DNA of 60,067 bases from a virus: positions 1 through 60,067 of the IMG/VR virus record IMGVR_UViG_3300021964_000066; one strand, written 5' to 3'. Positions 1 to 60,067 of the stretch are shown one piece after another (the stretch's first letter is position 1; the number at the start of each line of letters is the position of its first letter). The notes under the pieces are model-generated. The model was not told the DNA's origin. It saw only the letters and a program-made list of their open reading frames with translations, and did no database searches. The position numbers and the translations under genes are program-made.

Positions 1-1
1 C

Positions 2-205
2 AGCGAGGCTGATGCCGCAGCATTCTACTGCCCATACATTCCATTGATGAGCAGTGGTGTTGTTCTAGACCCAGCAACATTCGAACCAGTCGTAGGCTTT
101 ATGACTCGTTATGGATATGTTGAGTTGACAAACACAGCATCTTCTCTTGGTAACGCAGGCGATTACTTGAGCGAGATTGCTGTAAGCAACCTAAGCTTCC
201 AGTAA
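2..205 (+). CDS. 23: Major capsid protein gp23, C-terminal 67 residues (partial)
   Basis: The gene enters from the left edge in an open frame and stops at TAA. The translated end contains YCPYIPLMSSG, VVLDPATFEPVVGF and TRYGYVELTN, the pattern of the C-terminus of T4-family major capsid proteins (hexamer-forming gp23, HK97 fold). gp23 builds the icosahedral and tubular head lattice after gp21 cleavage of its N-terminus, which lies outside the window. It is followed within 35 nt by a strong terminator, so this is the last gene of a head operon. Identification rests on motif recognition; the short length limits certainty. Confidence 0.85.
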   Translation, partial: SEADAAAFYCPYIPLMSSGVVLDPATFEPVVGFMTRYGYVELTNTASSLGNAGDYLSEIAVSNLSFQ

Positions 206-235
206 GCATAAAAATTCTCATAGGGATGGGAAGCG

Positions 236-260
236 AAAAAGGACCGAAAGGTCCTTTTTT
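236..260. terminator. Rho-independent terminator, probably bidirectional
   Basis: The stem AAAAAGGACC / GGTCCTTTTT has a GAAA tetraloop, with U-tracts reading either way. It lies between gp23 and the convergent PfkB gene and can end both transcripts. Confidence 0.9.
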
Positions 261-265
261 GTTGG

Positions 266-1084
266 CTATGCAATTGGTAATTGTTGACAGTGAAGTGCTG
301 CGGTGTGACAACTTGTCTTTACAGCCTCTTCAACAGATAAACCATTACAAATTGATACTGCAAACTGTGCTCTAAACACATCACCCGCGCCTAACGTATT
401 AAGGGCCTGTATTGTTTCTGGCTGGCAAGTTTTTACTTCGCCTTGTTCCAGCCAACAAATTTCATCCTCACTGTTAGTATATCCTACTAAACCACCAAAC
501 TGTCGTTGCAAATCGTAGATGCTAAGATTACATAAAGCATAAGTTTCATAACTTAACCAAACGTAGTCTGCCTTAGGATACGATTCTAATGTTTCAATTG
601 GTGCGTCAATGTCCAGCATAGTAGGAATATTATTCAAACGTGCTGCTGAAAATATTTCATTGACCATGGGCATTCTGTGATTGTCTGCGGTAATTAAATC
701 AAAGTTATAGTCTGTGGGTAAACTAATTTTGCGTTTTATTTCTTCACTTTGATGATAGATAACTGTGCGCTCACCTTTGTCGTTTACAATTATGATACTA
801 CTTGGTGTTGCTAGGTCTTCTTTGTATTTTACATAATCGTGATTAATGCCATATTCATTTAGTAATTCAACTATAATTTTTGAATATGGATGTTGTTGGT
901 TGCCAAGCACCGTACAAAGTTCAACTTCTGCACCTAACTCAGTTAAAGCACGACCAACATTGGCAGCGTTACCACCGAGAATAATCTCTGCATGTTCACA
1001 GCCTACTTTGTTGTTTATGCTAGGTATGGTATTGCTGTAGTAAACTAAATCAGCACAGACGTGACCAACACTTAATATTTTCAT
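266..1084 (-). CDS. PfkB-family (ribokinase-like) sugar/nucleoside kinase
   Basis: This 272-residue protein would phosphorylate a sugar or nucleoside with ATP in the cytoplasm. Visible PfkB signatures are the N-terminal GGNAANVGRAL at about residues 37-47 (substrate-side signature 1) and NTLGAGDVFRAQFA at about 229-242, where GAGD gives the anion hole and catalytic Asp. The length is slightly short for the family (about 300). The gene is on the minus strand, convergent with gp23 and sharing its terminator, so it is a cargo gene inside the virion module. The substrate cannot be read from sequence. Ribokinase, adenosine kinase, fructokinase or the kinase half of an HldE-like pathway are possible; a nucleotidyltransferase-cupin fusion at 44344 could be a distant partner. 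The family call is firm, the substrate open. Confidence 0.88.
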   Translation of the reverse strand: MKILSVGHVCADLVYYSNTIPSINNKVGCEHAEIILGGNAANVGRALTELGAEVELCTVLGNQQHPYSKIIVELLNEYGINHDYVKYKEDLATPSSIIIVNDKGERTVIYHQSEEIKRKISLPTDYNFDLITADNHRMPMVNEIFSAARLNNIPTMLDIDAPIETLESYPKADYVWLSYETYALCNLSIYDLQRQFGGLVGYTNSEDEICWLEQGEVKTCQPETIQALNTLGAGDVFRAQFAVSICNGLSVEEAVKTSCHTAALHCQQLPIA

Positions 1085-1130
1085 ATCTTATTTAATAATA
1101 CTGACTATAGCCCAAATAGTCAATGTTTAC

Positions 1131-1139
1131 GGTAAATAC
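1131..1139 (+). promoter_or_regulatory. Candidate T4-type late promoter (GGTAAATAC)
   Basis: A TAAATA core lies about 70 nt upstream of the 136-residue structural gene. It resembles the T4 late consensus TATAAATA. Confidence 0.5.
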
Positions 1140-1143
1140 AGTT

Positions 1144-1173
1144 GTTCATATGAACTCTCGGAGCGCCACTCCG
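1144..1173 (+). promoter_or_regulatory. Leader with palindrome and GC-rich hairpin
   Basis: The leader of the next gene holds the perfect palindrome GTTCATATGAAC and then a hairpin CGGAG-cgcca-CTCCG. This is unusually GC-rich for the window. An RNA structure or operator is possible; the function is unknown. Confidence 0.4.
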
Positions 1174-1207
1174 GGCGGCCTAGAACGCTAAATTAAGGAG
1201 AAATAAA

Positions 1208-1618
1208 ATGGCAAAATTTAAGACAGCAAAAAGTGCAACAGTTGATATTGGTTATCCAGTAGGAACAGCTCAAGTTGGCGGTAATACCAGCATTACAGGC
1301 AATCAAATTAGTCCTGAGGTTAAGGTAGGCGGTAACAGTGCCGCTACAGGATACATTGTACGTAAAAAAGGTGCTACTAAGTTTTTAGTTAATGACCTAG
1401 CAGGAAACGAAGGTGTATGCTCTTTGGCAAACACTGACAGTGGTAACCTAACTGCTAACACAATGAGCATTGAATGTACATATGCTAACGCTGCTACATT
1501 CTACGCCAGCAGAATTACTAACAAGTTTGTTTGGAATCAAACAGATGACAAATTCTTGGTTGGTACAAGTGCAGACAGCGGAACAACACCTGCAACAGTT
1601 GCAGTTCCAGTTGCTTAA
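1208..1618 (+). CDS. Small probable virion (decoration-type) protein
   Basis: This 136-residue protein has no family I can name. It is rich in Ala, Thr, Gly and Asn, with alternating beta-type segments (PEVKVGGNSAATGYIVRKKG, then KFLVNDLAGNEG) and few charged residues. That fits a small capsid-decorating or tail-surface beta protein. The start is chosen for the AAGGAG Shine-Dalgarno 7 nt upstream. It has a putative late promoter and its own hairpin plus terminator downstream, so it appears to be a separately expressed, probably abundant late protein directly behind gp23. The head-decoration role is inference from position. Confidence 0.6.
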   Translation: MAKFKTAKSATVDIGYPVGTAQVGGNTSITGNQISPEVKVGGNSAATGYIVRKKGATKFLVNDLAGNEGVCSLANTDSGNLTANTMSIECTYANAATFYASRITNKFVWNQTDDKFLVGTSADSGTTPATVAVPVA

Positions 1619-1620
1619 TG

Positions 1621-1639
1621 ATCATTGTATTACAATGAT
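1621..1639 (+). repeat. Perfect inverted repeat just after the stop codon
   Basis: ATCATTGTA-T-TACAATGAT sits two nucleotides after the stop and just before the terminator. It could stabilise the 3' end of the small structural gene's mRNA. Confidence 0.6.
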
Positions 1640-1642
1640 AGG

Positions 1643-1669
1643 AATAGGCTCGCAAGGGCCTATTTTTTT
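1643..1669 (+). terminator. Rho-independent terminator
   Basis: The stem AATAGGC / GCCTATT is followed by a run of seven T. It separates the small structural gene from the giant fibre gene. Confidence 0.85.
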
Positions 1670-1694
1670 GGCAGAACCTTAATAATCAAAAACA

Positions 1695-1703
1695 AATAAA
1701 TAC
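1695..1703 (+). promoter_or_regulatory. Late promoter (AATAAATAC) of the giant fibre gene
   Basis: The TAAATA core lies 27 nt before the ATG and right after a terminator, as expected for an independent late transcription unit. Confidence 0.65.
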
Positions 1704-1729
1704 TCTATACTAGTAAAACCGGATAAAGA

Positions 1730-4700
1730 ATGGCGCAAGAAATCATTGACTTAGGTGAAGGCCCAGATAGCAACACTGGGGATTCACTTTATACAGCGTT
1801 TACAAAAACCAACAGTAACTTTACAGAGTTATACACAATTATTGGTAGCAACAGTACGACAAATTTAACTGGTAATACTATTACTGCAAATTATTTTTAC
1901 ACTACTGGCAATTTAAGAGTTGGTAATGTCAATGGTTTTGGAAATTTAAGCACTATTGGCAATATTATTGGGGCGGGATATTTTTATCCTAACGGTCAAA
2001 GTGTTTTTAGTAACATTCAAGCAGATCTTAGCAACATAGCGCAAAATGTTCTTCCTGTTACCTCGGCCACATACACATTAGGCAACGTTAACAAACAATG
2101 GCAGCAAGCTTACATTTCTTCTAATATAACATTAAATGGTGCTAATATTGCAATTTCTGATGGCGTACTAACAGTAAACGGTGCAGAAGTAAGTGGCAAT
2201 TATAGTAATAGTAATGTAGCATCCTATTTGCCTACTTATTCAGGCAATTTAGATAGTTTGGCTGGTAATGTAATTACTACTGCTAATGTTACTGCTGCTT
2301 ATTTTATTGGTAATGGTAGTCAACTCGAAGGACTGCCTGCTTCTTATTCAAACGCAAACGTAGCCAGTTATTTGCCAACGTATAGTGGTAACCTTGACAG
2401 TGTCGACGGTATAACTGCAAACAGTATTAGTGCAACAGAATTTATTGGCAACATTATCCCAAGCGCCAACGTTACTTACAATTTGGGAAGTTCAGATTTT
2501 AGATTTAAAGATTTATTCTTAAGTGGAAGTACTATTAACTTAGATGGTGCATCAATTAGTGCCAACAATACCGCAGTGATTATTACAACTGCTGAAGGTG
2601 GTACATTTGTTATTCAAGGATCTGAAGATGCAACAACATATAGAATTCAAAATGGCACTTCTAATGTTGACATTCCTGCTAGTGACGGAAATATTTTAAT
2701 TTCAGTTAACGGTGAATCGATAGCAACTTTTTCTTCCTTAGGTTTAGAAGTTGTTGGAAACATTACACCTGGTAATGTAGATACCGCAGGCAATGTTACA
2801 GCCAGTTATTTCTTTGGTAATGGTAGCCAATTAGACGGACTTACAGAATTAAGTGTAAACTTTGCAAACACTGCGGGTACTGCCGAGTTCGTAACCAATG
2901 CTACACAGGCAAACATTACCAGTGTTGGCACATTGACCAGTCTGACATTAAGTGGTACACTAACTGGCACTACAGTAGAAGCAGCACAAATTGGTAATAG
3001 TGGTGCTACATTAACAGGTACACTAGACACTGCAGCACAGACTAATATTACTTCAGTTGGCACACTGACTGGTTTGACACTAAGTGGTGCACTAAACGGT
3101 ACTACTCTACAAGCCGCTACAATTGGAAATGTAGGTGCTTCGATTATAGGTAATGGAAGCGCATTAACAAGTTTAACTGGGGCAAATGTTACAGGGACAG
3201 TAGCAAATGCAACATACGCGGACAGCGCAGATAGTGCTACAACCGCAACAAGTGCCGACACTGCTGAATTTGTAACTAACGCTACACAGAGTAACATTAC
3301 ATCAGTTGGCACACTAACAAGTCTGACATTAAGCGGCACGCTGACTGGTACAACTGTTGAAGCGGCACAAATAGGTAACAGCGGAGCAACACTAACCGGT
3401 ACACTAGATACTGCTGCTCAGACAAACATCACATCTGTCGGTACACTAACTGGGCTAACATTATCAGGAACATTGACAGGTACTACACTTGAAGCAGCAA
3501 CTATTGGTAATGCAGGTGCAAGTATAATTGGCGATGGAAGTCAATTAACCAGTTTAACTGGAGCAAATGTCACAGGTACTGTTGCAAACGCAACATACGC
3601 AGATAGCGCAGGCAGTGCTACAACCGCAACAACGGCAGATACTGCCGAGTTTGTAACTAATGCTGCTCAAGCAAACATTACCAGTGTTGGCACGTTAACT
3701 TCGTTAACATTATCAGGTACACTGACAGGTACAACTGTTGAAGCAGCACAAATAGGTAACTCAGGAGCCACATTAACTGGCACACTAGATACTGCTGCTC
3801 AAACAAATATTACCTCAGTTGGTACATTAACTGGATTAACATTAAGTGGTACATTAACGGGTACAACCATTAATGCTGCCAGCATTGGTAACGCAGGATC
3901 TACACTAACTGGTACGTTACAAACCGCCGCCCAAACAAATATTACCTCAGTAGGCACATTAACTGGATTAACACTGAGTGGTACACTAACAGGTACTACT
4001 GTCGAAGCAGCACAAATAGGTAATAGCGGTGCTACACTAACAGGTACGCTCGATACCGCGGCACAAACTAATATCACATCTGTTGGTACACTAACTGGAT
4101 TGACACTAAGTGGTGCATTAAACGGTACTTCACTTAATGCTGCAACCATTGGAAATAGCGGGTCGTTACTGACAGGCACCCTTACTACAGCAAGTCAACC
4201 AAACGTTACTTCACTAAGTGACAGCGTTACAATCGGTGAAATCACAATTGGTAGCAATGCTATTACTAGCACACATCATACTATTACATTAGAACCGGCT
4301 GATGCAGGTAGTACAGGTAATGTTGTTATTGAAGGTAATTTAAGAGTTACAGGAAATGTAACTTACATTGACAGTGAAACAATCACTACCAATGACAAAG
4401 ACATAATGATTGCTAACAATACCAGCAACATTGCAGATTTGAATGGTGCTGGTATACTTGTTGGTAATATTAGTGGTGCAGGAATTGTTACTTGGACATA
4501 CAGCACAACACAAGATGCTTGGATTAGTAATGTTGGAATTGCACCAGCAGCTAATGCTACGTTGGATTTTGGTGGTACAAGTAATTATTGGAACAATGCA
4601 TACGCAGCAAATGTTATTTCTGAGAGCCTAACAGGTACATTACAAACTGCTGCTCAAACTAACATCACATCTGTTGGTACACTAACTGGACTTACACTAA

Positions 4701-7700
4701 GTGGTAACTTGGATGGCACAAACATAAATGCAGCCAGTATTGGTAACACTGGCGCAACCATTACAGGTACACTACAAACTGCTGCTCAGACCAATATTAC
4801 AAGTTTAGGGACATTAACTGGTTTAACATTAAGTGGTACACTAACTGGTACCACAGTCGAAGCTTCTACCATTGGTAACACAGGTGCAACACTAACTGGC
4901 ACATTGAGTACCGCAGCACAAACAAACATTACATCAGTTGGTACACTGACTGGTTTAACACTAAGTGGTACACTAACAGGTACAACTGTTGAAGCAGCAC
5001 AAATAGGTAACTCAGGAGCAACACTAACTGGTACATTAGACACCGCTGCTCAAACAAACATAACAAGCGTAGGTACACTAACTGGTTTAACATTAAGTGG
5101 TACACTAAACGGAACAACTATACAAGCCGCCATAATCGGTAACTCAGGTGCCAGCATTATTGGAGATGGCAGTCAGTTAACCAGTTTGACGGGTGCAAAC
5201 GTAACTGGCACTGTAGCTAATGCTACATATGCAGATAATGCAGGCAGTGCTACGACAGCGGTAAGTGCTGACACTGCTGAGTTTGTAACTAACGCCACAC
5301 AGGCAAATATTACCAGCGTAGGCACATTAACCGGCTTAACTTTAAGTGGTAACTTAGATGGCACTAACATCAATGCGGCCAGCATTGGTAACTCAGGTGC
5401 AAGTATTACAGGTACAATACAAACAGCAGCACAAACAAATATTACTTCGGTTGGAACACTAACTGGACTTACACTGTCAGGAACACTAACTGGCACAACA
5501 GTAGAAGCAGCACAAATTGGTAATAGTGGTGCAACCCTAACTGGTACATTAGATACTGCTGCACAAACTAATATTACAAGTGTTGGTACATTAACCGGAC
5601 TAACTTTATCGGGTACACTAACCGGCACAACTGTTAACGCTGCTCAAATCGGAAATATTGATGCTGCAATAACAGCTGCAACAGTAAGTGCTGCCACAAT
5701 TGGTAATACAGGAACTACACTCACAGGTACATTAAGCACTGCGGCTCAGACAAACATTACATCAGTTGGTACTTTGGTAAGTTTAGGAGTTACTGGCAAC
5801 GTAGACGCTGGAAATCTTATTACAACTGGAACGGTAGAAGCAACTGGCAATATTTCTACTGACAACTACTTGTTAGGAAATGGTAGGTTTATTCAAGGAA
5901 TTACCGTCGCAGCTGGTAGTGCAATTGAAAATGGTACCAGTAATGTAGTTGTTGCTGCAAGTGGTAACATTACTGCTGCCGTTGCTGGCGTGACAGATGT
6001 TGTAACAATTGCTACCGACGGTGTATACACCGGCAATGTGTTTGTTGACAACACCATTACTGCAGCAACAGTAAATGCAGCTCAGATTGGTAATAGCGGT
6101 GCTACCTTAACAGGAACACTTGACACTGCTGCACAGACTAATATCACCTCAGTAGGTACATTAACTGGCTTAACTTTATCAGGTGCATTAAATGGTACTA
6201 CACTACAGGCAGCAACTATTGGTAATTCTGGCGCATCATTTATTGGTAATGGTAGCCAATTAACAAGCCTAACCGGTGCAAATGTTACAGGTACTGTAGC
6301 AAATTCTACATATGCAGATAATGCAGGTAGTGCTACAACAGCAATAACAGCAGATACCGCTGAGTTTGTAACTAACTCCACACAGAGCAACATTACTGCA
6401 GTTGGTACATTAACCAGCTTAACTCTGTCAGGTACATTAACAGGTACAACTATAGAAGCAGCACAGATTGGTAACAGCGGTGCTACACTGACAGGTACGC
6501 TGGATACCGCTGCCCAAACTAACATTACATCTGTTGGTACACTAACCGGTTTAACTCTTTCAGGAACTCTAAACGGAACAACCGTACAAGCAGCCACAAT
6601 TGGTAATGCTGGTGCAACTTTAATTGGTAGTACATTAGATACTACTGCAAACGCCACAGTAAATGGATTAACAGTTAATACCAGTACTACTATTTCTACA
6701 ACTTTAGATGTAACTGGTAACATTACAGGTGGAAACTTATCGGGAACTTTAATAGCAGGCACTTTGAGCACTGCTGCACAACCTAACATCACTTCACTTG
6801 GAATATTAACCGGACTTACACTGTCAGGCACGTTAACTGGTACTACTATAAACGCTGCCACAATTGGTAATACAGATGCTGCTATTGTTGGTGCTACAGT
6901 AAGTGCTGCAACTATTGGTAACACTGGTGCTGCTATCGTAGGTGCAACCGTTAGTGCAGCCACAATTGGTAACGCTGCTGCCGCGCTCGTCGGTGCAACT
7001 GTTAATACCAGTGCTAATGCAACAGTAAATGGATTAACAGTAAACAATAGTGCCACAATTGGTACTACATTAGGTGTTGCTGGTGTTACAACTATTACAG
7101 ATACTACGGATAGCACTGACACAGTAACAGGTGCACTGGTAGTATCGGGTGGCGTTGGCATTGCCAAACAACTGCGTGTAGGCAATAACGCTGTAATTAG
7201 CGGTAGTGCAACTATTGTAGGGGATTTGAACGTTAGTGGTAACGTAAACTATAGCGGTTCCAATAACTTGGTTATTAGCGACAACGTAATCGAATTACAC
7301 GTTGCCAACGTAGCCAACGTTGCTGAACCCTGGACATTTGATGATGGTAAAGACATTGGTCTGCGTTTCCACTACTATGAAGGTGCAGATAAGAGTGCTG
7401 CGTTTGTTTTCAGTCACGATGAACGTAATTTTGAATTTTACGATGATGGTGCACTGGGTGCAAACGTATTTACAGGCAACAGTTATGGCGGTTTAAAAGC
7501 AGGACAAGCTGTATTTGTTAACACTACACCGACAACAGGAAATGCAACTGGTGCACTGCAAGTTTATGGCGGCGCAAGTGTCAGCGGTAACCTATATGTG
7601 GTTGGCCAGTTTACTGTAGAAAATACTGTAACTTTTTCTAATACAATTTCAGGTACTACATTTGAAGCAGCACAAATTGGTAATACAGGTACAATATTAA

Positions 7701-10700
7701 CTGGAACAATAAGCACTGCTAGCCAGCCTAATATTACTAGCTTAGGAACACTAACTGGACTTACATTATCAGGTACACTAACAGGTACTACTCTTGAAGC
7801 AGCACAGATTGGAAATGCAGGAGCAACTATCACTGGTGCTACAGTTGAAGCTGCTACAATTGGTAATTCAGGTACAACACTGACAGGTACACTAAGCACT
7901 GCAAGTCAACCTAATGTTACTTCACTGGGTACACTGACAGGACTTACATTGTCAGGTACATTGACAGGAACAACTGTCGAAGCCAGTCAAATAGGTAATG
8001 TTGGTACTACCTTTACAGGTGCCAGTGTAAGTGCAGCCACAATTGGTAACTCAGGTGCAACCTTAACAGGAACTTTAAGTACTGCTAGTCAGCCAAATGT
8101 AACAAGTCTCGGAACACTAACCGGATTAACCCTAAGTGGCACACTAACAGGAACTACGTTAGAAGCAGCGCAGATTGGTAATAGCGGTGCTACATTAACA
8201 GGTACACTAGACACCGCAGCACAAACAAACATAACATCGGTTGGCACACTAACCGGATTGACATTAAGCGGTACACTAACAGGTACAACTGTTGAAGCAG
8301 CACAAATAGGTAACTCAGGAGCAACACTAACTGGTACACTTGACACTGCTGCTCAAACTAATATTACAAGTCTTGGTACACTGACTGGGCTAACACTAAG
8401 TGGCACATTAACGGGTACTACAGTTGAAGCCGCACAGATTGGTAATTCAGGAGCCACGTTAACTGGTACGCTTGACACTGCTTCACAAACAAATATTACT
8501 TCAGTAGGCACATTAACTGGGCTAACACTGAGTGGTACACTAACAGGCACAACGGTAGAAGCAGCACAGATTGGTAACAGCGGAGCAACTTTAACAGGTA
8601 CTTTAGATACTGCAGCTCAACCAAACATAACCAGTGTTGGAACTCTTGACAGTTTGACTGTTACAGGTAATGTTGCTGGCGGCAACTTAACAACTGCAGG
8701 AGACGTAACAACCGTTACAGTAACAGCATCGGGTAACATATCAGGTGCTAACCTTACTACTGCAGGCATAGTTGATGCAACTGGAAATGTTAGTTCTGGC
8801 AACTACTTACTTGGAAATGGTAGATTTATTCAAGGTATCACTGTTGAAGCAGGATCCTCTATTGCAAGTGGAACAAGCAACGTTGTTGTTGCCGAAGATG
8901 GCAATGTAACATTTGGAATCGGTGGAACCAACGATGTTGCTACTGTTACAACTACAGGAATTGAAACAGGAACATTATCACTTACTGGTACACTAACAGG
9001 CACAACAGTAGAAGCAGCACAGATAGGTAATAGTGGAGCAACTTTAACAGGCACGTTAGATACTGCAGCTCAGACAAATATCACATCAGTCGGTACATTA
9101 ACTGGACTAACACTAAGTGGTACACTAACAGGTACAACTGTAAATGCGGCTACTATTGGTAACTCAGGCGCTACAATTATTGGTAATGGAAGTCAGTTAA
9201 CCAGTTTAACAGGAGCAAACGTTACAGGTACAGTAGCCAATGCAACTTATGCTGATAGTGCAGGTAGCGCAGGAACTGCAACAAGCGCAGACACTGCTGA
9301 ATTTGTAACTAACGCTACACAGAGTAACATTACATCAGTTGGCACATTAACCAGTTTAACCGTTACAGGTAATGTCAGTGCAGGTAATGTTAGTGCTACT
9401 GGACTAGCAGGTACATTAAGTACTGCTGCACAAACTAATATTACTTCACTAGGCACATTAACTGGGTTGACACTTAGCGGCACATTGACAGGTACCACAA
9501 TAAACGCAGCCGCAATCGGCAATTCGGGTGCAACTCTAACTGGTACACTGCAGACAGCAGCACAAACAAATATAACTAGTGTTGGTACACTAACTGGATT
9601 AACACTTAGCGGCACATTGACAGGTACCACAATAAACGCAGCCGCAATCGGCAATTCGGGTGCAACTCTAACTGGTACACTGCAGACAGCAGCACAAACA
9701 AATATTACTTCGCTGGGTACACTCACTGGATTGACTCTGTCAGGCACGTTAAATGGAACTACGGTACAAGCAGCGACTATCGGAAATGCAGGCGCTGCGT
9801 TTATTGGTAATGGAAGTCAGTTAACCAGCTTAACAGGTGCAAACGTAACAGGCACAGTGGCTAATGCCACTTATGCTGATAGTGCAGGTAGTGCAGCCAG
9901 TGCTACTTCTGCTGACTCGGCAACTCTTGCTGAATATGTAACACAATCTGCACAAGCAAACATTACTAGTGTAGGTTCCAGTCTTACTACAGCCGAAATT
10001 ACAATTGGTAGTAATGCAATTACAAGTACTCACCATACAATTACTATTGAGCCTGCAGATGCTGGAAGTACAGGCAACGTGGTAATTGAAGGTAATCTGC
10101 GTGTTACTGGTAATGTAACTTATATAGACAGCGAAACAATTACAACCAATGACAAAGACATCATGGTTGCTAACAACCAAACTACAAGTTTGGGTATTGA
10201 TGGCGCTGGTATAATTGCAGGTAATGTCAGCAACGTAGGCATTGCTACATTCACTTACGACCACAGTACAACTAGTTGGCAACCCAACGTAGGAATCACA
10301 CCTGCTGCAAATGCTTCATTAGACCTTGGTGGTACCAGCAACTACTGGAATAATGGATATTTTGCTGCTATTACTGCACCGAGCATTACTGGTACACTAC
10401 AGACTGCTGCTCAAACTAATATTACCTCAGTAGGCACATTAACTGGATTGACCTTAAGTGGTACACTAACTGGTACAACCATAAATGCTGCTGCAATTGG
10501 TAACTCGGGTGCAACACTTACAGGTACGATACAGACTGCTGCTCAAACTAATATTACCTCAGTAGGCACATTAACTGGATTAACACTGAGTGGTACACTA
10601 ACTGGTACAACTATAAATGCTGCTGCAATTGGTAACTCAGGTGCAACACTTACAGGTACAATACAAACAGCAGCACAAACAAATATTACCTCAGTTGGAA

Positions 10701-11482
10701 CATTAACTGGATTGACACTAAGTGGTACACTAACAGGTACAACTGTTGAAGCAGCACAAATAGGAAACTCAGGAGCCACATTAACCGGTACACTAGATAC
10801 TGCCGCCCAAACAAATATTACCTCAGTTGGAACATTAACTGGACTAACATTGAGCGGTGCCCTACTTGGAACTACAGTAGGTACAAGCGGTAACGCCACA
10901 GTCAACGGGTTAACAGTAAATACCAGTGCCACAGTAGGCACAACATTGGGAGTTACAGGTAACGCCACAGTAGGCGGCATACTGACAGACAACTACTACT
11001 ATGCAAACGGTAGTCCATTTAGTCCTGGCGGCGGCGGCGGAACCACAACAGTTAGCAATACTGCACCAAGTTCACCAAGTCAAGGCGATATTTGGATTGA
11101 TAGTGACAGTGCTATACAGTACATTTACTTCAGTGACGGGGATAGCAGCCAGTGGGCTGAAATGCAAGCAGAATTATCATTCGGACAGAGCAGTTACTGG
11201 TTAGAAAAGACAGGCAACTACACAGCAGTTAGTGGCGATTGGTTAATTGTAAATACAGCAAGCAGCGCAATTACAATTACTTTACCTGCTAGTCCATCAT
11301 TGGGTGATACAGTCAAGATTGTAGACGGCTCTGGTAATGCTGCAACAAATAATATCACTGTTGACAGAAACACTAATAATATAAACGGCACTGCTGCAAA
11401 TCTAACTATTGACATCGATAGAGCATCTGTTGAAGTTGTTTACTATGATACAACCAATGGATGGATTCTAATAGGAACATAA
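1730..11482 (+). CDS. Giant repetitive tail-fibre-type virion protein (3250 aa)
   Basis: This is by far the largest gene. A non-repetitive head (MAQEIIDLGEGPDSNTGDSL, residues 1 to about 390) is followed by roughly 30 copies of a unit of about 44 residues, with phrases such as TNITSVGTLTGLTLSG, TLTGTTVEAAQIGNSG and ATLTGTLDTAAQ. Interspersed are non-repeat blocks, two of them duplicated at equal length. The C-terminus has a PSQGDIWIDSD...YIYF...W domain and a beta-rich end typical of trimeric fibre or knob regions. No catalytic motif is visible. The regular Thr/Gly/Ser/Asn-rich repeat suggests a long beta-helical fibre on the tail or baseplate, probably involved in host contact. It sits at the head of a run of surface genes, and the same repeat recurs in the gene at 12994. 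Function is inferred from composition and position. Confidence 0.8.
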   Translation: MAQEIIDLGEGPDSNTGDSLYTAFTKTNSNFTELYTIIGSNSTTNLTGNTITANYFYTTGNLRVGNVNGFGNLSTIGNIIGAGYFYPNGQSVFSNIQADLSNIAQNVLPVTSATYTLGNVNKQWQQAYISSNITLNGANIAISDGVLTVNGAEVSGNYSNSNVASYLPTYSGNLDSLAGNVITTANVTAAYFIGNGSQLEGLPASYSNANVASYLPTYSGNLDSVDGITANSISATEFIGNIIPSANVTYNLGSSDFRFKDLFLSGSTINLDGASISANNTAVIITTAEGGTFVIQGSEDATTYRIQNGTSNVDIPASDGNILISVNGESIATFSSLGLEVVGNITPGNVDTAGNVTASYFFGNGSQLDGLTELSVNFANTAGTAEFVTNATQANITSVGTLTSLTLSGTLTGTTVEAAQIGNSGATLTGTLDTAAQTNITSVGTLTGLTLSGALNGTTLQAATIGNVGASIIGNGSALTSLTGANVTGTVANATYADSADSATTATSADTAEFVTNATQSNITSVGTLTSLTLSGTLTGTTVEAAQIGNSGATLTGTLDTAAQTNITSVGTLTGLTLSGTLTGTTLEAATIGNAGASIIGDGSQLTSLTGANVTGTVANATYADSAGSATTATTADTAEFVTNAAQANITSVGTLTSLTLSGTLTGTTVEAAQIGNSGATLTGTLDTAAQTNITSVGTLTGLTLSGTLTGTTINAASIGNAGSTLTGTLQTAAQTNITSVGTLTGLTLSGTLTGTTVEAAQIGNSGATLTGTLDTAAQTNITSVGTLTGLTLSGALNGTSLNAATIGNSGSLLTGTLTTASQPNVTSLSDSVTIGEITIGSNAITSTHHTITLEPADAGSTGNVVIEGNLRVTGNVTYIDSETITTNDKDIMIANNTSNIADLNGAGILVGNISGAGIVTWTYSTTQDAWISNVGIAPAANATLDFGGTSNYWNNAYAANVISESLTGTLQTAAQTNITSVGTLTGLTLSGNLDGTNINAASIGNTGATITGTLQTAAQTNITSLGTLTGLTLSGTLTGTTVEASTIGNTGATLTGTLSTAAQTNITSVGTLTGLTLSGTLTGTTVEAAQIGNSGATLTGTLDTAAQTNITSVGTLTGLTLSGTLNGTTIQAAIIGNSGASIIGDGSQLTSLTGANVTGTVANATYADNAGSATTAVSADTAEFVTNATQANITSVGTLTGLTLSGNLDGTNINAASIGNSGASITGTIQTAAQTNITSVGTLTGLTLSGTLTGTTVEAAQIGNSGATLTGTLDTAAQTNITSVGTLTGLTLSGTLTGTTVNAAQIGNIDAAITAATVSAATIGNTGTTLTGTLSTAAQTNITSVGTLVSLGVTGNVDAGNLITTGTVEATGNISTDNYLLGNGRFIQGITVAAGSAIENGTSNVVVAASGNITAAVAGVTDVVTIATDGVYTGNVFVDNTITAATVNAAQIGNSGATLTGTLDTAAQTNITSVGTLTGLTLSGALNGTTLQAATIGNSGASFIGNGSQLTSLTGANVTGTVANSTYADNAGSATTAITADTAEFVTNSTQSNITAVGTLTSLTLSGTLTGTTIEAAQIGNSGATLTGTLDTAAQTNITSVGTLTGLTLSGTLNGTTVQAATIGNAGATLIGSTLDTTANATVNGLTVNTSTTISTTLDVTGNITGGNLSGTLIAGTLSTAAQPNITSLGILTGLTLSGTLTGTTINAATIGNTDAAIVGATVSAATIGNTGAAIVGATVSAATIGNAAAALVGATVNTSANATVNGLTVNNSATIGTTLGVAGVTTITDTTDSTDTVTGALVVSGGVGIAKQLRVGNNAVISGSATIVGDLNVSGNVNYSGSNNLVISDNVIELHVANVANVAEPWTFDDGKDIGLRFHYYEGADKSAAFVFSHDERNFEFYDDGALGANVFTGNSYGGLKAGQAVFVNTTPTTGNATGALQVYGGASVSGNLYVVGQFTVENTVTFSNTISGTTFEAAQIGNTGTILTGTISTASQPNITSLGTLTGLTLSGTLTGTTLEAAQIGNAGATITGATVEAATIGNSGTTLTGTLSTASQPNVTSLGTLTGLTLSGTLTGTTVEASQIGNVGTTFTGASVSAATIGNSGATLTGTLSTASQPNVTSLGTLTGLTLSGTLTGTTLEAAQIGNSGATLTGTLDTAAQTNITSVGTLTGLTLSGTLTGTTVEAAQIGNSGATLTGTLDTAAQTNITSLGTLTGLTLSGTLTGTTVEAAQIGNSGATLTGTLDTASQTNITSVGTLTGLTLSGTLTGTTVEAAQIGNSGATLTGTLDTAAQPNITSVGTLDSLTVTGNVAGGNLTTAGDVTTVTVTASGNISGANLTTAGIVDATGNVSSGNYLLGNGRFIQGITVEAGSSIASGTSNVVVAEDGNVTFGIGGTNDVATVTTTGIETGTLSLTGTLTGTTVEAAQIGNSGATLTGTLDTAAQTNITSVGTLTGLTLSGTLTGTTVNAATIGNSGATIIGNGSQLTSLTGANVTGTVANATYADSAGSAGTATSADTAEFVTNATQSNITSVGTLTSLTVTGNVSAGNVSATGLAGTLSTAAQTNITSLGTLTGLTLSGTLTGTTINAAAIGNSGATLTGTLQTAAQTNITSVGTLTGLTLSGTLTGTTINAAAIGNSGATLTGTLQTAAQTNITSLGTLTGLTLSGTLNGTTVQAATIGNAGAAFIGNGSQLTSLTGANVTGTVANATYADSAGSAASATSADSATLAEYVTQSAQANITSVGSSLTTAEITIGSNAITSTHHTITIEPADAGSTGNVVIEGNLRVTGNVTYIDSETITTNDKDIMVANNQTTSLGIDGAGIIAGNVSNVGIATFTYDHSTTSWQPNVGITPAANASLDLGGTSNYWNNGYFAAITAPSITGTLQTAAQTNITSVGTLTGLTLSGTLTGTTINAAAIGNSGATLTGTIQTAAQTNITSVGTLTGLTLSGTLTGTTINAAAIGNSGATLTGTIQTAAQTNITSVGTLTGLTLSGTLTGTTVEAAQIGNSGATLTGTLDTAAQTNITSVGTLTGLTLSGALLGTTVGTSGNATVNGLTVNTSATVGTTLGVTGNATVGGILTDNYYYANGSPFSPGGGGGTTTVSNTAPSSPSQGDIWIDSDSAIQYIYFSDGDSSQWAEMQAELSFGQSSYWLEKTGNYTAVSGDWLIVNTASSAITITLPASPSLGDTVKIVDGSGNAATNNITVDRNTNNINGTAANLTIDIDRASVEVVYYDTTNGWILIGT
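4238..4603 (+). repeat. 366-bp duplicated fibre block, copy 1
   Basis: It encodes EITIGSNAITSTHHTI through TSNYWNNAY (122 codons). A second copy of exactly equal length lies at 9995-10360, diverged in the DNA but with most residues kept. Confidence 0.8.
5840..6034 (+). repeat. 195-bp duplicated fibre block, copy 1
   Basis: It encodes ATGNISTDNYLLGNGRFIQG and the following NGTSNVVVA segment. An equal-length partner lies at 8777-8971. Confidence 0.75.
8777..8971 (+). repeat. 195-bp duplicated fibre block, copy 2
   Basis: It encodes ATGNVSSGNYLLGNGRFIQG and the following GTSNVVVA segment. Equal-length partner of 5840-6034. Confidence 0.75.
9470..9705 (+). repeat. Recent tandem duplication: two identical 104-bp stretches, 132 bp apart
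   Basis: Positions 9470-9573 and 9602-9705 are identical, including synonymous positions, with an offset of exactly one 44-codon unit. This marks a very recent unit duplication inside the fibre array. Confidence 0.85.
9995..10360 (+). repeat. 366-bp duplicated fibre block, copy 2
   Basis: Partner of 4238-4603, with the same 122-codon length. The most variable segment follows TTNDKDIM, where the two copies read ANNTSNIADL and ANNQTTSLGI. Confidence 0.8.
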
Positions 11483-11483
11483 T

Positions 11484-12644
11484 ATGGCAACAACACTATC
11501 ATCAATTAGAGCAAATACAAGTCCAGAAGTTAACGCTACAACTGTGGATGTTACAGCAAACGTAACTGCCAATAGTTTTATTATTGCAGGAGACGGTGTT
11601 TTTTATAGTAACGGAGATCCATATAGTTCGGGCGGTGGAGGTACCTCCTACGATGCTAATGCTACTAGTTCTGGATGGTTTGGTCTGCCCACAGGCAACA
11701 CTCTGCAAAGAAATGTAACTGCTGAACCAGGTAACGGCTCTATTAGAGTTAACTCAACGTTGGACGTCTTAGAAACCTATTATGATGGCGAATGGGTTAC
11801 CATAAAAGCTCTTGCTGTGCCAGAAGCCACTGGCGGCACTGTGACAGAAGTCGACGGCTATAAGTATCACGCTTTCACTACATCTGGAAATCTTGCAGTT
11901 ACCTACTGGCCAGCCAGTGCAACTGCTGATATTCTTATTGTCGCCGGCGGTGGCGGAGGTGCTGGCGGCGCAGCCACTAATGGATCTGGCGGTGGCGGAG
12001 GTGCTGGCGGTGTAATATTACTCACAGCCCAAACATTGTCAGCAACTAGTTATTCAATTACAGTTGGCGCGGGCGGCAGTGGAGCAACAGGTTTAGACAC
12101 TGCTGGTAGTATTGGAGGCAATACAACTGCATTCGGTTATACAGCACTGGGCGGCGGTGGTGGTGGTTGTTTTACCGTCTCCCCAAGTAGTGGTGGCAGT
12201 GGCGGCGGTGCTGGTACTGGTGTTGATGCAGGAAGACGAGTTGGCGCAACTACTGCAAATTCCTCTCAAGGTAATGATGGAGGTGACGCTGAAGGCGGCC
12301 CTGGCACTTCTACTGGTGGTGGCGGAGGTGCAGGCGCAGCAGGTGGAAATGGTGTTAGTGGGACTGCGGGTGACGGCGGTATAGGATTAGATGCCAGTGC
12401 GTATTTTATACGATTTGGCGAATCAGGATACTTTGGCGGTGGTGGCGGCGGATCCCCCGCATCTGGTGATAGCGGAGGTGCCGGCGGAACTGGCGGTGGA
12501 GGTGCAGGCGCCGAAGCGCCAGGAAATGGTTCAAACGCTACTGTTAATACAGGTGGCGGTGGCGGCGCTGGTGGCTCAACGAGTAGTGCTTCATCAGGCG
12601 GCAATGGCGGATCGGGCATTGTTGTGATTAGATATGCGGTGTAA
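11484..12644 (+). CDS. Glycine-rich adhesin-like tail fibre protein
   Basis: This 386-residue protein starts one base after the giant fibre stop. Residues 1-50 resemble fibre stems (TANVTANSFIIAGDGVFYSN, PYSSGGGG). The middle holds VDGYKYHAFTTSGNLAVTYW, and from about residue 155 the chain is packed with GGGGGAGG-type runs, ending GGNGGSGIVVIRYAV. Such polyglycine-motif regions occur in distal receptor-binding adhesins of T-even phages (gp38-type polyglycine sandwich) and in other phage fibres; here the similarity is compositional. It probably forms or caps a fibre tip contacting the host surface. The end IVVIRYAV is typical of Gly-rich phage tail domains. Confidence 0.7.
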   Translation: MATTLSSIRANTSPEVNATTVDVTANVTANSFIIAGDGVFYSNGDPYSSGGGGTSYDANATSSGWFGLPTGNTLQRNVTAEPGNGSIRVNSTLDVLETYYDGEWVTIKALAVPEATGGTVTEVDGYKYHAFTTSGNLAVTYWPASATADILIVAGGGGGAGGAATNGSGGGGGAGGVILLTAQTLSATSYSITVGAGGSGATGLDTAGSIGGNTTAFGYTALGGGGGGCFTVSPSSGGSGGGAGTGVDAGRRVGATTANSSQGNDGGDAEGGPGTSTGGGGGAGAAGGNGVSGTAGDGGIGLDASAYFIRFGESGYFGGGGGGSPASGDSGGAGGTGGGGAGAEAPGNGSNATVNTGGGGGAGGSTSSASSGGNGGSGIVVIRYAV

Positions 12645-12655
12645 CGGAGATATAA

Positions 12656-12952
12656 ATGGCTAATTTTGCTCAGATAGACGAAAACAATATTGTAACTAAG
12701 GTTATTGTTGCTGATAAGCCCAAAATTGATAATGGCACATTTGGTGATCCTGCGACATTCGTACAGACTTCATACAACACAAGAGCAGGTAAGCACTCTA
12801 GAGGTCGGGCACCTTTTAGAAAAAATTATGCTAGTGTTGGTTATACATACGATTCTGACAGGGACGCTTTTATTCCACCTAAACCCAATGATTCTGCAAT
12901 CTTAAATGAAGAAACTTGTTTATGGGAGACTTCCACTGTTGCTGGTGGATAA
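12656..12952 (+). CDS. Small fibre-associated protein (unknown)
   Basis: This 98-residue protein begins MANFAQIDENNIVTKVIVAD and contains a basic patch (RAGKHSRGRAPFRKNYASVG) and YTYDSDRDAFIPPKP. Proteins with this opening are common beside fibre genes of marine T4-like phages, where they are assumed to be small virion or fibre-associated subunits. A CGGAG ribosome site precedes the ATG and the gene is 11 nt behind the adhesin gene, so it is co-transcribed. No enzymatic motif is seen. Confidence 0.6.
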   Translation: MANFAQIDENNIVTKVIVADKPKIDNGTFGDPATFVQTSYNTRAGKHSRGRAPFRKNYASVGYTYDSDRDAFIPPKPNDSAILNEETCLWETSTVAGG

Positions 12953-12969
12953 TCGACAGTAGAATACAA

Positions 12970-12978
12970 AATAAATAT
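12970..12978 (+). promoter_or_regulatory. Late promoter (AATAAATAT)
   Basis: The TAAATA core is 17 nt before the ATG of the second repeat fibre. Confidence 0.6.
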
Positions 12979-12993
12979 GATAAAGAGTAAGAT

Positions 12994-14379
12994 ATGGCAT
13001 TAAACTTTCCAAATAGTCCCAGCACTAATGACGAGTATTCCTTCGGTGGTAAAACTTGGATATACACTGGTTCAGCATGGAAAATAAAAACTGATGGCGC
13101 TATTAACGATATTGTAATTGGTAATACTACACCTAGCACAGGTGCATTTACTACATTGAGTGCTACAGGAACATTTACTGGAACAACTGTTGAAGCCGCA
13201 CAGATCGGTAACAGTGGTGCAACTTTAACAGGTACACTTGACACTGCTGCTCAAACTAATATCACCTCAGTCGGTACACTAACCGGATTGACCTTAAGTG
13301 GTACACTAACAGGCACAACTATCAACGCTGCTACAATTGGCAACACAGGTGCTACTATTGTTGGTGCTACAGTAAGTGCTGCTACAATCGGTAATAGTGG
13401 AGCAACCCTCACAGGTACGTTGAGTACAGCAGCGCAGACCAATGTTACCAGTCTTGGAACTTTAACAGGTTTAACCTTATCAGGAACACTAACTGGTACT
13501 ACAATAAACGCCGCTACAATTGGCAATAGTGGAGCAACACTAACTGGTACACTAAGTACAGCCGCACAAACCAATGTCACAAGTTTAGGCACATTAACTG
13601 GACTTACACTAAGTGGAACACTGACTGGTACAACTGTTGAAGCCGCACAGATCGGTAACTCAGGTGCAACATTAACCGGTACACTAACAGGTGACGTAAC
13701 TGGTAACTTGACTGGTACAGCCGCTGCGGCAACTACAGTTGTAACAACACTAACCGGTACATCAGCAAATTACTATATTCCATTTTCACTGAGTGGTGCT
13801 GCGACAGGCAATGCATCATTGGGTATTGATGCAGGACTTTACTACAACCCAAGCACCAATTATCTTTTCTATAGTACACTATCTGGTGGGACAATTTTAC
13901 CAACTGCTATTGACTTTGGCGACGGAACATCAGGTACGGAGCATTTACGTTTTGGCTCCTCAGATGATGTAAAGTTTTTCTACGATGGTGTTAACAACAC
14001 CATGGAGATGGAACTTGAGTCAACGGCAACAAGTTTCATTATCACAGACAACGCCACCACACGATTTACGTTTGAAAAAACTAATGGAAATCTGACCCTT
14101 AACGGCAATGTCAACGCCAACAGTTACATTATTGCTGGGGATGGCGTTTTCTGGGCTAACGGTGATCCATACAGTTCTGGTGGCGGCGCCAGCGGCTACT
14201 TTAACAGTTCCTTAACAACGTTCCCGGGATCTGCTGGCGACAGTGATTATGGCTCAGGAGAAACATATGTAGGAGAAAGTGCAACTATCGACGCTTTTCA
14301 AATCCCAATTATTCCCAACTATGACATGAACGATCCGCATGGTTCTTTAGAAACGGTAGATCTCGGAGTTCTAACATAA
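12994..14379 (+). CDS. Second repeat-containing tail fibre protein (461 aa)
   Basis: Residues 1-45 form a small domain, MALNFPNSPSTNDEYSFGGK then TWIYTGSAWKIK. Residues about 60-245 carry the same repeat as the giant fibre (TNITSVGTLTGLTLSG, TVEAAQIGNSGATLTG). The rest is a beta-rich region with GTEHLRFGSSDDVKFFYDG and a stem-like end, ANSYIIAGDGVFWANGDPYS, closely matching residues of the adhesin-like protein at 11484. It is therefore built from modules shared with both upstream genes. It is likely a shorter fibre or adaptor, and homologous recombination between the two repeat arrays would be easy. Confidence 0.75.
   Translation: MALNFPNSPSTNDEYSFGGKTWIYTGSAWKIKTDGAINDIVIGNTTPSTGAFTTLSATGTFTGTTVEAAQIGNSGATLTGTLDTAAQTNITSVGTLTGLTLSGTLTGTTINAATIGNTGATIVGATVSAATIGNSGATLTGTLSTAAQTNVTSLGTLTGLTLSGTLTGTTINAATIGNSGATLTGTLSTAAQTNVTSLGTLTGLTLSGTLTGTTVEAAQIGNSGATLTGTLTGDVTGNLTGTAAAATTVVTTLTGTSANYYIPFSLSGAATGNASLGIDAGLYYNPSTNYLFYSTLSGGTILPTAIDFGDGTSGTEHLRFGSSDDVKFFYDGVNNTMEMELESTATSFIITDNATTRFTFEKTNGNLTLNGNVNANSYIIAGDGVFWANGDPYSSGGGASGYFNSSLTTFPGSAGDSDYGSGETYVGESATIDAFQIPIIPNYDMNDPHGSLETVDLGVLT
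13190..13690 (+). repeat. Repeat array shared with the giant fibre
   Basis: It has four or five units of the roughly 132-bp GTLTGLTLSG repeat, partly in the direct order found in the 3250-residue gene. Confidence 0.75.
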
Positions 14380-14384
14380 AAAAC

Positions 14385-14393
14385 GATAAATAT
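14385..14393 (+). promoter_or_regulatory. Late promoter (GATAAATAT)
   Basis: TAAATA core 17 nt before the ATG at 14410; an ACGGAG ribosome site lies between them. Confidence 0.6.
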
Positions 14394-14409
14394 TTACGGA
14401 GTTTATTAA

Positions 14410-14955
14410 ATGCCAACACAAGTACAATTTAGACGAGGAACTGAAGCACAAAATGATGCGTTCACAGGTGCCTCTGGCGAACTTTCAGTAGATACTACTA
14501 ACGATAGTATTAGGATTCATGACGGAACTACAGCCGGCGGATTTGAACCTAATGCCAGATACGCTGACTTGGCCGAACGTTACGCTACAGATATAGACTT
14601 AGAACCTGGTGATGTGGTTGTGCTTGGAGGTGCTAAAGAAATTACTAAATCTACTCAAACAGCAGACACAAGAGTACTTGGAGTTGTCAGTACACAACCT
14701 AGTCACAAAATGAATGCTTATGTGGGTGAGATAGCAACAAGAAATCAAACACACCCTTATATTGCATTAACTGGACGTTGTCCTTGTAAAGCCGTTGGTG
14801 TTGTTAAACCAGGTGACTTAATGATCACAAGTGATCAGCCTGGCCACGCTCAATCTACTGACCAATATATTGGCGGCGCCGTTATTGGAAAAGCAATTAC
14901 TGGCAAGGATACGGAAGGTCCTGGTGAAATTGAAGTTGCAGTTGGAAGATTTTAA
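14410..14955 (+). CDS. Fibre/structural protein with tropism-determinant-like N-terminus
   Basis: This protein has 181 residues. Residues 1-48 (MPTQVQFRRGTEAQNDAFTG, then GELSVDTTNDSIRIHDGTTA) match the short N-terminal module seen in many phage tail fibres and in major tropism determinant proteins. The remainder begins ADLAERYATDIDLEPGDVVV, a pattern common at the C-terminal end of fibre proteins, sometimes in self-cleaving chaperone domains. No clear protease dyad can be assigned here. It closes the plus-strand surface module and overlaps the convergent Nudix gene by 4 nt. Confidence 0.65.
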   Translation: MPTQVQFRRGTEAQNDAFTGASGELSVDTTNDSIRIHDGTTAGGFEPNARYADLAERYATDIDLEPGDVVVLGGAKEITKSTQTADTRVLGVVSTQPSHKMNAYVGEIATRNQTHPYIALTGRCPCKAVGVVKPGDLMITSDQPGHAQSTDQYIGGAVIGKAITGKDTEGPGEIEVAVGRF

Positions 14956-15386
14956 ATTTTAAGTTTTTCCTGCGTTTTTAATTTATTTCGACTTTTTTCT
15001 AATCTAATAGTTCTAAACACACCCGGGTGCAATGGCTTTGGAAAGAACTCCAAAGGTACCCAACAAAATCCTTTGTGCTCTCGGTTTAAGTCTGGTACAA
15101 ACTCTTCTTCTACTTTAATTAAGAACGTGTGGTAGACAAATTTTTTGTTGTCGCTGACAAACTGTTCAATAGGAATAACTTTGGCGCCATCAATCCTACC
15201 GCCCAATTCTTCACTAATTTCTCTGTGCAAACCCGCAAGTATACTTTCACCGCGTTCTATTTTGCCACCAACTAAACCCCATGTGTCGGGAAACTTGCCG
15301 TCGTTGCGTAGTAAAAATAGATAACGTTTTGTAGCGGTGCAGTAGATCATTGCACCACAACTTGAATTTATATTACCAGTTGCCAT
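14952..15386 (-). CDS. Nudix hydrolase
   Basis: This 144-residue protein has a complete Nudix box, G-x5-E-x7-REIxEExGG, at about residues 41-63 (GKIERGESILAGLHREISEE). The box binds the metal that hydrolyses a nucleoside diphosphate linked to another moiety. Family members clean oxidised dNTPs, dinucleotide polyphosphates, ADP-ribose or nucleotide sugars; sequence alone does not choose. The fold start (SSCGAMIYC) and end are intact. Its start lies 19 nt inside the end of gp15, so the two are translationally coupled on the minus strand. Confidence 0.9.
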   Translation of the reverse strand: MATGNINSSCGAMIYCTATKRYLFLLRNDGKFPDTWGLVGGKIERGESILAGLHREISEELGGRIDGAKVIPIEQFVSDNKKFVYHTFLIKVEEEFVPDLNREHKGFCWVPLEFFPKPLHPGVFRTIRLEKSRNKLKTQEKLKI

Positions 15387-17185
15387 TTACCTGCCTCATA
15401 GAAACCTTCGTAACTCTTGGCCCATGTATTACCATTCCATACATACTGAATGCCTGTAGTCATATTAGTTGCATAGTATGTATCAGGACTATCACTGGCG
15501 TCAAATATTACTACCCAATGTTGTCCGTTATACTGAATAATATCATTGGCACTAGCAACTAATCTAGTATTGTCTGCACCAACCCAGTTATAAGTCGCTA
15601 CGTTAGCAACATTAGCAGGACTAGTGTAATCATTTACTAAAAGATATCTTGTACCATTTACTAAGTTTTGCAAATCTTTATTAGGTCTAGAACTTTGAGG
15701 ATCAATAATTGCGTTGATAGGTGAAAGTGTATTGGCTGGTATTGTGTCTACATCTACAGTATATAACAAACTAGTGTCATCGGCAGGGTTGTAAGCCACT
15801 GTACCTACAACTTCTGTTGTGCCGTCTGCTAATTCTAAACGAACTTGACTAGTACCATTAACTAAGTTACCATAAACATTTATTAAACTGCGCCATGGCT
15901 CATTTACGCCATATTCATATATGCGTTCGCTGAATACAATCTTATCACCTATGTTACCAGTAATTAAATCATTTGCTAATACTGTAATACCATTTACACT
16001 TACTACTGTAGTATTTGGGGTTGTAACATTGTTGATAAAATTGTAGGCGTTTGCTGATACATTAGCATTTGCGTTGGCGGATAAAGTAATTTCAGTGTTG
16101 CTAACAACATTAGATACTGTGCCTAAAGATATATTGTCTTGACTGACTATTGTAAATCCAGCACGTATATCTGATGAAAATGTAGTGCTCACACCGGTTA
16201 TAGTGGTACTTTCAGTATTAGCAGTTATAGTGCCTGTACCGCGTTGGCTTAACCCAGTAATTAACATGTCACTGGTAATACCATCTGCATCTGTTAACAC
16301 AATATTAGCATTTGCACTAACATTAGCAGCAAGTTCTTTAATGTATTGTTGTCCAAATTTGTCGTCGACTGGATCATTGTATTTTACTAAACGTAACTCA
16401 TCGTTTAGTAAAATTACACCATAATCAAGAGGTGTGAGGTATTGTCTACTAAGTAGATTTGCTTCGTCGTATATTGCGGTGTCTATGTTTCCGTCTGCAT
16501 CATAAATGCTGGCAATAATTTTTTGTACCACACCAAGTGTTTTAACTAGTGCAGGAGCGCTAATGTAAATTGGTAACTCAAAAGTTAGCGTGGCAATGTC
16601 TATGTTAGTATCTGTGCCAACAGGTACAGTACGACTGCTCCAGTTAACTTGACTCAAAAGTACGTAAGTAATACTGGTCCAGTCGACGTAGTTGTCTGTA
16701 CTTTGTATTTCTAAAGCTGGATTGAATAGTGTACAAATTTGCTCTAGAATTTGTAATTTTTGTTCTGTGTTGCTGGTCCAAATATCTAATTTTAAAGTTA
16801 GTTTATATGGAACAGGCATTAGTCTTTCAACGGTGAACGTATCGCCCTGTGTTGTGGCTAAAGCACCTGTTTGAGCGTCATAATAACGTTCACGTAGATG
16901 CATTTTATCTACGTAAGTTGGATTCATAATTCTTGAGCGATCATAATCCATGCTTGCAATATAAACTGCCATAGCAGGAGTGCTGTTCAAATAATTTTCA
17001 CTGTTTTGTTTTAAAATGGCGGATGCCTGTCTACTGCTGTCTCCATATATTACAGGAACACGTTGAAGTGTGGTATTACTATTACGATCCATGCCAAACT
17101 CAACCTGAAAGTTTGACACCATACGAATAAACTGCGTAATGTACCTGCGTATTTGTTTATCGTAGAAAAACTGTTGTAAAGCCAT
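15368..17185 (-). CDS. 15: Tail completion / sheath terminator gp15, extended
   Basis: Residues 1-240 follow T4 gp15: an opening FFYDKQIRRYITQFIRMVSN, an internal RVPVIYGD, then VPYKLTLKLDIWTSNTEQKL and a FELPIYISAP segment. In T4 gp15 caps the tail tube and sheath and joins the tail to the neck. T4 gp15 is 272 residues. Here 605 residues include beta-rich insertions (STTFSSDIRAGF, TLSANANANVS) and a C-terminal module IQYVWNGNTWAKSYEGFYEA like that on gp14, gp18 and the fibres. It starts within the stop codon of gp14 (TAATG), so both are one late unit. Confidence 0.8.
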   Translation of the reverse strand: MALQQFFYDKQIRRYITQFIRMVSNFQVEFGMDRNSNTTLQRVPVIYGDSSRQASAILKQNSENYLNSTPAMAVYIASMDYDRSRIMNPTYVDKMHLRERYYDAQTGALATTQGDTFTVERLMPVPYKLTLKLDIWTSNTEQKLQILEQICTLFNPALEIQSTDNYVDWTSITYVLLSQVNWSSRTVPVGTDTNIDIATLTFELPIYISAPALVKTLGVVQKIIASIYDADGNIDTAIYDEANLLSRQYLTPLDYGVILLNDELRLVKYNDPVDDKFGQQYIKELAANVSANANIVLTDADGITSDMLITGLSQRGTGTITANTESTTITGVSTTFSSDIRAGFTIVSQDNISLGTVSNVVSNTEITLSANANANVSANAYNFINNVTTPNTTVVSVNGITVLANDLITGNIGDKIVFSERIYEYGVNEPWRSLINVYGNLVNGTSQVRLELADGTTEVVGTVAYNPADDTSLLYTVDVDTIPANTLSPINAIIDPQSSRPNKDLQNLVNGTRYLLVNDYTSPANVANVATYNWVGADNTRLVASANDIIQYNGQHWVVIFDASDSPDTYYATNMTTGIQYVWNGNTWAKSYEGFYEAGKWQLVI

Positions 17186-18561
17186 TAGTTATCTGCCTTT
17201 GGTGTAAGCGCCTTGCTAAGGCTTTGGCGTGTTGGTAGTGTTTCGCCTTCTTGATTGGTGTAAGTTGTGGTATCGTTAACAAAGATACTGCGTAGTGTCT
17301 TATTGTTCGGACCTGGAGTCAAGTTAGCGCGAACATTGTCTTCAACTTTGATCCATCTAGCACCATCGTAACGGAATAATCTATTCGGCACGTAATCTGT
17401 CCTTAATACATATTGCCCGATTGTTGGACTTCCGGGGAAAGAAGTACCAGCAGTTACAGTAAATCCGTTTGGAGCAGTTCCATCACCGCCTAAGTAAGCA
17501 GGAATAGCAACATTGGGAGTAGTTGGACTTGTTGTTGCTAATGTTCTAGTACTTCCTGCGTAAGTGTTTGAGTTATCTGCACCAAGACCAGTAGGATCGC
17601 CTGGAGCGCCTGTTGGAGTAAGTGGGACAATATAAAGTTCGTCCATGTTGTTACCACTCTTGTCTACATCCTGCTCAGCTTGATTAATGATAGCATCATT
17701 GATTTCTACCAACTTATTATAGTTGCTAGAAACTTGACCAATTGTATCTGTAGTATTTTCACTGGCTTGAATATTATTAAGAATATCTTTATACTCTTGT
17801 GCATCTACTAGAGGTGTCATTTTAATGCGCCATAAGTGTGGCCACCAAGTTTGACTGAATCCTTCTGAACTAAATGTACAGTCCTGCACTACATAAAATC
17901 TTTTTAGCACTGCAGGAATTGTAGCATCTAACGGATAGTAATCTTTTTTGTGCGGCAGTTCAATAACATCACCTGACATGATTTTACGACCCAACATTGC
18001 TATCATGTCATTTAAGTGGAATGTCATGTACACAGTGTCTGCATTTAAGAACAAGCCAAATTGTTCTAAGTTGAAATCATTGTCGGTGACAGTGTAGATG
18101 CCACGCATGGAATATACGTTGGCATCGTACTTTCTGTCTCTGTTCTCCAGAAACAACAAGTCTTGTATGTTCTGTTCGCTTTGATTACTGTAAATAGGTT
18201 CGTCCCATTCTTTCCAATAGATGCTAATAGGAGCACCATTACTGATTGTACTGGTAGTGTTACTGCTTATTGTAATAGTATTGGCAGTGCTGTTTGCTAT
18301 TGTAATAGTGGTATTGGCTGCAATACCAATACCTTGTACTGTTTGTCCTGGTTCAAATGTACTGGTATTAGCAAACGTTAAAACTGTACTGTTGGCACTG
18401 ACTTCAGAAGTTAGGGCATAGGCATTTGCCTGCGGATTTGTACCAATATATTTGTGTAAGTATACGCCTGTACCACCGATAGTAAACTCTTCGGATATAC
18501 GTTTATCAAAAAATCTATAATCGTTGGTGTGGTTTTCACGCCACATGCTTAATCTTGGCAT
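17185..18561 (-). CDS. 14: Neck protein gp14, with C-terminal surface module
   Basis: This 458-residue protein resembles gp14 neck proteins of marine T4-like phages: FFDKRISEEFTIGGTGVYLH, the core NIQDLLFLENRDRKYDANVY, then LNDMIAMLGRKIMSGDVIEL and WWPHLWRIKM. gp13 and gp14 form the neck below the portal and admit the tail. Residues about 50-112 are an inserted Thr/Asn-rich beta segment (TVLTFANTSTFEPG...TITISSNTT). The C-terminus carries PTIGQYVLRTD...LFRYDGARWIKVED, a small module shared with other virion proteins here. It is transcribed opposite to gp13, whereas the T4 order is 13-14-15 in one direction. Confidence 0.75.
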   Translation of the reverse strand: MPRLSMWRENHTNDYRFFDKRISEEFTIGGTGVYLHKYIGTNPQANAYALTSEVSANSTVLTFANTSTFEPGQTVQGIGIAANTTITIANSTANTITISSNTTSTISNGAPISIYWKEWDEPIYSNQSEQNIQDLLFLENRDRKYDANVYSMRGIYTVTDNDFNLEQFGLFLNADTVYMTFHLNDMIAMLGRKIMSGDVIELPHKKDYYPLDATIPAVLKRFYVVQDCTFSSEGFSQTWWPHLWRIKMTPLVDAQEYKDILNNIQASENTTDTIGQVSSNYNKLVEINDAIINQAEQDVDKSGNNMDELYIVPLTPTGAPGDPTGLGADNSNTYAGSTRTLATTSPTTPNVAIPAYLGGDGTAPNGFTVTAGTSFPGSPTIGQYVLRTDYVPNRLFRYDGARWIKVEDNVRANLTPGPNNKTLRSIFVNDTTTYTNQEGETLPTRQSLSKALTPKADN

Positions 18562-18582
18562 AAGTCAGAATCCAGTATTCTT

Positions 18583-18590
18583 ATATTTAT
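18583..18590 (-). promoter_or_regulatory. Late promoter of the gp14-gp15-Nudix unit
   Basis: The minus-strand sequence reads ATAAATAT, 22 nt before the gp14 start codon. Confidence 0.6.
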
Positions 18591-18623
18591 GGCGATATGA
18601 ATTGTAAATAGTCCAAAAGTAAT

Positions 18624-18641
18624 GTAGTACTTTAGTACTAC
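18624..18641. promoter_or_regulatory. Operator-like perfect palindrome
   Basis: GTAGTACT-TT-AGTACTAC ends exactly at the base before the -35 element of the next promoter and lies between divergent genes. It would suit a repressor or activator dimer. As RNA it is also a strong hairpin, but no T-run follows. Confidence 0.6.
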
Positions 18642-18670
18642 TTGCACAATAATGATAAATCTGTTATAAT
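18642..18670 (+). promoter_or_regulatory. Sigma70-type promoter (TTGCAC-17-TATAAT)
   Basis: It has a perfect -10 and a good -35 with the optimal 17-bp spacer, 25 nt before the ATG of the next gene. A TAAATA copy lies further upstream at 18605-18610. Confidence 0.75.
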
Positions 18671-18694
18671 ACAGTTTTCCAAGAAGGATCAAAA

Positions 18695-19855
18695 ATGGCT
18701 ACAGTAGCAGGCGTCAAAGTAAAAGCAAAGAAACCACGTACAGTATCGTTTCACAGTAAACCCACAGATGGTCCAGTTTGGGACACGGAACAGGCCCGTG
18801 AACTGCCACAGGAAGAATTTGACCATTTGCTACGCAAGAGCATGAATTACTACAATTATCACTATAGTCAAAAAGATTTGAAAAAGTATGTGGTTGAGTG
18901 GATGCGTTCAGGCGGCGAGTTTACCAAGGAAGAAGTTAAGAAGTTCGAGCGTAGCAGTGATAGGTTGCTGAGCATGACTGCCTGTAGTTTGGTTATGGCT
19001 CATCGTCAGGGCATGCCGTTCCGTGAACGCCATTTAGAGTTTTTGGACACAGAACTGACCCGTGTTTTGGAGGCTGTTACAGAAGACGAACCCGAAGAAC
19101 AAAAAACGGAACAAGTCACAGAAGCCTACAAGCCCACGATTCAAGACAGACTACAGGAAAAAACCAGCGAACTGATTGGCGAGATAGAAGGCCATTACGA
19201 TGAATTGGTTACTGAGGGTAAAACTGAGTTTAAACCTTATGACTTTTTGAGCGGTAATAATGTAGTGCAAAGCCAACTTGGAAAGTACGAAGCACTATTT
19301 CAAGCACGCCGAGAAGAACTGGAACTGGCACAGAAAAAAGCAGATCCGCAATTAGTTGAAGGTTATAAGCATTACAAAGCACAGGACTACAAGCGACTGA
19401 TTGCCTGGATCGATGCATTGTTGGAAGCAGTTGAGCAGTATCGTGGTGTTAAAAAGGCTACTAAGAAATTAAGAGTTAAGAAAGCACCCAGCAAAGAAAA
19501 GCAGATCAGTAAACTCAAATACTGCAAGGAAGATAAAACACTAAAATTAGTCAGCGCCAATCCTGCAGAAATTATTGGTGCCTCTGAGTTGTGGGTCTAC
19601 AATACCAAGACACGCAAACTGGGCAAATACATTTCAGCACCCTACAAACAGTTAGGTGTAAAAGGCACAAGCATTGAAGGCTTTGATGTTGATAAGAGTG
19701 TGTGCAAGACACTACGCAAGCCAGAGGAAAAACTTAAAGAGTTTGCTAAAGCAGGCAAGGTGCAGTTACGTAAATTTCTTGAAGATATTAGAGCAACTGA
19801 AACCAAACTCAACGGTAGAATCAGCGCAGATGTGCTATTACTAAAAGTTGCCTAA
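18695..19855 (+). CDS. Conserved hypothetical protein between gp14 and gp13
   Basis: This 386-residue protein has no recognised catalytic motif. It is highly charged. Residues about 20-115 are a compact helical region (DHLLRKSMNYYNYHYSQKDL), residues 125-260 are Glu/Lys-rich and probably coiled coil (RREELELAQKKADPQ), and the end is basic with beta character (KYCKEDKTLKLVSANPAEII, SELWVYNTKTRKLGKYISAP). It has its own sigma70 promoter next to a palindrome, unlike its late-promoter neighbours, so it may be made early and need not be structural. Start supported by GAAGGA 11 nt upstream. A DNA- or RNA-binding role is possible but unproven. Confidence 0.7.
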   Translation: MATVAGVKVKAKKPRTVSFHSKPTDGPVWDTEQARELPQEEFDHLLRKSMNYYNYHYSQKDLKKYVVEWMRSGGEFTKEEVKKFERSSDRLLSMTACSLVMAHRQGMPFRERHLEFLDTELTRVLEAVTEDEPEEQKTEQVTEAYKPTIQDRLQEKTSELIGEIEGHYDELVTEGKTEFKPYDFLSGNNVVQSQLGKYEALFQARREELELAQKKADPQLVEGYKHYKAQDYKRLIAWIDALLEAVEQYRGVKKATKKLRVKKAPSKEKQISKLKYCKEDKTLKLVSANPAEIIGASELWVYNTKTRKLGKYISAPYKQLGVKGTSIEGFDVDKSVCKTLRKPEEKLKEFAKAGKVQLRKFLEDIRATETKLNGRISADVLLLKVA

Positions 19856-19862
19856 AATCACC

Positions 19863-19898
19863 GTCCTGTTGGCTAAATAAGGTTAACAGGACTTTTTT
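19863..19898 (+). terminator. Terminator hairpin overlapping the gp13 leader
   Basis: GTCCTGTT / AACAGGAC is followed by six T that abut the gp13 ATG. The loop contains CTAAATAA, a late-promoter-like core, and the 3' arm holds AGGA, usable as the gp13 ribosome site. Confidence 0.75.
19873..19880 (+). promoter_or_regulatory. Late promoter (CTAAATAA) inside a terminator loop
   Basis: TAAATA core 19 nt before the gp13 ATG, so upstream transcripts end here and a new late one begins. Confidence 0.5.
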
Positions 19899-21080
19899 AT
19901 GGCTACAGACAATACAGTAATTGTTCCCGACTTACAGACTGACGGCAGTGTAAGGACGCAAAATCTTGGCATGGCTGGATTTATCAGCCAGGAAAGTGCC
20001 ATTGCCGCTAACGAACAAATACAAACACTCAATCAACTACGTAACGAAATGATTGACTACATTCGTTTGCGTTTAGGCGATCAAATCGTTGACGTTGAGT
20101 TAGATAAAGAACACTATGATTTGGCTATCAAACAGGCCCTGACCAAGTATCGTCAACGTGCTCAAAATAGCACAGAAGAAAGTTATGTATTTTTGGATCT
20201 AATTCCCAATGTACAAGAATACATCTTACCCAACAACATTATGGAAGTGCGCCAAATCTTTCGTAGAGGAATTGGTAGTACAACTGGAACAACCGCTAGT
20301 CAGTTCGAGCCATTTGCTTCAGGTTATTTAAACACCTACATGCTGGTAGCAGGACGTGTGGGTGGTTTGACCAACTACGAACTGTTTACTGCTTACCAAG
20401 AATTAGCCATGACCATGTTTGGTGGTTATATTAACTTTAACTGGAACCGTGTAACTAAGAAATTAACTCTAGTTCGTAAGATTCCCTACGATGGTGGTAC
20501 TGATGTTAAACCAACTGCACTAACGGCTGCTAGTACATCCGTTGGTGCAGTGATTACAATTACACTGCCTACCAGTGCTACTAGTTTTCAAACAAATCTG
20601 CAGGTAGGCGACAGTGTTTATATACAGAGTTGTCCAGTACAGGGGTATAGCAGTCAGTATCGTGTAGCAAGTGTAAACGACGATAGAACAGTTATTACAG
20701 TGCTGGCAAATCAAACACTAGGCGCCACTTCAGTGACAGGTACTGACTTGGCTTCAACAACTTTTTTTATACCAGAACCATTCTACGATGGTAATGCACT
20801 AGAAAGTGTACTGCTTTGGGTTAACAACTACAAACCAGACAGTATGCTACTGAGTGATCCTCAGGTTTATCCTTGGTTGCAAGAGTATGCTTTGGCATTT
20901 ACAAAATCTATTTTGGGACAGGCACGTGGTAAGTTTGCCAGTATTGCAGGCCCACAAGGTGGAACTACACTTAATGGTGCCGCACTATTACAAGAAGCAA
21001 CCGCAGAAATGGCTCAACTTGAGGATGAATTGAAACGGTATATTGATGGATCGCAACCGTTGACATGGGTCACAGGTTAA
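19899..21080 (+). CDS. 13: Neck protein gp13
   Basis: This 393-residue protein has the conserved start of marine T4-like gp13: LRNEMIDYIRLRLGDQIVDV, DKEHYDLAIKQALTKYRQRA, then YILPNNIMEVRQIFRRGIG. In T4 gp13 (309 aa) joins gp14 in the neck that completes packaged heads for tail attachment. Residues about 205-290 are an inserted Thr/Ser-rich beta segment (TITLPTSATSF...TVITVLANQTL), like the insertions in gp14 and gp15. The helical C-terminus (ATAEMAQLEDELKRYIDG) fits the family. A terminator downstream ends the unit. Confidence 0.8.
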   Translation: MATDNTVIVPDLQTDGSVRTQNLGMAGFISQESAIAANEQIQTLNQLRNEMIDYIRLRLGDQIVDVELDKEHYDLAIKQALTKYRQRAQNSTEESYVFLDLIPNVQEYILPNNIMEVRQIFRRGIGSTTGTTASQFEPFASGYLNTYMLVAGRVGGLTNYELFTAYQELAMTMFGGYINFNWNRVTKKLTLVRKIPYDGGTDVKPTALTAASTSVGAVITITLPTSATSFQTNLQVGDSVYIQSCPVQGYSSQYRVASVNDDRTVITVLANQTLGATSVTGTDLASTTFFIPEPFYDGNALESVLLWVNNYKPDSMLLSDPQVYPWLQEYALAFTKSILGQARGKFASIAGPQGGTTLNGAALLQEATAEMAQLEDELKRYIDGSQPLTWVTG

Positions 21081-21088
21081 TGTATAAT

Positions 21089-21110
21089 AAGGACTCTTAG
21101 GAGTCCTTTT
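21089..21110 (+). terminator. Terminator overlapping the dNMP kinase ribosome site
   Basis: AAGGACTC-TTAG-GAGTCCTT is followed by a T-run ending two bases before the next ATG. AGGAG within the loop and 3' arm is the only good Shine-Dalgarno, so folding would also hide it. Confidence 0.75.
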
Positions 21111-21112
21111 TC

Positions 21113-21709
21113 ATGATTATTGGAATTTGTGGTTTAATTGGTGCTGGCAAAGACACTGCCGCAGACTATTTGGTGAATTGGCACGAGTTCAGGCGCGACA
21201 GTTTTGCCGCAACCCTCAAAGATGCCGTCAGCGCAGTGTTTGGTTGGGATCGTGAACTGCTAGAAGGACGCACCAAAGCCGCAAGAGAATGGCGTGAACA
21301 GATAGACACTTGGTGGGCCAATCGTTTGGACATGCCAGATTTGACCCCACGCTGGGTATTACAATATTGGGGCACAGATGTATTCCGTAATCATTTCCAC
21401 CAGGATATTTGGATTGCTAGTTTAGAAAATAAACTGCGTCAAACCCGAGACAACGTAGTAATCTCAGACTGTAGATTTTTAAACGAAGTTGAAAGTATTC
21501 GCAGGATTGGCGGCAGAGTAATCAGGATTGTTAGAGGGCAAGATCCAGAGTGGTTTCATTTAGCACGAACTAGTCCACAAAATATGCTAGATCGGTATCC
21601 CGGAGTACATGCCAGCGAATACAGTTGGGCGCCTACAGAATTTGACCACATTGTGGAAAACAACGGCACTATCGACGAATTATACTGTGAACTTAAAAAT
21701 CTGGTATAA
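21113..21709 (+). CDS. 1: Deoxynucleoside monophosphate kinase (T4 gp1-like)
   Basis: This 198-residue protein has a P-loop at residues 7-15 (GLIGAGKDT), ISDCRFLNEVESIRRIGGRV around the middle, and VHASEYSWAPTEFDHIVENN near the end. This is the pattern of phage dNMP kinases, which turn dNMPs from degraded host DNA into dNDPs for replication. T4 gp1 is 241 residues; this one is somewhat shorter but keeps the P-loop and the late HxSE motif. The 3' end overlaps the convergent Zn-finger gene by 17 nt. It is a cytoplasmic enzyme lying among tail genes. Confidence 0.85.
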   Translation: MIIGICGLIGAGKDTAADYLVNWHEFRRDSFAATLKDAVSAVFGWDRELLEGRTKAAREWREQIDTWWANRLDMPDLTPRWVLQYWGTDVFRNHFHQDIWIASLENKLRQTRDNVVISDCRFLNEVESIRRIGGRVIRIVRGQDPEWFHLARTSPQNMLDRYPGVHASEYSWAPTEFDHIVENNGTIDELYCELKNLV

Positions 21710-22040
21710 TAGGACTTTCACGCCATAAACTGTTAGATTGGTGTAATTCAACTCTACAATTTAAGCACACCGTTTTTAAATTAAACTCTCCAACATTCTT
21801 TAAATTACCGTCTAAATGAAATACCGACATTTGTTGTTCGGGATATTTGGATCTAAAACCGCACTTATCACAGACTGGTTTTTTTCTGTACCCTGCTTTG
21901 TACCAAGCAGGAACTGACTTTATTTTCTTTCCTTTACGTAAACAACTTTCGCAGAGTTTTCTGTACCTTGTTTTACCGTTACTGTGATAGTTAATTGCTG
22001 ATAAATTTAGGTTGCAGGTCTGGCATAAAGGTCTTTTCAT
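21693..22040 (-). CDS. Zinc-binding HNH-like protein
   Basis: This 115-residue basic protein has four CxxC knuckles (CQTC, CESC, CDKC, CLNC) and FHLDGN...NLKTVCLNCRVELH, which resembles an HNH/treble-clef nuclease core with the second zinc pair at the end. Small proteins like this are common single-gene inserts in T4-like phages. It may be an HNH homing nuclease or a zinc-ribbon nucleic-acid-binding protein; the canonical HNH Asp-His pair is not complete to my reading. It is convergent with the dNMP kinase and divergent from gp18, with its own minus-strand TAAATA. Confidence 0.65.
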   Translation of the reverse strand: MKRPLCQTCNLNLSAINYHSNGKTRYRKLCESCLRKGKKIKSVPAWYKAGYRKKPVCDKCGFRSKYPEQQMSVFHLDGNLKNVGEFNLKTVCLNCRVELHQSNSLWRESPIIPDF

Positions 22041-22087
22041 AAAGTTATTTAACTGTAAAACCTTTCGAAAGGGTGTTCAAACTGGTG

Positions 22088-22095
22088 ATATTTAC
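22088..22095 (-). promoter_or_regulatory. Late promoter of the HNH-like gene
   Basis: The minus strand reads GTAAATAT, about 49 nt before the start at 22040. It is paired back-to-back with the gp18 promoter. Confidence 0.5.
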
Positions 22096-22103
22096 TGACT
22101 TCC

Positions 22104-22112
22104 GATAAATAT
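22104..22112 (+). promoter_or_regulatory. Late promoter of gp18 (GATAAATAT)
   Basis: TAAATA core 29 nt before the ATG; a GAGGAAG ribosome site follows. Confidence 0.65.
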
Positions 22113-22140
22113 CTTTATAAGTTTTATGAGGAAGTGAAAC

Positions 22141-25100
22141 ATGGCACTAGTTTCTCCAGGCGTACAAGTCAGTGTAATTGACCAAAGTTTTTACGCACCA
22201 ACACAATTAGGTTCTGTTGCTTACATTTTAGTAGCAACAGCACAGGATAAAGTTGCACCAGGAGGCACAACAATTGCTCCTGGAACCGAAGTAGATAATG
22301 TAGGAACTATCTATAACATTACAAGTCAGCGTGACTTAGTAACAACTTTCGGAACCCCAACTTTTAAAACAACTGCAAGTGGTAGCCCTATTAACGGAGA
22401 TGAGCAAAACGAATATGGATTGTTAGCTGCTTACAGTTTATTAGGTATTAGTAATCAAGTTTACATACAACGAGCAAATGTTGATGTAGGAGCACTTACC
22501 GGAACTACATCACGTCCAACGGCTGAACCCGCTACTGGAGCACTGTGGCTTGATTCTGCTAATACAAATTGGGGTGTTTACGAATGGAACGCTACTACAC
22601 AGGCATTTTCATCGCAAAATGTAATCGTAGTTAACAGCAGCAGTGACTTAGTAGGCAATGTCACACCAAATGTAGGAATTGGCGCAATTGGTCAATATGC
22701 AGTAAACACAATTGCAAACACTAGTCCAATTTACTATAAAACATATGATAATACTTGGCAACTAGTTGGTAACGTAGGTTGGGAAGCTAAAATTCCAACA
22801 ATTACCGGCACAACAGCCAGTGCTGGTAACGTAATTACTGCTAACAGTAATATTACAATTAACACCACAAACGTTACAGTAGCAATTAATGCAAACTTGA
22901 CAACTGTGGCTAGTAATATTAACTCTGCTGCGATTGCAGGTGTTACTGCTCGTGTAAACAGCAGTAACCAATTAGTAATTCAAGTTACAAGATTAAGTGA
23001 AAGCGATGGTGCAACTGCAGATGGTAAAATTGCAATCAGCAATGGTAATAACACACCTCTTACTGATTTAGGTATTACTGCTGGTACATATAATGGACCT
23101 TCAGTTCAAATAAGTCCTTACTACACTGTTCCAGAATTTAATAGTGCTAACTTAGCTGCAGGCACAGGTAGACCAACTGGTTCTGTTTGGCACAAAGCCA
23201 GCAGAACAGGTTCTGGTTTAACAATTTCTCTTAAAGAATACAATGCCAGTACAGATACTTGGACATCTATTACAGCAAATGATTATGCAAATGTATTTGC
23301 AGCGACATTTGCATTAGATCCAACAGGCGGTGGCTCAAATCTAACACAAGGTTTGGCGTTTGCACAGTACGATCCATTTGGAACTACAGAGCCGGGCGCC
23401 CTTGTTTGGTATCGTGATGGTACAGGAGCAATGACCATTACTGGTAACACAACTTCTCCAACTGCTGGGAATGTTGGAGCATCATTTACATTAGCCACTC
23501 GTGCAAATGCAAGATTGGCAAATGTAACAACCTACACAGTTACAATTACAACTGCTACAGTAGCAGGATTTGTTGATGCTGTTAGTGCTGCAAGTATTCC
23601 AAATGTTACAGCAAACATTAGCAGTACAGGTGCAATGACTATCACTCACGATCAAGGTGGTGATATTGAGCTTGTAGATGGCGCTGGCACACCATTGGCC
23701 AACGTTGGAATTGCAGATGCCGGAGCTACAAATGTATATTACACTCATAGTAACACTAACACACAAACATCTACAATAATTGGTAGTTTGTGGAAACCTG
23801 CTGATAGAAAAGACTATGAAGTAAGTGCAACAGAAATATCAGATGCACCAGCAAATAACACATACTGGTACTATAATACACCAAGTCGTGCTGATATTAT
23901 GATTAGTAATGGTAGTGCTTGGGTAGGCTACAGAAATCTAAGCAGTGACATTAGAGGTTACGATTTAACAACCACAAACAGTACAGGTCCAATCATTAGT
24001 GCAACTGAGCCAACACTACAAGATGACGGCACAGCACTTGTTTACGGCGATTTGTGGATTGACACTAGCGATTTAGAGAACTATCCTGCAATATACAGAT
24101 GGCAAGCAGTTGCCGGTGTTGATCAATGGGTACAAATTGATAACACAGATAACACAGGAACTGATGGTGTTGTATTCGCAGATGCTCGTTGGAGTACCGC
24201 TGGAACAGTAGACCCAGTACTTGACGCTATTCCAACTATTCAAACACTTAGCACAAGTAACTACGTAGACTTAGATGCTCCTGACCCAGCATTTTATCCA
24301 CGTGGTATCTTGTTGTTTAACACAAGAGCAAGTGGTTTTAATGTCAAACAGTACAAAACAAATTACTTTACTGCTGCTGCATATCCAGGCGAAAGCATTC
24401 CAGCAGTTGCCAATACTTGGGTAACTGCAAGTGGATTTGACAGCACAGGTATTGTACCAAACTTTGGACGCCAAGCACAACGTGGAGTTATTGTTGCTGC
24501 ACTTAAGAGCGCAATTGACAGTAGCACTGCACTACGTGAAGACAGCAATTCATTTAACTTAATTGCTTGCCCAGGATATCCAGAGTTGATTCCTAACATG
24601 GTGGCACTAAACGAAGACAAAGAAAACGTTGCCTTTGTAGTAGGTGACACCCCAATGCGTTTAGCAGCTACTGGCACAGCAATCCAGGCCTGGGCAGACA
24701 ACACCGCAGGTGCAACTGCTACAGGCGAAGATGGTTTGAATACCAGCAGTCCATACGTTGGATTGTACTATCCAAGTGCGTTGACAAATGACTTAGCAGG
24801 CAATCAAGTAGTTGTTCCGCCAAGTCACGTAGCGTTGCGTACAATTGTTAAGAGCGATAATATCAGTTATCAATGGTTAGCACCGGCTGGTACACGTCGT
24901 GGTTTAATTGACAATGCAACCGCTATTGGTTATGTAGATGCAAATAGCGGACAGTTTGTAAGTATTGGCGTAAGTCAAGGAATACGTGATGTGTTGTATG
25001 AAAACAATATTAACCCATTCACAAACTTACCTGGTACTGGGCTTGTAGTATACGGCCAAAAAACTATTGCTGCAGCTCCAAGCGCACTTGACAGAATTAA

Positions 25101-25443
25101 TGTTTCAAGGTTAATTAACTTCTTACGTAATCAACTTAACATTATTGCTCGCCCATTTGTGTTTGAACCAAATGATCCAATCACACGTAACGCACTATTA
25201 GCAGTTGTTAATAGTTTACTAAATGATTTGATTGCTAAACGCGGTATTACAGACTATCTAAGTGTTTGTGACACTACAAACAATACGCCAGAGCGTATTG
25301 CAAGAAACGAACTGTATGTAGACGTTGCTATACAGCCAACTAAGGCAGTAGAATTTATCTACATACCAATTAGATTGAAGAACCCAGGAGAAATCCAGGA
25401 CGGCAATCTAGCAGCGGTACAGAATCCAGGAACAGGAGCATAA
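22141..25443 (+). CDS. 18: Tail sheath protein gp18, enlarged
   Basis: This 1100-residue protein begins MALVSPGVQVSVIDQSFYAP and continues YILVATAQDKVAPGG, typical of T4-like sheath N-termini. The C-terminal third (LREDSNSFNLIACPGYPELI, then NYVDLDAPDPAFYPRG upstream and FEPNDPITRNALLAVVNSLL near the end) forms the conserved contractile core. T4 gp18 has 659 residues; the extra 440 or so lie in the middle as beta-rich surface domains, including about four W...Y.Y...W modules (GALWLDSANTNWGVYEW, GDLWIDTSDLENYPAIYRW and others). These should decorate the outside of the sheath. It is followed 3 nt later by gp19, so the two are co-transcribed. Confidence 0.9.
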   Translation: MALVSPGVQVSVIDQSFYAPTQLGSVAYILVATAQDKVAPGGTTIAPGTEVDNVGTIYNITSQRDLVTTFGTPTFKTTASGSPINGDEQNEYGLLAAYSLLGISNQVYIQRANVDVGALTGTTSRPTAEPATGALWLDSANTNWGVYEWNATTQAFSSQNVIVVNSSSDLVGNVTPNVGIGAIGQYAVNTIANTSPIYYKTYDNTWQLVGNVGWEAKIPTITGTTASAGNVITANSNITINTTNVTVAINANLTTVASNINSAAIAGVTARVNSSNQLVIQVTRLSESDGATADGKIAISNGNNTPLTDLGITAGTYNGPSVQISPYYTVPEFNSANLAAGTGRPTGSVWHKASRTGSGLTISLKEYNASTDTWTSITANDYANVFAATFALDPTGGGSNLTQGLAFAQYDPFGTTEPGALVWYRDGTGAMTITGNTTSPTAGNVGASFTLATRANARLANVTTYTVTITTATVAGFVDAVSAASIPNVTANISSTGAMTITHDQGGDIELVDGAGTPLANVGIADAGATNVYYTHSNTNTQTSTIIGSLWKPADRKDYEVSATEISDAPANNTYWYYNTPSRADIMISNGSAWVGYRNLSSDIRGYDLTTTNSTGPIISATEPTLQDDGTALVYGDLWIDTSDLENYPAIYRWQAVAGVDQWVQIDNTDNTGTDGVVFADARWSTAGTVDPVLDAIPTIQTLSTSNYVDLDAPDPAFYPRGILLFNTRASGFNVKQYKTNYFTAAAYPGESIPAVANTWVTASGFDSTGIVPNFGRQAQRGVIVAALKSAIDSSTALREDSNSFNLIACPGYPELIPNMVALNEDKENVAFVVGDTPMRLAATGTAIQAWADNTAGATATGEDGLNTSSPYVGLYYPSALTNDLAGNQVVVPPSHVALRTIVKSDNISYQWLAPAGTRRGLIDNATAIGYVDANSGQFVSIGVSQGIRDVLYENNINPFTNLPGTGLVVYGQKTIAAAPSALDRINVSRLINFLRNQLNIIARPFVFEPNDPITRNALLAVVNSLLNDLIAKRGITDYLSVCDTTNNTPERIARNELYVDVAIQPTKAVEFIYIPIRLKNPGEIQDGNLAAVQNPGTGA

Positions 25444-25446
25444 GAC

Positions 25447-26064
25447 ATGGCAGTATCATCCTTAACAAGATTTACAGTACCCTTAGGTGGAGACCAAAGC
25501 GCCTCTACCCAAGGTCTGTTGATGCCAAAGTTACAATTCAGATTTAGAGTCAGTTTTGAAAACTTTGGCGTCAGTAATCCTAAAACAGAATTGACCAAAC
25601 AGGTAATGAGTTTTGCAAGACCACAGGTTACATTTGACCCAATTGATGTACCTGTGTACAACAGTCGAGTTTATTTGGCAGGACGTCCAGTGTGGTCAAT
25701 AGTATCTACTACACTGCGTGACGATGCTGGCGGCAACGTAACACGTCTTGTTGGCGAACAACTACAGAAACAGTTTGACTTTATGGAACAGGCCAGTGCC
25801 AGCAGCGGTATTGACTACAAGTTTATTACCAAACTGGAAATGCTAGATGGTGCCAATGGTAACATTGAACCTGTTGTACTAGAAACATGGGAAATGTATG
25901 GTTGTTTTCTAACCGATGTTAACTATAACGAAGCAAACTACGAAAATAACGCACCAATGACTATCACTATGAGCATACGTTACGACAATGCTATACAAAC
26001 AACTACACCTGGTGGAGTTGGTAATGATGTTGGTCGTACCAATGGTGCAGTAATTACAGGTTAA
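25447..26064 (+). CDS. 19: Tail tube protein gp19
   Basis: This 205-residue protein follows gp18 in the invariant T4-like order. Visible family features are LMPKLQFRFRVSFENFGV near the start, VSFARPQVTFDPIDVPVYNS-type text around residue 60 (here MSFARPQVTFDPID), DFMEQASASSGIDYKF, and the end APMTITMSIRYDNAIQ. The protein polymerises as hexameric rings forming the inner tube through which DNA passes. T4 gp19 is 163 residues. A strong terminator follows, ending the sheath-tube unit. Confidence 0.88.
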   Translation: MAVSSLTRFTVPLGGDQSASTQGLLMPKLQFRFRVSFENFGVSNPKTELTKQVMSFARPQVTFDPIDVPVYNSRVYLAGRPVWSIVSTTLRDDAGGNVTRLVGEQLQKQFDFMEQASASSGIDYKFITKLEMLDGANGNIEPVVLETWEMYGCFLTDVNYNEANYENNAPMTITMSIRYDNAIQTTTPGGVGNDVGRTNGAVITG

Positions 26065-26087
26065 TAATAAACTTACCGTGACGAAGA

Positions 26088-26109
26088 CCCACTTACGAGT
26101 GGGTTTTTT
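26088..26109 (+). terminator. Rho-independent terminator after gp19
   Basis: CCCACT-TACG-AGTGGG plus six T; outer bases ACGAA / TTCGT extend the stem. Confidence 0.9.
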
Positions 26110-26113
26110 CGTG

Positions 26114-26122
26114 AATAAATAT
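26114..26122 (+). promoter_or_regulatory. Late promoter (AATAAATAT), 6 nt from the start codon
   Basis: The TAAATA core ends only 6 nt before the ATG, so an RNA started at the usual T4 late distance would be leaderless or nearly so. Confidence 0.6.
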
Positions 26123-26127
26123 TATAT

Positions 26128-28533
26128 ATGGCTACTCTTTATAACAGCGATTTAAAACCTTTGGAGTCTGGTGATTATACACACTACTATGACCATGCCA
26201 CTAAGCTCTTCCTTGCTGACAACTTCAGGCTGGCACCTAAACAAAGTTTTCTTTATTACGTTAGCATAAATGTAGATATAAGCGCATTGCAAAACTTGTT
26301 GGGACAGTTAGGACAAGAAGGAACAAGTAGTCAAACGTTAATAGAGCAATATGAAACTGGCTTATTAGCAAAAAGAGTAGAACTTCCTAGATTCACAGTA
26401 AACACTAGTACTTTAAATGCTTACAATAGAAAAAACATTGTTCAGAAAAATTTAAGATACGATCCTTTAAGTATTACATTCCATGATGACGCTGCGGATA
26501 CAGTACTGAAGTTTTGGAATGATTTTTATACTTACTATTACAGGGACAGTGATTACAATCAAAACTTGTACACAGTCCCTCACAAATATGAAGCAAGATT
26601 AAATGATGGATGGGGTTTCAGTCCAAGAAACGCTAACTTAAAACCATTTTTAAGAAATATTCAAATTTTCAGTTTACACAATAAACGTTTTACAGAATAT
26701 CTTCTTGTTAATCCAATAATAAGTTCTTGGCGGCAAAGCGAGCATAACAGTTCTGAAAGTAATGCATTAATGGAAGCAACCATGACTGTTGAGTACGAAA
26801 CAGTCAAATACAGAACAGGTTTTGTAAATCCAGTTGATGTAAACGGATTCGCAGTATTACATTATGATAATACTCCAAGCCCTATAAGCAACAGCGTAAC
26901 AAATATCTATACCGATGCAGGCTTGCTTGGTGCCTTAACAGAAGGAAGTACAGATTTAGCAAGACCAGACACAACAGGCAGTGGGTCTGGTTTACTGGGA
27001 AGCATTCTTAGTGCTTATAGATTTTATAATAACCTTAAAGATACAAATTTTAAAGATTTGGGTGGTTTAGTACTGGGTCAAATAGGCGCCCAAGTTTTAG
27101 GCGGTGCAATTAACGGTGCAGCACAAAATGTGTTTTTCCCAACTCTTTCCAGCACGCCTGGGTATGGCACTTCTACAGCGACATCGGGTGTTTTAAGTCC
27201 TCCAGCATCTACCCAAGGGTATAGCCCTTACAGTAGTCCACAACCAAGTGGAGCAGTAACAGTTAACAATCAAGCAGCAGCAGTTGTTACTGGAGGTAGT
27301 GCAAGTTTTGTAAATTCTATTTTAAATAATTATACAAGAGGAGTTGCAACAAATTCTCCAAAGCCTGCGAATCCAGAAAGCACAGCAAATTATCAACTTA
27401 GATCTGTTTCTGACAACATCAGTTTAGATGCAAGAAGTGCTCAACCAGCTACAGATGAAATTACTAGTGTTGTTTATGATCAAGTAACAGGAGAAGAACT
27501 TACAAGATTTCAAAATGTTGGCAACCAAGCCGGCGGATTTGACCCTACCGATCCTAACAAAAATGCTGAATTTATTGTTGTTTCAACAGATCAAAGTAAA
27601 GGAACCTTGACAAGAAGACAGTACACTAATGGGGACGTTGTCTTGTTTAATGAAGATGGTTCCGTTAATACTATTCAACGAGGATTCAAGAGCGGGTCTG
27701 GCAATTTTAATACTAATCCTCCTAATACACGAGATCAAGCTGCAGCCGGACAAGTTATAAATCCAACTAGCGTGCAGTACTATACAGATCCGACCACAGG
27801 TATCACAAGGGTTGTTAATGGAGGAGTAAGTGGTCTGTTTAGAAACACTCTGTCCGGCGCAATAGGTGGCATTACTGGGTTATCCGTGGGAAGTGCATTA
27901 TATGGAGGAATATCTGACGCTTTCGGTGGCGGCATTGTAGGTAAAACTATTGGAGTTGGTCTAGGAGGTTCTATAGGTACAGGAGTAGGAATAGGTGTTA
28001 ATAACTTGGTCCAGACCGGCCTTAATAAAATACTCGGCACACCTACTCAAACTTTTAATCCTGCCACTGGGCAAATTCAAAACGCTGGAGCAGGCCTGAC
28101 AGGCAGTGGAGGCTATGATTCTAGAAATCCAAGTAGGAATATTGTTACATACTCTGATAATGGTAATGGCACGACAACTGTTCAGACAGTAAATGGCGGC
28201 ACAGGTATTGTAGATAACTTAACAAATAGTCTGCAAAGTTTTACAGGAGGAGTTGGAAATGCTATTAGTAATTGGCTTGGAACTCCTGGCATAAATCAAG
28301 ATGCAGCAGTGTTACAACCTCCCGCCGGAACAGGGTTTTGGACAGATAGTTCCGGTAGCCCGATCACTACCGCATTAGGAGATTCGATTTATTCTGGTTT
28401 TACTAACAGCGGCCCAACTAACATTTTAAATCAATCTGTAGTAGATAATTTTGGTGCAGTAGATATGGGCCCAAGTTATGATCAGACATTTTTGTCATCT
28501 TATGACAATATACACAACTGGAATTTTTCATAA
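26128..28533 (+). CDS. Tail-tube-fold virion protein with low-complexity C-terminus
   Basis: This protein has 801 residues. The first 260 or so resemble the tail-tube/tube-initiator fold (FLYYVSINVDISALQNLLGQ, VELPRFTVNTSTLNAYNRKN, LRYDPLSITFHDDAADTVLK). Known members of this family in T4 are gp19 and the baseplate proteins gp48/gp54. The remaining 540 residues are Gly/Ser/Asn/Thr-rich with a glycine-zipper-like stretch near residues 570-640 (GGISDAFGGGIVGKTIGVGL). It could be a baseplate hub or tube-initiator protein. The C-terminal stretch might insert in membranes during infection; that is inference. No ribosome site is visible and the late promoter is 6 nt away. Confidence 0.65.
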   Translation: MATLYNSDLKPLESGDYTHYYDHATKLFLADNFRLAPKQSFLYYVSINVDISALQNLLGQLGQEGTSSQTLIEQYETGLLAKRVELPRFTVNTSTLNAYNRKNIVQKNLRYDPLSITFHDDAADTVLKFWNDFYTYYYRDSDYNQNLYTVPHKYEARLNDGWGFSPRNANLKPFLRNIQIFSLHNKRFTEYLLVNPIISSWRQSEHNSSESNALMEATMTVEYETVKYRTGFVNPVDVNGFAVLHYDNTPSPISNSVTNIYTDAGLLGALTEGSTDLARPDTTGSGSGLLGSILSAYRFYNNLKDTNFKDLGGLVLGQIGAQVLGGAINGAAQNVFFPTLSSTPGYGTSTATSGVLSPPASTQGYSPYSSPQPSGAVTVNNQAAAVVTGGSASFVNSILNNYTRGVATNSPKPANPESTANYQLRSVSDNISLDARSAQPATDEITSVVYDQVTGEELTRFQNVGNQAGGFDPTDPNKNAEFIVVSTDQSKGTLTRRQYTNGDVVLFNEDGSVNTIQRGFKSGSGNFNTNPPNTRDQAAAGQVINPTSVQYYTDPTTGITRVVNGGVSGLFRNTLSGAIGGITGLSVGSALYGGISDAFGGGIVGKTIGVGLGGSIGTGVGIGVNNLVQTGLNKILGTPTQTFNPATGQIQNAGAGLTGSGGYDSRNPSRNIVTYSDNGNGTTTVQTVNGGTGIVDNLTNSLQSFTGGVGNAISNWLGTPGINQDAAVLQPPAGTGFWTDSSGSPITTALGDSIYSGFTNSGPTNILNQSVVDNFGAVDMGPSYDQTFLSSYDNIHNWNFS

Positions 28534-28546
28534 TTAGGAATATGTT

Positions 28547-28930
28547 ATGGCAGACACGACTTACAATCCTCAACAGCCAAGTAATTTAAACACAACGGCT
28601 ACAAATCAGACTACACGATATTTCAATAATTTTTTTCTGCCTCAAAACACTGTAAGTTCTAATACCAACGATGCTATTGTAAGTTTCTTTGAACAACAGT
28701 CCGGCAATGCTGAAAGTGCAAGATTATTAGCACAGGCAGTAATCGACACAGCATTTGCGCAAAGAGAGGATCCTTTGGATGTGTTAGATCAATTTAGAAA
28801 TCTAACAAACAATGAGTTAAATGCTTTTCTAGCACTTTACCTTAACACAAGCAGAGTTCCTACAAGTTTCTTAGGTTTACAGTCTACTGCAAGAACAAGC
28901 CCATACGTTTCTCGTACAATTTTGACATGA
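28547..28930 (+). CDS. Small virion-type protein between tube-fold gene and gp4
   Basis: This protein has 127 residues. The N-terminal 45 are Asn/Thr/Gln-rich and probably flexible (MADTTYNPQQPSNLNTTATN); the remainder is helical (NDAIVSFFEQQSGNAESARL, then LDQFRNLTNNELNAFLALYL). Similar small proteins occur at this position in marine T4-like phages and are usually labelled structural. Its stop codon overlaps the gp4 start (ATGA), so the two are translationally coupled. Confidence 0.6.
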   Translation: MADTTYNPQQPSNLNTTATNQTTRYFNNFFLPQNTVSSNTNDAIVSFFEQQSGNAESARLLAQAVIDTAFAQREDPLDVLDQFRNLTNNELNAFLALYLNTSRVPTSFLGLQSTARTSPYVSRTILT

Positions 28931-29361
28931 GTAAATATGCACAAGGCAAATTTCAAATACAAAATCCCAACAAGTACATAGGCAAAGGTACGCCTACATA
29001 CAGAAGTAGTTGGGAATTTGCTTTTATGCAGTTCTGCGATAATAACCCTGCAGTGCTACAATGGGCCAGTGAAGCCATACACGTTCCTTACAAAAATCCT
29101 TTTACAAACAAAAATACAATTTACGTACCTGACTTTTTGGTAATTTATGTGGACAAAAACGGCAAGCGCCATGGCGAAGTTATAGAAGTTAAACCCAGTA
29201 AAGAAACTACAATGGAAGCCGCCAAAACTGTTAAAGACAAAGCCGCAGTAGCACTGAACATGTTTAAATGGGAAGCAGCTCGCCATTTTTGCAAAGCACA
29301 TGGCCTAGTTTTTAGAATAGTCAACGAACAAGACATTTTCCACGGAACCAAAAAACGTTAA
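28927..29361 (+). CDS. 4: Head completion protein gp4
   Basis: This 144-residue protein is closely T4 gp4-like: MSKYAQGKFQIQNPNKYIGK, PTYRSSWEFAFMQFCDNNPA, YVPDFLVIY then DKNGKRHGEVIEVKPSKET. The E...PD...(E)xK arrangement (PDFLVIY, then EVIEVKP) is a PD-(D/E)XK nuclease core, consistent with proposals that gp4 trims DNA ends during head completion. T4 gp4 is 150 residues. It is preceded by an ATGA overlap and followed 8 nt later by gp16. Confidence 0.9.
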   Translation: MSKYAQGKFQIQNPNKYIGKGTPTYRSSWEFAFMQFCDNNPAVLQWASEAIHVPYKNPFTNKNTIYVPDFLVIYVDKNGKRHGEVIEVKPSKETTMEAAKTVKDKAAVALNMFKWEAARHFCKAHGLVFRIVNEQDIFHGTKKR

Positions 29362-29365
29362 ATAG
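29358..29365 (+). promoter_or_regulatory. Late-promoter-like core overlapping the gp4 stop codon
   Basis: TAAATA includes the gp4 TAA stop and lies 5 nt before the gp16 ATG. It may be a real internal late promoter or coincidence. Confidence 0.35.
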
Positions 29366-29369
29366 TAAC

Positions 29370-29879
29370 ATGACTAAGAAATTAGAAGAACTATTTAATC
29401 TGTCAGAGCCTGAAGACAACGAGCCTGAACAAACTGTTAGCCCAGAAGAAGCCCGTGCAGCCATCGAAGCAAATCGAAGCGAACTTGCAGACATAGACAC
29501 TGCTATCGACAAAATTGATCAAGCACTGCCCACGGTACGAGACCTAAGTGCCAGTGACCAAGAGATGGACGAACTGGCAGAACTAGCCAAGGACAAGTTC
29601 AATGACCTTATGGATTTGGGTATGAACATGGAAGCACGTTTTAGCGGCACAGTGTTTCAGACTGCTGGCACATTGTTGGGGCATGCTATTACTGCCAAGC
29701 AGGCCAAGTTGGACAAAAAACTGCGTATGGTAGACTTGCAGTTGAAAAAAATGCGGTTGGACCATCAGATTAAGAAAGATCAGCAGACAGGAGACGTGCC
29801 AGAGCACGTTGAAGGGCAAGGAGTAGTGCTTGATAGAAATGCACTCTTGGCTGAAATTTTGAATAAACCCCGGCATTAA
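29370..29879 (+). CDS. 16: Terminase small subunit gp16
   Basis: This 169-residue protein matches the gp16 pattern of marine T4-like phages: MTKKLEELFNLSEPE, DTAIDKIDQALPTVRDLSAS, DLMDLGMNMEARFSGTVFQT, and a charged coiled-coil end (KMRLDHQIKKDQQTG). gp16 forms rings that stimulate gp17 and recognise DNA for packaging; T4 gp16 is 164 residues. It precedes the packaged-protein genes rather than sitting directly before gp17, which is 4.4 kb downstream. Confidence 0.85.
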   Translation: MTKKLEELFNLSEPEDNEPEQTVSPEEARAAIEANRSELADIDTAIDKIDQALPTVRDLSASDQEMDELAELAKDKFNDLMDLGMNMEARFSGTVFQTAGTLLGHAITAKQAKLDKKLRMVDLQLKKMRLDHQIKKDQQTGDVPEHVEGQGVVLDRNALLAEILNKPRH

Positions 29880-29892
29880 TTAGTCAAAAACG

Positions 29893-29908
29893 CTAAATAT
29901 CGTATAAT
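29893..29908 (+). promoter_or_regulatory. Late promoter CTAAATAT followed by a TATAAT
   Basis: A late core (29894-29899) and a perfect sigma70 -10 hexamer (29903-29908) lie side by side, 10-20 nt before the next ATG. The -35 for the latter is weak. Confidence 0.55.
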
Positions 29909-29918
29909 AGGAACAATT

Positions 29919-30536
29919 ATGAAAAGTTTTAAAGCCTATCTAACAGAATCAACACGCACCTATGATTTTAAGGTGCGTATTGCAGGCGACCTTACAACAG
30001 AAGATGTTGATAAGATTAAAGTTGCACTTGAACAGTACAAAGTTGTCAGTGTAAGCAAACCAAAGAGTTCTCCAATTCACGAAACAGAACTATTTCCCAA
30101 CATGGGCCCAGTGGCTATTAATGTAATGGAAGTCAGTGTTGCTTATCCTGCAAGAGATGACATGATCCGTGCAGTCATTAACACAGGTGCTGGTATCAGC
30201 GCAGACAGAATTCGTGTTAACGGTCCTGACGGTGCTTTTGAAAGCATGCTGGCAGGCACAGAGCAGAGCAATCAACCAACAGATGCTCCAGTGCTTGAAA
30301 CACCAGAAATGAAAGCAGCCGAAGTACCCAAAGATTTTACTGGCGATGCACGTATCCCTAGTTTGATTAAGGAACTAGAAGAAACAAAGAAATATGAATA
30401 TCCCGAAGCAGCAGGCGGTGACACACCTGCAGCACAAACCACTAACGAGTTGCCAGTAGGTGAACTTAGTGCAATGGGCAGTACAAAACCAAATATACCT
30501 GACCCAATGAAAATGAAAGCAGGTAACGGAAAGTAA
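29919..30536 (+). CDS. Probable packaged head protein with capsid-targeting N-terminus
   Basis: This 205-residue protein starts MKSFKAYLTES, close to the T4 internal-protein capsid-targeting peptide (M-K-x-Y/F-x-x-F/Y-I/L-x-E, cleaved by gp21 after Glu before A/G/S). Here cleavage would follow LTE. Residues about 14-105 form an alpha/beta domain (YDFKVRIAGDLTTEDVDKIK, AINVMEVSVAYPARDDMIRA); the tail is Pro/Glu/Ala-rich and flexible. It is predicted to be loaded into the prohead and perhaps injected. Function after injection is unknown. Confidence 0.65.
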   Translation: MKSFKAYLTESTRTYDFKVRIAGDLTTEDVDKIKVALEQYKVVSVSKPKSSPIHETELFPNMGPVAINVMEVSVAYPARDDMIRAVINTGAGISADRIRVNGPDGAFESMLAGTEQSNQPTDAPVLETPEMKAAEVPKDFTGDARIPSLIKELEETKKYEYPEAAGGDTPAAQTTNELPVGELSAMGSTKPNIPDPMKMKAGNGK

Positions 30537-30540
30537 AACT

Positions 30541-32703
30541 ATGAGCAGCAACATCTATGACATCTTAAACAAGTTTAGCAGTTTAGAACAGCAACCTGAA
30601 CCTAAGGTAGAACAAAAACTTCAGGTAAAATCTAAATTGCAAGAAAGCATTGATAGCCTAAGTGAAAAATGGGCAGGAGATGCAGAAGTCAAACAAACAG
30701 GACAGTATGCAGACAAAACTACTGGCGAACTTAAAAAGATGTTAGGTAGTTTGCACAAAAGTGGTCCACACAAGCGTGGTAGTGCAGAAGACAAAAAACA
30801 AAAACAAATTAACTTTGCCTTAAGAGCCAAAGGTGGTTGGAAAAAAGGTGAAGGCGCTGCAATGAAAGAAGAAGGTGTGGCGGAAGGCAGCGGGGATAAA
30901 AGTTTTGAAGACATGAACCGTGCTGAACTGTTGGACTATTTGAACATGAGTCCAAAAGAAGCAGCCGACATGACTAACAAAGACCTGCGTGATGCCTGCG
31001 AAGAAAAAACCAAAGATGTCAGCGAAGTAGCACCTCCCGGCGCTAAAGCAGAACGTATGGTTAAGCATATTAAAAAGAGTTATGCCAAAGACGGCAAACT
31101 AACAGACAGAGAACGCGGCATCGCTTATGCTACAGCCTGGAAAGCACACAAAGCAGGTAAAGTAGAAGAAGCAGCCCAAGCACTTAAAACTCTTGTTGAT
31201 GCAGGAATGACAGCAGAGCAAATCACAGAAGGTTGGGATGACATGCTTAAGGCCGTTGAGAAAAAGCACAAGCAGGATAAAGAAGAAAAAGGCACTGGTA
31301 AATTTGATAAAAAGAAAATATCAACAGGCACAGTATATACACGCAAGTATGATGCTGATGGCATAAGCAACACAGATGATGAAGTCAAACCAGAAGGTGA
31401 AAAACGTAAGCGTGGACGTCCTAAGAAGAATGCTTTTGAAAGCAAGTCTACTGTAGAGAAAATGATCTCCGAAGCATATGAAGATGGTGTACAAAAATTC
31501 ATAGTAAAAGGCGATGATGTTCTTGGAAAAGATCCAGACAAAATGTCTGCATTTGACAAGATTAAAGCAGGAGTCAAAAAAGTAGCCAATGTGGTTGCCC
31601 CAGATGACGAAACACTACTAAAAGATTTAGAAAAGAAAACATTTGGTGAAGAAGACGAAGTAAGCCCACGTGAGCCAGAGGACATGAAAGAAGACAGTCA
31701 ACTGTCTTATGAACAGGACCTGCTTAAGAAGGCTGTCGGCGATCAAATGTACAACGAAATCGAAGCAGGCATGCAGGATTCGAATTTTAATTTGACAGCT
31801 AATGAACCATTGTATCATGCACTGTATGACTATTATACAGACAATGGGGAAATGCCCTACGATGTAGCAAAAGCACGTACAGGTACTCCTGATGAGTGGA
31901 TCATGAACAAAATGCAGGAACTGTTTGGCAGCACAGACCAAGAACAACAAGGACCAGAGGACAGCAACATGGATAAAGAACTAGAAGAAATGATGAGACT
32001 TGCAGGTATGCAAGCAGAAACAAAAATGTCAGAAGCAGACATGGAAGAAGGCAATGAATTTACTGCTGCCCGTGTTGCTGCTATCAAGGCAGGCAAAGAC
32101 AGTTTTACTGTAGATGGCAAAACTTATAAAGTAACTGGTGACACCAGCGACGAAAAGAAAATGGAAGAAGCAGTCACCGAAGGCGAAGAGTGTCCAAAAT
32201 GCCACTGCGATCCCTGTGAGTGTGATGACGACGACGACAAAGAAAAAATGGACGAATGTGGCCCAGGCTATGAAATGGATCAAGGTCAAGAAGGTCGCAT
32301 GAACGTCAGCACCAACATGAGCAGCGACGGTAACAAGAGTGTTACTATTAGTGCAGAAGGTGAAGCCGCAGAAGAACTAATGCAGATGTTGGCACTTGCT
32401 GGTATGAAAGCCAAACAGCCAATGCCGCAAGAAGAAAATGTACATCAGCAAATGGCTGCAGTTGAGGAAGAAAAAGATCCTCGCTATCAAGCCAATACAA
32501 CCCCTGAAGAGGAAGTCATGCCTGTACAGACACAGACCAAAGGTGGCAACGGTGAAGTAGCAGGACAAGAGAAAAAGATGCACAAAGATGGCGCTGCAAG
32601 ATTTAGCGACAACCCACTTGCAATGAAAGAATCTCAAGATGATTTAAGCAACATGGGTCGTGACCTAATGAAGCAGTACAACTCAATTAAGGTACAAAAA
32701 TGA
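30541..32703 (+). CDS. Large charged head-internal/scaffold-type protein
   Basis: This 720-residue protein is extremely rich in Glu, Lys and Asp and has no enzyme motif. Recognisable pieces are HKRGSAEDKKQKQINFALRA, DRERGIAYATAWKAHKAGKV, an AT-hook-like KRKRGRPKKNA near residue 297, and a Cys cluster CPKCHCDPCECDDDDD near residue 550. The phrase M-x-x-LAGM occurs twice (MMRLAGMQ, MLALAGMK). Several sites fit gp21 cleavage (LQE/S, ITE/G, ISE/A). A core or scaffold protein that is cleaved into DNA-binding peptides during head maturation would fit; this is inference. It overlaps the next gene by 4 nt. Confidence 0.6.
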   Translation: MSSNIYDILNKFSSLEQQPEPKVEQKLQVKSKLQESIDSLSEKWAGDAEVKQTGQYADKTTGELKKMLGSLHKSGPHKRGSAEDKKQKQINFALRAKGGWKKGEGAAMKEEGVAEGSGDKSFEDMNRAELLDYLNMSPKEAADMTNKDLRDACEEKTKDVSEVAPPGAKAERMVKHIKKSYAKDGKLTDRERGIAYATAWKAHKAGKVEEAAQALKTLVDAGMTAEQITEGWDDMLKAVEKKHKQDKEEKGTGKFDKKKISTGTVYTRKYDADGISNTDDEVKPEGEKRKRGRPKKNAFESKSTVEKMISEAYEDGVQKFIVKGDDVLGKDPDKMSAFDKIKAGVKKVANVVAPDDETLLKDLEKKTFGEEDEVSPREPEDMKEDSQLSYEQDLLKKAVGDQMYNEIEAGMQDSNFNLTANEPLYHALYDYYTDNGEMPYDVAKARTGTPDEWIMNKMQELFGSTDQEQQGPEDSNMDKELEEMMRLAGMQAETKMSEADMEEGNEFTAARVAAIKAGKDSFTVDGKTYKVTGDTSDEKKMEEAVTEGEECPKCHCDPCECDDDDDKEKMDECGPGYEMDQGQEGRMNVSTNMSSDGNKSVTISAEGEAAEELMQMLALAGMKAKQPMPQEENVHQQMAAVEEEKDPRYQANTTPEEEVMPVQTQTKGGNGEVAGQEKKMHKDGAARFSDNPLAMKESQDDLSNMGRDLMKQYNSIKVQK

Positions 32704-33107
32704 GAGCAAACCAATTCTTAGAATCCATCAGCGTTGACGATAATTTTGATATCGAGTTTGACAACTTTGTTATTGAAAGCAGTGTTGTAGGTTTTACAGA
32801 AGATGGTGTAGTCATTGAAGCAGACAGCAAAGCACTGGCACTATTAGGTGTTAGCGGTGCTTTGTTGGAAGCAGAGTATCAAGGTCGCAAGGTTCCATTG
32901 GGTAAACCGATGAGAGGCGATGTGAAAAAATTCAAAGTCTATGTAAAGAATCCCAAAGGTAATGTAGTGAAAGTTAACTTTGGTGATCCTAACATGCGTA
33001 TTAAAAAGTCTAATCCAGCAAGGCGTAAAAGTTTTAGAGCCAGACACAACTGTGCCAATCCTGGCCCAAGACATAAAGCACGCTACTGGTCATGCCGCAA
33101 GTGGTAA
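32700..33107 (+). CDS. Small basic head-associated protein
   Basis: This protein has 135 residues. The N-terminus MRANQFLESISVDD is a weaker capsid-targeting-like sequence. The C-terminal half, FGDPNMRIKKSNPARRKSFR and ARHNCANPGPRHKARYWSCR, is strongly basic with two Cys. This block is widespread in phages and in some giant-virus-like sequences, where it is a domain of unknown function. The basic block would bind DNA. It overlaps the 720-residue gene by 4 nt (ATGA) and forms part of the packaged-protein operon. Confidence 0.65.
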   Translation: MRANQFLESISVDDNFDIEFDNFVIESSVVGFTEDGVVIEADSKALALLGVSGALLEAEYQGRKVPLGKPMRGDVKKFKVYVKNPKGNVVKVNFGDPNMRIKKSNPARRKSFRARHNCANPGPRHKARYWSCRKW

Positions 33108-33108
33108 C

Positions 33109-33495
33109 ATGAAAATCCGTGACATAATTACAGAAGAAAAAAGTCAGGCAGGCATTACTAAACGCCAGCAAGAAGCCACACGGGGCCTCCATAGATTCAA
33201 GGACAAAGACAACCAAGACAGAGTCTATGAATTATATCGTGTTATGTTGGCCGCTGCTTGTTTAGACGGAGATAATGAATTACCTGACCATGTTGATCCA
33301 GAAAGTTGGGCAGGAAGGTATAATATTGCTGCTCCTTTGACTCCCCAGGAACAAAAAATGCTTAAACAAGCATATAAAGAAATCGGTAGTACTTATGTGG
33401 ACATTAACAATGGTGATCTACGCAGTATGGAATTAGGTTCTGTTAATAAAAAGAGTCCTACTGCTAAACCCAAAAAGAACAAATACGGTGTATAA
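33109..33495 (+). CDS. Probable packaged protein with targeting-like N-terminus
   Basis: This 128-residue protein starts at an ATG one base after the previous stop codon; the same frame is open further upstream, but the N-terminus MKIRDIITEEKSQAG is the more likely start and fits the M-K-x-x-x-I-I-x-E capsid-targeting pattern. The body contains RVMLAAACLDGDNELP and WAGRYNIAAPLTPQEQKMLK, a helical domain; the end is basic (KKSPTAKPKKNKYG). No enzymatic motif. It overlaps the next gene by 1 nt (TAATG). Confidence 0.6.
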   Translation: MKIRDIITEEKSQAGITKRQQEATRGLHRFKDKDNQDRVYELYRVMLAAACLDGDNELPDHVDPESWAGRYNIAAPLTPQEQKMLKQAYKEIGSTYVDINNGDLRSMELGSVNKKSPTAKPKKNKYGV

Positions 33496-33704
33496 TGGAC
33501 GAAGTACAAGAAATTAAAATGCTGGCAGGCATTAGTAATCGTCCTCAATGGCAGGAATATAACCCTGTCCATGAAAAGAACATGAGTTACACTGGCACCG
33601 AAAAATCTCGACTAATGAAAAAACATAAAATTAAACCAGGAACTGATGCCTGGTTTAAACTTTGGTTCTCTAAGCCATATATGACAGGCGAACGTCCTAT
33701 TTAA
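33495..33704 (+). CDS. Small protein with LAGI motif
   Basis: This 69-residue protein begins MDEVQEIKMLAGISNRPQWQ, sharing the I-x-x-LAGI motif found in neighbouring virion genes, and ends with TDAWFKLWFSKPYMTGERP. Its function is unknown; the operon position suggests another head-internal or virion component. It converges on the HNH gene with an 8-nt overlap. Confidence 0.55.
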   Translation: MDEVQEIKMLAGISNRPQWQEYNPVHEKNMSYTGTEKSRLMKKHKIKPGTDAWFKLWFSKPYMTGERPI

Positions 33705-34224
33705 CGGGCACAGTCAATCCCAAATATTGATACCAACTATCGTGCGGCACATGTACTGCTCGCATTTTCCATTTGTTAATTAAATGAAAGTGATCGGGTC
33801 TAAACGGTTTACGCAATGGTTTCCAAGTCTTAGTGCCTTTTTTATGATTGCAGGGCTTGCAGGCAGTTACACAGTTTTCCCATACAGTTTTTCCACCTTC
33901 TGCTCTGGGTACCACATGGTCAATAGTTAGTTCTTTTGCTTCAAACGTGTCTGAACAATATTGGCATTGATATAAGTCACGCAGAAACACATTAGTCCTA
34001 CTAAACTTTGCAGCCTTTTTGAACTTAAAATAGTCTTTGGTAACACAGACAGCAGGAACTTTCATGGTAATGTATTCACTATGAATGTCCCAATCTTCGT
34101 ATTCTTCTAATACAGTAACTCTGTCTAAAAAATATAGTTTGATAGCGTGTTGCCAACTAATAACACTTAGGGGTAGTACACTAATTGGATTGTAATCGCT
34201 GTTTAACAGTAGCGTAGTTGACAA
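33697..34224 (-). CDS. HNH endonuclease
   Basis: This 175-residue protein has a full HNH core at about residues 84-132: CQYCSDTFEAKELTIDHVVP followed by GG..W.N.VTACKPCNHKKG, with zinc-binding CxxC pairs and the catalytic His after Asp. The N-terminal 80 residues (LLLNSDYNPISVLPLSVISW) are those of the common free-standing bacterial/phage HNH family. In T4-like phages such genes act as homing or nicking nucleases near packaging genes; it lies directly before the terminase large subunit. Minus strand, divergent from gp17. Confidence 0.88.
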   Translation of the reverse strand: MSTTLLLNSDYNPISVLPLSVISWQHAIKLYFLDRVTVLEEYEDWDIHSEYITMKVPAVCVTKDYFKFKKAAKFSRTNVFLRDLYQCQYCSDTFEAKELTIDHVVPRAEGGKTVWENCVTACKPCNHKKGTKTWKPLRKPFRPDHFHLINKWKMRAVHVPHDSWYQYLGLTVPVK

Positions 34225-34247
34225 TTAAAACCTCACAGGGTTAGTTC

Positions 34248-34255
34248 ATAAATAT
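34248..34255 (+). promoter_or_regulatory. Late promoter of gp17 (ATAAATAT)
   Basis: TAAATA core 38 nt before the gp17 ATG. Confidence 0.6.
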
Positions 34256-34265
34256 CTATTATATA

Positions 34266-34273
34266 GTATTTAC
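34266..34273 (-). promoter_or_regulatory. Late promoter of the HNH gene
   Basis: Minus strand GTAAATAC, about 43 nt before the HNH start. It overlaps in position with the gp17 leader, giving a divergent pair. Confidence 0.5.
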
Positions 34274-34292
34274 TTACAAAGAGCAAGCAGAT

Positions 34293-35858
34293 ATGGCAAA
34301 AAGTTTGGAAGTTGTTTTAATCAAAAAACCAAACAGTGTTGAGTCCTATACAGAGCAGCAGATTAAAGAAATCGCAAAGTGCGCTGATCCAAAAACAGGA
34401 CCACAGTATTTTCTTGACAATTATTTTTACATTCAACACCCAACTCGTGGTAGAATGTTATACCAGCCCTTTGAATACCAAAAAAGATTGGTAGATACTT
34501 ACCACGGTTTTAGATACAGCATAAGTTTAATGCCTAGGCAAACTGGTAAATCAACAACTGCTGCTGGTTATCTACTTTGGTATGCCATGTTTGTGCCCGA
34601 CAGCACTATTTTGGTAGCAGCACACAAATACACTGGCTCGCAGGAAATTATGCAACGTATTCGTTATGGATATGAAAGCGTACCAGACTTTATACGTGCA
34701 GGCGTTACCAGTTATAACAAAGGCAGTATAGATTTTGACAACGGATCTCGTATAGTAAGTGCAACAACAACGGAAAACACAGGACGTGGTATGAGTATTT
34801 CCTTACTGTATTGTGACGAGTTTGCATTTGTGAGACCCAGCATTGCTAAAGAGTTTTGGACATCCATTAGTCCCACACTGGCTACAGGTGGTAAGTGTAT
34901 TATTACCAGTACGCCAAACAGTGACGAAGACCAATTTGCACTTATTTGGAGACAGGCAAACAAATGCCTGGACGAATACGGCAATGAAACAGAATTAGGT
35001 ATTAATGGATTCAAAGCATTTAGAAGTCGTTGGCAGGAACATCCCGACAGAGATGAAAAGTGGGAGATAGAACAACGGGCGCAATTGGGCGAAGAACGTT
35101 TTAGACGTGAAATGGAATGTGAATTTATTATCTTTGACGAAACGCTGATCAACCCTATAGTGCTAACTGAAATGGCTGGCATAGATCCTTTGGAAAAACA
35201 AGGACAGGTAAGATGGTATAAACAACCAGAGCGTGGTAGAACTTACGTTGTTAGTCTTGACCCCAGTCTTGGTACCGGAGGAGATTATGCTGCCATGCAA
35301 GTGCTTGAACTACCCACAATGAAACAGGTAGCAGAGTGGCAACACAATAAGACACCTATACAGCAGCAGGTAAAAATTCTTGCAGAAATAACTAAAACCT
35401 TAGTAGAAGTAGCAGGCACAGATAACGAAGTTTATTATAGTGTTGAAAACAACACCATAGGTGAAGCCACATTAGTTGCGATTGCTGAATACGGTGAGGA
35501 AAATATCAGAGGCATCTTCCTAAGTGAACCTGTAAAAGCAGGCAATGCTCGTAGATATAGAAAAGGATTTAATACCACAAACAGAAACAAACTTGCTGCC
35601 TGTGCTAAACTAAAAAATCTTGTTGAAAGCAAAAAAATCTTTTTAGCCAGTAAAGCATTAGTAAGTGAACTTAAAGTATTTGTAGCATCGGGCAGCGGAT
35701 TTGCAGCAAAAATAGGTGAACACGATGACTTGGTTATGGCATTGCTACTTGCAGTAAGAATGGCTACATTTTTACGTGAGTTTGACCCCAATCTTGATGA
35801 TAAACTTAAAGACGCCAGCGAAGAACTGCTAATGCCTATGCCCTTTGTAATGTCATGA
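34293..35858 (+). CDS. 17: Terminase large subunit gp17
   Basis: This 521-residue protein is the DNA-packaging ATPase and headful nuclease. Walker A is MPRQTGKST at residues 80-88, Walker B LLYCDEF at 171-177, with the motor coupling region ITSTPNSDEDQF near 204-215. The RNase H-type nuclease has its first Asp in VVSLDPSLG (about residue 323), then YYSVENNTIGEATL and finally IGEHDDLVMALLL. T4 gp17 is 610 residues; the shorter length is usual for marine relatives. It overlaps the following oxygenase gene by 4 nt. Confidence 0.95.
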   Translation: MAKSLEVVLIKKPNSVESYTEQQIKEIAKCADPKTGPQYFLDNYFYIQHPTRGRMLYQPFEYQKRLVDTYHGFRYSISLMPRQTGKSTTAAGYLLWYAMFVPDSTILVAAHKYTGSQEIMQRIRYGYESVPDFIRAGVTSYNKGSIDFDNGSRIVSATTTENTGRGMSISLLYCDEFAFVRPSIAKEFWTSISPTLATGGKCIITSTPNSDEDQFALIWRQANKCLDEYGNETELGINGFKAFRSRWQEHPDRDEKWEIEQRAQLGEERFRREMECEFIIFDETLINPIVLTEMAGIDPLEKQGQVRWYKQPERGRTYVVSLDPSLGTGGDYAAMQVLELPTMKQVAEWQHNKTPIQQQVKILAEITKTLVEVAGTDNEVYYSVENNTIGEATLVAIAEYGEENIRGIFLSEPVKAGNARRYRKGFNTTNRNKLAACAKLKNLVESKKIFLASKALVSELKVFVASGSGFAAKIGEHDDLVMALLLAVRMATFLREFDPNLDDKLKDASEELLMPMPFVMS

Positions 35859-36385
35859 CAATAACCCCAATTGATAGTAAAAACGATTTATTTTTTGTTG
35901 AAAACATTTACCCACAAAACTTATTAGATGATCTACGTGCTGTCGATCATTTAGCAACTCCGGGAAGGTCAGAAGAAATGCAGGAAGACTGGCCCAGGAA
36001 GAAACTTTACCATACAGACAGTGTGTACGACACAATAAACAAGTATGTACAATCTATTCAAGCAGTAATTGAGGAAAGTATTAAAGTCAGATTTACATCT
36101 TGTGACACAGCGTTTTGGTTAGATTTACCCGGTTTTGACATGGAAAATCATCTCGATAATGATGGGGTATATGCAGCAATGCAAATCTATTTGACAGAAA
36201 ATACTAAGTCAATGCCCACAGTATTTTACAACAGTGCTGGCTCAGTGAGATTCGAACCTGAATATCGTGTTAATTCTGGATATTTGATGTTAAATAATAA
36301 GAATCAGTGGCATGCTATGCCTTATACTGTGCCAGACAATGAATATAGGCTAACCAGTTATACTTGGTTCTGGCGAAACGAATAA
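35855..36385 (+). CDS. 2-oxoglutarate/Fe(II)-dependent oxygenase-like protein
   Basis: This 176-residue protein has the facial triad and 2-oxoglutarate residue of the family: H99-x-D101 (MENHLDNDG), H153 (NQWHAMPY) and R165 (EYRLTSYTWF). The double-stranded beta-helix strands AAMQIYL and RVNSGYLMLNN are visible. Such proteins hydroxylate proteins, nucleobases or small molecules; phage versions are common and mostly uncharacterised. It is coupled to gp17 by an ATGA overlap, so it is a late protein. A virion-protein or base-modification role cannot be distinguished. Confidence 0.75.
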   Translation: MTITPIDSKNDLFFVENIYPQNLLDDLRAVDHLATPGRSEEMQEDWPRKKLYHTDSVYDTINKYVQSIQAVIEESIKVRFTSCDTAFWLDLPGFDMENHLDNDGVYAAMQIYLTENTKSMPTVFYNSAGSVRFEPEYRVNSGYLMLNNKNQWHAMPYTVPDNEYRLTSYTWFWRNE

Positions 36386-36389
36386 ATAC
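36381..36389 (+). promoter_or_regulatory. Late promoter overlapping a stop codon (AATAAATAC)
   Basis: TAAATA shares the TAA stop of the oxygenase gene and ends 7 nt before the next ATG, which has no clear ribosome site. Confidence 0.5.
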
Positions 36390-36395
36390 TAAACC

Positions 36396-38012
36396 ATGCT
36401 TGAAATAGAAAAAGTCTCAGAAAATTTATTCGATAAGATTCGTAGCCGTTTTACCAGTATTAATATTGGGGATGAAAACGCTAAGGCTACAGTCGACCCT
36501 ACTAAGGCACGATTTTTTAACTTTGACTTTACATACAACGGTGAAAATTATGGCAACATAACATTCAGTTTAGTAGATGAACAGGCAATTAAGGTATATT
36601 ACGATCAAGAAATAGACAAAGGCATGGACGCTGAGACACGTCAAGCATGGTACAATTTTCTTAAGGACATCAGACTGTTTGCAAAAAGACACATGATGAC
36701 TTTTGACATCAGAGACATAGCAAAATCAGGCCTAAACATAGCAGACCTTAAACACGCAAACAAAGACGCCGAAGTCTATGATGCAGGCGATATTCAAGTA
36801 ACCGAAGGCAAACTTTATGGCACAACTCGCAGTTCCTATCAAAAGATGGAAAGTGTGAGAATCATAGCAAGGCATTCTAAGCCAGTGGACGAACAACAGC
36901 TCGGTGCAAGAGCACGAAATATTAGGGCACTCTACATTGAGAATTCTGAAGGCGAACGTTTTAAATTACCCGAAGGCACCACACTAAACGGCGCAAGAGC
37001 ATATGCTAGACACGTTATGAACGGCGGACAAGTGCATGACGAGTTCGGACAACACATTGGTCAAATGATCAAAGAAATGTCTGACCTTAAGTTGTTCGCA
37101 CGTAATTGTCGTGGCAGAACTTTTGAGGATGCAGAAACTATGGCTATGGTTGAAGCAGCAGTTGATCATTATGGCACGTTGCACCGAGACTTATTTTCTC
37201 TAAAAGGACAAAAAGGTTACACCAATTATAAAGAATCATGGACAGCAACAGAGTCAATGGATAACATTGACATGGCGGCATTAAAGGAACGATTTACTCG
37301 CCGGGTTTTTGATGAGCGTTTGATGGATGCATTGCCCATTGTGCATCGTGCGTATGAAGAACGTAAAAACCGGGTCGGTGAAGAATTCGAAGCATGGGCA
37401 AACAGTTTACTAGACGAAGACGACGAAGATGGCGATTTTAGTCCATTTGCAAACAGTGCAGATCCTGAACGGGTAGAGATAGACACTGATGGTGGCAACA
37501 CCACACTGGATGAATTGTTTACCGAACACGGCTTCGAATTCAAATTTTTAGATGGCAAGTACTACTTTGAAAGTGAGCAAGAAGTAGAACGTGCTAAGGA
37601 CATCATAGCCGCACATGATCCCAAAATGAAATTCCCACCAATGGGAGTTTACAATTATGGCTATGGCGCATATGGTAGTACCACAAATGATTACGAAACT
37701 GGTACTTACAGTTCTTTGGGCATGGAAGAAAGTAAGGAACAAGGTGTAGAGGAAGGCATGTTTGGATTAAGCGATAAAGAAAAAGGCAGCATTATGAATG
37801 TTGTTGCGAAACTAAGCGATATTCCAGGTATGTGGGATCATAAAGCACAGACATTTACTGACCAAGGTATGGAAAAACTTGAGTCAGTCTTAAAGAACAA
37901 CAAAAAATACATCAAGTATGCAGTTAATCTGACAGCAGATGATTTTGAAGCAGATTTAGAAGAATCCAAAGATTTAGATTCGATCAAACGTTTGGCAGGT
38001 TTAGCCAAATAA
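36396..38012 (+). CDS. Large conserved protein of the packaging region (unknown)
   Basis: This 538-residue acidic protein has no enzyme motif I can identify. It has an N-terminal alpha/beta region (FFNFDFTYNGENYGNITFSL), a helical DIRLFAKRHMMTFDIRDIAK, an EGERFKLPEGTTLNGARAYA segment, and a Glu/Asp-rich linker (SLLDEDDEDGDFSPFANSAD). It ends LDSIKRLAGLAK, sharing the LAG motif with neighbouring virion genes. Internal MEESKEQGVEEGMFGL resembles the linkers of the 720-residue protein, so it may also be processed by the head protease. A virion or head-internal role is inferred. Confidence 0.55.
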   Translation: MLEIEKVSENLFDKIRSRFTSINIGDENAKATVDPTKARFFNFDFTYNGENYGNITFSLVDEQAIKVYYDQEIDKGMDAETRQAWYNFLKDIRLFAKRHMMTFDIRDIAKSGLNIADLKHANKDAEVYDAGDIQVTEGKLYGTTRSSYQKMESVRIIARHSKPVDEQQLGARARNIRALYIENSEGERFKLPEGTTLNGARAYARHVMNGGQVHDEFGQHIGQMIKEMSDLKLFARNCRGRTFEDAETMAMVEAAVDHYGTLHRDLFSLKGQKGYTNYKESWTATESMDNIDMAALKERFTRRVFDERLMDALPIVHRAYEERKNRVGEEFEAWANSLLDEDDEDGDFSPFANSADPERVEIDTDGGNTTLDELFTEHGFEFKFLDGKYYFESEQEVERAKDIIAAHDPKMKFPPMGVYNYGYGAYGSTTNDYETGTYSSLGMEESKEQGVEEGMFGLSDKEKGSIMNVVAKLSDIPGMWDHKAQTFTDQGMEKLESVLKNNKKYIKYAVNLTADDFEADLEESKDLDSIKRLAGLAK

Positions 38013-38036
38013 TTTTTACTACTATTTACATGTAAG

Positions 38037-39014
38037 ATGCAAGGCGCTCCTGTTCATCTATTAGAGCCAATTGAAGTTTCATCACAAATAATAAAAATAC
38101 GCACAGGCCATTTTTTGACTAAAAACTATGCCACAAAGGGGATAGAAATATTAATCCACGTACTAGGAACTAAGTACACCGGCCAAATGATTTATGTCAT
38201 CTCAGAAGACGGCGAAAATCTAAAATTAACAGGATTTGAGTATACTTTAAAATACTTGTGCGATATGTTTTCTATACCGTATAGTAGTGTTACTTTAGTA
38301 CAGCAGACATCTTCTGAGTTATATAAAACTATATATTTTCCTCTCCAAATCTTTAGTGTTATGCCGGAGTTTGTAGATGTAATTGACAAGAACTTGTCTG
38401 AGGCAAAATTTGTTGGCGCATCTATTGGTAGATTTTCTATTCAAAGACTACATATGGCACACAAATTAGATTTAGCATTTCCTAACGATAATTTTATGAT
38501 ATTTCAACAATCTTTAACTGATGTTGAATCAGGACTCCGTGGGTTTGAACAATATCTTGATCGAGAACTATCATGGCTGCAGGGCAAAATTTTTGACAAA
38601 GATATAATAAGTGACAATGGTTATGTTCACTGGAAAGACAGTTGCAAATCATACAATAACATTTGGAACAAGTATAATATTGAAATGGTAATTGAGACAG
38701 ATATTTTATCGGATGTTTGGTTTACTGAAAAAACTGGAAAATGTCTCGCTTCGGGAAAACCATTTGTATTGATGTCTGGCACTAAAAGTTTTGACACTTT
38801 AAGGAAGTTTGGGTTTAACACTTATAGTGCCCAAATTGATGAAAGTTATGACTTAGAAACATCGCTCTATAAGCGATTTGAACGTATGATTGAAAGTTTG
38901 AAAGAACTATATAATAGTCCAGACAAAGATAGTCGCATTGCCGAAATGTATAAAATAGCACAAGAAAATAAAAAATATTTTTTTTCGAACGAATTTGCGG
39001 CAAAAAAAATCTAA
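38037..39014 (+). CDS. Glycosyltransferase-like protein (family shared with 40188)
   Basis: This protein has 325 residues. The C-terminal part has SDVWFTEKTGKCLASGKPFV followed by TLRKFGFNTYSAQIDESYD and an R-containing helix, a signature seen in GT-B/GT10-like sugar transferases of viruses (donor-binding E-K-x-x-x-x-x-G-x-P-F). The N-terminal half is only weakly conserved. It would transfer a nucleotide-activated sugar to an unknown acceptor. The gene is more AT-rich than its neighbours and sits between core T4 genes, suggesting a mobile cargo gene. A non-enzymatic relative cannot be excluded. Confidence 0.55.
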   Translation: MQGAPVHLLEPIEVSSQIIKIRTGHFLTKNYATKGIEILIHVLGTKYTGQMIYVISEDGENLKLTGFEYTLKYLCDMFSIPYSSVTLVQQTSSELYKTIYFPLQIFSVMPEFVDVIDKNLSEAKFVGASIGRFSIQRLHMAHKLDLAFPNDNFMIFQQSLTDVESGLRGFEQYLDRELSWLQGKIFDKDIISDNGYVHWKDSCKSYNNIWNKYNIEMVIETDILSDVWFTEKTGKCLASGKPFVLMSGTKSFDTLRKFGFNTYSAQIDESYDLETSLYKRFERMIESLKELYNSPDKDSRIAEMYKIAQENKKYFFSNEFAAKKI

Positions 39015-39022
39015 AAAAACAG

Positions 39023-39050
39023 TTGACAGACTAAATACTTTTGTTATACA
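39023..39050 (+). promoter_or_regulatory. Sigma70-type promoter of gp32 (TTGACA-16-TATACA)
   Basis: Perfect -35 and acceptable -10. It embeds the late core CTAAATAC, so gp32 appears to have both early/middle and late starts. Confidence 0.75.
39031..39038 (+). promoter_or_regulatory. Late promoter core within the gp32 promoter (CTAAATAC)
   Basis: TAAATA lies between the -35 and -10 of the sigma70 promoter, about 73 nt before the ATG. Confidence 0.5.
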
Positions 39051-39109
39051 CTTGCAAGGTGCAGTTGTATATCTAGGCACAACAAAGACCATCTTAAGGA
39101 GATTATATT

Positions 39110-40084
39110 ATGGCAACATCTTTGGCAGAAATCAGAGCTAAGCTCGCAAGTCAAGAAAACCGCGGTAGCGGTAACACAATGGGCGGTGACAATGGCATTT
39201 ATGCACATTGGAACATTCAAGAAGGTACTACAGCCCGAGTACGTTTCCTCCCCGACGCTAACACTAAAAACACTTTCTTTTGGGTTGAACGACTAATGAT
39301 CCGTTTGCCATTTGCAGGTGTTAAAGGTCAAGTAGACAGCAAGCCTACAGTGGTACAAGTACCCTGTGTAGAAATGTATGGCGACGCCTGTCCCGTTTTG
39401 GCAGAAGTACGTACTTGGTTTAAGGATCCTAGTTTGGAAGACATGGGACGTAAGTATTGGAAGAAAAAGAGTTATCTCTTCCAAGGCTTTGTACGTGATA
39501 ATCCAATCAACGAAGACAAGACTCCGGAAAATCCAATCCGCCGTTTTGTTATCAGTCCGCAGATTTTTAACTTGGTTAAAAACGCACTGATGGATCCAGA
39601 ATTGGAAAACTTGCCCACCGACTATGAAGGCGGTTTAGACTTCAACATCAAGAAGACTAGCAAAGGTGGTTATGCTGATTACAGCACCAGTACATGGGCT
39701 CGTAAAGAGTCTGCACTAACGCAAGATGAACTGCAAGCAATTGAGCAGTATGGATTGTACAACTTGGGAGACTTCTTACCCAAGAAACCCAGCGACGCAG
39801 AGTTGAAGATCATCAAAGAAATGTTTGAAGCCAGTGTTAATGGCGAAGCATATGATGCAGAACGCTGGGGTGCATACTACAAACCCGCAGGGTTCCAAAC
39901 TTCAACCGCAGATAGTGCTCCCCGTACTGAAAGTGCGCCTGCACCTGCACCCAAACCTGCTCCTGTAGTAGAAGATGTAGAAGAAGAAGCAAGTGAGCCT
40001 GTTGCATCGGCTCCAGTTGAGGCCAAACCCTCCAGCCAACGTGCTGAAGATATTTTGGCAATGATTCGTAACCGTCAAAAGTGA
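39110..40084 (+). CDS. 32: Single-stranded DNA-binding protein gp32
   Basis: This 324-residue protein follows the gp32 plan: a short N-terminal cooperativity region (MATSLAEIRAKLASQENR), an OB-fold core (ARVRFLPDANTKNTFFWVER, CVEMYGDACPV with the zinc-region Cys, FVRDNPINEDKTPENPIRRF) and a flexible acidic end (DVEEEASEP) that contacts replication partners. It coats ssDNA in replication, repair and recombination, working with UvsX and UvsY found nearby. T4 gp32 is 301 residues. AAGGAG lies 9 nt before the ATG. Terminator immediately downstream. Confidence 0.92.
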   Translation: MATSLAEIRAKLASQENRGSGNTMGGDNGIYAHWNIQEGTTARVRFLPDANTKNTFFWVERLMIRLPFAGVKGQVDSKPTVVQVPCVEMYGDACPVLAEVRTWFKDPSLEDMGRKYWKKKSYLFQGFVRDNPINEDKTPENPIRRFVISPQIFNLVKNALMDPELENLPTDYEGGLDFNIKKTSKGGYADYSTSTWARKESALTQDELQAIEQYGLYNLGDFLPKKPSDAELKIIKEMFEASVNGEAYDAERWGAYYKPAGFQTSTADSAPRTESAPAPAPKPAPVVEDVEEEASEPVASAPVEAKPSSQRAEDILAMIRNRQK

Positions 40085-40108
40085 TCTAGTAGTCGCTTGT
40101 GTCAATCG

Positions 40109-40136
40109 AGTAGGGGAGACGGTCCCCTACTTTTTT
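40109..40136 (+). terminator. Rho-independent terminator after gp32
   Basis: AGTAGGGGA-GACGG-TCCCCTACT with six T; one of the strongest hairpins in the window. Confidence 0.92.
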
Positions 40137-40156
40137 ATTAAAATTTTCGCTATAAA

Positions 40157-40168
40157 TTCTATATAGAA
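40157..40168. repeat. 12-bp palindrome upstream of the 319-residue gene
   Basis: TTCTATATAGAA is a perfect palindrome 20 nt before the ATG, overlapping a TATAAATT that resembles a late promoter. Possible control site; weakly supported. Confidence 0.35.
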
Positions 40169-40187
40169 CCTCGTTTAATTAAAAAAA

Positions 40188-41147
40188 ATGTTGAGATCGC
40201 ACCATTATAGTTTTTTTGATTATAATAAAATATCTGACAACACCAATAGCATTATAATTACTGATCATTTGGGTGGATTTGATGTAAATTACGAAAATGC
40301 TTATCTAGAAAAACTCAATACCATTGCTCAAAATAGGAATCGCAAGTTAATTTTACAGACTTCATATATACTTAACGAACATGTAGAAATAAAAAACAAA
40401 TACAAGTTCTTGGATTTTCGATTTTCAAATACCTTTTTCCCAAAAATTTCTTTTTTAAATTACAAAAATCCTCCTGAGGTAGACTACAAAAATTTTATTT
40501 GTAGTTTTAACGGGTCTGAACATATTAGTAGGAAATTATTAACTGCTTGCTTATATAAAATGAAACTGTTTAATCCTAACTACTGTAGTAAAAACTTTAC
40601 TTATTCATTGGAAATGTTAGATGGACATATTGCCGACTACGTAGGTGTTGACGATAGATATTACAGAAAGTTTTTTATATCTGAAGACAGCTATAGTTTT
40701 TTCCAAACACTTTATTCTTTTGGACATGTTAGATTTAATCACGCTAATAATATATATAACTTAGAGAATAAATTAACAGAAAGTTTTGTTCACATTGTAA
40801 GCGAAACTATGGCAACTAGTTATTATCCTTTTGTTACTGAAAAATTTTTGTATAGTGTTGTTACTAGGGGACTGTTTTTAGCCTATGCTCAGCCCGGATG
40901 GCACGCACATATCGAAAAGTATTTGGGATTTAAATTATACACTAAATTATTTGATTATAGGTTTGATTCTATAAAAAACCCAATAGAAAGATTAGTAAGT
41001 CTAATAGAAATGATTTATAAATTTATATTATTAAGTAATGATGAATGGTATGATTTGTATTTAATGGAACAGGAAACTATAGAGTACAACTATGATCATT
41101 ATTTCAGTGGCCGCTTTTTGCAACAATTAAAACAGCGTGCCGACTGA
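40188..41147 (+). CDS. Glycosyltransferase-like protein, relative of 38037
   Basis: This 319-residue, very AT-rich gene product has at about residues 205-265 VSETMATSYYPFVTEKFLYS, then GLFLAYAQPGWHAHIEKYLGF and YDRYRFD-like text (FDYRFDSIKNPIERLVSLIE). The order E-T..TEK....G.F....GF...FD.....R matches the protein at 38037, so the two are distant members of one family placed on either side of gp32. Function is presumably sugar transfer. Start is after an A-rich run with no good ribosome site. Confidence 0.5.
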   Translation: MLRSHHYSFFDYNKISDNTNSIIITDHLGGFDVNYENAYLEKLNTIAQNRNRKLILQTSYILNEHVEIKNKYKFLDFRFSNTFFPKISFLNYKNPPEVDYKNFICSFNGSEHISRKLLTACLYKMKLFNPNYCSKNFTYSLEMLDGHIADYVGVDDRYYRKFFISEDSYSFFQTLYSFGHVRFNHANNIYNLENKLTESFVHIVSETMATSYYPFVTEKFLYSVVTRGLFLAYAQPGWHAHIEKYLGFKLYTKLFDYRFDSIKNPIERLVSLIEMIYKFILLSNDEWYDLYLMEQETIEYNYDHYFSGRFLQQLKQRAD

Positions 41148-41326
41148 TGACATAATGATGATGTTTGCTGCTTATCCGTTAGGATCGATAACATCGAAAC
41201 ACATTTATTTGATCAGAGTGCAATATTAGACAAAAAAACTTTTAAAATCAAATTAAAAACCTATATTTCTCATTGAATTTGGACAATTTATACGAAGAAG
41301 ATACTAGCATTTTTTATACAAGATAT

Positions 41327-41334
41327 GCTACAAT
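41327..41334 (+). promoter_or_regulatory. Extended -10 element (TGCTACAAT) before uvsX
   Basis: TGC-TACAAT lies 24 nt before the chosen uvsX start; the -35 is weak. An uvsX-specific early/middle promoter is plausible. Confidence 0.45.
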
Positions 41335-41357
41335 ACATAATATATAAGGAACTAATC

Positions 41358-42434
41358 ATGGCAAAACCATTTGACGTAAGCAAATTTAGAAAAACAATTA
41401 CCAAAAGCATTGACGGCATCAGTATTGGATTTAGAGATCCTGATACTTGGGTCAGTACAGGAAACTATGCCTTAAACTATTTGATCAGTGGACAATTTGA
41501 CCGAGGAGTGCCGATTGGCAAAGTCACTGTATTTGCTGGTGAATCGGGTGCAGGCAAAAGTTTTATCTGCAGCGGTAACCTAATCCGTAATGCACAGGAA
41601 CAAGGCATCTACGTAATTTTAGTAGACACTGAAAATGCCTTAGATGAAAAATGGTTGCATGCACTTAATGTAGATACCAGTGAAGAAAAATTGCTAAAAC
41701 TAAATTTGGCTATGATTGATGATGTTGCAAAGTTAGTTACTGACTTTGTGAAAGAATATAAAACACTGCCAGAAGACGATAGACCTAAGGTCTTATTTGT
41801 GTTAGACAGTTTAGGCATGATGTTGACTCCCACAGACGTCAACCAGTTTGAAGCAGGCGACTTAAAAGGTGACATGGGCCGTAAACCTAAGGCATTGACA
41901 GCACTGGTGCGTAACTGCGTAAACATGTTTGGTGATTTGAACATCGGTTTAGTGGCTACTAACCATACTTACGCTAGTCAAGACATGTTTGATCCCGATG
42001 ATAAAATTTCAGGAGGGCAGGGTTTTATCTATGCAAGTAGTATTGTTGTTGCTATGCGTAAACTTAAACTCAAAGAAGATGATGAAGGAAATAAAGTGTC
42101 AGAAGTAAAAGGCATTCGTGCTGCCTGTAAGATTATGAAAACACGTTATGCCAAGCCTTTTGAAAGTGTACAGGTTAAAATCCCTTATGAAACAGGTATG
42201 AATCCCTACAGCGGACTTGTTGATCTATTTGAAAGCAAAGGTTTATTGGAAAAAGAAGGCAATCGGCTTAAATATGTCTTAGCAAATGGCACTGAAATCA
42301 AACAATTCCGTAAGGCTTGGGAAAAGAACGAAGAGGGATGTTTGGATCAAGTTATGGCGGATGTAGTTAAAAATCCGCATAAAGATCGAGGGCAGGCCAT
42401 TTCTCTTGAAGAGGAAATTACTAATGACGATTGA
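41358..42434 (+). CDS. uvsX: UvsX recombinase (RecA-like)
   Basis: This 358-residue strand-exchange ATPase has Walker A at 61-68 (GESGAGKS), IYVILVDTENALDEKW after it, Walker B at VLFVLDSLG, and the RecA-type LVATNHTYASQDMFDPDDKI L2-adjacent region. It forms filaments on gp32-coated ssDNA with UvsY help and drives recombination-dependent replication. I chose the ATG preceded by AAGGA; the frame is open 11 codons further upstream, but that ATG overlaps the promoter. T4 UvsX is 391 residues. The end overlaps the next gene. Confidence 0.93.
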   Translation: MAKPFDVSKFRKTITKSIDGISIGFRDPDTWVSTGNYALNYLISGQFDRGVPIGKVTVFAGESGAGKSFICSGNLIRNAQEQGIYVILVDTENALDEKWLHALNVDTSEEKLLKLNLAMIDDVAKLVTDFVKEYKTLPEDDRPKVLFVLDSLGMMLTPTDVNQFEAGDLKGDMGRKPKALTALVRNCVNMFGDLNIGLVATNHTYASQDMFDPDDKISGGQGFIYASSIVVAMRKLKLKEDDEGNKVSEVKGIRAACKIMKTRYAKPFESVQVKIPYETGMNPYSGLVDLFESKGLLEKEGNRLKYVLANGTEIKQFRKAWEKNEEGCLDQVMADVVKNPHKDRGQAISLEEEITNDD

Positions 42435-42654
42435 TGTTGAAGTTTTAACAGAAACTTATTCAACCCTTAAACAATATATTCCACAAAAAGATAGACAAGA
42501 AGCCAGCGATACTCTTATGAGTATCCTAGTGGACTATCTCGGCGACACTGAAATTAAAGAGTTCAGTGGCATTGACGCATACACAAAACGCAGTTATGAT
42601 GAGTATGCAGGTCAATTTGATGACGATGAGGAATACGAAGACTACGAAGAATGA
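42424..42654 (+). CDS. Small acidic protein coupled to uvsX
   Basis: This 76-residue protein starts MTIDVEVLTETYSTLKQYIP within the last codons of uvsX. It has a helical N-terminal half and a very acidic tail (FDDDEEYEDYEE). The same small gene follows uvsX in marine T4-like phages, suggesting a replication- or recombination-related partner of UvsX; the activity is unknown. The frame extends a few codons upstream, but the chosen start gives the conserved N-terminus. It overlaps the radical SAM gene by 4 nt. Confidence 0.7.
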   Translation: MTIDVEVLTETYSTLKQYIPQKDRQEASDTLMSILVDYLGDTEIKEFSGIDAYTKRSYDEYAGQFDDDEEYEDYEE

Positions 42655-43892
42655 GCAGCAACCGGCACTTTCCGATTCACTCATCAACTGCTTGTAAAAG
42701 CAAATGGAATTGGAGCACTTTGTACCTAGCAACCGGCACAACTTCTAGTTGTCATAGAGTAGAAAAAAATCACATACCTATAGATAATTTTAATTCCTTT
42801 CATAATCTTCCAAATAAATTAAATGATAGAGAATTAATGCTTAAAGGACAGTGGCCAACTGGGGGGTGTTCTTACTGCAAAAACATTGAAGAAGTAGGTG
42901 GTGTAAGTGATAGGCAATATCATCTTCATATCCCAAATGCTATTCCTGATGAACTTCTAATAGATTCTACTTCATTGGTAGTAACTCCAAAAATTGTTGA
43001 AGTTTATCTAAACAATATTTGTAATTTGTCTTGTGTGTATTGCCACGAGACTTTTAGTAGTAAAATAGAAACTGAAAATAACAAATTTGGAAAAATACAA
43101 ATTGTTGAAGAAAATTTAAAATTTAACGGTAACTTACTTAATCGCACAGAACGTAAAACATATTTCGTTTATTTTTGTAAATGGCTGGAACAAAATATAC
43201 ACTCTTTAGAAAGATTACAGATTTTAGGTGGAGAGCCTTTTTATCAAAAAGAATTCAAAGATGTGTTAAAAATTATAAAAGCAAACGGCCACAGGAATCT
43301 AACTTTAAATATAGTTAGTAATTTAATGGTGTCTGATTTATATGAACAAATTGCAGAAATCAAAGAAATTATTTTATCTAAGAAATTAAAAAAATTATCT
43401 ATTATCGCAAGCATCGACGGGTGGGGAAACGAACAAGAATATGCGAGATACGGTTTGCAAATGCAAACTTTTTTAAATAATTTTGAATTTTTGGTTCAGG
43501 AAAAATGGATTGAACTTGGAATAAATCAGACCATTACAGCGTTAACCTTAAAGAGTATAAAAGATTTATATAATTATATAAATTTAAAAAAAAATAATAG
43601 AAAAATTAATATAAATTTTTCTCTGGTTATGGGTCACGAGTACTTAAATCCCAAAATTTTTGGTAAAAACTTTTGGGTAAACGACATGAAAGAAATTTTG
43701 CAACTTATGCCCGAATCCAATGAAACAGAAAAGATTACAAAAAATTACATGGAAGGCATTTTTTCGTACATAAGTAGTTCAGAGCAAAACATTGAACAAA
43801 TTCAAAATTTAAAATTATATTTAGATGAAATAGATCGGAGAAGAAATCTCGATTGGAGGAAGACTTTTCCATATTTAGATGTTAAAATATAA
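42651..43892 (+). CDS. Radical SAM enzyme of unknown substrate
   Basis: This 413-residue protein has the [4Fe-4S] cluster motif C-x3-C-x2-C at residues 124-131 (NNICNLSCVYCH), ILGGEPFYQKEF (SAM-binding GGE) and the strand FSLVMGHEYL. Extra cysteines at 34 and 73-76 (TSSCHR, GGCSYC) lie N-terminal to the core and might hold another metal site. The reaction is unknown; peptide or nucleic-acid modification is usual for such enzymes. It is inserted between the uvsX-linked small gene and uvsY with ATGA coupling, so it is expressed with recombination proteins. Confidence 0.85.
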   Translation: MSSNRHFPIHSSTACKSKWNWSTLYLATGTTSSCHRVEKNHIPIDNFNSFHNLPNKLNDRELMLKGQWPTGGCSYCKNIEEVGGVSDRQYHLHIPNAIPDELLIDSTSLVVTPKIVEVYLNNICNLSCVYCHETFSSKIETENNKFGKIQIVEENLKFNGNLLNRTERKTYFVYFCKWLEQNIHSLERLQILGGEPFYQKEFKDVLKIIKANGHRNLTLNIVSNLMVSDLYEQIAEIKEIILSKKLKKLSIIASIDGWGNEQEYARYGLQMQTFLNNFEFLVQEKWIELGINQTITALTLKSIKDLYNYINLKKNNRKININFSLVMGHEYLNPKIFGKNFWVNDMKEILQLMPESNETEKITKNYMEGIFSYISSSEQNIEQIQNLKLYLDEIDRRRNLDWRKTFPYLDVKI

Positions 43893-43894
43893 CC

Positions 43895-44347
43895 ATGTGG
43901 TACAACCGTGTCGTTCAAGATTTAGGCAACATACCTGAATTCATTAATTTTTATGAAAATGAATTGCAGGAAGCCAAGTACGACTGTGGAGTCAAAGGAC
44001 ACTTAGAACGTAACATTGCCAACTTGCCTGGTATTACCGAACACAGATTTAATCAACTGCAGGAAATAGAAGCAGTGTTAAACTTTCTTAACATACAACT
44101 GCGTAAGATTCGTAAAAAACATTTTCAAAAGTATTTAGAAAACTATGCAAGAGCCTTAAGCAGTCGAGACGCTGAAAAATATGTAGACGGCGAGGACGAA
44201 GTTGTTGACTTTGAAACTATTATCAACGAAGTAGCACTAATCAGAAACAAATGGCTTGGCCTAATGAAAGGCCTTGAAAGCAAAAACTTTATGTTAGGAC
44301 ACGTTAGTAGGCTAAGAACAGCCGGTATGGAGGACATTACACTATGA
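43895..44347 (+). CDS. uvsY: UvsY recombination mediator
   Basis: This protein has 150 residues. The C-terminal two-thirds match marine UvsY: RKIRKKHFQKYLENYARALS, RDAEKYVDGEDEVVDFETII, NEVALIRNKWLGLMKGLESK. UvsY hexamers load UvsX onto gp32-covered ssDNA; T4 UvsY is 137 residues. It starts 2 nt after the radical SAM gene and overlaps the following gene by 4 nt, forming one operon from uvsX onward. Confidence 0.88.
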   Translation: MWYNRVVQDLGNIPEFINFYENELQEAKYDCGVKGHLERNIANLPGITEHRFNQLQEIEAVLNFLNIQLRKIRKKHFQKYLENYARALSSRDAEKYVDGEDEVVDFETIINEVALIRNKWLGLMKGLESKNFMLGHVSRLRTAGMEDITL

Positions 44348-45141
44348 TAAGTAATGATACTGTGCAAGATAAAATAGTTTTAGTTACCGGAGGCTTTGAC
44401 CCTTTACATTCCGGACACGTAGAATACTTTAAGGCTGCTCGTGCCCTGGGCAGTCGTTTGGTTGTAGGTGTAAACACTGACCAATGGCTAATCCGTAAAA
44501 AAGGTCAGCCATTTATGCGTCAAGAAGAGCGTATCTTAATCATCGACGCATTAGAGTGTGTGGATGAAGTTTTAGTTTATGACGATGATGATGACAGCAG
44601 CATAGATGCTATCCGTAAAACACTAAAACGATACCCATCACAGGACATTGTATTTGCTAACGGCGGTGACCGTACAAAAAACAACATACCCGAAATGGCT
44701 GTTGTGGATCCTAGAGTAATATTTGAATTCGGCGTAGGCGGCACTGAAAAAATGAATTCCAGCAGTTGGATTTTAATGGATTGGAAAATGCCCAAAGTGG
44801 AGCGTGATTGGGGTTACTATAGAACTATTCATCAACCAAATAAACAAGTCAAAGTCAAAGAACTTACTGTTATGCCTGGCCAGCGTTTAAGTATGCAACG
44901 GCATCGGGACAGAGCCGAACATTGGTTTGTGGCAGAAGGCACAGCAACAGTATACTCACTGAATCGCAGTACGGACCAAGAACTATTAGGTGAGTTTCAC
45001 GAACATCAAGCATTACACATCAGTCGCACTCAGTGGCACCAATTATGTAACGAAGGTGAAGTTCCATTAAGGGTAGTTGAAATACAGTATGGCGAACGCT
45101 GTGTGGAAGAAGACATAGAGCGCAAACAAAAGGGGCAGTAA
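44344..45141 (+). CDS. Nucleotidyltransferase-cupin fusion (sugar activation)
   Basis: This 265-residue protein has two domains. Residues 10-140 are a cytidylyltransferase-like fold with HSGH at 22-25 (GGFDPLHSGHVEYFKAARAL) and VGVNTDQWLIRKKG, resembling RfaE2/HldE C-terminal or glycerol-3-phosphate cytidylyltransferases. Residues about 150-255 are a cupin of the type II mannose-6-phosphate isomerase kind (ERDWGYYRTIHQPNKQVKVK, then LSMQRHRDRAEHWFVAEGTA), keeping metal-binding His residues. A fusion would activate and isomerise a sugar phosphate. The PfkB kinase at 266 could supply the phosphorylated sugar. The last gene of the uvsX operon, ended by a terminator. Confidence 0.8.
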   Translation: MISNDTVQDKIVLVTGGFDPLHSGHVEYFKAARALGSRLVVGVNTDQWLIRKKGQPFMRQEERILIIDALECVDEVLVYDDDDDSSIDAIRKTLKRYPSQDIVFANGGDRTKNNIPEMAVVDPRVIFEFGVGGTEKMNSSSWILMDWKMPKVERDWGYYRTIHQPNKQVKVKELTVMPGQRLSMQRHRDRAEHWFVAEGTATVYSLNRSTDQELLGEFHEHQALHISRTQWHQLCNEGEVPLRVVEIQYGERCVEEDIERKQKGQ

Positions 45142-45153
45142 TTGCCCCTTTTT
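45128..45153. terminator. Bidirectional terminator
   Basis: AAAAGGGGCA-gtaat-TGCCCCTTTT with T-runs on both strands. It overlaps the fusion gene's stop and lies 2 nt from the end of the minus-strand tiny-ORF operon. Confidence 0.9.
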
Positions 45154-45154
45154 G

Positions 45155-45280
45155 TTATGTCATTACAACTGCAATAAACGCCATTAAGAATATGTTAAAT
45201 GCACCAAACAAGGGCAGTATGATGTGCAAGGGTGCTTTAATAGGCAGTTCTGCTGCGTCGTCTTGATCTTGCTCAGTCAC
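45155..45280 (-). CDS. Tiny single-pass membrane protein (41 aa)
   Basis: It starts at GTG behind GAGGTG on the minus strand. The acidic head TEQDQDDAAELPIKAP precedes a hydrophobic segment HIILPLFGAFNIFLMAFIAV at residues 19-38. It should lie in the cytoplasmic membrane. Its start overlaps the stop of the preceding 17-codon ORF (GTGA), implying coupled translation. Function unknown. Confidence 0.65.
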   Translation of the reverse strand: MTEQDQDDAAELPIKAPLHIILPLFGAFNIFLMAFIAVVMT

Positions 45281-45330
45281 GGATGCACCTCAAAATCCTG
45301 CCATTTCAGTAACAGCCATAGACCAATCAT
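45277..45330 (-). CDS. Tiny ORF (17 aa)
   Basis: MIGLWLLLKWQDFEVHP, hydrophobic at the start, begins within the stop of the 29-residue ORF (ATGA) and ends within the start of the 41-residue ORF (GTGA). It may exist mainly to couple translation, or may be a short membrane peptide. Confidence 0.35.
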   Translation of the reverse strand: MIGLWLLLKWQDFEVHP

Positions 45331-45416
45331 AGATAGTAACTTCTTTTGATCTGTTCTACACGGCTAGCAGCCAATTTTTCGCACCACGTAAAGAACCAAG
45401 ATTTAAATGCGGCCAT
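45327..45416 (-). CDS. Tiny ORF with strong ribosome site (29 aa)
   Basis: MAAFKSWFFTWCEKLAASRV continues with EQIKRSYYL. A perfect GGAGGT precedes the ATG by 6 nt, the best ribosome site in the window. The amphipathic, aromatic-rich helix could associate with membranes. It overlaps the 58-residue ORF. Confidence 0.55.
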   Translation of the reverse strand: MAAFKSWFFTWCEKLAASRVEQIKRSYYL

Positions 45417-45579
45417 GTTGTGTACCTCCATAGTTACGCATGTCAAACTCGCGCATTAGTCGCTCAATATCTGCTACAGTGCGTGGAGCACGACTAGAAA
45501 TATAATAGTCCATTTGACTTTGATAAGTCGCAGTTTTCACTCCAAGCTTTTGTAAAGCCTGCTTAATTTTTTTCAACAT
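45403..45579 (-). CDS. Small protein, first gene of the minus-strand mini-operon (58 aa)
   Basis: MLKKIKQALQKLGVKTATYQ starts behind AGGAAAA. Residues 30-50 (RAPRTVADIERLMREFDMRN) form a basic/acidic helix and the N-terminus is Lys-rich and amphipathic. No known family. It lies downstream of a minus-strand late-promoter core between repeated 12-mers. Confidence 0.6.
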   Translation of the reverse strand: MLKKIKQALQKLGVKTATYQSQMDYYISSRAPRTVADIERLMREFDMRNYGGTQHGRI

Positions 45580-45606
45580 TTTGTGTTTTCCTATTTGATA
45601 ATGTTA

Positions 45607-45657
45607 GTAGAAACTATATTAGTGTTTCTACTGAGTATTTATGTCAGTGTTTCTACT
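45607..45657. promoter_or_regulatory. Repeat-rich control region (GTTTCTAC elements)
   Basis: AGTGTTTCTACT occurs twice as a direct repeat (45621-45632 and 45646-45657), and its inverse GTAGAAAC once (45607-45614). The copies flank a minus-strand late-promoter core, an arrangement expected for a regulator binding site. Confidence 0.6.
45635..45643 (-). promoter_or_regulatory. Late promoter of the tiny-ORF operon
   Basis: Minus strand CATAAATAC, about 57 nt before the first tiny ORF and exactly between two 12-bp direct repeats. Confidence 0.55.
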
Positions 45658-45692
45658 AATATATGATATGATAATCGTATTCAGCGTAGTCT

Positions 45693-45701
45693 GGTAAATA
45701 T
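45693..45701 (+). promoter_or_regulatory. Late promoter (GGTAAATAT)
   Basis: TAAATA core 23 nt before the ATG of the capsid-targeted nuclease-like gene. Confidence 0.6.
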
Positions 45702-45722
45702 ATTGTTACTATACCAAGAAAT

Positions 45723-46739
45723 ATGAGATACCAAGAGTTCCTTACAGAAGCAGTTCAAAAAAATCAAGTTATTACCGCCTTAAAAAATGCAGGATATGAA
45801 GATATCAAAGTAGATGGCAATGTAATTTTGGCTTTGGTTCAGATACCAGCCAAGCAGAAAAAAGATGCATTTAGGGCAGCAATCCTTAATGATATTTTAA
45901 ACAAAATGCAATCTGTATTTCCTGAATCAAATCCGCGACATTTCCAAGCACGAAAATTTGGTAGTTTGGGAGGAATTGTGTTTGATGACAGTGCAGTGGG
46001 CATTGCCGTCAAAGATCTCGGACAGCAAGGCGAAAAAAGTGCAGGTATAGCCAACGAAGTAGAATTAGCCAGTTTAATCAAAAGTGTAATTGAAAAATAT
46101 GGCAGTGCCAATGTTACATTTGTTGACCCAAGAGGGAACGAACTTACCATAAACGATGCTACTCAAGTTGACCTTGTAGGTAGAGATGTCAAAGGTAGAA
46201 AAAAATCTGATGTTACATTGGTTAGCAAAACTCAGCGACTACCTATTAGTATCAAGAAATTAAATGCAGATGCTTGGGAAAGTGCAGACAGTTTATTCGG
46301 ACCCAAAGCCAAAGAAATTTTACTAAATCTTCAAGACCAAGGTGTTATTGAACTTAAAAAGTTTAAAGATGACAGTGGAAGAGTGTTCTACCAATTGAGT
46401 AAAGAAATTGTTGTAGAGCCCACTGAAGAGGAAAGCATGAAAGCCATATTTGGCAGTGATATCAATCCTGAAGGTGGTGTGGTAATTCAGACTTTCAAAC
46501 CTGAACACTTTAGACAAGATGGCAATAATGTATTTGTAGAGTGCCATGCTATTATTCGAGAAAAAGCAGACATTCCAGAAAGCCATATGATGGTTTGGTT
46601 AATTAGGAATGCCAAAGAGCGCAATAATCCTCTACCAGGACTGCGTACACTGGGTGTAACACTGAAACGTGGTATTGGCGCCAAGGGCGACAAACCTGTG
46701 ATTTTGGTTGACCGATCTGGTCGTGTAATAAGGAAATAA
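45723..46739 (+). CDS. Capsid-targeted protein with restriction-endonuclease-like signature
   Basis: This protein has 338 residues. The N-terminus MRYQEFLTEAVQ is almost the T4 internal-protein targeting peptide (T4 IP family M-K-T-Y-Q-E-F-I-x-E-A), with gp21 cleavage expected after LTE. The middle carries ANEVELASLIKSVI (helix with Glu 112/114), then KKSDVTLVSKTQRLPISIKK, where D163 and K178/K179 with Ser in place of the second acid resemble restriction-type PD-(D/E)XK cores. The C-terminus is basic (GVTLKRGIGAKGDK). It is predicted to enter the head and to be injected with DNA. Catalytic ability is inference from the motif alone. Confidence 0.6.
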   Translation: MRYQEFLTEAVQKNQVITALKNAGYEDIKVDGNVILALVQIPAKQKKDAFRAAILNDILNKMQSVFPESNPRHFQARKFGSLGGIVFDDSAVGIAVKDLGQQGEKSAGIANEVELASLIKSVIEKYGSANVTFVDPRGNELTINDATQVDLVGRDVKGRKKSDVTLVSKTQRLPISIKKLNADAWESADSLFGPKAKEILLNLQDQGVIELKKFKDDSGRVFYQLSKEIVVEPTEEESMKAIFGSDINPEGGVVIQTFKPEHFRQDGNNVFVECHAIIREKADIPESHMMVWLIRNAKERNNPLPGLRTLGVTLKRGIGAKGDKPVILVDRSGRVIRK

Positions 46740-46743
46740 AAAA

Positions 46744-47028
46744 ATGTGGAGATCAGTTAGAACGCACCCTACAGGTCTAAAATTAACAGAAGATGAAATT
46801 GATAGAATAAGGAACACTTATAACGAACTTATTGCTAACGGTACAATTGCCGAGCCCCCACAAGAGATGGAGGAAACCGGATACTTTGATGAGCCTGGTT
46901 ATGTTGCAATAAGGTATTTTAACACCGAAGAAGAGCATACAATTTGGCGTAATGCTTCATCAACTGCAAATATCGGTATAGAATGGCCAACTGATATCAT
47001 TCATACATTTGAAGAAGTATCTGAATAA
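46744..47028 (+). CDS. Small acidic protein of unknown function (94 aa)
   Basis: It starts MWRSVRTHPTGLKLTEDEID and continues with a Glu-rich middle (AEPPQEMEETGYFDEPGYVA) and a hydrophobic-aromatic end (TIWRNASSTANIGIEWPTDI). No known family. It begins 4 nt after the nuclease-like gene, and the bases following it repeat the last codons of that gene, so it appears to have been inserted there. Confidence 0.5.
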   Translation: MWRSVRTHPTGLKLTEDEIDRIRNTYNELIANGTIAEPPQEMEETGYFDEPGYVAIRYFNTEEEHTIWRNASSTANIGIEWPTDIIHTFEEVSE

Positions 47029-47035
47029 GACTACT

Positions 47036-47077
47036 CATTTCTTAGTTTACCGATCTGGTCGTGTTATCCGCAAATAA
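47036..47077 (+). pseudogene. Remnant second copy of the nuclease-like gene's 3' end
   Basis: In frame it reads HFLVYRSGRVIRK-stop, against VILVDRSGRVIRK-stop at the end of the gene at 45723. Sixteen bases are identical and the remaining codons differ mostly synonymously (GTA/GTT, ATA/ATC, AGG/CGC), pointing to a diverged homologue rather than a fresh duplication. Confidence 0.7.
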
Positions 47078-47080
47078 CTG

Positions 47081-47109
47081 TTGACAAAAAATTCCCGTTA
47101 CTATATAAT
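47081..47109 (+). promoter_or_regulatory. Consensus sigma70 promoter (TTGACA-17-TATAAT)
   Basis: Perfect -35, perfect -10 and optimal spacer, 10 nt before tRNA-Met. It should be very strong with host RNA polymerase and implies early tRNA expression. Confidence 0.92.
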
Positions 47110-47118
47110 AACTCTATT

Positions 47119-47194
47119 GCGCCTGTAGCTCAATGGTTAGAGCAGTAGACTCATAATCTATTGGTTGGGGATTCGAGTTCCTCCGGGCGCACCA
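47119..47194 (+). tRNA. tRNA-Met (CAT)
   Basis: Acceptor GCGCCTG / CGGGCGC pairs, with CCA encoded. Anticodon CAT. The first pair is G-C, unlike bacterial initiator tRNA, so it is an elongator Met or, if lysidine-modified, an Ile(AUA) tRNA. Confidence 0.9.
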
Positions 47195-47203
47195 GGTTAG
47201 TAT

Positions 47204-47291
47204 GCCCGGATGGTGAAATAGGTAGACACAACAGACTTAAAATCTGTCGCCCCAAACAGGCGTGCCGGTTCGAGTCCGGCTCCGGGCACCA
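47204..47291 (+). tRNA. tRNA-Leu (TAA)
   Basis: 88 nt with a long variable arm. Acceptor GCCCGGA / TCCGGGC, anticodon TAA in CAGACTTAAAATCTG, CCA encoded. Confidence 0.93.
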
Positions 47292-47416
47292 CGAGATTAT
47301 TATGAGTTTAGGTTCATTATACCTTTTGATTCAGTTCTTTAATAAACAAGAAATTTGTTTTTGGGACATTCACCAAGATTGATTTTGGATAAGTACAGTA
47401 CTTCAAGGAGAACTGT

Positions 47417-47563
47417 ATGGCAGCAAAATCGAAATTAGGTGAAAAACCCCAAGTCAAATTAAAAATTGAAAAGCGTACCAGTCAGGGCGGCAAAGTCAAA
47501 CGCTCGAGCATGAACAAAGGTCAGAAGCGTGGTTTTAAAGCATACCGTGGACAGGGACGCTAA
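47417..47563 (+). CDS. Small basic protein within the tRNA block (48 aa)
   Basis: MAAKSKLGEKPQVKLKIEKR continues with TSQGGKVKRSSMNKGQKRGF and a Gly/Arg end. About one-third of residues are Lys or Arg, so it is probably a nucleic-acid-binding protein. AAGGAG lies 6 nt before the ATG. It sits between tRNA-Leu and tRNA-Asn and is likely co-transcribed with them. No known function. Confidence 0.65.
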   Translation: MAAKSKLGEKPQVKLKIEKRTSQGGKVKRSSMNKGQKRGFKAYRGQGR

Positions 47564-47572
47564 GTAAAAAGT

Positions 47573-47649
47573 TCCCTGGTAGCTCAGTCGGTAGTAGCAA
47601 CGGACTGTTAATCCGTGTGTCGTTGGTTCGATCCCAACCCAGGGAGCCA
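47573..47649 (+). tRNA. tRNA-Asn (GTT)
   Basis: Acceptor TCCCTGG / CCAGGGA, anticodon GTT in GGACTGTTAATCC, CCA encoded. Confidence 0.93.
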
Positions 47650-47655
47650 TTTTTG

Positions 47656-47684
47656 TTGACTTATAATAGAAACGCATATATAAT
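47656..47684 (+). promoter_or_regulatory. Sigma70 promoter (TTGACT-17-TATAAT)
   Basis: Perfect -10 and optimal spacer with a one-mismatch -35; 10 nt before tRNA-Thr. Confidence 0.85.
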
Positions 47685-47693
47685 AATACTTTA

Positions 47694-47769
47694 GCCGGTT
47701 TAGCTCATTTGGTAGAGCAACGCACTTGTAATGCGTAGGTGGTCAGTTCGAATCCGACAACCGGCACCA
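47694..47769 (+). tRNA. tRNA-Thr (TGT)
   Basis: Acceptor GCCGGTT / AACCGGC, anticodon TGT, CCA encoded. The CCA is also the first three bases of the stem of the structured element that follows. Confidence 0.93.
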
Positions 47770-47866
47770 TATTAAAGCATATCTAGTCGTATGTTGAGCC
47801 TAATAGGTCTACAACGGCATACGATGAACTTGCTATGTTGTAGTGGCATGGTGTGCTTTAATATGG
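47767..47866 (+). ncRNA. Candidate structured RNA with alternative stems
   Basis: A perfect 13-bp outer stem CCATATTAAAGCA / TGCTTTAATATGG encloses about 74 nt. Inside, TCGTATGTTG can pair with CAAC-gg-CATACGA (47787-47824), or CTACAAC-gg-CATA (47809-47821) with TATGTTGTAG (47834-47843). The two internal stems are mutually exclusive. It begins at the CCA of tRNA-Thr and ends 5 nt before the Leu(TAG) copy. It could be a stable RNA like T4 RNA C/D, or a tRNA-processing element. Confidence 0.6.
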
Positions 47867-47871
47867 TAAAT

Positions 47872-47956
47872 GCCCCTTTGGCGTAATTGATAGACGCACT
47901 GGATTTAGGTTCCAGCGCCGCGAGGCGTGAGAGTTCGATTCCGGCAGACGGCACCA
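47872..47956 (+). pseudogene. Defective or chimeric tRNA-Leu (TAG)
   Basis: The first half nearly equals the intact tRNA-Leu(TAG) at 48861, with anticodon TAG and long variable arm. The 3' part differs: acceptor GCCCCTT faces AGACGGC with two mismatches, and the T-stem GAGAG / CCGGC pairs at only two positions. CCA is present. The 3' part looks taken from another tRNA whose 5' end would be GCCGTCT. Confidence 0.7.
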
Positions 47957-47974
47957 AAATTTTTTTACCGATTA

Positions 47975-47983
47975 AATAAATAT
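47975..47983 (+). promoter_or_regulatory. Late promoter (AATAAATAT)
   Basis: TAAATA core (a second overlapping TTAAATA precedes it), about 29 nt before the oxygenase-like start. Confidence 0.5.
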
Positions 47984-48010
47984 TTTAATATTTTTATCAA
48001 AGGTAAAATT

Positions 48011-48826
48011 TTGTCATTTCGAGTACATAAAAACGTTGTAACAGATGAGTTTGTTCAAGATACACTGTTATTATTTGATAAAAACATAGGCGCAAGGCAT
48101 CCACTTCCTGAGGAAATACAATCTCCTTATTTCGGACTTGTTGATTTATCTGTTTTACCCAATAAGTATAAAGAACAACTTTTTTCAATTCTAGACAAGA
48201 TTTTAGATGAACCGTATGAACTTGAAAAAATTTACTTGTACGATAAAGAAAAGCACAATTTCTCATTGCATGTTGATACAGGAGAGGATGAAATTCCTCA
48301 AAGACTTTATAAAAATGTCTTAATTCCTATAAAAGGAATCGGAGCTTCTACTGTTATTTTTGAAAACAAATGGTATCATAAAAGAGCACTTTTTAAAAAA
48401 AATAGTGCGAAAAATGAGAAAATTACTGTATCTCTAAACAAAATTTCAGGAGAAAATATTATAGATGATGTTAGAAAATTAACACCATTACCGCCACATT
48501 GTCAACAGCCCTACTGGAAATATGGTTTGACAAAGGAACAAGTTTATGAACTTTTGGCATTCGCCGACATACAAGAGCAAAGATGGATCGTAGGAGATTA
48601 CTCAGAAATAGAAGGTTATGATCCTCGCTTAGAAATTAATAATGAAATTTATGAAAAATACCTTAGTTCAATGACAAAAGATGATTTTAATGGTCTTACC
48701 GTCGATTCCATTTATGATTGGAATATAGGTGATGTGGCAACTTGGGATAGAAATCAATTGCACTGTGGTGCTGGCGATAATGTCAATAAGAAAAGTCTTA
48801 TAATTTTTACAAAAAAATTAAGTTGA
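48011..48826 (+). CDS. 2OG-Fe(II) oxygenase-like protein
   Basis: I place the start at TTG preceded by AAAGGT; the frame is open upstream but runs back into the tRNA. The product is 271 residues. H87-x-D89 (FSLHVDTGED), the strand KNVLIPIKGIGAST and a late QLHCGAGDNVNKKSLIIF (His and Lys) fit the 2-oxoglutarate oxygenase triad and co-substrate pattern. Substrate unknown. It is unrelated in detail to the oxygenase after gp17. The AT-rich gene sits between two copies of tRNA-Leu(TAG), a typical place for inserted cargo. Confidence 0.6.
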   Translation: MSFRVHKNVVTDEFVQDTLLLFDKNIGARHPLPEEIQSPYFGLVDLSVLPNKYKEQLFSILDKILDEPYELEKIYLYDKEKHNFSLHVDTGEDEIPQRLYKNVLIPIKGIGASTVIFENKWYHKRALFKKNSAKNEKITVSLNKISGENIIDDVRKLTPLPPHCQQPYWKYGLTKEQVYELLAFADIQEQRWIVGDYSEIEGYDPRLEINNEIYEKYLSSMTKDDFNGLTVDSIYDWNIGDVATWDRNQLHCGAGDNVNKKSLIIFTKKLS

Positions 48827-48840
48827 CTCGATATTAAAAA

Positions 48841-48848
48841 TTAAATAC
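48841..48848 (+). promoter_or_regulatory. Late-promoter-like core (TTAAATAC) before tRNA-Leu
   Basis: TAAATA 14 nt before tRNA-Leu(TAG). Confidence 0.4.
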
Positions 48849-48860
48849 CTAGTATAAAGT

Positions 48861-48945
48861 GCCCCTTTGGCGTAATTGGTAGCCGCGCTGGATTTAGGTT
48901 CCAGTACCGAGAGGTGTGAGGGTTCGAGTCCCTTGGGGGGCACCA
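48861..48945 (+). tRNA. tRNA-Leu (TAG)
   Basis: Intact: acceptor GCCCCTT / GGGGGGC (with G-U pairs), T-stem GAGGG / CCCTT, long variable arm, anticodon TAG, CCA encoded. It is the functional counterpart of the defective copy at 47872. Confidence 0.92.
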
Positions 48946-48955
48946 TAAAGAGTGT

Positions 48956-49029
48956 GCAGGATTCGTATAGTGGTAATACCTCAGCCTTCCAAGCTGATGC
49001 GAGGAGTTCGATTCTCCTATCCTGCTCCA
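48956..49029 (+). tRNA. tRNA-Gly (TCC)
   Basis: Acceptor GCAGGAT / ATCCTGC, anticodon TCC, CCA encoded. Confidence 0.93.
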
Positions 49030-49032
49030 AGT

Positions 49033-49109
49033 CGGGGTGTAGCGCAGCCTGGTAGCGCAACTGGTTTGGGACCAGTGGGTCGGAGGTTCGAATCCTTTCA
49101 CCCCGACCA
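49033..49109 (+). tRNA. tRNA-Pro (TGG)
   Basis: Acceptor CGGGGTG / CACCCCG, anticodon TGG in CTGGTTTGGGACCAG, CCA encoded. Three bases separate it from tRNA-Gly. Confidence 0.93.
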
Positions 49110-49110
49110 T

Positions 49111-49118
49111 TATAAATA
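49111..49118 (+). promoter_or_regulatory. Full T4 late consensus TATAAATA
   Basis: The only perfect octamer I noted in the tRNA block, two bases before tRNA-Val. An RNA started here would begin within the tRNA, so it may be used with low relevance or be fortuitous. Confidence 0.4.
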
Positions 49119-49120
49119 TT

Positions 49121-49196
49121 GGATCGTTAGCTCAGATGGTAGAGCGTCGCGTTTACACCGCGAATGTCGGCAGTTCGATCCTGTCACGATCCACCA
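49121..49196 (+). tRNA. tRNA-Val (TAC)
   Basis: Acceptor GGATCGT / ACGATCC, anticodon TAC, CCA encoded. Confidence 0.93.
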
Positions 49197-49200
49197 AATT

Positions 49201-49276
49201 GGGGGTATAGCTCAGTTGGGAGAGCGCTTGATTTGCATTCAAGAGGTCATCGGTTCGATCCCGGTTACCTCCACCA
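49201..49276 (+). tRNA. tRNA-Ala (TGC)
   Basis: Acceptor GGGGGTA / TACCTCC with one G-U pair, anticodon TGC, CCA encoded. Confidence 0.93.
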
Positions 49277-49291
49277 ATTAAAGGAACAGAT

Positions 49292-49588
49292 ATGAAAAGT
49301 CTAATTGCTATTCTAAGTTTAACACTAAGTGGTACAGCACTAGCCGATCAGGCACTAGCACAGAAAAATATGTGTTTGGCCTGCCACGCTGTTGACACCA
49401 AGTTGGTAGGACCCTCTTACAAGGATGTTGCCGCAAAATATCGAGACCAAAAAGACAGTGTTTCATATCTTGTCAACAAAATCAAAAACGGCGGCTCGGG
49501 TGTTTGGGGTGTGATTCCCATGCCGGCACAGCCACAGCTCAGTGACAAAGACGCTGAAACTTTAGCTAAGTGGATTTTGCAAAAGTAA
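49292..49588 (+). CDS. Periplasmic cytochrome c (class I, c551/c552-like)
   Basis: This 98-residue protein has a Sec signal peptide (MKSLIAILSLTLSGTALA, cleavage after residue 18), a haem motif CLACH at 28-32 and an axial Met at 77 in GVWGVIPMPAQ. The phrases AVDTKLVGPSYKDVAAKY and DAETLAKWILQK match Pseudomonas c551 / betaproteobacterial c552. It would carry electrons in the host periplasm between a dehydrogenase or bc1 complex and a terminal oxidase or reductase, after haem attachment by the host. All functional residues are intact. It lies between tRNA-Ala and a sigma70 promoter, 15 nt after the tRNA, with AAGGAAC as ribosome site. Confidence 0.93.
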   Translation: MKSLIAILSLTLSGTALADQALAQKNMCLACHAVDTKLVGPSYKDVAAKYRDQKDSVSYLVNKIKNGGSGVWGVIPMPAQPQLSDKDAETLAKWILQK

Positions 49589-49603
49589 TACTTAAGTGTT
49601 ACA

Positions 49604-49632
49604 TTGACAATAATTCCGATTTCACATACAAT
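49604..49632 (+). promoter_or_regulatory. Sigma70 promoter (TTGACA-17-TACAAT)
   Basis: Perfect -35, one-mismatch -10 and optimal spacer. It drives the hairpin RNA and the Glu-Cys-Tyr-Asp tRNA group. Confidence 0.88.
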
Positions 49633-49646
49633 ACATTTAAGTTGAC

Positions 49647-49701
49647 GCACATTAGAGATAAGACGGTACTGGTTCGAAACGGGACTCCTCGTCTAATGTG
49701 C
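49647..49701 (+). ncRNA. Candidate small hairpin RNA
   Basis: A perfect 10-bp stem GCACATTAGA / TCTAATGTGC encloses 35 nt that include GGTTCGAAAC, reminiscent of a tRNA T-loop. It starts about 14 nt after a strong -10 and ends 5 nt before tRNA-Glu, so it would be the 5' part of that tRNA transcript. Confidence 0.55.
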
Positions 49702-49706
49702 TTCTT

Positions 49707-49781
49707 GCACGGTTCGTCTATCGGTTAGGACACTGGCCTTTCACGCCGGTAAGAGGGGTTCGATTCCCCTACCGTGTACCA
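49707..49781 (+). tRNA. tRNA-Glu (TTC)
   Basis: Acceptor GCACGGT / ACCGTGT with a G-U first pair, anticodon TTC, CCA encoded. Confidence 0.92.
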
Positions 49782-49786
49782 AACAT

Positions 49787-49864
49787 AGTACGGTGGCAGA
49801 GTGGCCCAATGCACGGGACTGCAAATCCCGAAAATCGTCGGTTCAAATCCGACCCGTACTTCCA
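49787..49864 (+). tRNA. tRNA-Cys (GCA)
   Basis: Acceptor AGTACGG / CCGTACT, anticodon stem CGGGA / TCCCG around CTGCAAA, CCA encoded. At 78 nt it is slightly long in the D region. Confidence 0.88.
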
Positions 49865-50058
49865 GAACGTTCCGTGTAGCAACGGATACTCCGACCCGGA
49901 GGATGAGAAGTGGTGTAGCAACCACGGGTGGTTCCAGTCCAACCAAACTGGCGCTGGCAATGCGACAACGGTCCCTGTCGGGAAGCGGGTGGAAGGTATC
50001 TGTGAAGCGATGCATAGTGGAGATACTATAATTACCGCCGGGGGACGCAGAGCACTTT
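49865..50058 (+). ncRNA. Candidate multi-hairpin structured RNA between tRNA-Cys and tRNA-Tyr
   Basis: About 190 nt with no convincing coding frame and a high GC content for this phage. Hairpins seen: TCCGT-gtagca-ACGGA (49871-49886), CTCCG-acc-CGGAG (49889-49901), GTGGT-gtagca-ACCAC (49910-49925), CCAGT / ACTGG (49934-49951), CGACA / TGTCG (49963-49980), GTATCT / AGATAC (49996-50026). Two hairpins carry the identical loop GTAGCA. I do not recognise the family; it resembles in placement the non-tRNA stable RNAs of other phage tRNA clusters. Confidence 0.65.
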
Positions 50059-50143
50059 GGACAGGTGGGTGAGTGGTTAAAACCAGCAGACTGTAAATCT
50101 GCCGCCCCTGGCTACGTTAGTTCGAATCTAACCCTGTCCACCA
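50059..50143 (+). tRNA. tRNA-Tyr (GTA)
   Basis: Acceptor GGACAGG / CCTGTCC, long variable arm, anticodon GTA in GCAGACTGTAAATCTGC, CCA encoded. Confidence 0.92.
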
Positions 50144-50148
50144 TATTT

Positions 50149-50223
50149 GGTCTGTTAGTTAAACGGTTATAATAATGGCCTGTCACGCCGTAGTCAGGGG
50201 TTCGACTCCCCTACAGACCGCCA
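50149..50223 (+). tRNA. tRNA-Asp (GTC)
   Basis: Acceptor GGTCTGT / ACAGACC, anticodon GTC, CCA encoded. Confidence 0.92.
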
Positions 50224-50274
50224 AATAAATTTAGATCATTATAAAAAAATAATTAATGTATCTAAGGATCGAAT

Positions 50275-50988
50275 GTGAAAAAATTTAAAGATACACTTAC
50301 CATTAAATTACGGGATTTACACAAGCCTGCAATGCGATCGTTTACCAGTCTGGCTGTTGTATTCTACATGAATCAATATTTTAAATTTAAAAATTTATTG
50401 GAAATAGGATTTTATCAAGGCCTAACATTTGGCTGCTTATTAGAATCTGCCCAAGATGGAGCGATACTGACCGCTATCGACACCAGATTTCGAATGGAGA
50501 TTTATGATAAATTTTATAAAGACAGTGAATACACAAAAAATAAACAGATTAATCTACTAGAAATATCTGACAGAGAGTTTGAACCAATCGGCGTATATGA
50601 TTTTGTTAATGTAGATTCTGGTCCAGATAGAAAAACACCATTAATGAAAATTCTTAATCATGTAAATGAGCAGAGTATAATTATGTTTGATAATTATGAT
50701 TTTATACAGTTTAAACATCAACTTGATGAGTTTATATCTAAATCCAAATTACACAATTTTGTACCTTTTCTATTAGATGGCGGCGCAATGTATTTCCATC
50801 ATAAAAATAGTGATCATGCGGACTTTCTTGATAATTTTTTAGAAAATATTTTTTGGAAATGGTGTTCTACTGATAACATTGATTATTTAGGACATAGAGT
50901 GAAACAAATACTTCCCAAAGATCTAAAAGACTCATTGAACGAGATGCCAGAGGTATTTAGAGAATTGTTAAATCATATGGATTTTTAA
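50275..50988 (+). CDS. SAM-dependent methyltransferase-like protein
   Basis: This 237-residue protein has a GTG start behind TAAGGA. KNLLEIGFYQGLTFGCLLES resembles motif I of class I methyltransferases (E-x-G-x-x-x-G), followed by GAILTAIDTRF (motif II acidic residue) and YDFVNVDSGPDRKTPLMKIL (motif III/IV). Such phage genes often modify sugars, nucleic acids or small molecules; the target cannot be assigned. It is AT-rich, an insert in the tRNA block between tRNA-Asp and tRNA-Ser. Confidence 0.65.
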   Translation: MKKFKDTLTIKLRDLHKPAMRSFTSLAVVFYMNQYFKFKNLLEIGFYQGLTFGCLLESAQDGAILTAIDTRFRMEIYDKFYKDSEYTKNKQINLLEISDREFEPIGVYDFVNVDSGPDRKTPLMKILNHVNEQSIIMFDNYDFIQFKHQLDEFISKSKLHNFVPFLLDGGAMYFHHKNSDHADFLDNFLENIFWKWCSTDNIDYLGHRVKQILPKDLKDSLNEMPEVFRELLNHMDF

Positions 50989-50993
50989 AATAC

Positions 50994-51022
50994 TAGACAG
51001 TACATAAACAATCATATATAAT
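50994..51022 (+). promoter_or_regulatory. Sigma70 promoter (TAGACA-17-TATAAT)
   Basis: Perfect -10 and optimal spacer, one-mismatch -35, 10 nt before tRNA-Ser. Confidence 0.8.
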
Positions 51023-51031
51023 TACTATATA

Positions 51032-51118
51032 GGAAGGTTGGCAGAGTGGTAATGCACCGGATTGCTAATCCGCCGTCCAGAAATGGGCGCACAGGTTCGA
51101 GTCCTGTACCTTCCGCCA
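51032..51118 (+). tRNA. tRNA-Ser (GCT)
   Basis: Acceptor GGAAGGT / ACCTTCC, long variable arm, anticodon GCT, CCA encoded. Confidence 0.92.
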
Positions 51119-51122
51119 TATT

Positions 51123-51198
51123 GCGGGTATGGTGCTAACGGTTAACACACGACCTTGCCAAGGTTGAGTTGAGGGTTCGATTCCCTCTACCCGCTCCA
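51123..51198 (+). tRNA. tRNA-Gly (GCC)
   Basis: Acceptor GCGGGTA / TACCCGC, anticodon GCC, CCA encoded; the last gene of the tRNA block. Confidence 0.92.
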
Positions 51199-51206
51199 CT
51201 AAATAC
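51199..51206 (+). promoter_or_regulatory. Late promoter (CTAAATAC)
   Basis: TAAATA immediately after the CCA of tRNA-Gly, about 95 nt before the small gene at 51302. Confidence 0.5.
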
Positions 51207-51231
51207 AGAATATTATAAGGAGAACCACCAA

Positions 51232-51261
51232 ATGGGGGCGTCGCGGTTGCAATTATCATGA
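51232..51261 (+). CDS. Very short upstream ORF (9 aa)
   Basis: MGASRLQLS is preceded by AAGGAG at good spacing and followed 40 nt later by another AAGGAG-led gene. It could be a leader peptide; the evidence is only the ribosome site. Confidence 0.25.
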   Translation: MGASRLQLS

Positions 51262-51301
51262 TAGTTCTTTATAATATTGTAAAAAAATAAGGAGACACAC
51301 T

Positions 51302-51475
51302 ATGAAGCAGACAGTATATCGAAATGCTGTAAATCAGCGTGAGCAGTGGATCTGTGACGATCCCAAAAAGACCAAATACATAGACGGTGTCCAATATCTC
51401 ATGGTTCGTAGGCCCGACAGTCATCGCGAAGTCCTTGTAAGAAAGGACAGTTTAATTCGGGTGCAAGCCAAGTAA
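51302..51475 (+). CDS. Small conserved-type protein (57 aa)
   Basis: MKQTVYRNAVNQREQWICDD continues with PKKTKYIDGVQYLMVRRP and a basic end (VLVRKDSLIRVQAK). The fold is probably a small beta barrel. AAGGAG lies 8 nt before the ATG. It is located between the tRNA block and guaC. No named family. Confidence 0.6.
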   Translation: MKQTVYRNAVNQREQWICDDPKKTKYIDGVQYLMVRRPDSHREVLVRKDSLIRVQAK

Positions 51476-51477
51476 CA

Positions 51478-51485
51478 TTAAATAT
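51478..51485 (+). promoter_or_regulatory. Late promoter of guaC (TTAAATAT)
   Basis: TAAATA ends 6 nt before the guaC ATG; no ribosome site is visible, so a leaderless message is possible. Confidence 0.5.
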
Positions 51486-51490
51486 CTTGT

Positions 51491-52594
51491 ATGAGAATTA
51501 TCGAAGAAGTAAAGTTGGATTTCAAAGATGTACTCTTTGTGCCAAAACGCAGTACCTTGACTAGCAGGCGTGAAGTTGATTTAACCAGGCATTTTCGATT
51601 TAAACACAGTGGCTATGAATATACGGGTATACCTATCATGGCTTCAAACATGGATGGTGTTGGCACATTTAAAATGGCCCAGGCGTTAACAGAACACCAA
51701 TTGTTTACCTGTATAGTAAAAACTAAAGGTTTTGCCGACTGGGTTGAAAATTGGAAAAACTTAACAGAGAATACTGTGGCAGTAAGCACGGGTATTACAG
51801 AAGCAGACAGTCAACGATTAGACACGATTTTAAAACACTGTCCTGACATACAGTTTATCTGTATCGATGTTGCTAATGGCTATCACGAACACTTTGGTGA
51901 TTTTGTTGAACAGGTCAGACTTAAATATCCCGCAAAAACTATCATTGCTGGTAACGTAGTTACTGCAGACATGACGCAAGAACTTATCATGAGAGGAGCA
52001 GACATTGTCAAAGTTGGAATCGGCCCAGGATCGGTATGCACGACTAGGTTTCAAACTGGGGTTGGCTACCCGCAACTTAGTGCGATTATTGAGTGCAGTG
52101 ATGCGGCTCATGGGCTCAATGCCCATATTATTGCTGATGGCGGTTGCACTAGCCCAGGCGATGTGGCTAAGGCATTTGGCGCCGGCGCCGACTTTGTCAT
52201 GCTTGGGGGTATGTTAGCAGGACATACCGAAGGCGGCGGCGAAGTTATTACAAAATATTATAATCCACAAAATGAATATTTCCTTGAAAACAAGGAACGT
52301 GGGGATTATGCTCCGGTAATAAAAATGCAAAAGACCAGTCAGTTTTACGGTATGAGTTCAGACACTGCTATGAACAAACACAGTGGCGGTGTTGCTAACT
52401 ATCGTAGCAGTGAAGGTAAAACAGTAACCATGCCCTACAAAGGTGATGTTGAGCATACAGTGTTAGACATATTGGGCGGCTTACGTAGCACCTGCACTTA
52501 CGTTGGTGCTATAAACTTAAAAAATCTCAGTAAGTGTACTACTTTTGTGAGAGTTACGCAACAGACTAACGACATTTATGGAAAACCACGATGA
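51491..52594 (+). CDS. guaC: GMP reductase
   Basis: This 367-residue IMPDH/GMPR-family barrel has the catalytic loop at 174-186 ([13 protein letters not shown], Cys 183), the [17 protein letters not shown] segment that marks GuaC, and phosphate-binding [20 protein letters not shown]. There is no CBS domain, which favours GuaC over GuaB. It converts GMP with NADPH to IMP, NADP and ammonia (E. coli GuaC is 347 residues). In infection it would move guanylate toward adenylate, suitable for an AT-rich phage. It overlaps nadE by 4 nt. Confidence 0.92.
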
Positions 52595-53568
52595 GTTTCA
52601 AAGAAGAAATTTTAAAATACAGTAGGCAAGATCAAATTGCCCCGCTTAGTGATTGGTTCGACAATGCACTAAGAGAACTAATTGATTTTGATGTTTATCC
52701 CTACGAAGATAAACTCAGTGAAATTGGTAAAATTCTAATTAAAAATCTAGTAGAATACCGACAAAAGTATAACATTGAAAATGTTGTAATAGGTATGAGT
52801 GGTGGCGTAGACAGCGCACTTACCGCAGCCTTGTTTAAACAGGCAGGTTGGCAAGTACACGGTTATACACTACCAATTCATCAAAAGACTGAAGAAACTC
52901 TCCGAGGTCGGCGTGCTTGTGAAGCATTAGGTATTAATCATACGGAAATTGATTTGACTGCTACTTACGATGGCATGATAGCATGGTTCATGCAACACGA
53001 CGATACGCTAGTAGGCCAAGGCACTGAACCTTTACGCAAAGGTAATTTACGTGTGAGACTGCGTATGATGACCTTGTATAACCAAGCTAGTAAACACCGA
53101 GGTCTAGTAGCCAGCACAGACAACTACAGTGAACTGGCTGCAGGATTTTGGACACTGCACGGTGATGTAGGTGACGTCAGTCCTATTCAAAGTCTTAACA
53201 AAAGTTGGGAAGTACCTAAACTGGCAGAACTGATGGCTGTACCTCAAGAAACAGTGTTTGCTGTGCCTACAGATGGATTAGGTATTAGCAATAGTGACGA
53301 AGACCAATTCGGGTTTAGTTATTTGGAGTTTGACATTGTTCTACATCGCGTTGGACAGACCACTATTACTTCTTCCAACCGGCAGGAAATTTTAGAATCA
53401 TTAGCAGTGCCCGACACCGATTTAGAAAAAGTAAATCGTATCTTAGATAGAATTCAGAGCAGTACATTTAAACGAGCAAATCCTTATAACTTACTGCACC
53501 CCGCACAACCTACTAGATTCCAACAACTGGAAACCATAGACACAGCATTGTGGAATACAGTAAAATAA
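52591..53568 (+). CDS. nadE: Ammonia-dependent NAD synthetase
   Basis: This 325-residue protein has the ATP-pyrophosphatase loop SGGVDSA at 70-76, [40 protein letters not shown] and [13 protein letters not shown], all characteristic of NadE. The reaction is deamido-NAD + ATP + NH3 to NAD. No glutaminase domain is present, so it relies on free ammonia. It is translationally coupled to guaC, which releases ammonia. It could counter NAD depletion by host defences or supply redox demand. Confidence 0.92.
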
Positions 53569-53572
53569 ATAC
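53564..53572 (+). promoter_or_regulatory. Late promoter overlapping the nadE stop (AATAAATAC)
   Basis: TAAATA shares the nadE TAA, 18 nt before the next ATG. Confidence 0.5.
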
Positions 53573-53589
53573 CCAATCAACCGTATTCT

Positions 53590-54024
53590 ATGATTTACGA
53601 AATTAAAGACGAAAAAGATCCTTATAGTCGTTACGTTCTTGAAGATCCTGTCAGAGCGCACATACCTATGGCGGAACGCTTTGGTCCAAATCGTCATGTG
53701 TTTGCCTTATTAGAAAACGACACAATCAGTGCTGTGGTCTGTAGTAAACTCTGTTGTGGTGTACCTACCAGTGAACAGTCTTTATTGTCTAACAATTGCG
53801 CTAATTCAAACACTATAGTGTTTTACACTATTTGGAGTTATCGGCCAGGAGCAGGACAAAAACTAATCGCAGAAGGTCTAAAATTAGCAAAATCAAAATT
53901 CAGTAATGTAGATCAATTTGTTACACTAAGCCCGCCTACAGAAATGGCTCGTCGTTTTCATTTAAAAAATGGCGCCACTGTCTACCGTGTAAATGAAGAC
54001 ACAGTCAACTATGAGTACAAATAA
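53590..54024 (+). CDS. GNAT-like acetyltransferase
   Basis: This 144-residue protein has IVFYTIWSYRPGAGQKLIAE, where R-P-G-A-G-Q is the acetyl-CoA pyrophosphate-binding motif A (R/Q-x-x-G-x-G/A), then FVTLSPPTEMARRFHLKNGA, the C-terminal GNAT pattern. The substrate is unknown; in a sugar cassette an amino sugar acceptor is plausible, but the neighbouring genes do not prove it. Its stop overlaps the next start (TAATG). Confidence 0.6.
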   Translation: MIYEIKDEKDPYSRYVLEDPVRAHIPMAERFGPNRHVFALLENDTISAVVCSKLCCGVPTSEQSLLSNNCANSNTIVFYTIWSYRPGAGQKLIAEGLKLAKSKFSNVDQFVTLSPPTEMARRFHLKNGATVYRVNEDTVNYEYK

Positions 54025-54779
54025 TGGTACATGTCAAAAACTATGTAATCTGCGCTCATCGCAGAATTAAAAGCACAAAATGGGTCTGGAAAGACACTAA
54101 AGACGAAGGCGATATCTACGAAATCTACAGTGAAATGTGTCGCAACAGTCTTGCCAGTATGCGTAAGTTTTTAGAAGGTGACTGGGAGTACATATTGTTT
54201 GATGAGGAAATAGAATCTATCAATGATGCTATGCCTTTAAACAATGACAGAACTTACGAACTTTATCATAGTGGACCCTGTAATGTTCTATGGGTAGGAC
54301 CTGATGTACAGTTTGTAAAACCCACACGCATTTTTGGTGAATTCAAAGAGTTTAGATTGTTTAACTGGACTGATCCCAAAAGTTGGCATGAACCCAATCA
54401 GTATAACAAAAGTTTTGACAACTTGTTTAACAATGATTTACAGTATTTTCCCGCGGGCATGGATCCTGAATTATGGCGTGTGGAACGTGAGATGCGAGCA
54501 GCGTGGGATAACACAGACGGCATGAGCAGTTATAACAATCAGCAGATTATTCATAACACCATGTTTTGGAGTCAAGGATTGACATGGGAGGATGCACACA
54601 GACCCCAACTGTTTTATCAAGCACAATGGTTGCCGTGGCACGAGGTTGCCATGCAGGATGAATGGAACGGTTGCAGATATGAAGATGCACAGGTCATACA
54701 CTGGCATAGCAGCCGCCACAGTCCTACAAAATTAGAATGCATGCGACAGGTAAATGCAGCACTAGGAGTTGAAGTCTAG
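54024..54779 (+). CDS. Probable glycosyltransferase-like protein
   Basis: This 251-residue protein has CNVLWVGPDVQFVKPTRIF, which may be a GT-A acidic metal site (D-x-x, here GPDVQ), and DAQVIHWHSSRHSPTKLECM near the end (a His-rich acceptor-side motif). Its middle is aromatic and Asn/Asp-rich. The family is not one I can name with certainty. Its place ahead of an SDR and a 4,6-dehydratase supports a role in transferring a sugar made by this cassette. Confidence 0.45.
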   Translation: MVHVKNYVICAHRRIKSTKWVWKDTKDEGDIYEIYSEMCRNSLASMRKFLEGDWEYILFDEEIESINDAMPLNNDRTYELYHSGPCNVLWVGPDVQFVKPTRIFGEFKEFRLFNWTDPKSWHEPNQYNKSFDNLFNNDLQYFPAGMDPELWRVEREMRAAWDNTDGMSSYNNQQIIHNTMFWSQGLTWEDAHRPQLFYQAQWLPWHEVAMQDEWNGCRYEDAQVIHWHSSRHSPTKLECMRQVNAALGVEV

Positions 54780-55579
54780 TGCGTATTGGCATTGTTGGTG
54801 CAAACGGTTTTATTGGCAGATACCTTGCTCGACGTTACACTGACAGAGGGCATGACGTTGACTCAGTAACAAGACAGAGTTTTACTATTGAAAACTATAC
54901 CGCAGTTGACACTTGGTTGGCACACAGAACTCCAGACGTTGTTATTAATTGTGCAGTAGTGGGTGGCGGTCCGTTGGTCACACAGGTAAATGATCAAACT
55001 GTGCGTACAAATCTCTCAGTATTTCAAAATTTTTATAACAGCGCCAACGTCAGGCGATACATTAATATAGGATCTGGTGCGGAATTTGACAAAAAACATG
55101 ATTTAGTAAACCAACATGAAGATTCTATCTTTCATAGTGTTCCAGAAGACAGTTACGGATATAGTAAAAATGTAATTGCAAGAATGGCGAGACAACGAGA
55201 AGAATTTTATACCCTAAGACTGTTTGGATGTTTTCATAATACCGAATCTAGTCAACGTATATTAAAAAAAATTATGAACAACACCAGTGAAGATTGGTTA
55301 ATAGAGGACAAATATTTTGATATGTTTGGCTTAGAAGATTTTGCTCGTGTAGTTGACTATTATTTGGCTGCAGGATCTGTCAAAGACATTAATTGTGTAT
55401 ACCAAAACAAAACAAAATTGTTTGATACGGTCAAAGCATTTGCAGATTATCACAGCGTAGATGCAACTGTTACACTAGGACCCAAAGGTCTGAGTTATTC
55501 AGGCAATGGAGATCAGTTGGCAGATTTAGATTTAGACTTGCTGGGCCTACAGTCCAGTATAGAAAGATACAATGACTAA
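54779..55579 (+). CDS. Extended SDR / NAD-dependent epimerase-reductase
   Basis: This 266-residue protein has a GTG start overlapping the previous TAG. GxxGxxG is at the N-terminus (IGIVGANGFIGRYLARRY), then TPDVVINCAVVGGG and the catalytic Y-x3-K of EDSYGYSKNVIARMARQ. This is an extended short-chain dehydrogenase of the sugar epimerase/reductase kind. By position it could be the final ketoreductase of a deoxysugar pathway. It overlaps the 4,6-dehydratase gene by 8 nt. Confidence 0.8.
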   Translation: MRIGIVGANGFIGRYLARRYTDRGHDVDSVTRQSFTIENYTAVDTWLAHRTPDVVINCAVVGGGPLVTQVNDQTVRTNLSVFQNFYNSANVRRYINIGSGAEFDKKHDLVNQHEDSIFHSVPEDSYGYSKNVIARMARQREEFYTLRLFGCFHNTESSQRILKKIMNNTSEDWLIEDKYFDMFGLEDFARVVDYYLAAGSVKDINCVYQNKTKLFDTVKAFADYHSVDATVTLGPKGLSYSGNGDQLADLDLDLLGLQSSIERYND

Positions 55580-56513
55580 AAAAATTGTTTATGTCACTGG
55601 CTGTTTGGGTTTTATAGGTTATCATGTAACCCGTGCTTGTTTAGAGCAAGGATGGTATGTCAGAGGTGTCGACAAAGGCACTTATGCTGCAAACTGGAAC
55701 CTACTTCCGGAACTCGAAAAATACAAAACATTTACTTTTGAGCATAAAGACATTAACGACATAGAAAGAATCTACGATTGCGATTATTTTATTAACACAG
55801 CCGCAGAAACACATGTAGACAACAGTATTGAAAGTTCGGATGAATTTGTGCACAGCAACATAGATGGTGTGCATCATTTGCTAAAACTAATAAATCAAAA
55901 GAAATATCGTAAGCCTGTGTTTTTACATTTTAGCACCGATGAAGTATATGGTGATATTGAACAGGGCAGTCACACTGAACAGGATTTACTAAGACCCAGT
56001 AATCCTTACAGTGCCACTAAAGCAGCCGCAGACATGTTGGTACTTGCTTGGGGCAGAACGTATAATCTGCCATATGTAATTGTGCGGCCAACCAACAACT
56101 ACGGTATTGGGCAGTATGTAGAAAAACTTATTCCCAAGACCTGTAAATTTTTAACTGTGGGTAAAAAGGTAGACTTACATAACAACGGAACTCCTGTGCG
56201 TACTTGGTTGCATGCCGAAGATACTGCTCGAGCCGTAATCACCATTATTAATGCCGGCGTTGAAAATGAAATCTACAACATAAGTGGACCGTATCAAACT
56301 GAAAATATAAATGTAGTAACCAAAATACTAAAGTTACACAACCTCAGAGGTTCAGTAGACGATTACATCGAACACATGGAACGAATTGGGCAGGACGTTA
56401 GATATAGTATCGATGACACAAAATTGAAAAAACTGGGTTGGCAACCAAGGGCAGAGTTTGACAAAGAGTTGGCAAAGATAGTAAAATACTACAAGAACAA
56501 TTTTATTTGGTAA
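55572..56513 (+). CDS. Nucleotide-sugar 4,6-dehydratase
   Basis: This 313-residue protein has G-x-x-G-x-x-G at 10-16 (TGCLGFIGYHV), FSTDEVYGDI (121-127, catalytic Asp-Glu) and NPYSATKAAADMLVLAW (Tyr146, Lys150), then RPTNNYGIGQYVEKLIPKTC and GTPVRTWLHAEDTARAV. These define the dTDP/CDP-glucose 4,6-dehydratase family (RmlB/DdhB). The product would be a 4-keto-6-deoxy sugar nucleotide. With the RfbH-type gene next, CDP-glucose is a likely substrate, but dTDP is not excluded. Confidence 0.88.
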   Translation: MTKKIVYVTGCLGFIGYHVTRACLEQGWYVRGVDKGTYAANWNLLPELEKYKTFTFEHKDINDIERIYDCDYFINTAAETHVDNSIESSDEFVHSNIDGVHHLLKLINQKKYRKPVFLHFSTDEVYGDIEQGSHTEQDLLRPSNPYSATKAAADMLVLAWGRTYNLPYVIVRPTNNYGIGQYVEKLIPKTCKFLTVGKKVDLHNNGTPVRTWLHAEDTARAVITIINAGVENEIYNISGPYQTENINVVTKILKLHNLRGSVDDYIEHMERIGQDVRYSIDDTKLKKLGWQPRAEFDKELAKIVKYYKNNFIW

Positions 56514-56514
56514 T

Positions 56515-57834
56515 ATGAAACACATTCTAAAACAGGTTCGTGAATACGTCGAACAAAAACAATCAAATCGGTCTTGGCAAGCAGGTAAAGACTTTGTTAA
56601 CTACGCAGGCGCACACTATGATGCAGAAGAATATGTGGCAGGTGTTGAAAGTTTACTTACGGGCTGGTTGGCAATGGGTAATGCTGGCTTGGAGTTCGAA
56701 CGCAGATTTCCCAGTCAGTTCGGCAAAAAACTAGGTATTGTGACTAACAGTGGATCTAGCAGTAACTTGCTGATGATGGCTTCACTGACCAGCAAACGTG
56801 GTTACAACTTACCCAAAGGCACTAAAGTATTGATGCCTATCGCAGGTTTTCCCACTACACTAAACCCTACACTACAAGTAGGATTCATACCTCAGTTTGT
56901 GGACATTGAATTAGACACGCTGAACATTGATTTGGATCAGGTAGAACGTGCACTAGCCAACGATCCAGACATTCGTGTGATTACTTTTGCACACGTATTA
57001 GGCAATCCACCCAACATGGATAGGTTAATGGATCTTGTTCGCAAGCACGATTTAATCTTATTAGAAGACTGTTGCGATGCATTGGGCAGTACATGGAACG
57101 GTCAACCTCTTGGTAGTTTCGGTTTGATGGCTTCGTGTAGTTTTTATCCTGCACACCATATGACCATGGGCGAAGGCGGCTTTGTAGCAACCAGTGATGC
57201 TAACCAAGAAGTTATCTTACGCAGTTTCCGTGAATGGGGTCGTGGCTGTTACTGTGTAGGACCAGAGGCAAATAAATTAAAATGCGGTACTTGTGGTAAA
57301 CGATTCAGTGAATGGATTCCTGCTATGCCAGGAGAAATATTTGACCACAAGTATGTGTATGATGAAATTGGTTACAACCTAAAACCAATTGAACTGCAAT
57401 GTGCTATGGGACTAAGACAGTTGGATAAACTGCCTGAGATACACCAACTACGTAGACGCAACTATAAATTGTTATTAGACATTTACAAAAAGCACGAAGA
57501 ATTTTTTATCTTACCCTATGCACAACCAGGTTCGGATCCATCGTGGTTTGCTTTTCCCTTAACAATAAGGCAGGGCGCACCATTTAGTCGTAGTGATATA
57601 GTGGACTATTTGGAAGAAAACCTTATACAGACACGCCCGTACTTTGCAGGCAACATAATGCTACAGCCTGCGTACAGCCATTTGATGGATCCGAACGTGG
57701 CTCGCAACATGATGCCCAATGCCACACACGCCATGACACACACTTACTTTCATGGCACCAGCCCTGTAATTACAGAACAGCAAATTCAGTACATTGGAGA
57801 AATTGTAGACGGTTTCTTAAGTTTGTTTAAGTAA
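56515..57834 (+). CDS. RfbH/DdhC-type 3-dehydrase (E1, 3-deoxygenation)
   Basis: This 439-residue PLP/PMP enzyme has NSGSSSNLLMMASL (phosphate site), ILLEDCCDALGSTWNGQPLG (Asp for pyridine N) and SFYPAHHMTMGEGG, where His214 replaces the usual Schiff-base Lys, the hallmark of E1. Cys at 245, 247, 257 and 260 (WGRGCYCVG, LKCGTCGKRF) fit the [2Fe-2S] site. E1 removes the 3-OH of CDP-4-keto-6-deoxyglucose with an E3 reductase, leading to 3,6-dideoxyhexoses of O-antigens. No E3 (DdhD) is in the window, so a host reductase may be needed. It starts 1 nt after the dehydratase. Confidence 0.92.
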   Translation: MKHILKQVREYVEQKQSNRSWQAGKDFVNYAGAHYDAEEYVAGVESLLTGWLAMGNAGLEFERRFPSQFGKKLGIVTNSGSSSNLLMMASLTSKRGYNLPKGTKVLMPIAGFPTTLNPTLQVGFIPQFVDIELDTLNIDLDQVERALANDPDIRVITFAHVLGNPPNMDRLMDLVRKHDLILLEDCCDALGSTWNGQPLGSFGLMASCSFYPAHHMTMGEGGFVATSDANQEVILRSFREWGRGCYCVGPEANKLKCGTCGKRFSEWIPAMPGEIFDHKYVYDEIGYNLKPIELQCAMGLRQLDKLPEIHQLRRRNYKLLLDIYKKHEEFFILPYAQPGSDPSWFAFPLTIRQGAPFSRSDIVDYLEENLIQTRPYFAGNIMLQPAYSHLMDPNVARNMMPNATHAMTHTYFHGTSPVITEQQIQYIGEIVDGFLSLFK

Positions 57835-57838
57835 TATT

Positions 57839-58846
57839 ATGAGAGTATGTGATTGGATCCCCGAATACTTGCGTTCACAAGGGGTAGAACGTGTACATGG
57901 TTTAATGGGCGGCGGCGCCAGCGGACTAAATGATGGTTTTATCAAAGCAGGCATGCCCTACATTTGCTATCATCATGAACAAGGTGCAGGCCACGCTGCT
58001 ATTGGTGAAAGTAAATTAACAGGCAGAATCAGCGTAGTTAACCCTACCACAGGTTGTGCTGGTACTAACTGCGCTACCAGTGTACTAAATGCTTGGCAAG
58101 ACAGTGTTCCTGTAATCTTTATTAGCGGCAACGTCAGGCTTGATGCTTGTAGCGGATATATCAACGAGCAACGTGGTATACAATTACGCAAGTATGGCGT
58201 GCAAGAACATCACATTGTGGACACGTATGTTACAATGACCAAGTGGAGTGTTTTTATTACAGATGTTAGAGATGTTGCTTATACACTGGAACGTGCAATG
58301 TGGTTAGCACAAGAAGGCAGACCTGGTCCTGTTTGGATTGACATCCCCAGCGATATACAGAACGCACCAATGCCCGAAGATGTTAAACATTTCGAACCCC
58401 CTGCCAGCGCCAAACTGCCTGTAGACTTTGAGTTTGTTAAAAAATCTATAGAAATGAGTGAGCGTCCACTTATACTTGCAGGCTACGGTATCAGGCAAAG
58501 CCAAACAGTTGACTTGTTCAATGACTTTATTGAACGATATGAAATACCATTTGCCAGCACTTATGGTGCAAGGGACTATACTCCTGGTAATCATCATTAC
58601 AGTATGGGCACTGTGGGAATTAAAGGCAGTCGTGCAGGCAACTTTGCTGTACAGAATTGTGATTTATTGTTAATTTTGGGTTGTAGTTTGGGATCCAGTG
58701 TTGTGGGTTATGATCCTAAACAATTCAGTCCTTATAGTTATAAAATAATGGTGGACATAGACAACAACGAACTTAACAAAGACATTGTAAATATTGATGC
58801 AAAATATCTCTGTGGACTAAAAAAGTTTTTTGGAGCAATGCTATGA
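57839..58846 (+). CDS. ThDP enzyme, PYR and central domains (split acetolactate-synthase-like)
   Basis: This 335-residue protein has GLMGGGASGLNDGFIKAG then CYHHEQGAGHAAIGESKLTG, with Glu47 as the conserved glutamate that activates thiamine diphosphate. PVIFISGNVRLDACSGYINE and WLAQEGRPGPVWIDIPSDIQ complete the PYR domain, and residues about 200-330 match the central domain (RPLILAGYGIRQSQ...CDLLLILGCSLGSS). The chain ends where the PP domain would start; that domain is the next gene. ThDP sugar enzymes such as YerE add a two-carbon unit from pyruvate to a 4-keto-3,6-dideoxy sugar, fitting this cassette. Confidence 0.85.
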   Translation: MRVCDWIPEYLRSQGVERVHGLMGGGASGLNDGFIKAGMPYICYHHEQGAGHAAIGESKLTGRISVVNPTTGCAGTNCATSVLNAWQDSVPVIFISGNVRLDACSGYINEQRGIQLRKYGVQEHHIVDTYVTMTKWSVFITDVRDVAYTLERAMWLAQEGRPGPVWIDIPSDIQNAPMPEDVKHFEPPASAKLPVDFEFVKKSIEMSERPLILAGYGIRQSQTVDLFNDFIERYEIPFASTYGARDYTPGNHHYSMGTVGIKGSRAGNFAVQNCDLLLILGCSLGSSVVGYDPKQFSPYSYKIMVDIDNNELNKDIVNIDAKYLCGLKKFFGAML

Positions 58847-59589
58847 CAAAAACAGAATGGTTAGCCAAATGCCTACACTGGAAAACTAAATGGCCTGTCA
58901 TGCAGCCTGAATACCGTGCTGACAACGAAACAAACTCTTTAAACATCTATGCAGTGTTAGATTGGATTAATCAACACAGTGATCCAAAACAAGTTCTAGT
59001 AGGCGATGCTGGCAGTATCAGTTATGCTGGACCCACTGCACTTGAAGCCAAACCAGGCCAACGACTGGTATTCAGTCCTGCACAGGCCGACATGGGTTGG
59101 GCAGTACCCGGTGCTATTGGTGTTGAAATAAACAATGGCGGAAGAGGTACTATCTGTATTACCGGCGATGGCAGTTTTATGAGTAACCTGCAGGAACTTG
59201 CAGTGATTACGGAACACCGTCTTAACGTTCAGATTGTTATCTTGAACAACGGCGGCTACCTCAGCATTAAAAACACACAAAGCAAATACTATGAAGGTCG
59301 TGTATTTGGAACTAGTGCTGGTAAAGGTCTATGGTTTCCTGACTTTGGTAAAATAGCAGACTCATTTGGTTTTGACTATTATCAATTAAAGACCAAAGAC
59401 GATTTAGATCAGTTTGCATTTCGAATGAGCAAGACAGGTGGACCGATTATATGGGATTGTGTTTGCCATATGGATCAAGAAATACTGCCTGCACAAGGAC
59501 TTAAAAACGGCAAACAGGCTGGTCTACATGACTTGGTACCTTTCTTAAGTGATGAAGAACTTCGATCGGAATTGCTGGTAGATTTGTAA
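58843..59589 (+). CDS. ThDP enzyme, PP domain (second half of the split enzyme)
   Basis: This 248-residue protein has GDAGSISYAGPTALEAKPGQ, then TICITGDGSFMSNLQELAVI and IVILNNGGYLSIKNTQ: the GDG...NN motif that binds Mg and the ThDP diphosphate. It begins within the last codons of the PYR gene (ATGA), so both halves should be made in equal amounts and form a heteromeric active site. About 40 extra residues precede the PP domain. The split falls exactly at the domain border, and both halves keep all cofactor residues, so this is a working fission rather than a broken gene. Confidence 0.85.
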   Translation: MTKTEWLAKCLHWKTKWPVMQPEYRADNETNSLNIYAVLDWINQHSDPKQVLVGDAGSISYAGPTALEAKPGQRLVFSPAQADMGWAVPGAIGVEINNGGRGTICITGDGSFMSNLQELAVITEHRLNVQIVILNNGGYLSIKNTQSKYYEGRVFGTSAGKGLWFPDFGKIADSFGFDYYQLKTKDDLDQFAFRMSKTGGPIIWDCVCHMDQEILPAQGLKNGKQAGLHDLVPFLSDEELRSELLVDL

Positions 59590-59593
59590 ATAC
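59586..59593 (+). promoter_or_regulatory. Late-promoter-like core overlapping a stop codon (GTAAATAC)
   Basis: TAAATA shares the TAA of the PP-domain gene, 4 nt before the next ATG; doubtful as a promoter for that ATG. Confidence 0.3.
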
Positions 59594-59596
59594 TGT

Positions 59597-59986
59597 ATGA
59601 ACTATACAGATCCTTTTGTTAAAGTTGCATATGACTTAGTAATAGAAGGAGAAGAACTGGCAAATACAGTACTACCCAATTCTGTAGAAGAATATGTTGT
59701 ACTGATGTTTGCCAAAAACTTCCAACGTACAGACATCGGTGCTAATCCAGTAGCCATTCAAATGTTGGAAGCCTGTCAACATCGAGGCACCGAACACTAT
59801 CAACCGATAGCAGACGAGTGTTTACTGATTCACAGTTACCCATTAAATCGTAGACGTTGGCCCACAGAAACTTACTATTTAGAAATGGGTGTTACTGCCT
59901 ACGGGCTAGCCAATATTGAAATAATGGAATCAAACTTTGAACCTGCCAGTCGTGTGCTACGCAGAGTGTTCAAAAATTTTGGTTAA
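59597..59986 (+). CDS. Unknown helical protein (129 aa)
   Basis: MNYTDPFVKVAYDLVIEGEE continues with AKNFQRTDIGANPVAIQMLE and RRWPTETYYLEMGVTAYGLA, predominantly helical. No family is recognised. It is 7 nt behind the split ThDP gene and so likely belongs to the same operon. Confidence 0.6.
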   Translation: MNYTDPFVKVAYDLVIEGEELANTVLPNSVEEYVVLMFAKNFQRTDIGANPVAIQMLEACQHRGTEHYQPIADECLLIHSYPLNRRRWPTETYYLEMGVTAYGLANIEIMESNFEPASRVLRRVFKNFG

Positions 59987-59994
59987 ACTGCAGT

Positions 59995-60023
59995 TTGACA
60001 TAAAAACTATAATATGCTATTAT
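59995..60023 (+). promoter_or_regulatory. Sigma70 promoter, extended -10 (TTGACA-17-TATTAT)
   Basis: Perfect -35, optimal spacer, TGC before the -10. It drives the gene entering at the right edge and suggests an early gene there. Confidence 0.85.
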
Positions 60024-60054
60024 TACACACTCAACAAACCATTGAAGGTGTAAT

Positions 60055-60067
60055 ATGTTTGAAAGTA
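60055..60067 (+). CDS. Start of a gene cut by the window edge
   Basis: ATG followed by TTT GAA AGT (M-F-E-S) behind GAAGGTG at good spacing. Too short to identify. Confidence 0.5.

Follow-up and report, generated by a model that had tools for sequence, protein, structure and literature searches.

What would a bacteriophage build with a sugar 3-dehydratase of the RfbH/DdhC type (E1) encoded immediately next to a ThDP-dependent enzyme? The initial annotation read this locus as a possible pathway for a branched 3,6-dideoxy sugar of the yersiniose type, and that general reading is well supported by E1, the YerE-like ThDP enzyme and the short-chain reductase SDR1, whereas CDP-yersiniose itself is an unlikely product because the accompanying 4,6-dehydratase appears to belong to the RmlB class and not to the CDP class. 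The DNA analyzed here, the window, corresponds to an entire IMG/VR virus record (60,067 bases), which is itself a fragment of a larger genome. Its terminase shares 57.5-57.7% identity with the terminases of PA5oct-like jumbo Pseudomonas phages, and this match, along with the tail sheath and tail tube genes and 15 tRNA genes, points to a large myovirus, so that the window, judged by its gene complement, is a piece of a jumbo myovirus genome; the terminase and tail genes also rule out a non-phage contig. Away from the operon, the window encodes a 3250-aa open reading frame without a clear family (1730-11482), a pfkB-type sugar kinase on the opposite, minus strand (266-1084), and, among the tRNA genes, a small c-type cytochrome (Pfam PF00034) with a signal-like N-terminus (49292-49588).

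Near the right end of the window, eight genes form a tight plus-strand operon (53590-59986), in the order given in Table 1. The successive intergenic gaps are -1, -1, -8, 1, 4, -4 and 7 bp, which bears out the earlier description of a single, tightly spaced operon containing all the genes noted; the interval that had been singled out, 56515-59589, covers exactly E1 and the two ThDP genes, but the dehydratase and the SDR lie just upstream of it. Directly upstream of the operon (51491-53568), there is an IMPDH/GMP-reductase-like gene followed by an NAD synthetase, and many relatives likewise have a NadE-like gene close to the cassette. What was observed directly comprises the gene content, the family membership, the motifs, the conservation and the phylogenetic placement.

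Table 1. Genes of the operon, with predicted products and the basis of each assignment
Coordinates	Strand	Predicted product	Basis
53590..54024	+	Acetyltransferase-like protein, 144 aa; possible sugar acylation	Weak Pfam match
54024..54779	+	Glycosyltransferase (GT)-like protein, 251 aa, GT-A fold	AlphaFold2 model fold matches
54779..55579	+	SDR1, NAD(P)-dependent sugar ketoreductase, candidate YerF-like branch reductase	Pfam Epimerase, fold, context
55572..56513	+	NDP-glucose 4,6-dehydratase, RmlB (dTDP-glucose) type	TIGR01181 score, STDEVYG motif
56515..57834	+	RfbH/DdhC (E1)-type PMP/[2Fe-2S] 3-dehydratase	NF011936, Yersinia E1, His214 and four Cys
57839..58846	+	ThDP alpha: PYR and central domains, YerE-like carboligase	Pfam TPP_enzyme_N and M
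58843..59589	+	ThDP beta: PP domain, ThDP-binding GDG...NN motif	Pfam TPP_enzyme_C
59597..59986	+	Small conserved protein, 129 aa, no assigned family	Conservation in relatives

This operon probably specifies the synthesis of an NDP-linked 3,6-dideoxyhexose that is branched at C4, the carrier probably being dTDP. In the scheme that we infer, which extends to the nucleotide carrier, the donor acid, the order of the steps, the product and its destination, the RmlB-type dehydratase would first turn NDP-glucose, most likely host dTDP-glucose, into a 4-keto-6-deoxy sugar, and E1 would then strip the C3 hydroxyl via PMP and its [2Fe-2S] cluster, with electrons supplied by ferredoxin or flavodoxin reductases of the host. 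The two-gene YerE-like enzyme would decarboxylate pyruvate or a longer 2-oxo acid, the acyl carbanion would add to the C4 ketone to yield a tertiary alcohol with an acyl branch, and the ketone of this branch would be reduced by SDR1 in the role ascribed to YerF. Transfer and decoration of the finished sugar would fall to the GT-like and acetyltransferase-like proteins, the most likely target being a surface polysaccharide of the host. The CDP-yersiniose A pathway of Yersinia pseudotuberculosis comprises DdhB, DdhC/DdhD, YerE and YerF, and the phage cluster similarly brings together a 4,6-dehydratase, an RfbH/DdhC-type 3-dehydratase, a YerE-like ThDP carboligase and an SDR reductase; it differs in that the dehydratase is of the RmlB type, no DdhD was found, the ThDP enzyme is encoded by two genes, and the whole is carried by a phage.

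The cassette is widespread in environmental phages. E1 is present in all 62 related viral ThDP loci, the RmlB-type dehydratase in 54 and a class I aminotransferase in 34; with near-duplicates removed and the window included, the respective counts are 29/29, 25/29 and 19/29. Compared with the relative L002, alpha and E1 of the window show dN of about 0.025 and dS of about 0.67-0.72 (dN/dS about 0.04), that is, both are under strong purifying selection and hence are being kept functional, and this selection, together with the invariable co-occurrence, argues that the association of E1 with the ThDP genes is not due to chance. In L002 and its near-copies (E1 and alpha 96% identical), an FkbM-type methyltransferase gene (L002:9338-9997) lies between E1 and alpha, where the window has 4 bp. 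Among the isolated phages in the collection, there is no close relative of the ThDP pair: all ThDP matches fall below 36% identity, and many come from short or contaminated records and look like acetolactate synthases of bacteria. In cells, single-chain YerE-like genes adjoin RfbH and a true CDP-glucose dehydratase. Three contigs assigned to Maricaulis and to Thaumarchaeota MAGs (L144, L145 and L146) carry SDR1-E1-RmlB cassettes in which E1 shares 51-54% identity with its phage counterpart, and are probably phage DNA binned with cells.

The aminotransferase of the relatives, typically located between E1 and alpha (for example, L010:4097-5263 and L033:8835-10004), could make the 2-oxo acid donor. 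It is therefore conceivable, if doubtful, that the ThDP enzyme adds a longer, functionalized 2-oxo acid in the manner of ErwE, which favors hydroxylated donors longer than C4 (PMC12247030), so that the branch would exceed the two carbons of yersiniose. However, the aminotransferase gene is absent from the operon of the window.

As first described, the 3-dehydratase is an RfbH/DdhC-type E1 with the His-for-Lys replacement and the cluster cysteines: it scores 444.1 bits against the RfbH equivalog model NF011936, above the cut-off of 423, and its best PDB match is the Yersinia E1, aligned over nearly the full length. His214 of the phage protein aligns with the catalytic His of E1, at a position where entry 3bb8 has Lys, and is kept in 141/141 aligned rows; Cys245, Cys247, Cys257 and Cys260, the putative ligands of the [2Fe-2S] cluster, are kept in 131-137 of the 141, with a spacing in the phage protein slightly unlike that of the Yersinia enzyme. 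The phage E1 can be regarded as a full member of the RfbH equivalog, and since the His-for-Lys change is the mark of a 3-dehydratase in the E1 family (PMC8987622), a 3-dehydratase role is predicted for it.

The preceding step departs from the Yersinia scheme. The initial annotation had drawn a parallel with the CDP-yersiniose route of Yersinia, and a 4,6-dehydratase is indeed present, but it scores 299.6 bits against the dTDP model (TIGR01181, the RmlB equivalog) versus 69.3 bits against the CDP-glucose 4,6-dehydratase model, for which the cut-off is 278. The dehydratases of the phage relatives score 292-302 bits on the RmlB model, and the STDEVYG motif, with the Asp-Glu catalytic pair within TDEVYG, is found in 119 of the 121 phage copies, whereas cellular CDP-glucose dehydratases have TSDKCYEN or near variants at this site. 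The phage dehydratase thus looks to be of the RmlB (dTDP-glucose) type, with a score below the equivalog cut-off of 365.1, so that the choice of nucleotide is read from its class with less than certainty. The known members of the RfbH equivalog act on CDP sugars (PMC8987622), and a dTDP-type dehydratase feeding an E1 that most resembles CDP-sugar enzymes would be unusual. This kinship of E1, along with the missed dTDP cut-off, speaks for a variant in which the same pathway starts from CDP-glucose, as in Yersinia, the RmlB-like dehydratase having switched its substrate; the gulf between the dTDP and CDP scores and the STDEVYG motif nevertheless make such a switch unlikely.

Some functions would have to come from the host. 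In 12 cassette phage records, possibly incomplete, there was no match to Fer2 (the E3 reductase), and a search for phage nucleotidyltransferases, likewise in possibly incomplete records, yielded only two marginal partial matches, none convincing for glucose-1-phosphate; therefore, the host probably supplies both functions, the phage relying on host dTDP-glucose and host reductases. For the reductases, there is a precedent in SpnQ of the spinosyn pathway, an E1-like PMP/[2Fe-2S] enzyme that works on dTDP sugars with general reductases (PMC8987622); SpnQ, likened here to the phage E1 by description, differs in acting on a 2,6-dideoxy sugar.

The remaining proteins of the operon bear on the last steps and on the destination of the sugar. 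SDR1 has a Pfam Epimerase match, and its predicted model (pLDDT 96.2) is closest in fold to GDP-fucose synthase and RmlD. With three phage-like contigs set aside, its four best homologs in cellular E1 or ThDP loci all have a YerE-like gene in the same locus, and the Clostridium locus has such an SDR immediately ahead of that gene; the keto-sugar reductase fold and this context make SDR1 the natural candidate for YerF. The GT-like protein, a member of a family present in 85 loci, has no Pfam match, but its AlphaFold2 model (pLDDT 89.9) matches glycogenin, GT6 and ABO transferases at a TM of about 0.5. The acetyltransferase-like protein matches weakly (E 5.6e-6) the GNAT-like C-terminal domain of malonyl-CoA decarboxylase in Pfam, and its family occurs in 24 related loci, where it adjoins the GT gene. 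The 129-aa protein, for which family searches gave no match, belongs to a family found in 28 related loci. A phage with its own GT-like gene of the GT-A fold might also place the sugar on its own particle, on virion proteins or DNA, instead of host polysaccharide, and a capsid glycosyltransferase of PBCV-1 is among the many fold matches of the GT-like model. This match is, however, weak and generic (TM about 0.5), and the sugars that YerE is known to make belong to the LPS of bacteria (PMC12247030), so that decoration of the virion seems rather improbable.

The branching step hinges on the class of the ThDP pair. Alpha comprises the Pfam domains TPP_enzyme_N and M (PYR and central) and beta comprises TPP_enzyme_C (PP); the catalytic Glu47 of alpha is invariant among the aligned relatives, as are the GDG and NN of the ThDP-binding motif of beta. 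In single-sequence searches, each half finds JanthE (8rph), from Janthinobacterium sp. HH01, as its top match among solved structures. In profile searches, beta again finds JanthE (1.5e-47 vs 3.5e-26 for AHAS I), and for alpha, the solved structures rank as 5ahk, JanthE and AHAS I. We take 5ahk to be PpYerE; a search of the open-access literature found no paper naming this PDB entry. JanthE and PpYerE are solved YerE-like, ketone-accepting enzymes (PMC12188165, PMC12247030), and within the decarboxylase superfamily, no other subclass than the YerE-like enzymes is known to use isolated ketones (PMC12247030). Two quick trees with long branches, in which the PYR half alone stood for PpYerE, unite the phage proteins with JanthE, PpYerE and RfbH-linked cellular proteins in a single group that is separate from the Escherichia coli references IlvB, IlvI and Gcl (SH-aLRT 97 and 99). 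The grouping with catabolic enzymes that the initial annotation had named as fatal to its reading thus did not occur when tested with AHAS and Gcl references, and the IolD profile gives beta only 59 bits (cut-off 715). By placement and motifs, the pair belongs with the YerE-like carboligases and is predicted to accept ketones. Glyoxylate carboligase can be rejected since Gcl falls outside the YerE-like group. JanthE, YpYerE, PpYerE and ErwE share the PYR-central-PP domain set of the phage pair, although JanthE is a single chain with a CDG motif (PMC12247030), whereas the phage enzyme consists of two chains with the usual GDG. This domain set is that of the decarboxylase superfamily, and hence, the pair would not be a two-subunit branching enzyme of the alpha-KADH2 class: KbDH-alpha/beta and other such enzymes also add an acetyl branch to keto sugars with two subunits (PMC12247030), but represent another ThDP superfamily. 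An unbranched sugar, with the ThDP pair serving a separate metabolic task, for instance as an acetolactate synthase for branched-chain amino acids during infection, is very improbable: the best-scoring NCBIfam models for both halves are acetolactate synthases, but at 177.5 and 95.4 bits, the halves fall far under the TIGR00118 cut-off of 538, the nearest solved structures are YerE-like, the trees set the pair apart from IlvB and IlvI, and E1 accompanies it at every related locus.

The enzyme described at the outset as ThDP carboligase-like accordingly stands as YerE-like but, to judge from its layout, is one enzyme fissioned into two genes. The start of beta lies inside the stop region of alpha, with a 4-bp overlap, and the same overlap recurs in 64 of 75 alpha/beta pairs in viral loci, near-copies included, which rules out a frameshift or sequencing error as the source of the split. 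In other phages, the enzyme is encoded as a single chain (35 full-length genes), and one set of these (L107, L108 and L139) groups with the split clade with support of 100, suggesting that the fission probably happened inside phages; a single origin of the split is less certain, with tree support of 73 and 44. The cellular relatives beside RfbH in the inspected loci mostly consist of one chain, about 550-620 residues long, and the 21 strong beta matches obtained from 299 cellular genomes of one phylum all lie in open frames of at least 600 residues. When the alpha alignment was used to scan cellular genomes, by two strict peptide patterns only, no relative was confirmed, and the cellular relatives were instead found with the E1 alignment. 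So far, among the loci inspected, the split form is found only in phages.

The initial annotation knew of no description of such a pathway for a phage. In our search of the open-access literature, neither a branched-sugar pathway of phages nor the split enzyme was found described, but the components have already been listed as viral AMGs: ddhC/rfbH figures in a list of AMGs from marine viruses (PMC10653327), and ilvB, rfbG and related genes are tabulated for a Chlorobium virus (PMC8226683). The cyanophages S-H68 and RN05-S likewise have operons with an RfbH-type E1 and an RmlB-like dehydratase; their E1 is, however, 39% identical to that of the window, and no ThDP gene is annotated in the stretches read.

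If the proposed route is correct, phages carry, beyond single LPS genes, most of a pathway to a rarer class of bacterial sugars, and own a two-gene form of an enzyme class that is prized for the production of chiral tertiary alcohols. Several dozen diverse enzymes of the YerE-like kind would thereby become available for study as well. More speculatively, and only as a tentative possibility, this would amount to a phage-specific sugar biochemistry in which a fission-born, two-subunit YerE-type carboligase acts on dTDP-4-keto-3,6-dideoxyglucose and, in those relatives that have the aminotransferase, uses a longer 2-oxo acid made by it, to produce sugars unseen in bacteria that rewrite the host surface. 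The purpose of such a system might be to alter the surface sugars of the host, for example, so as to exclude competing phages.
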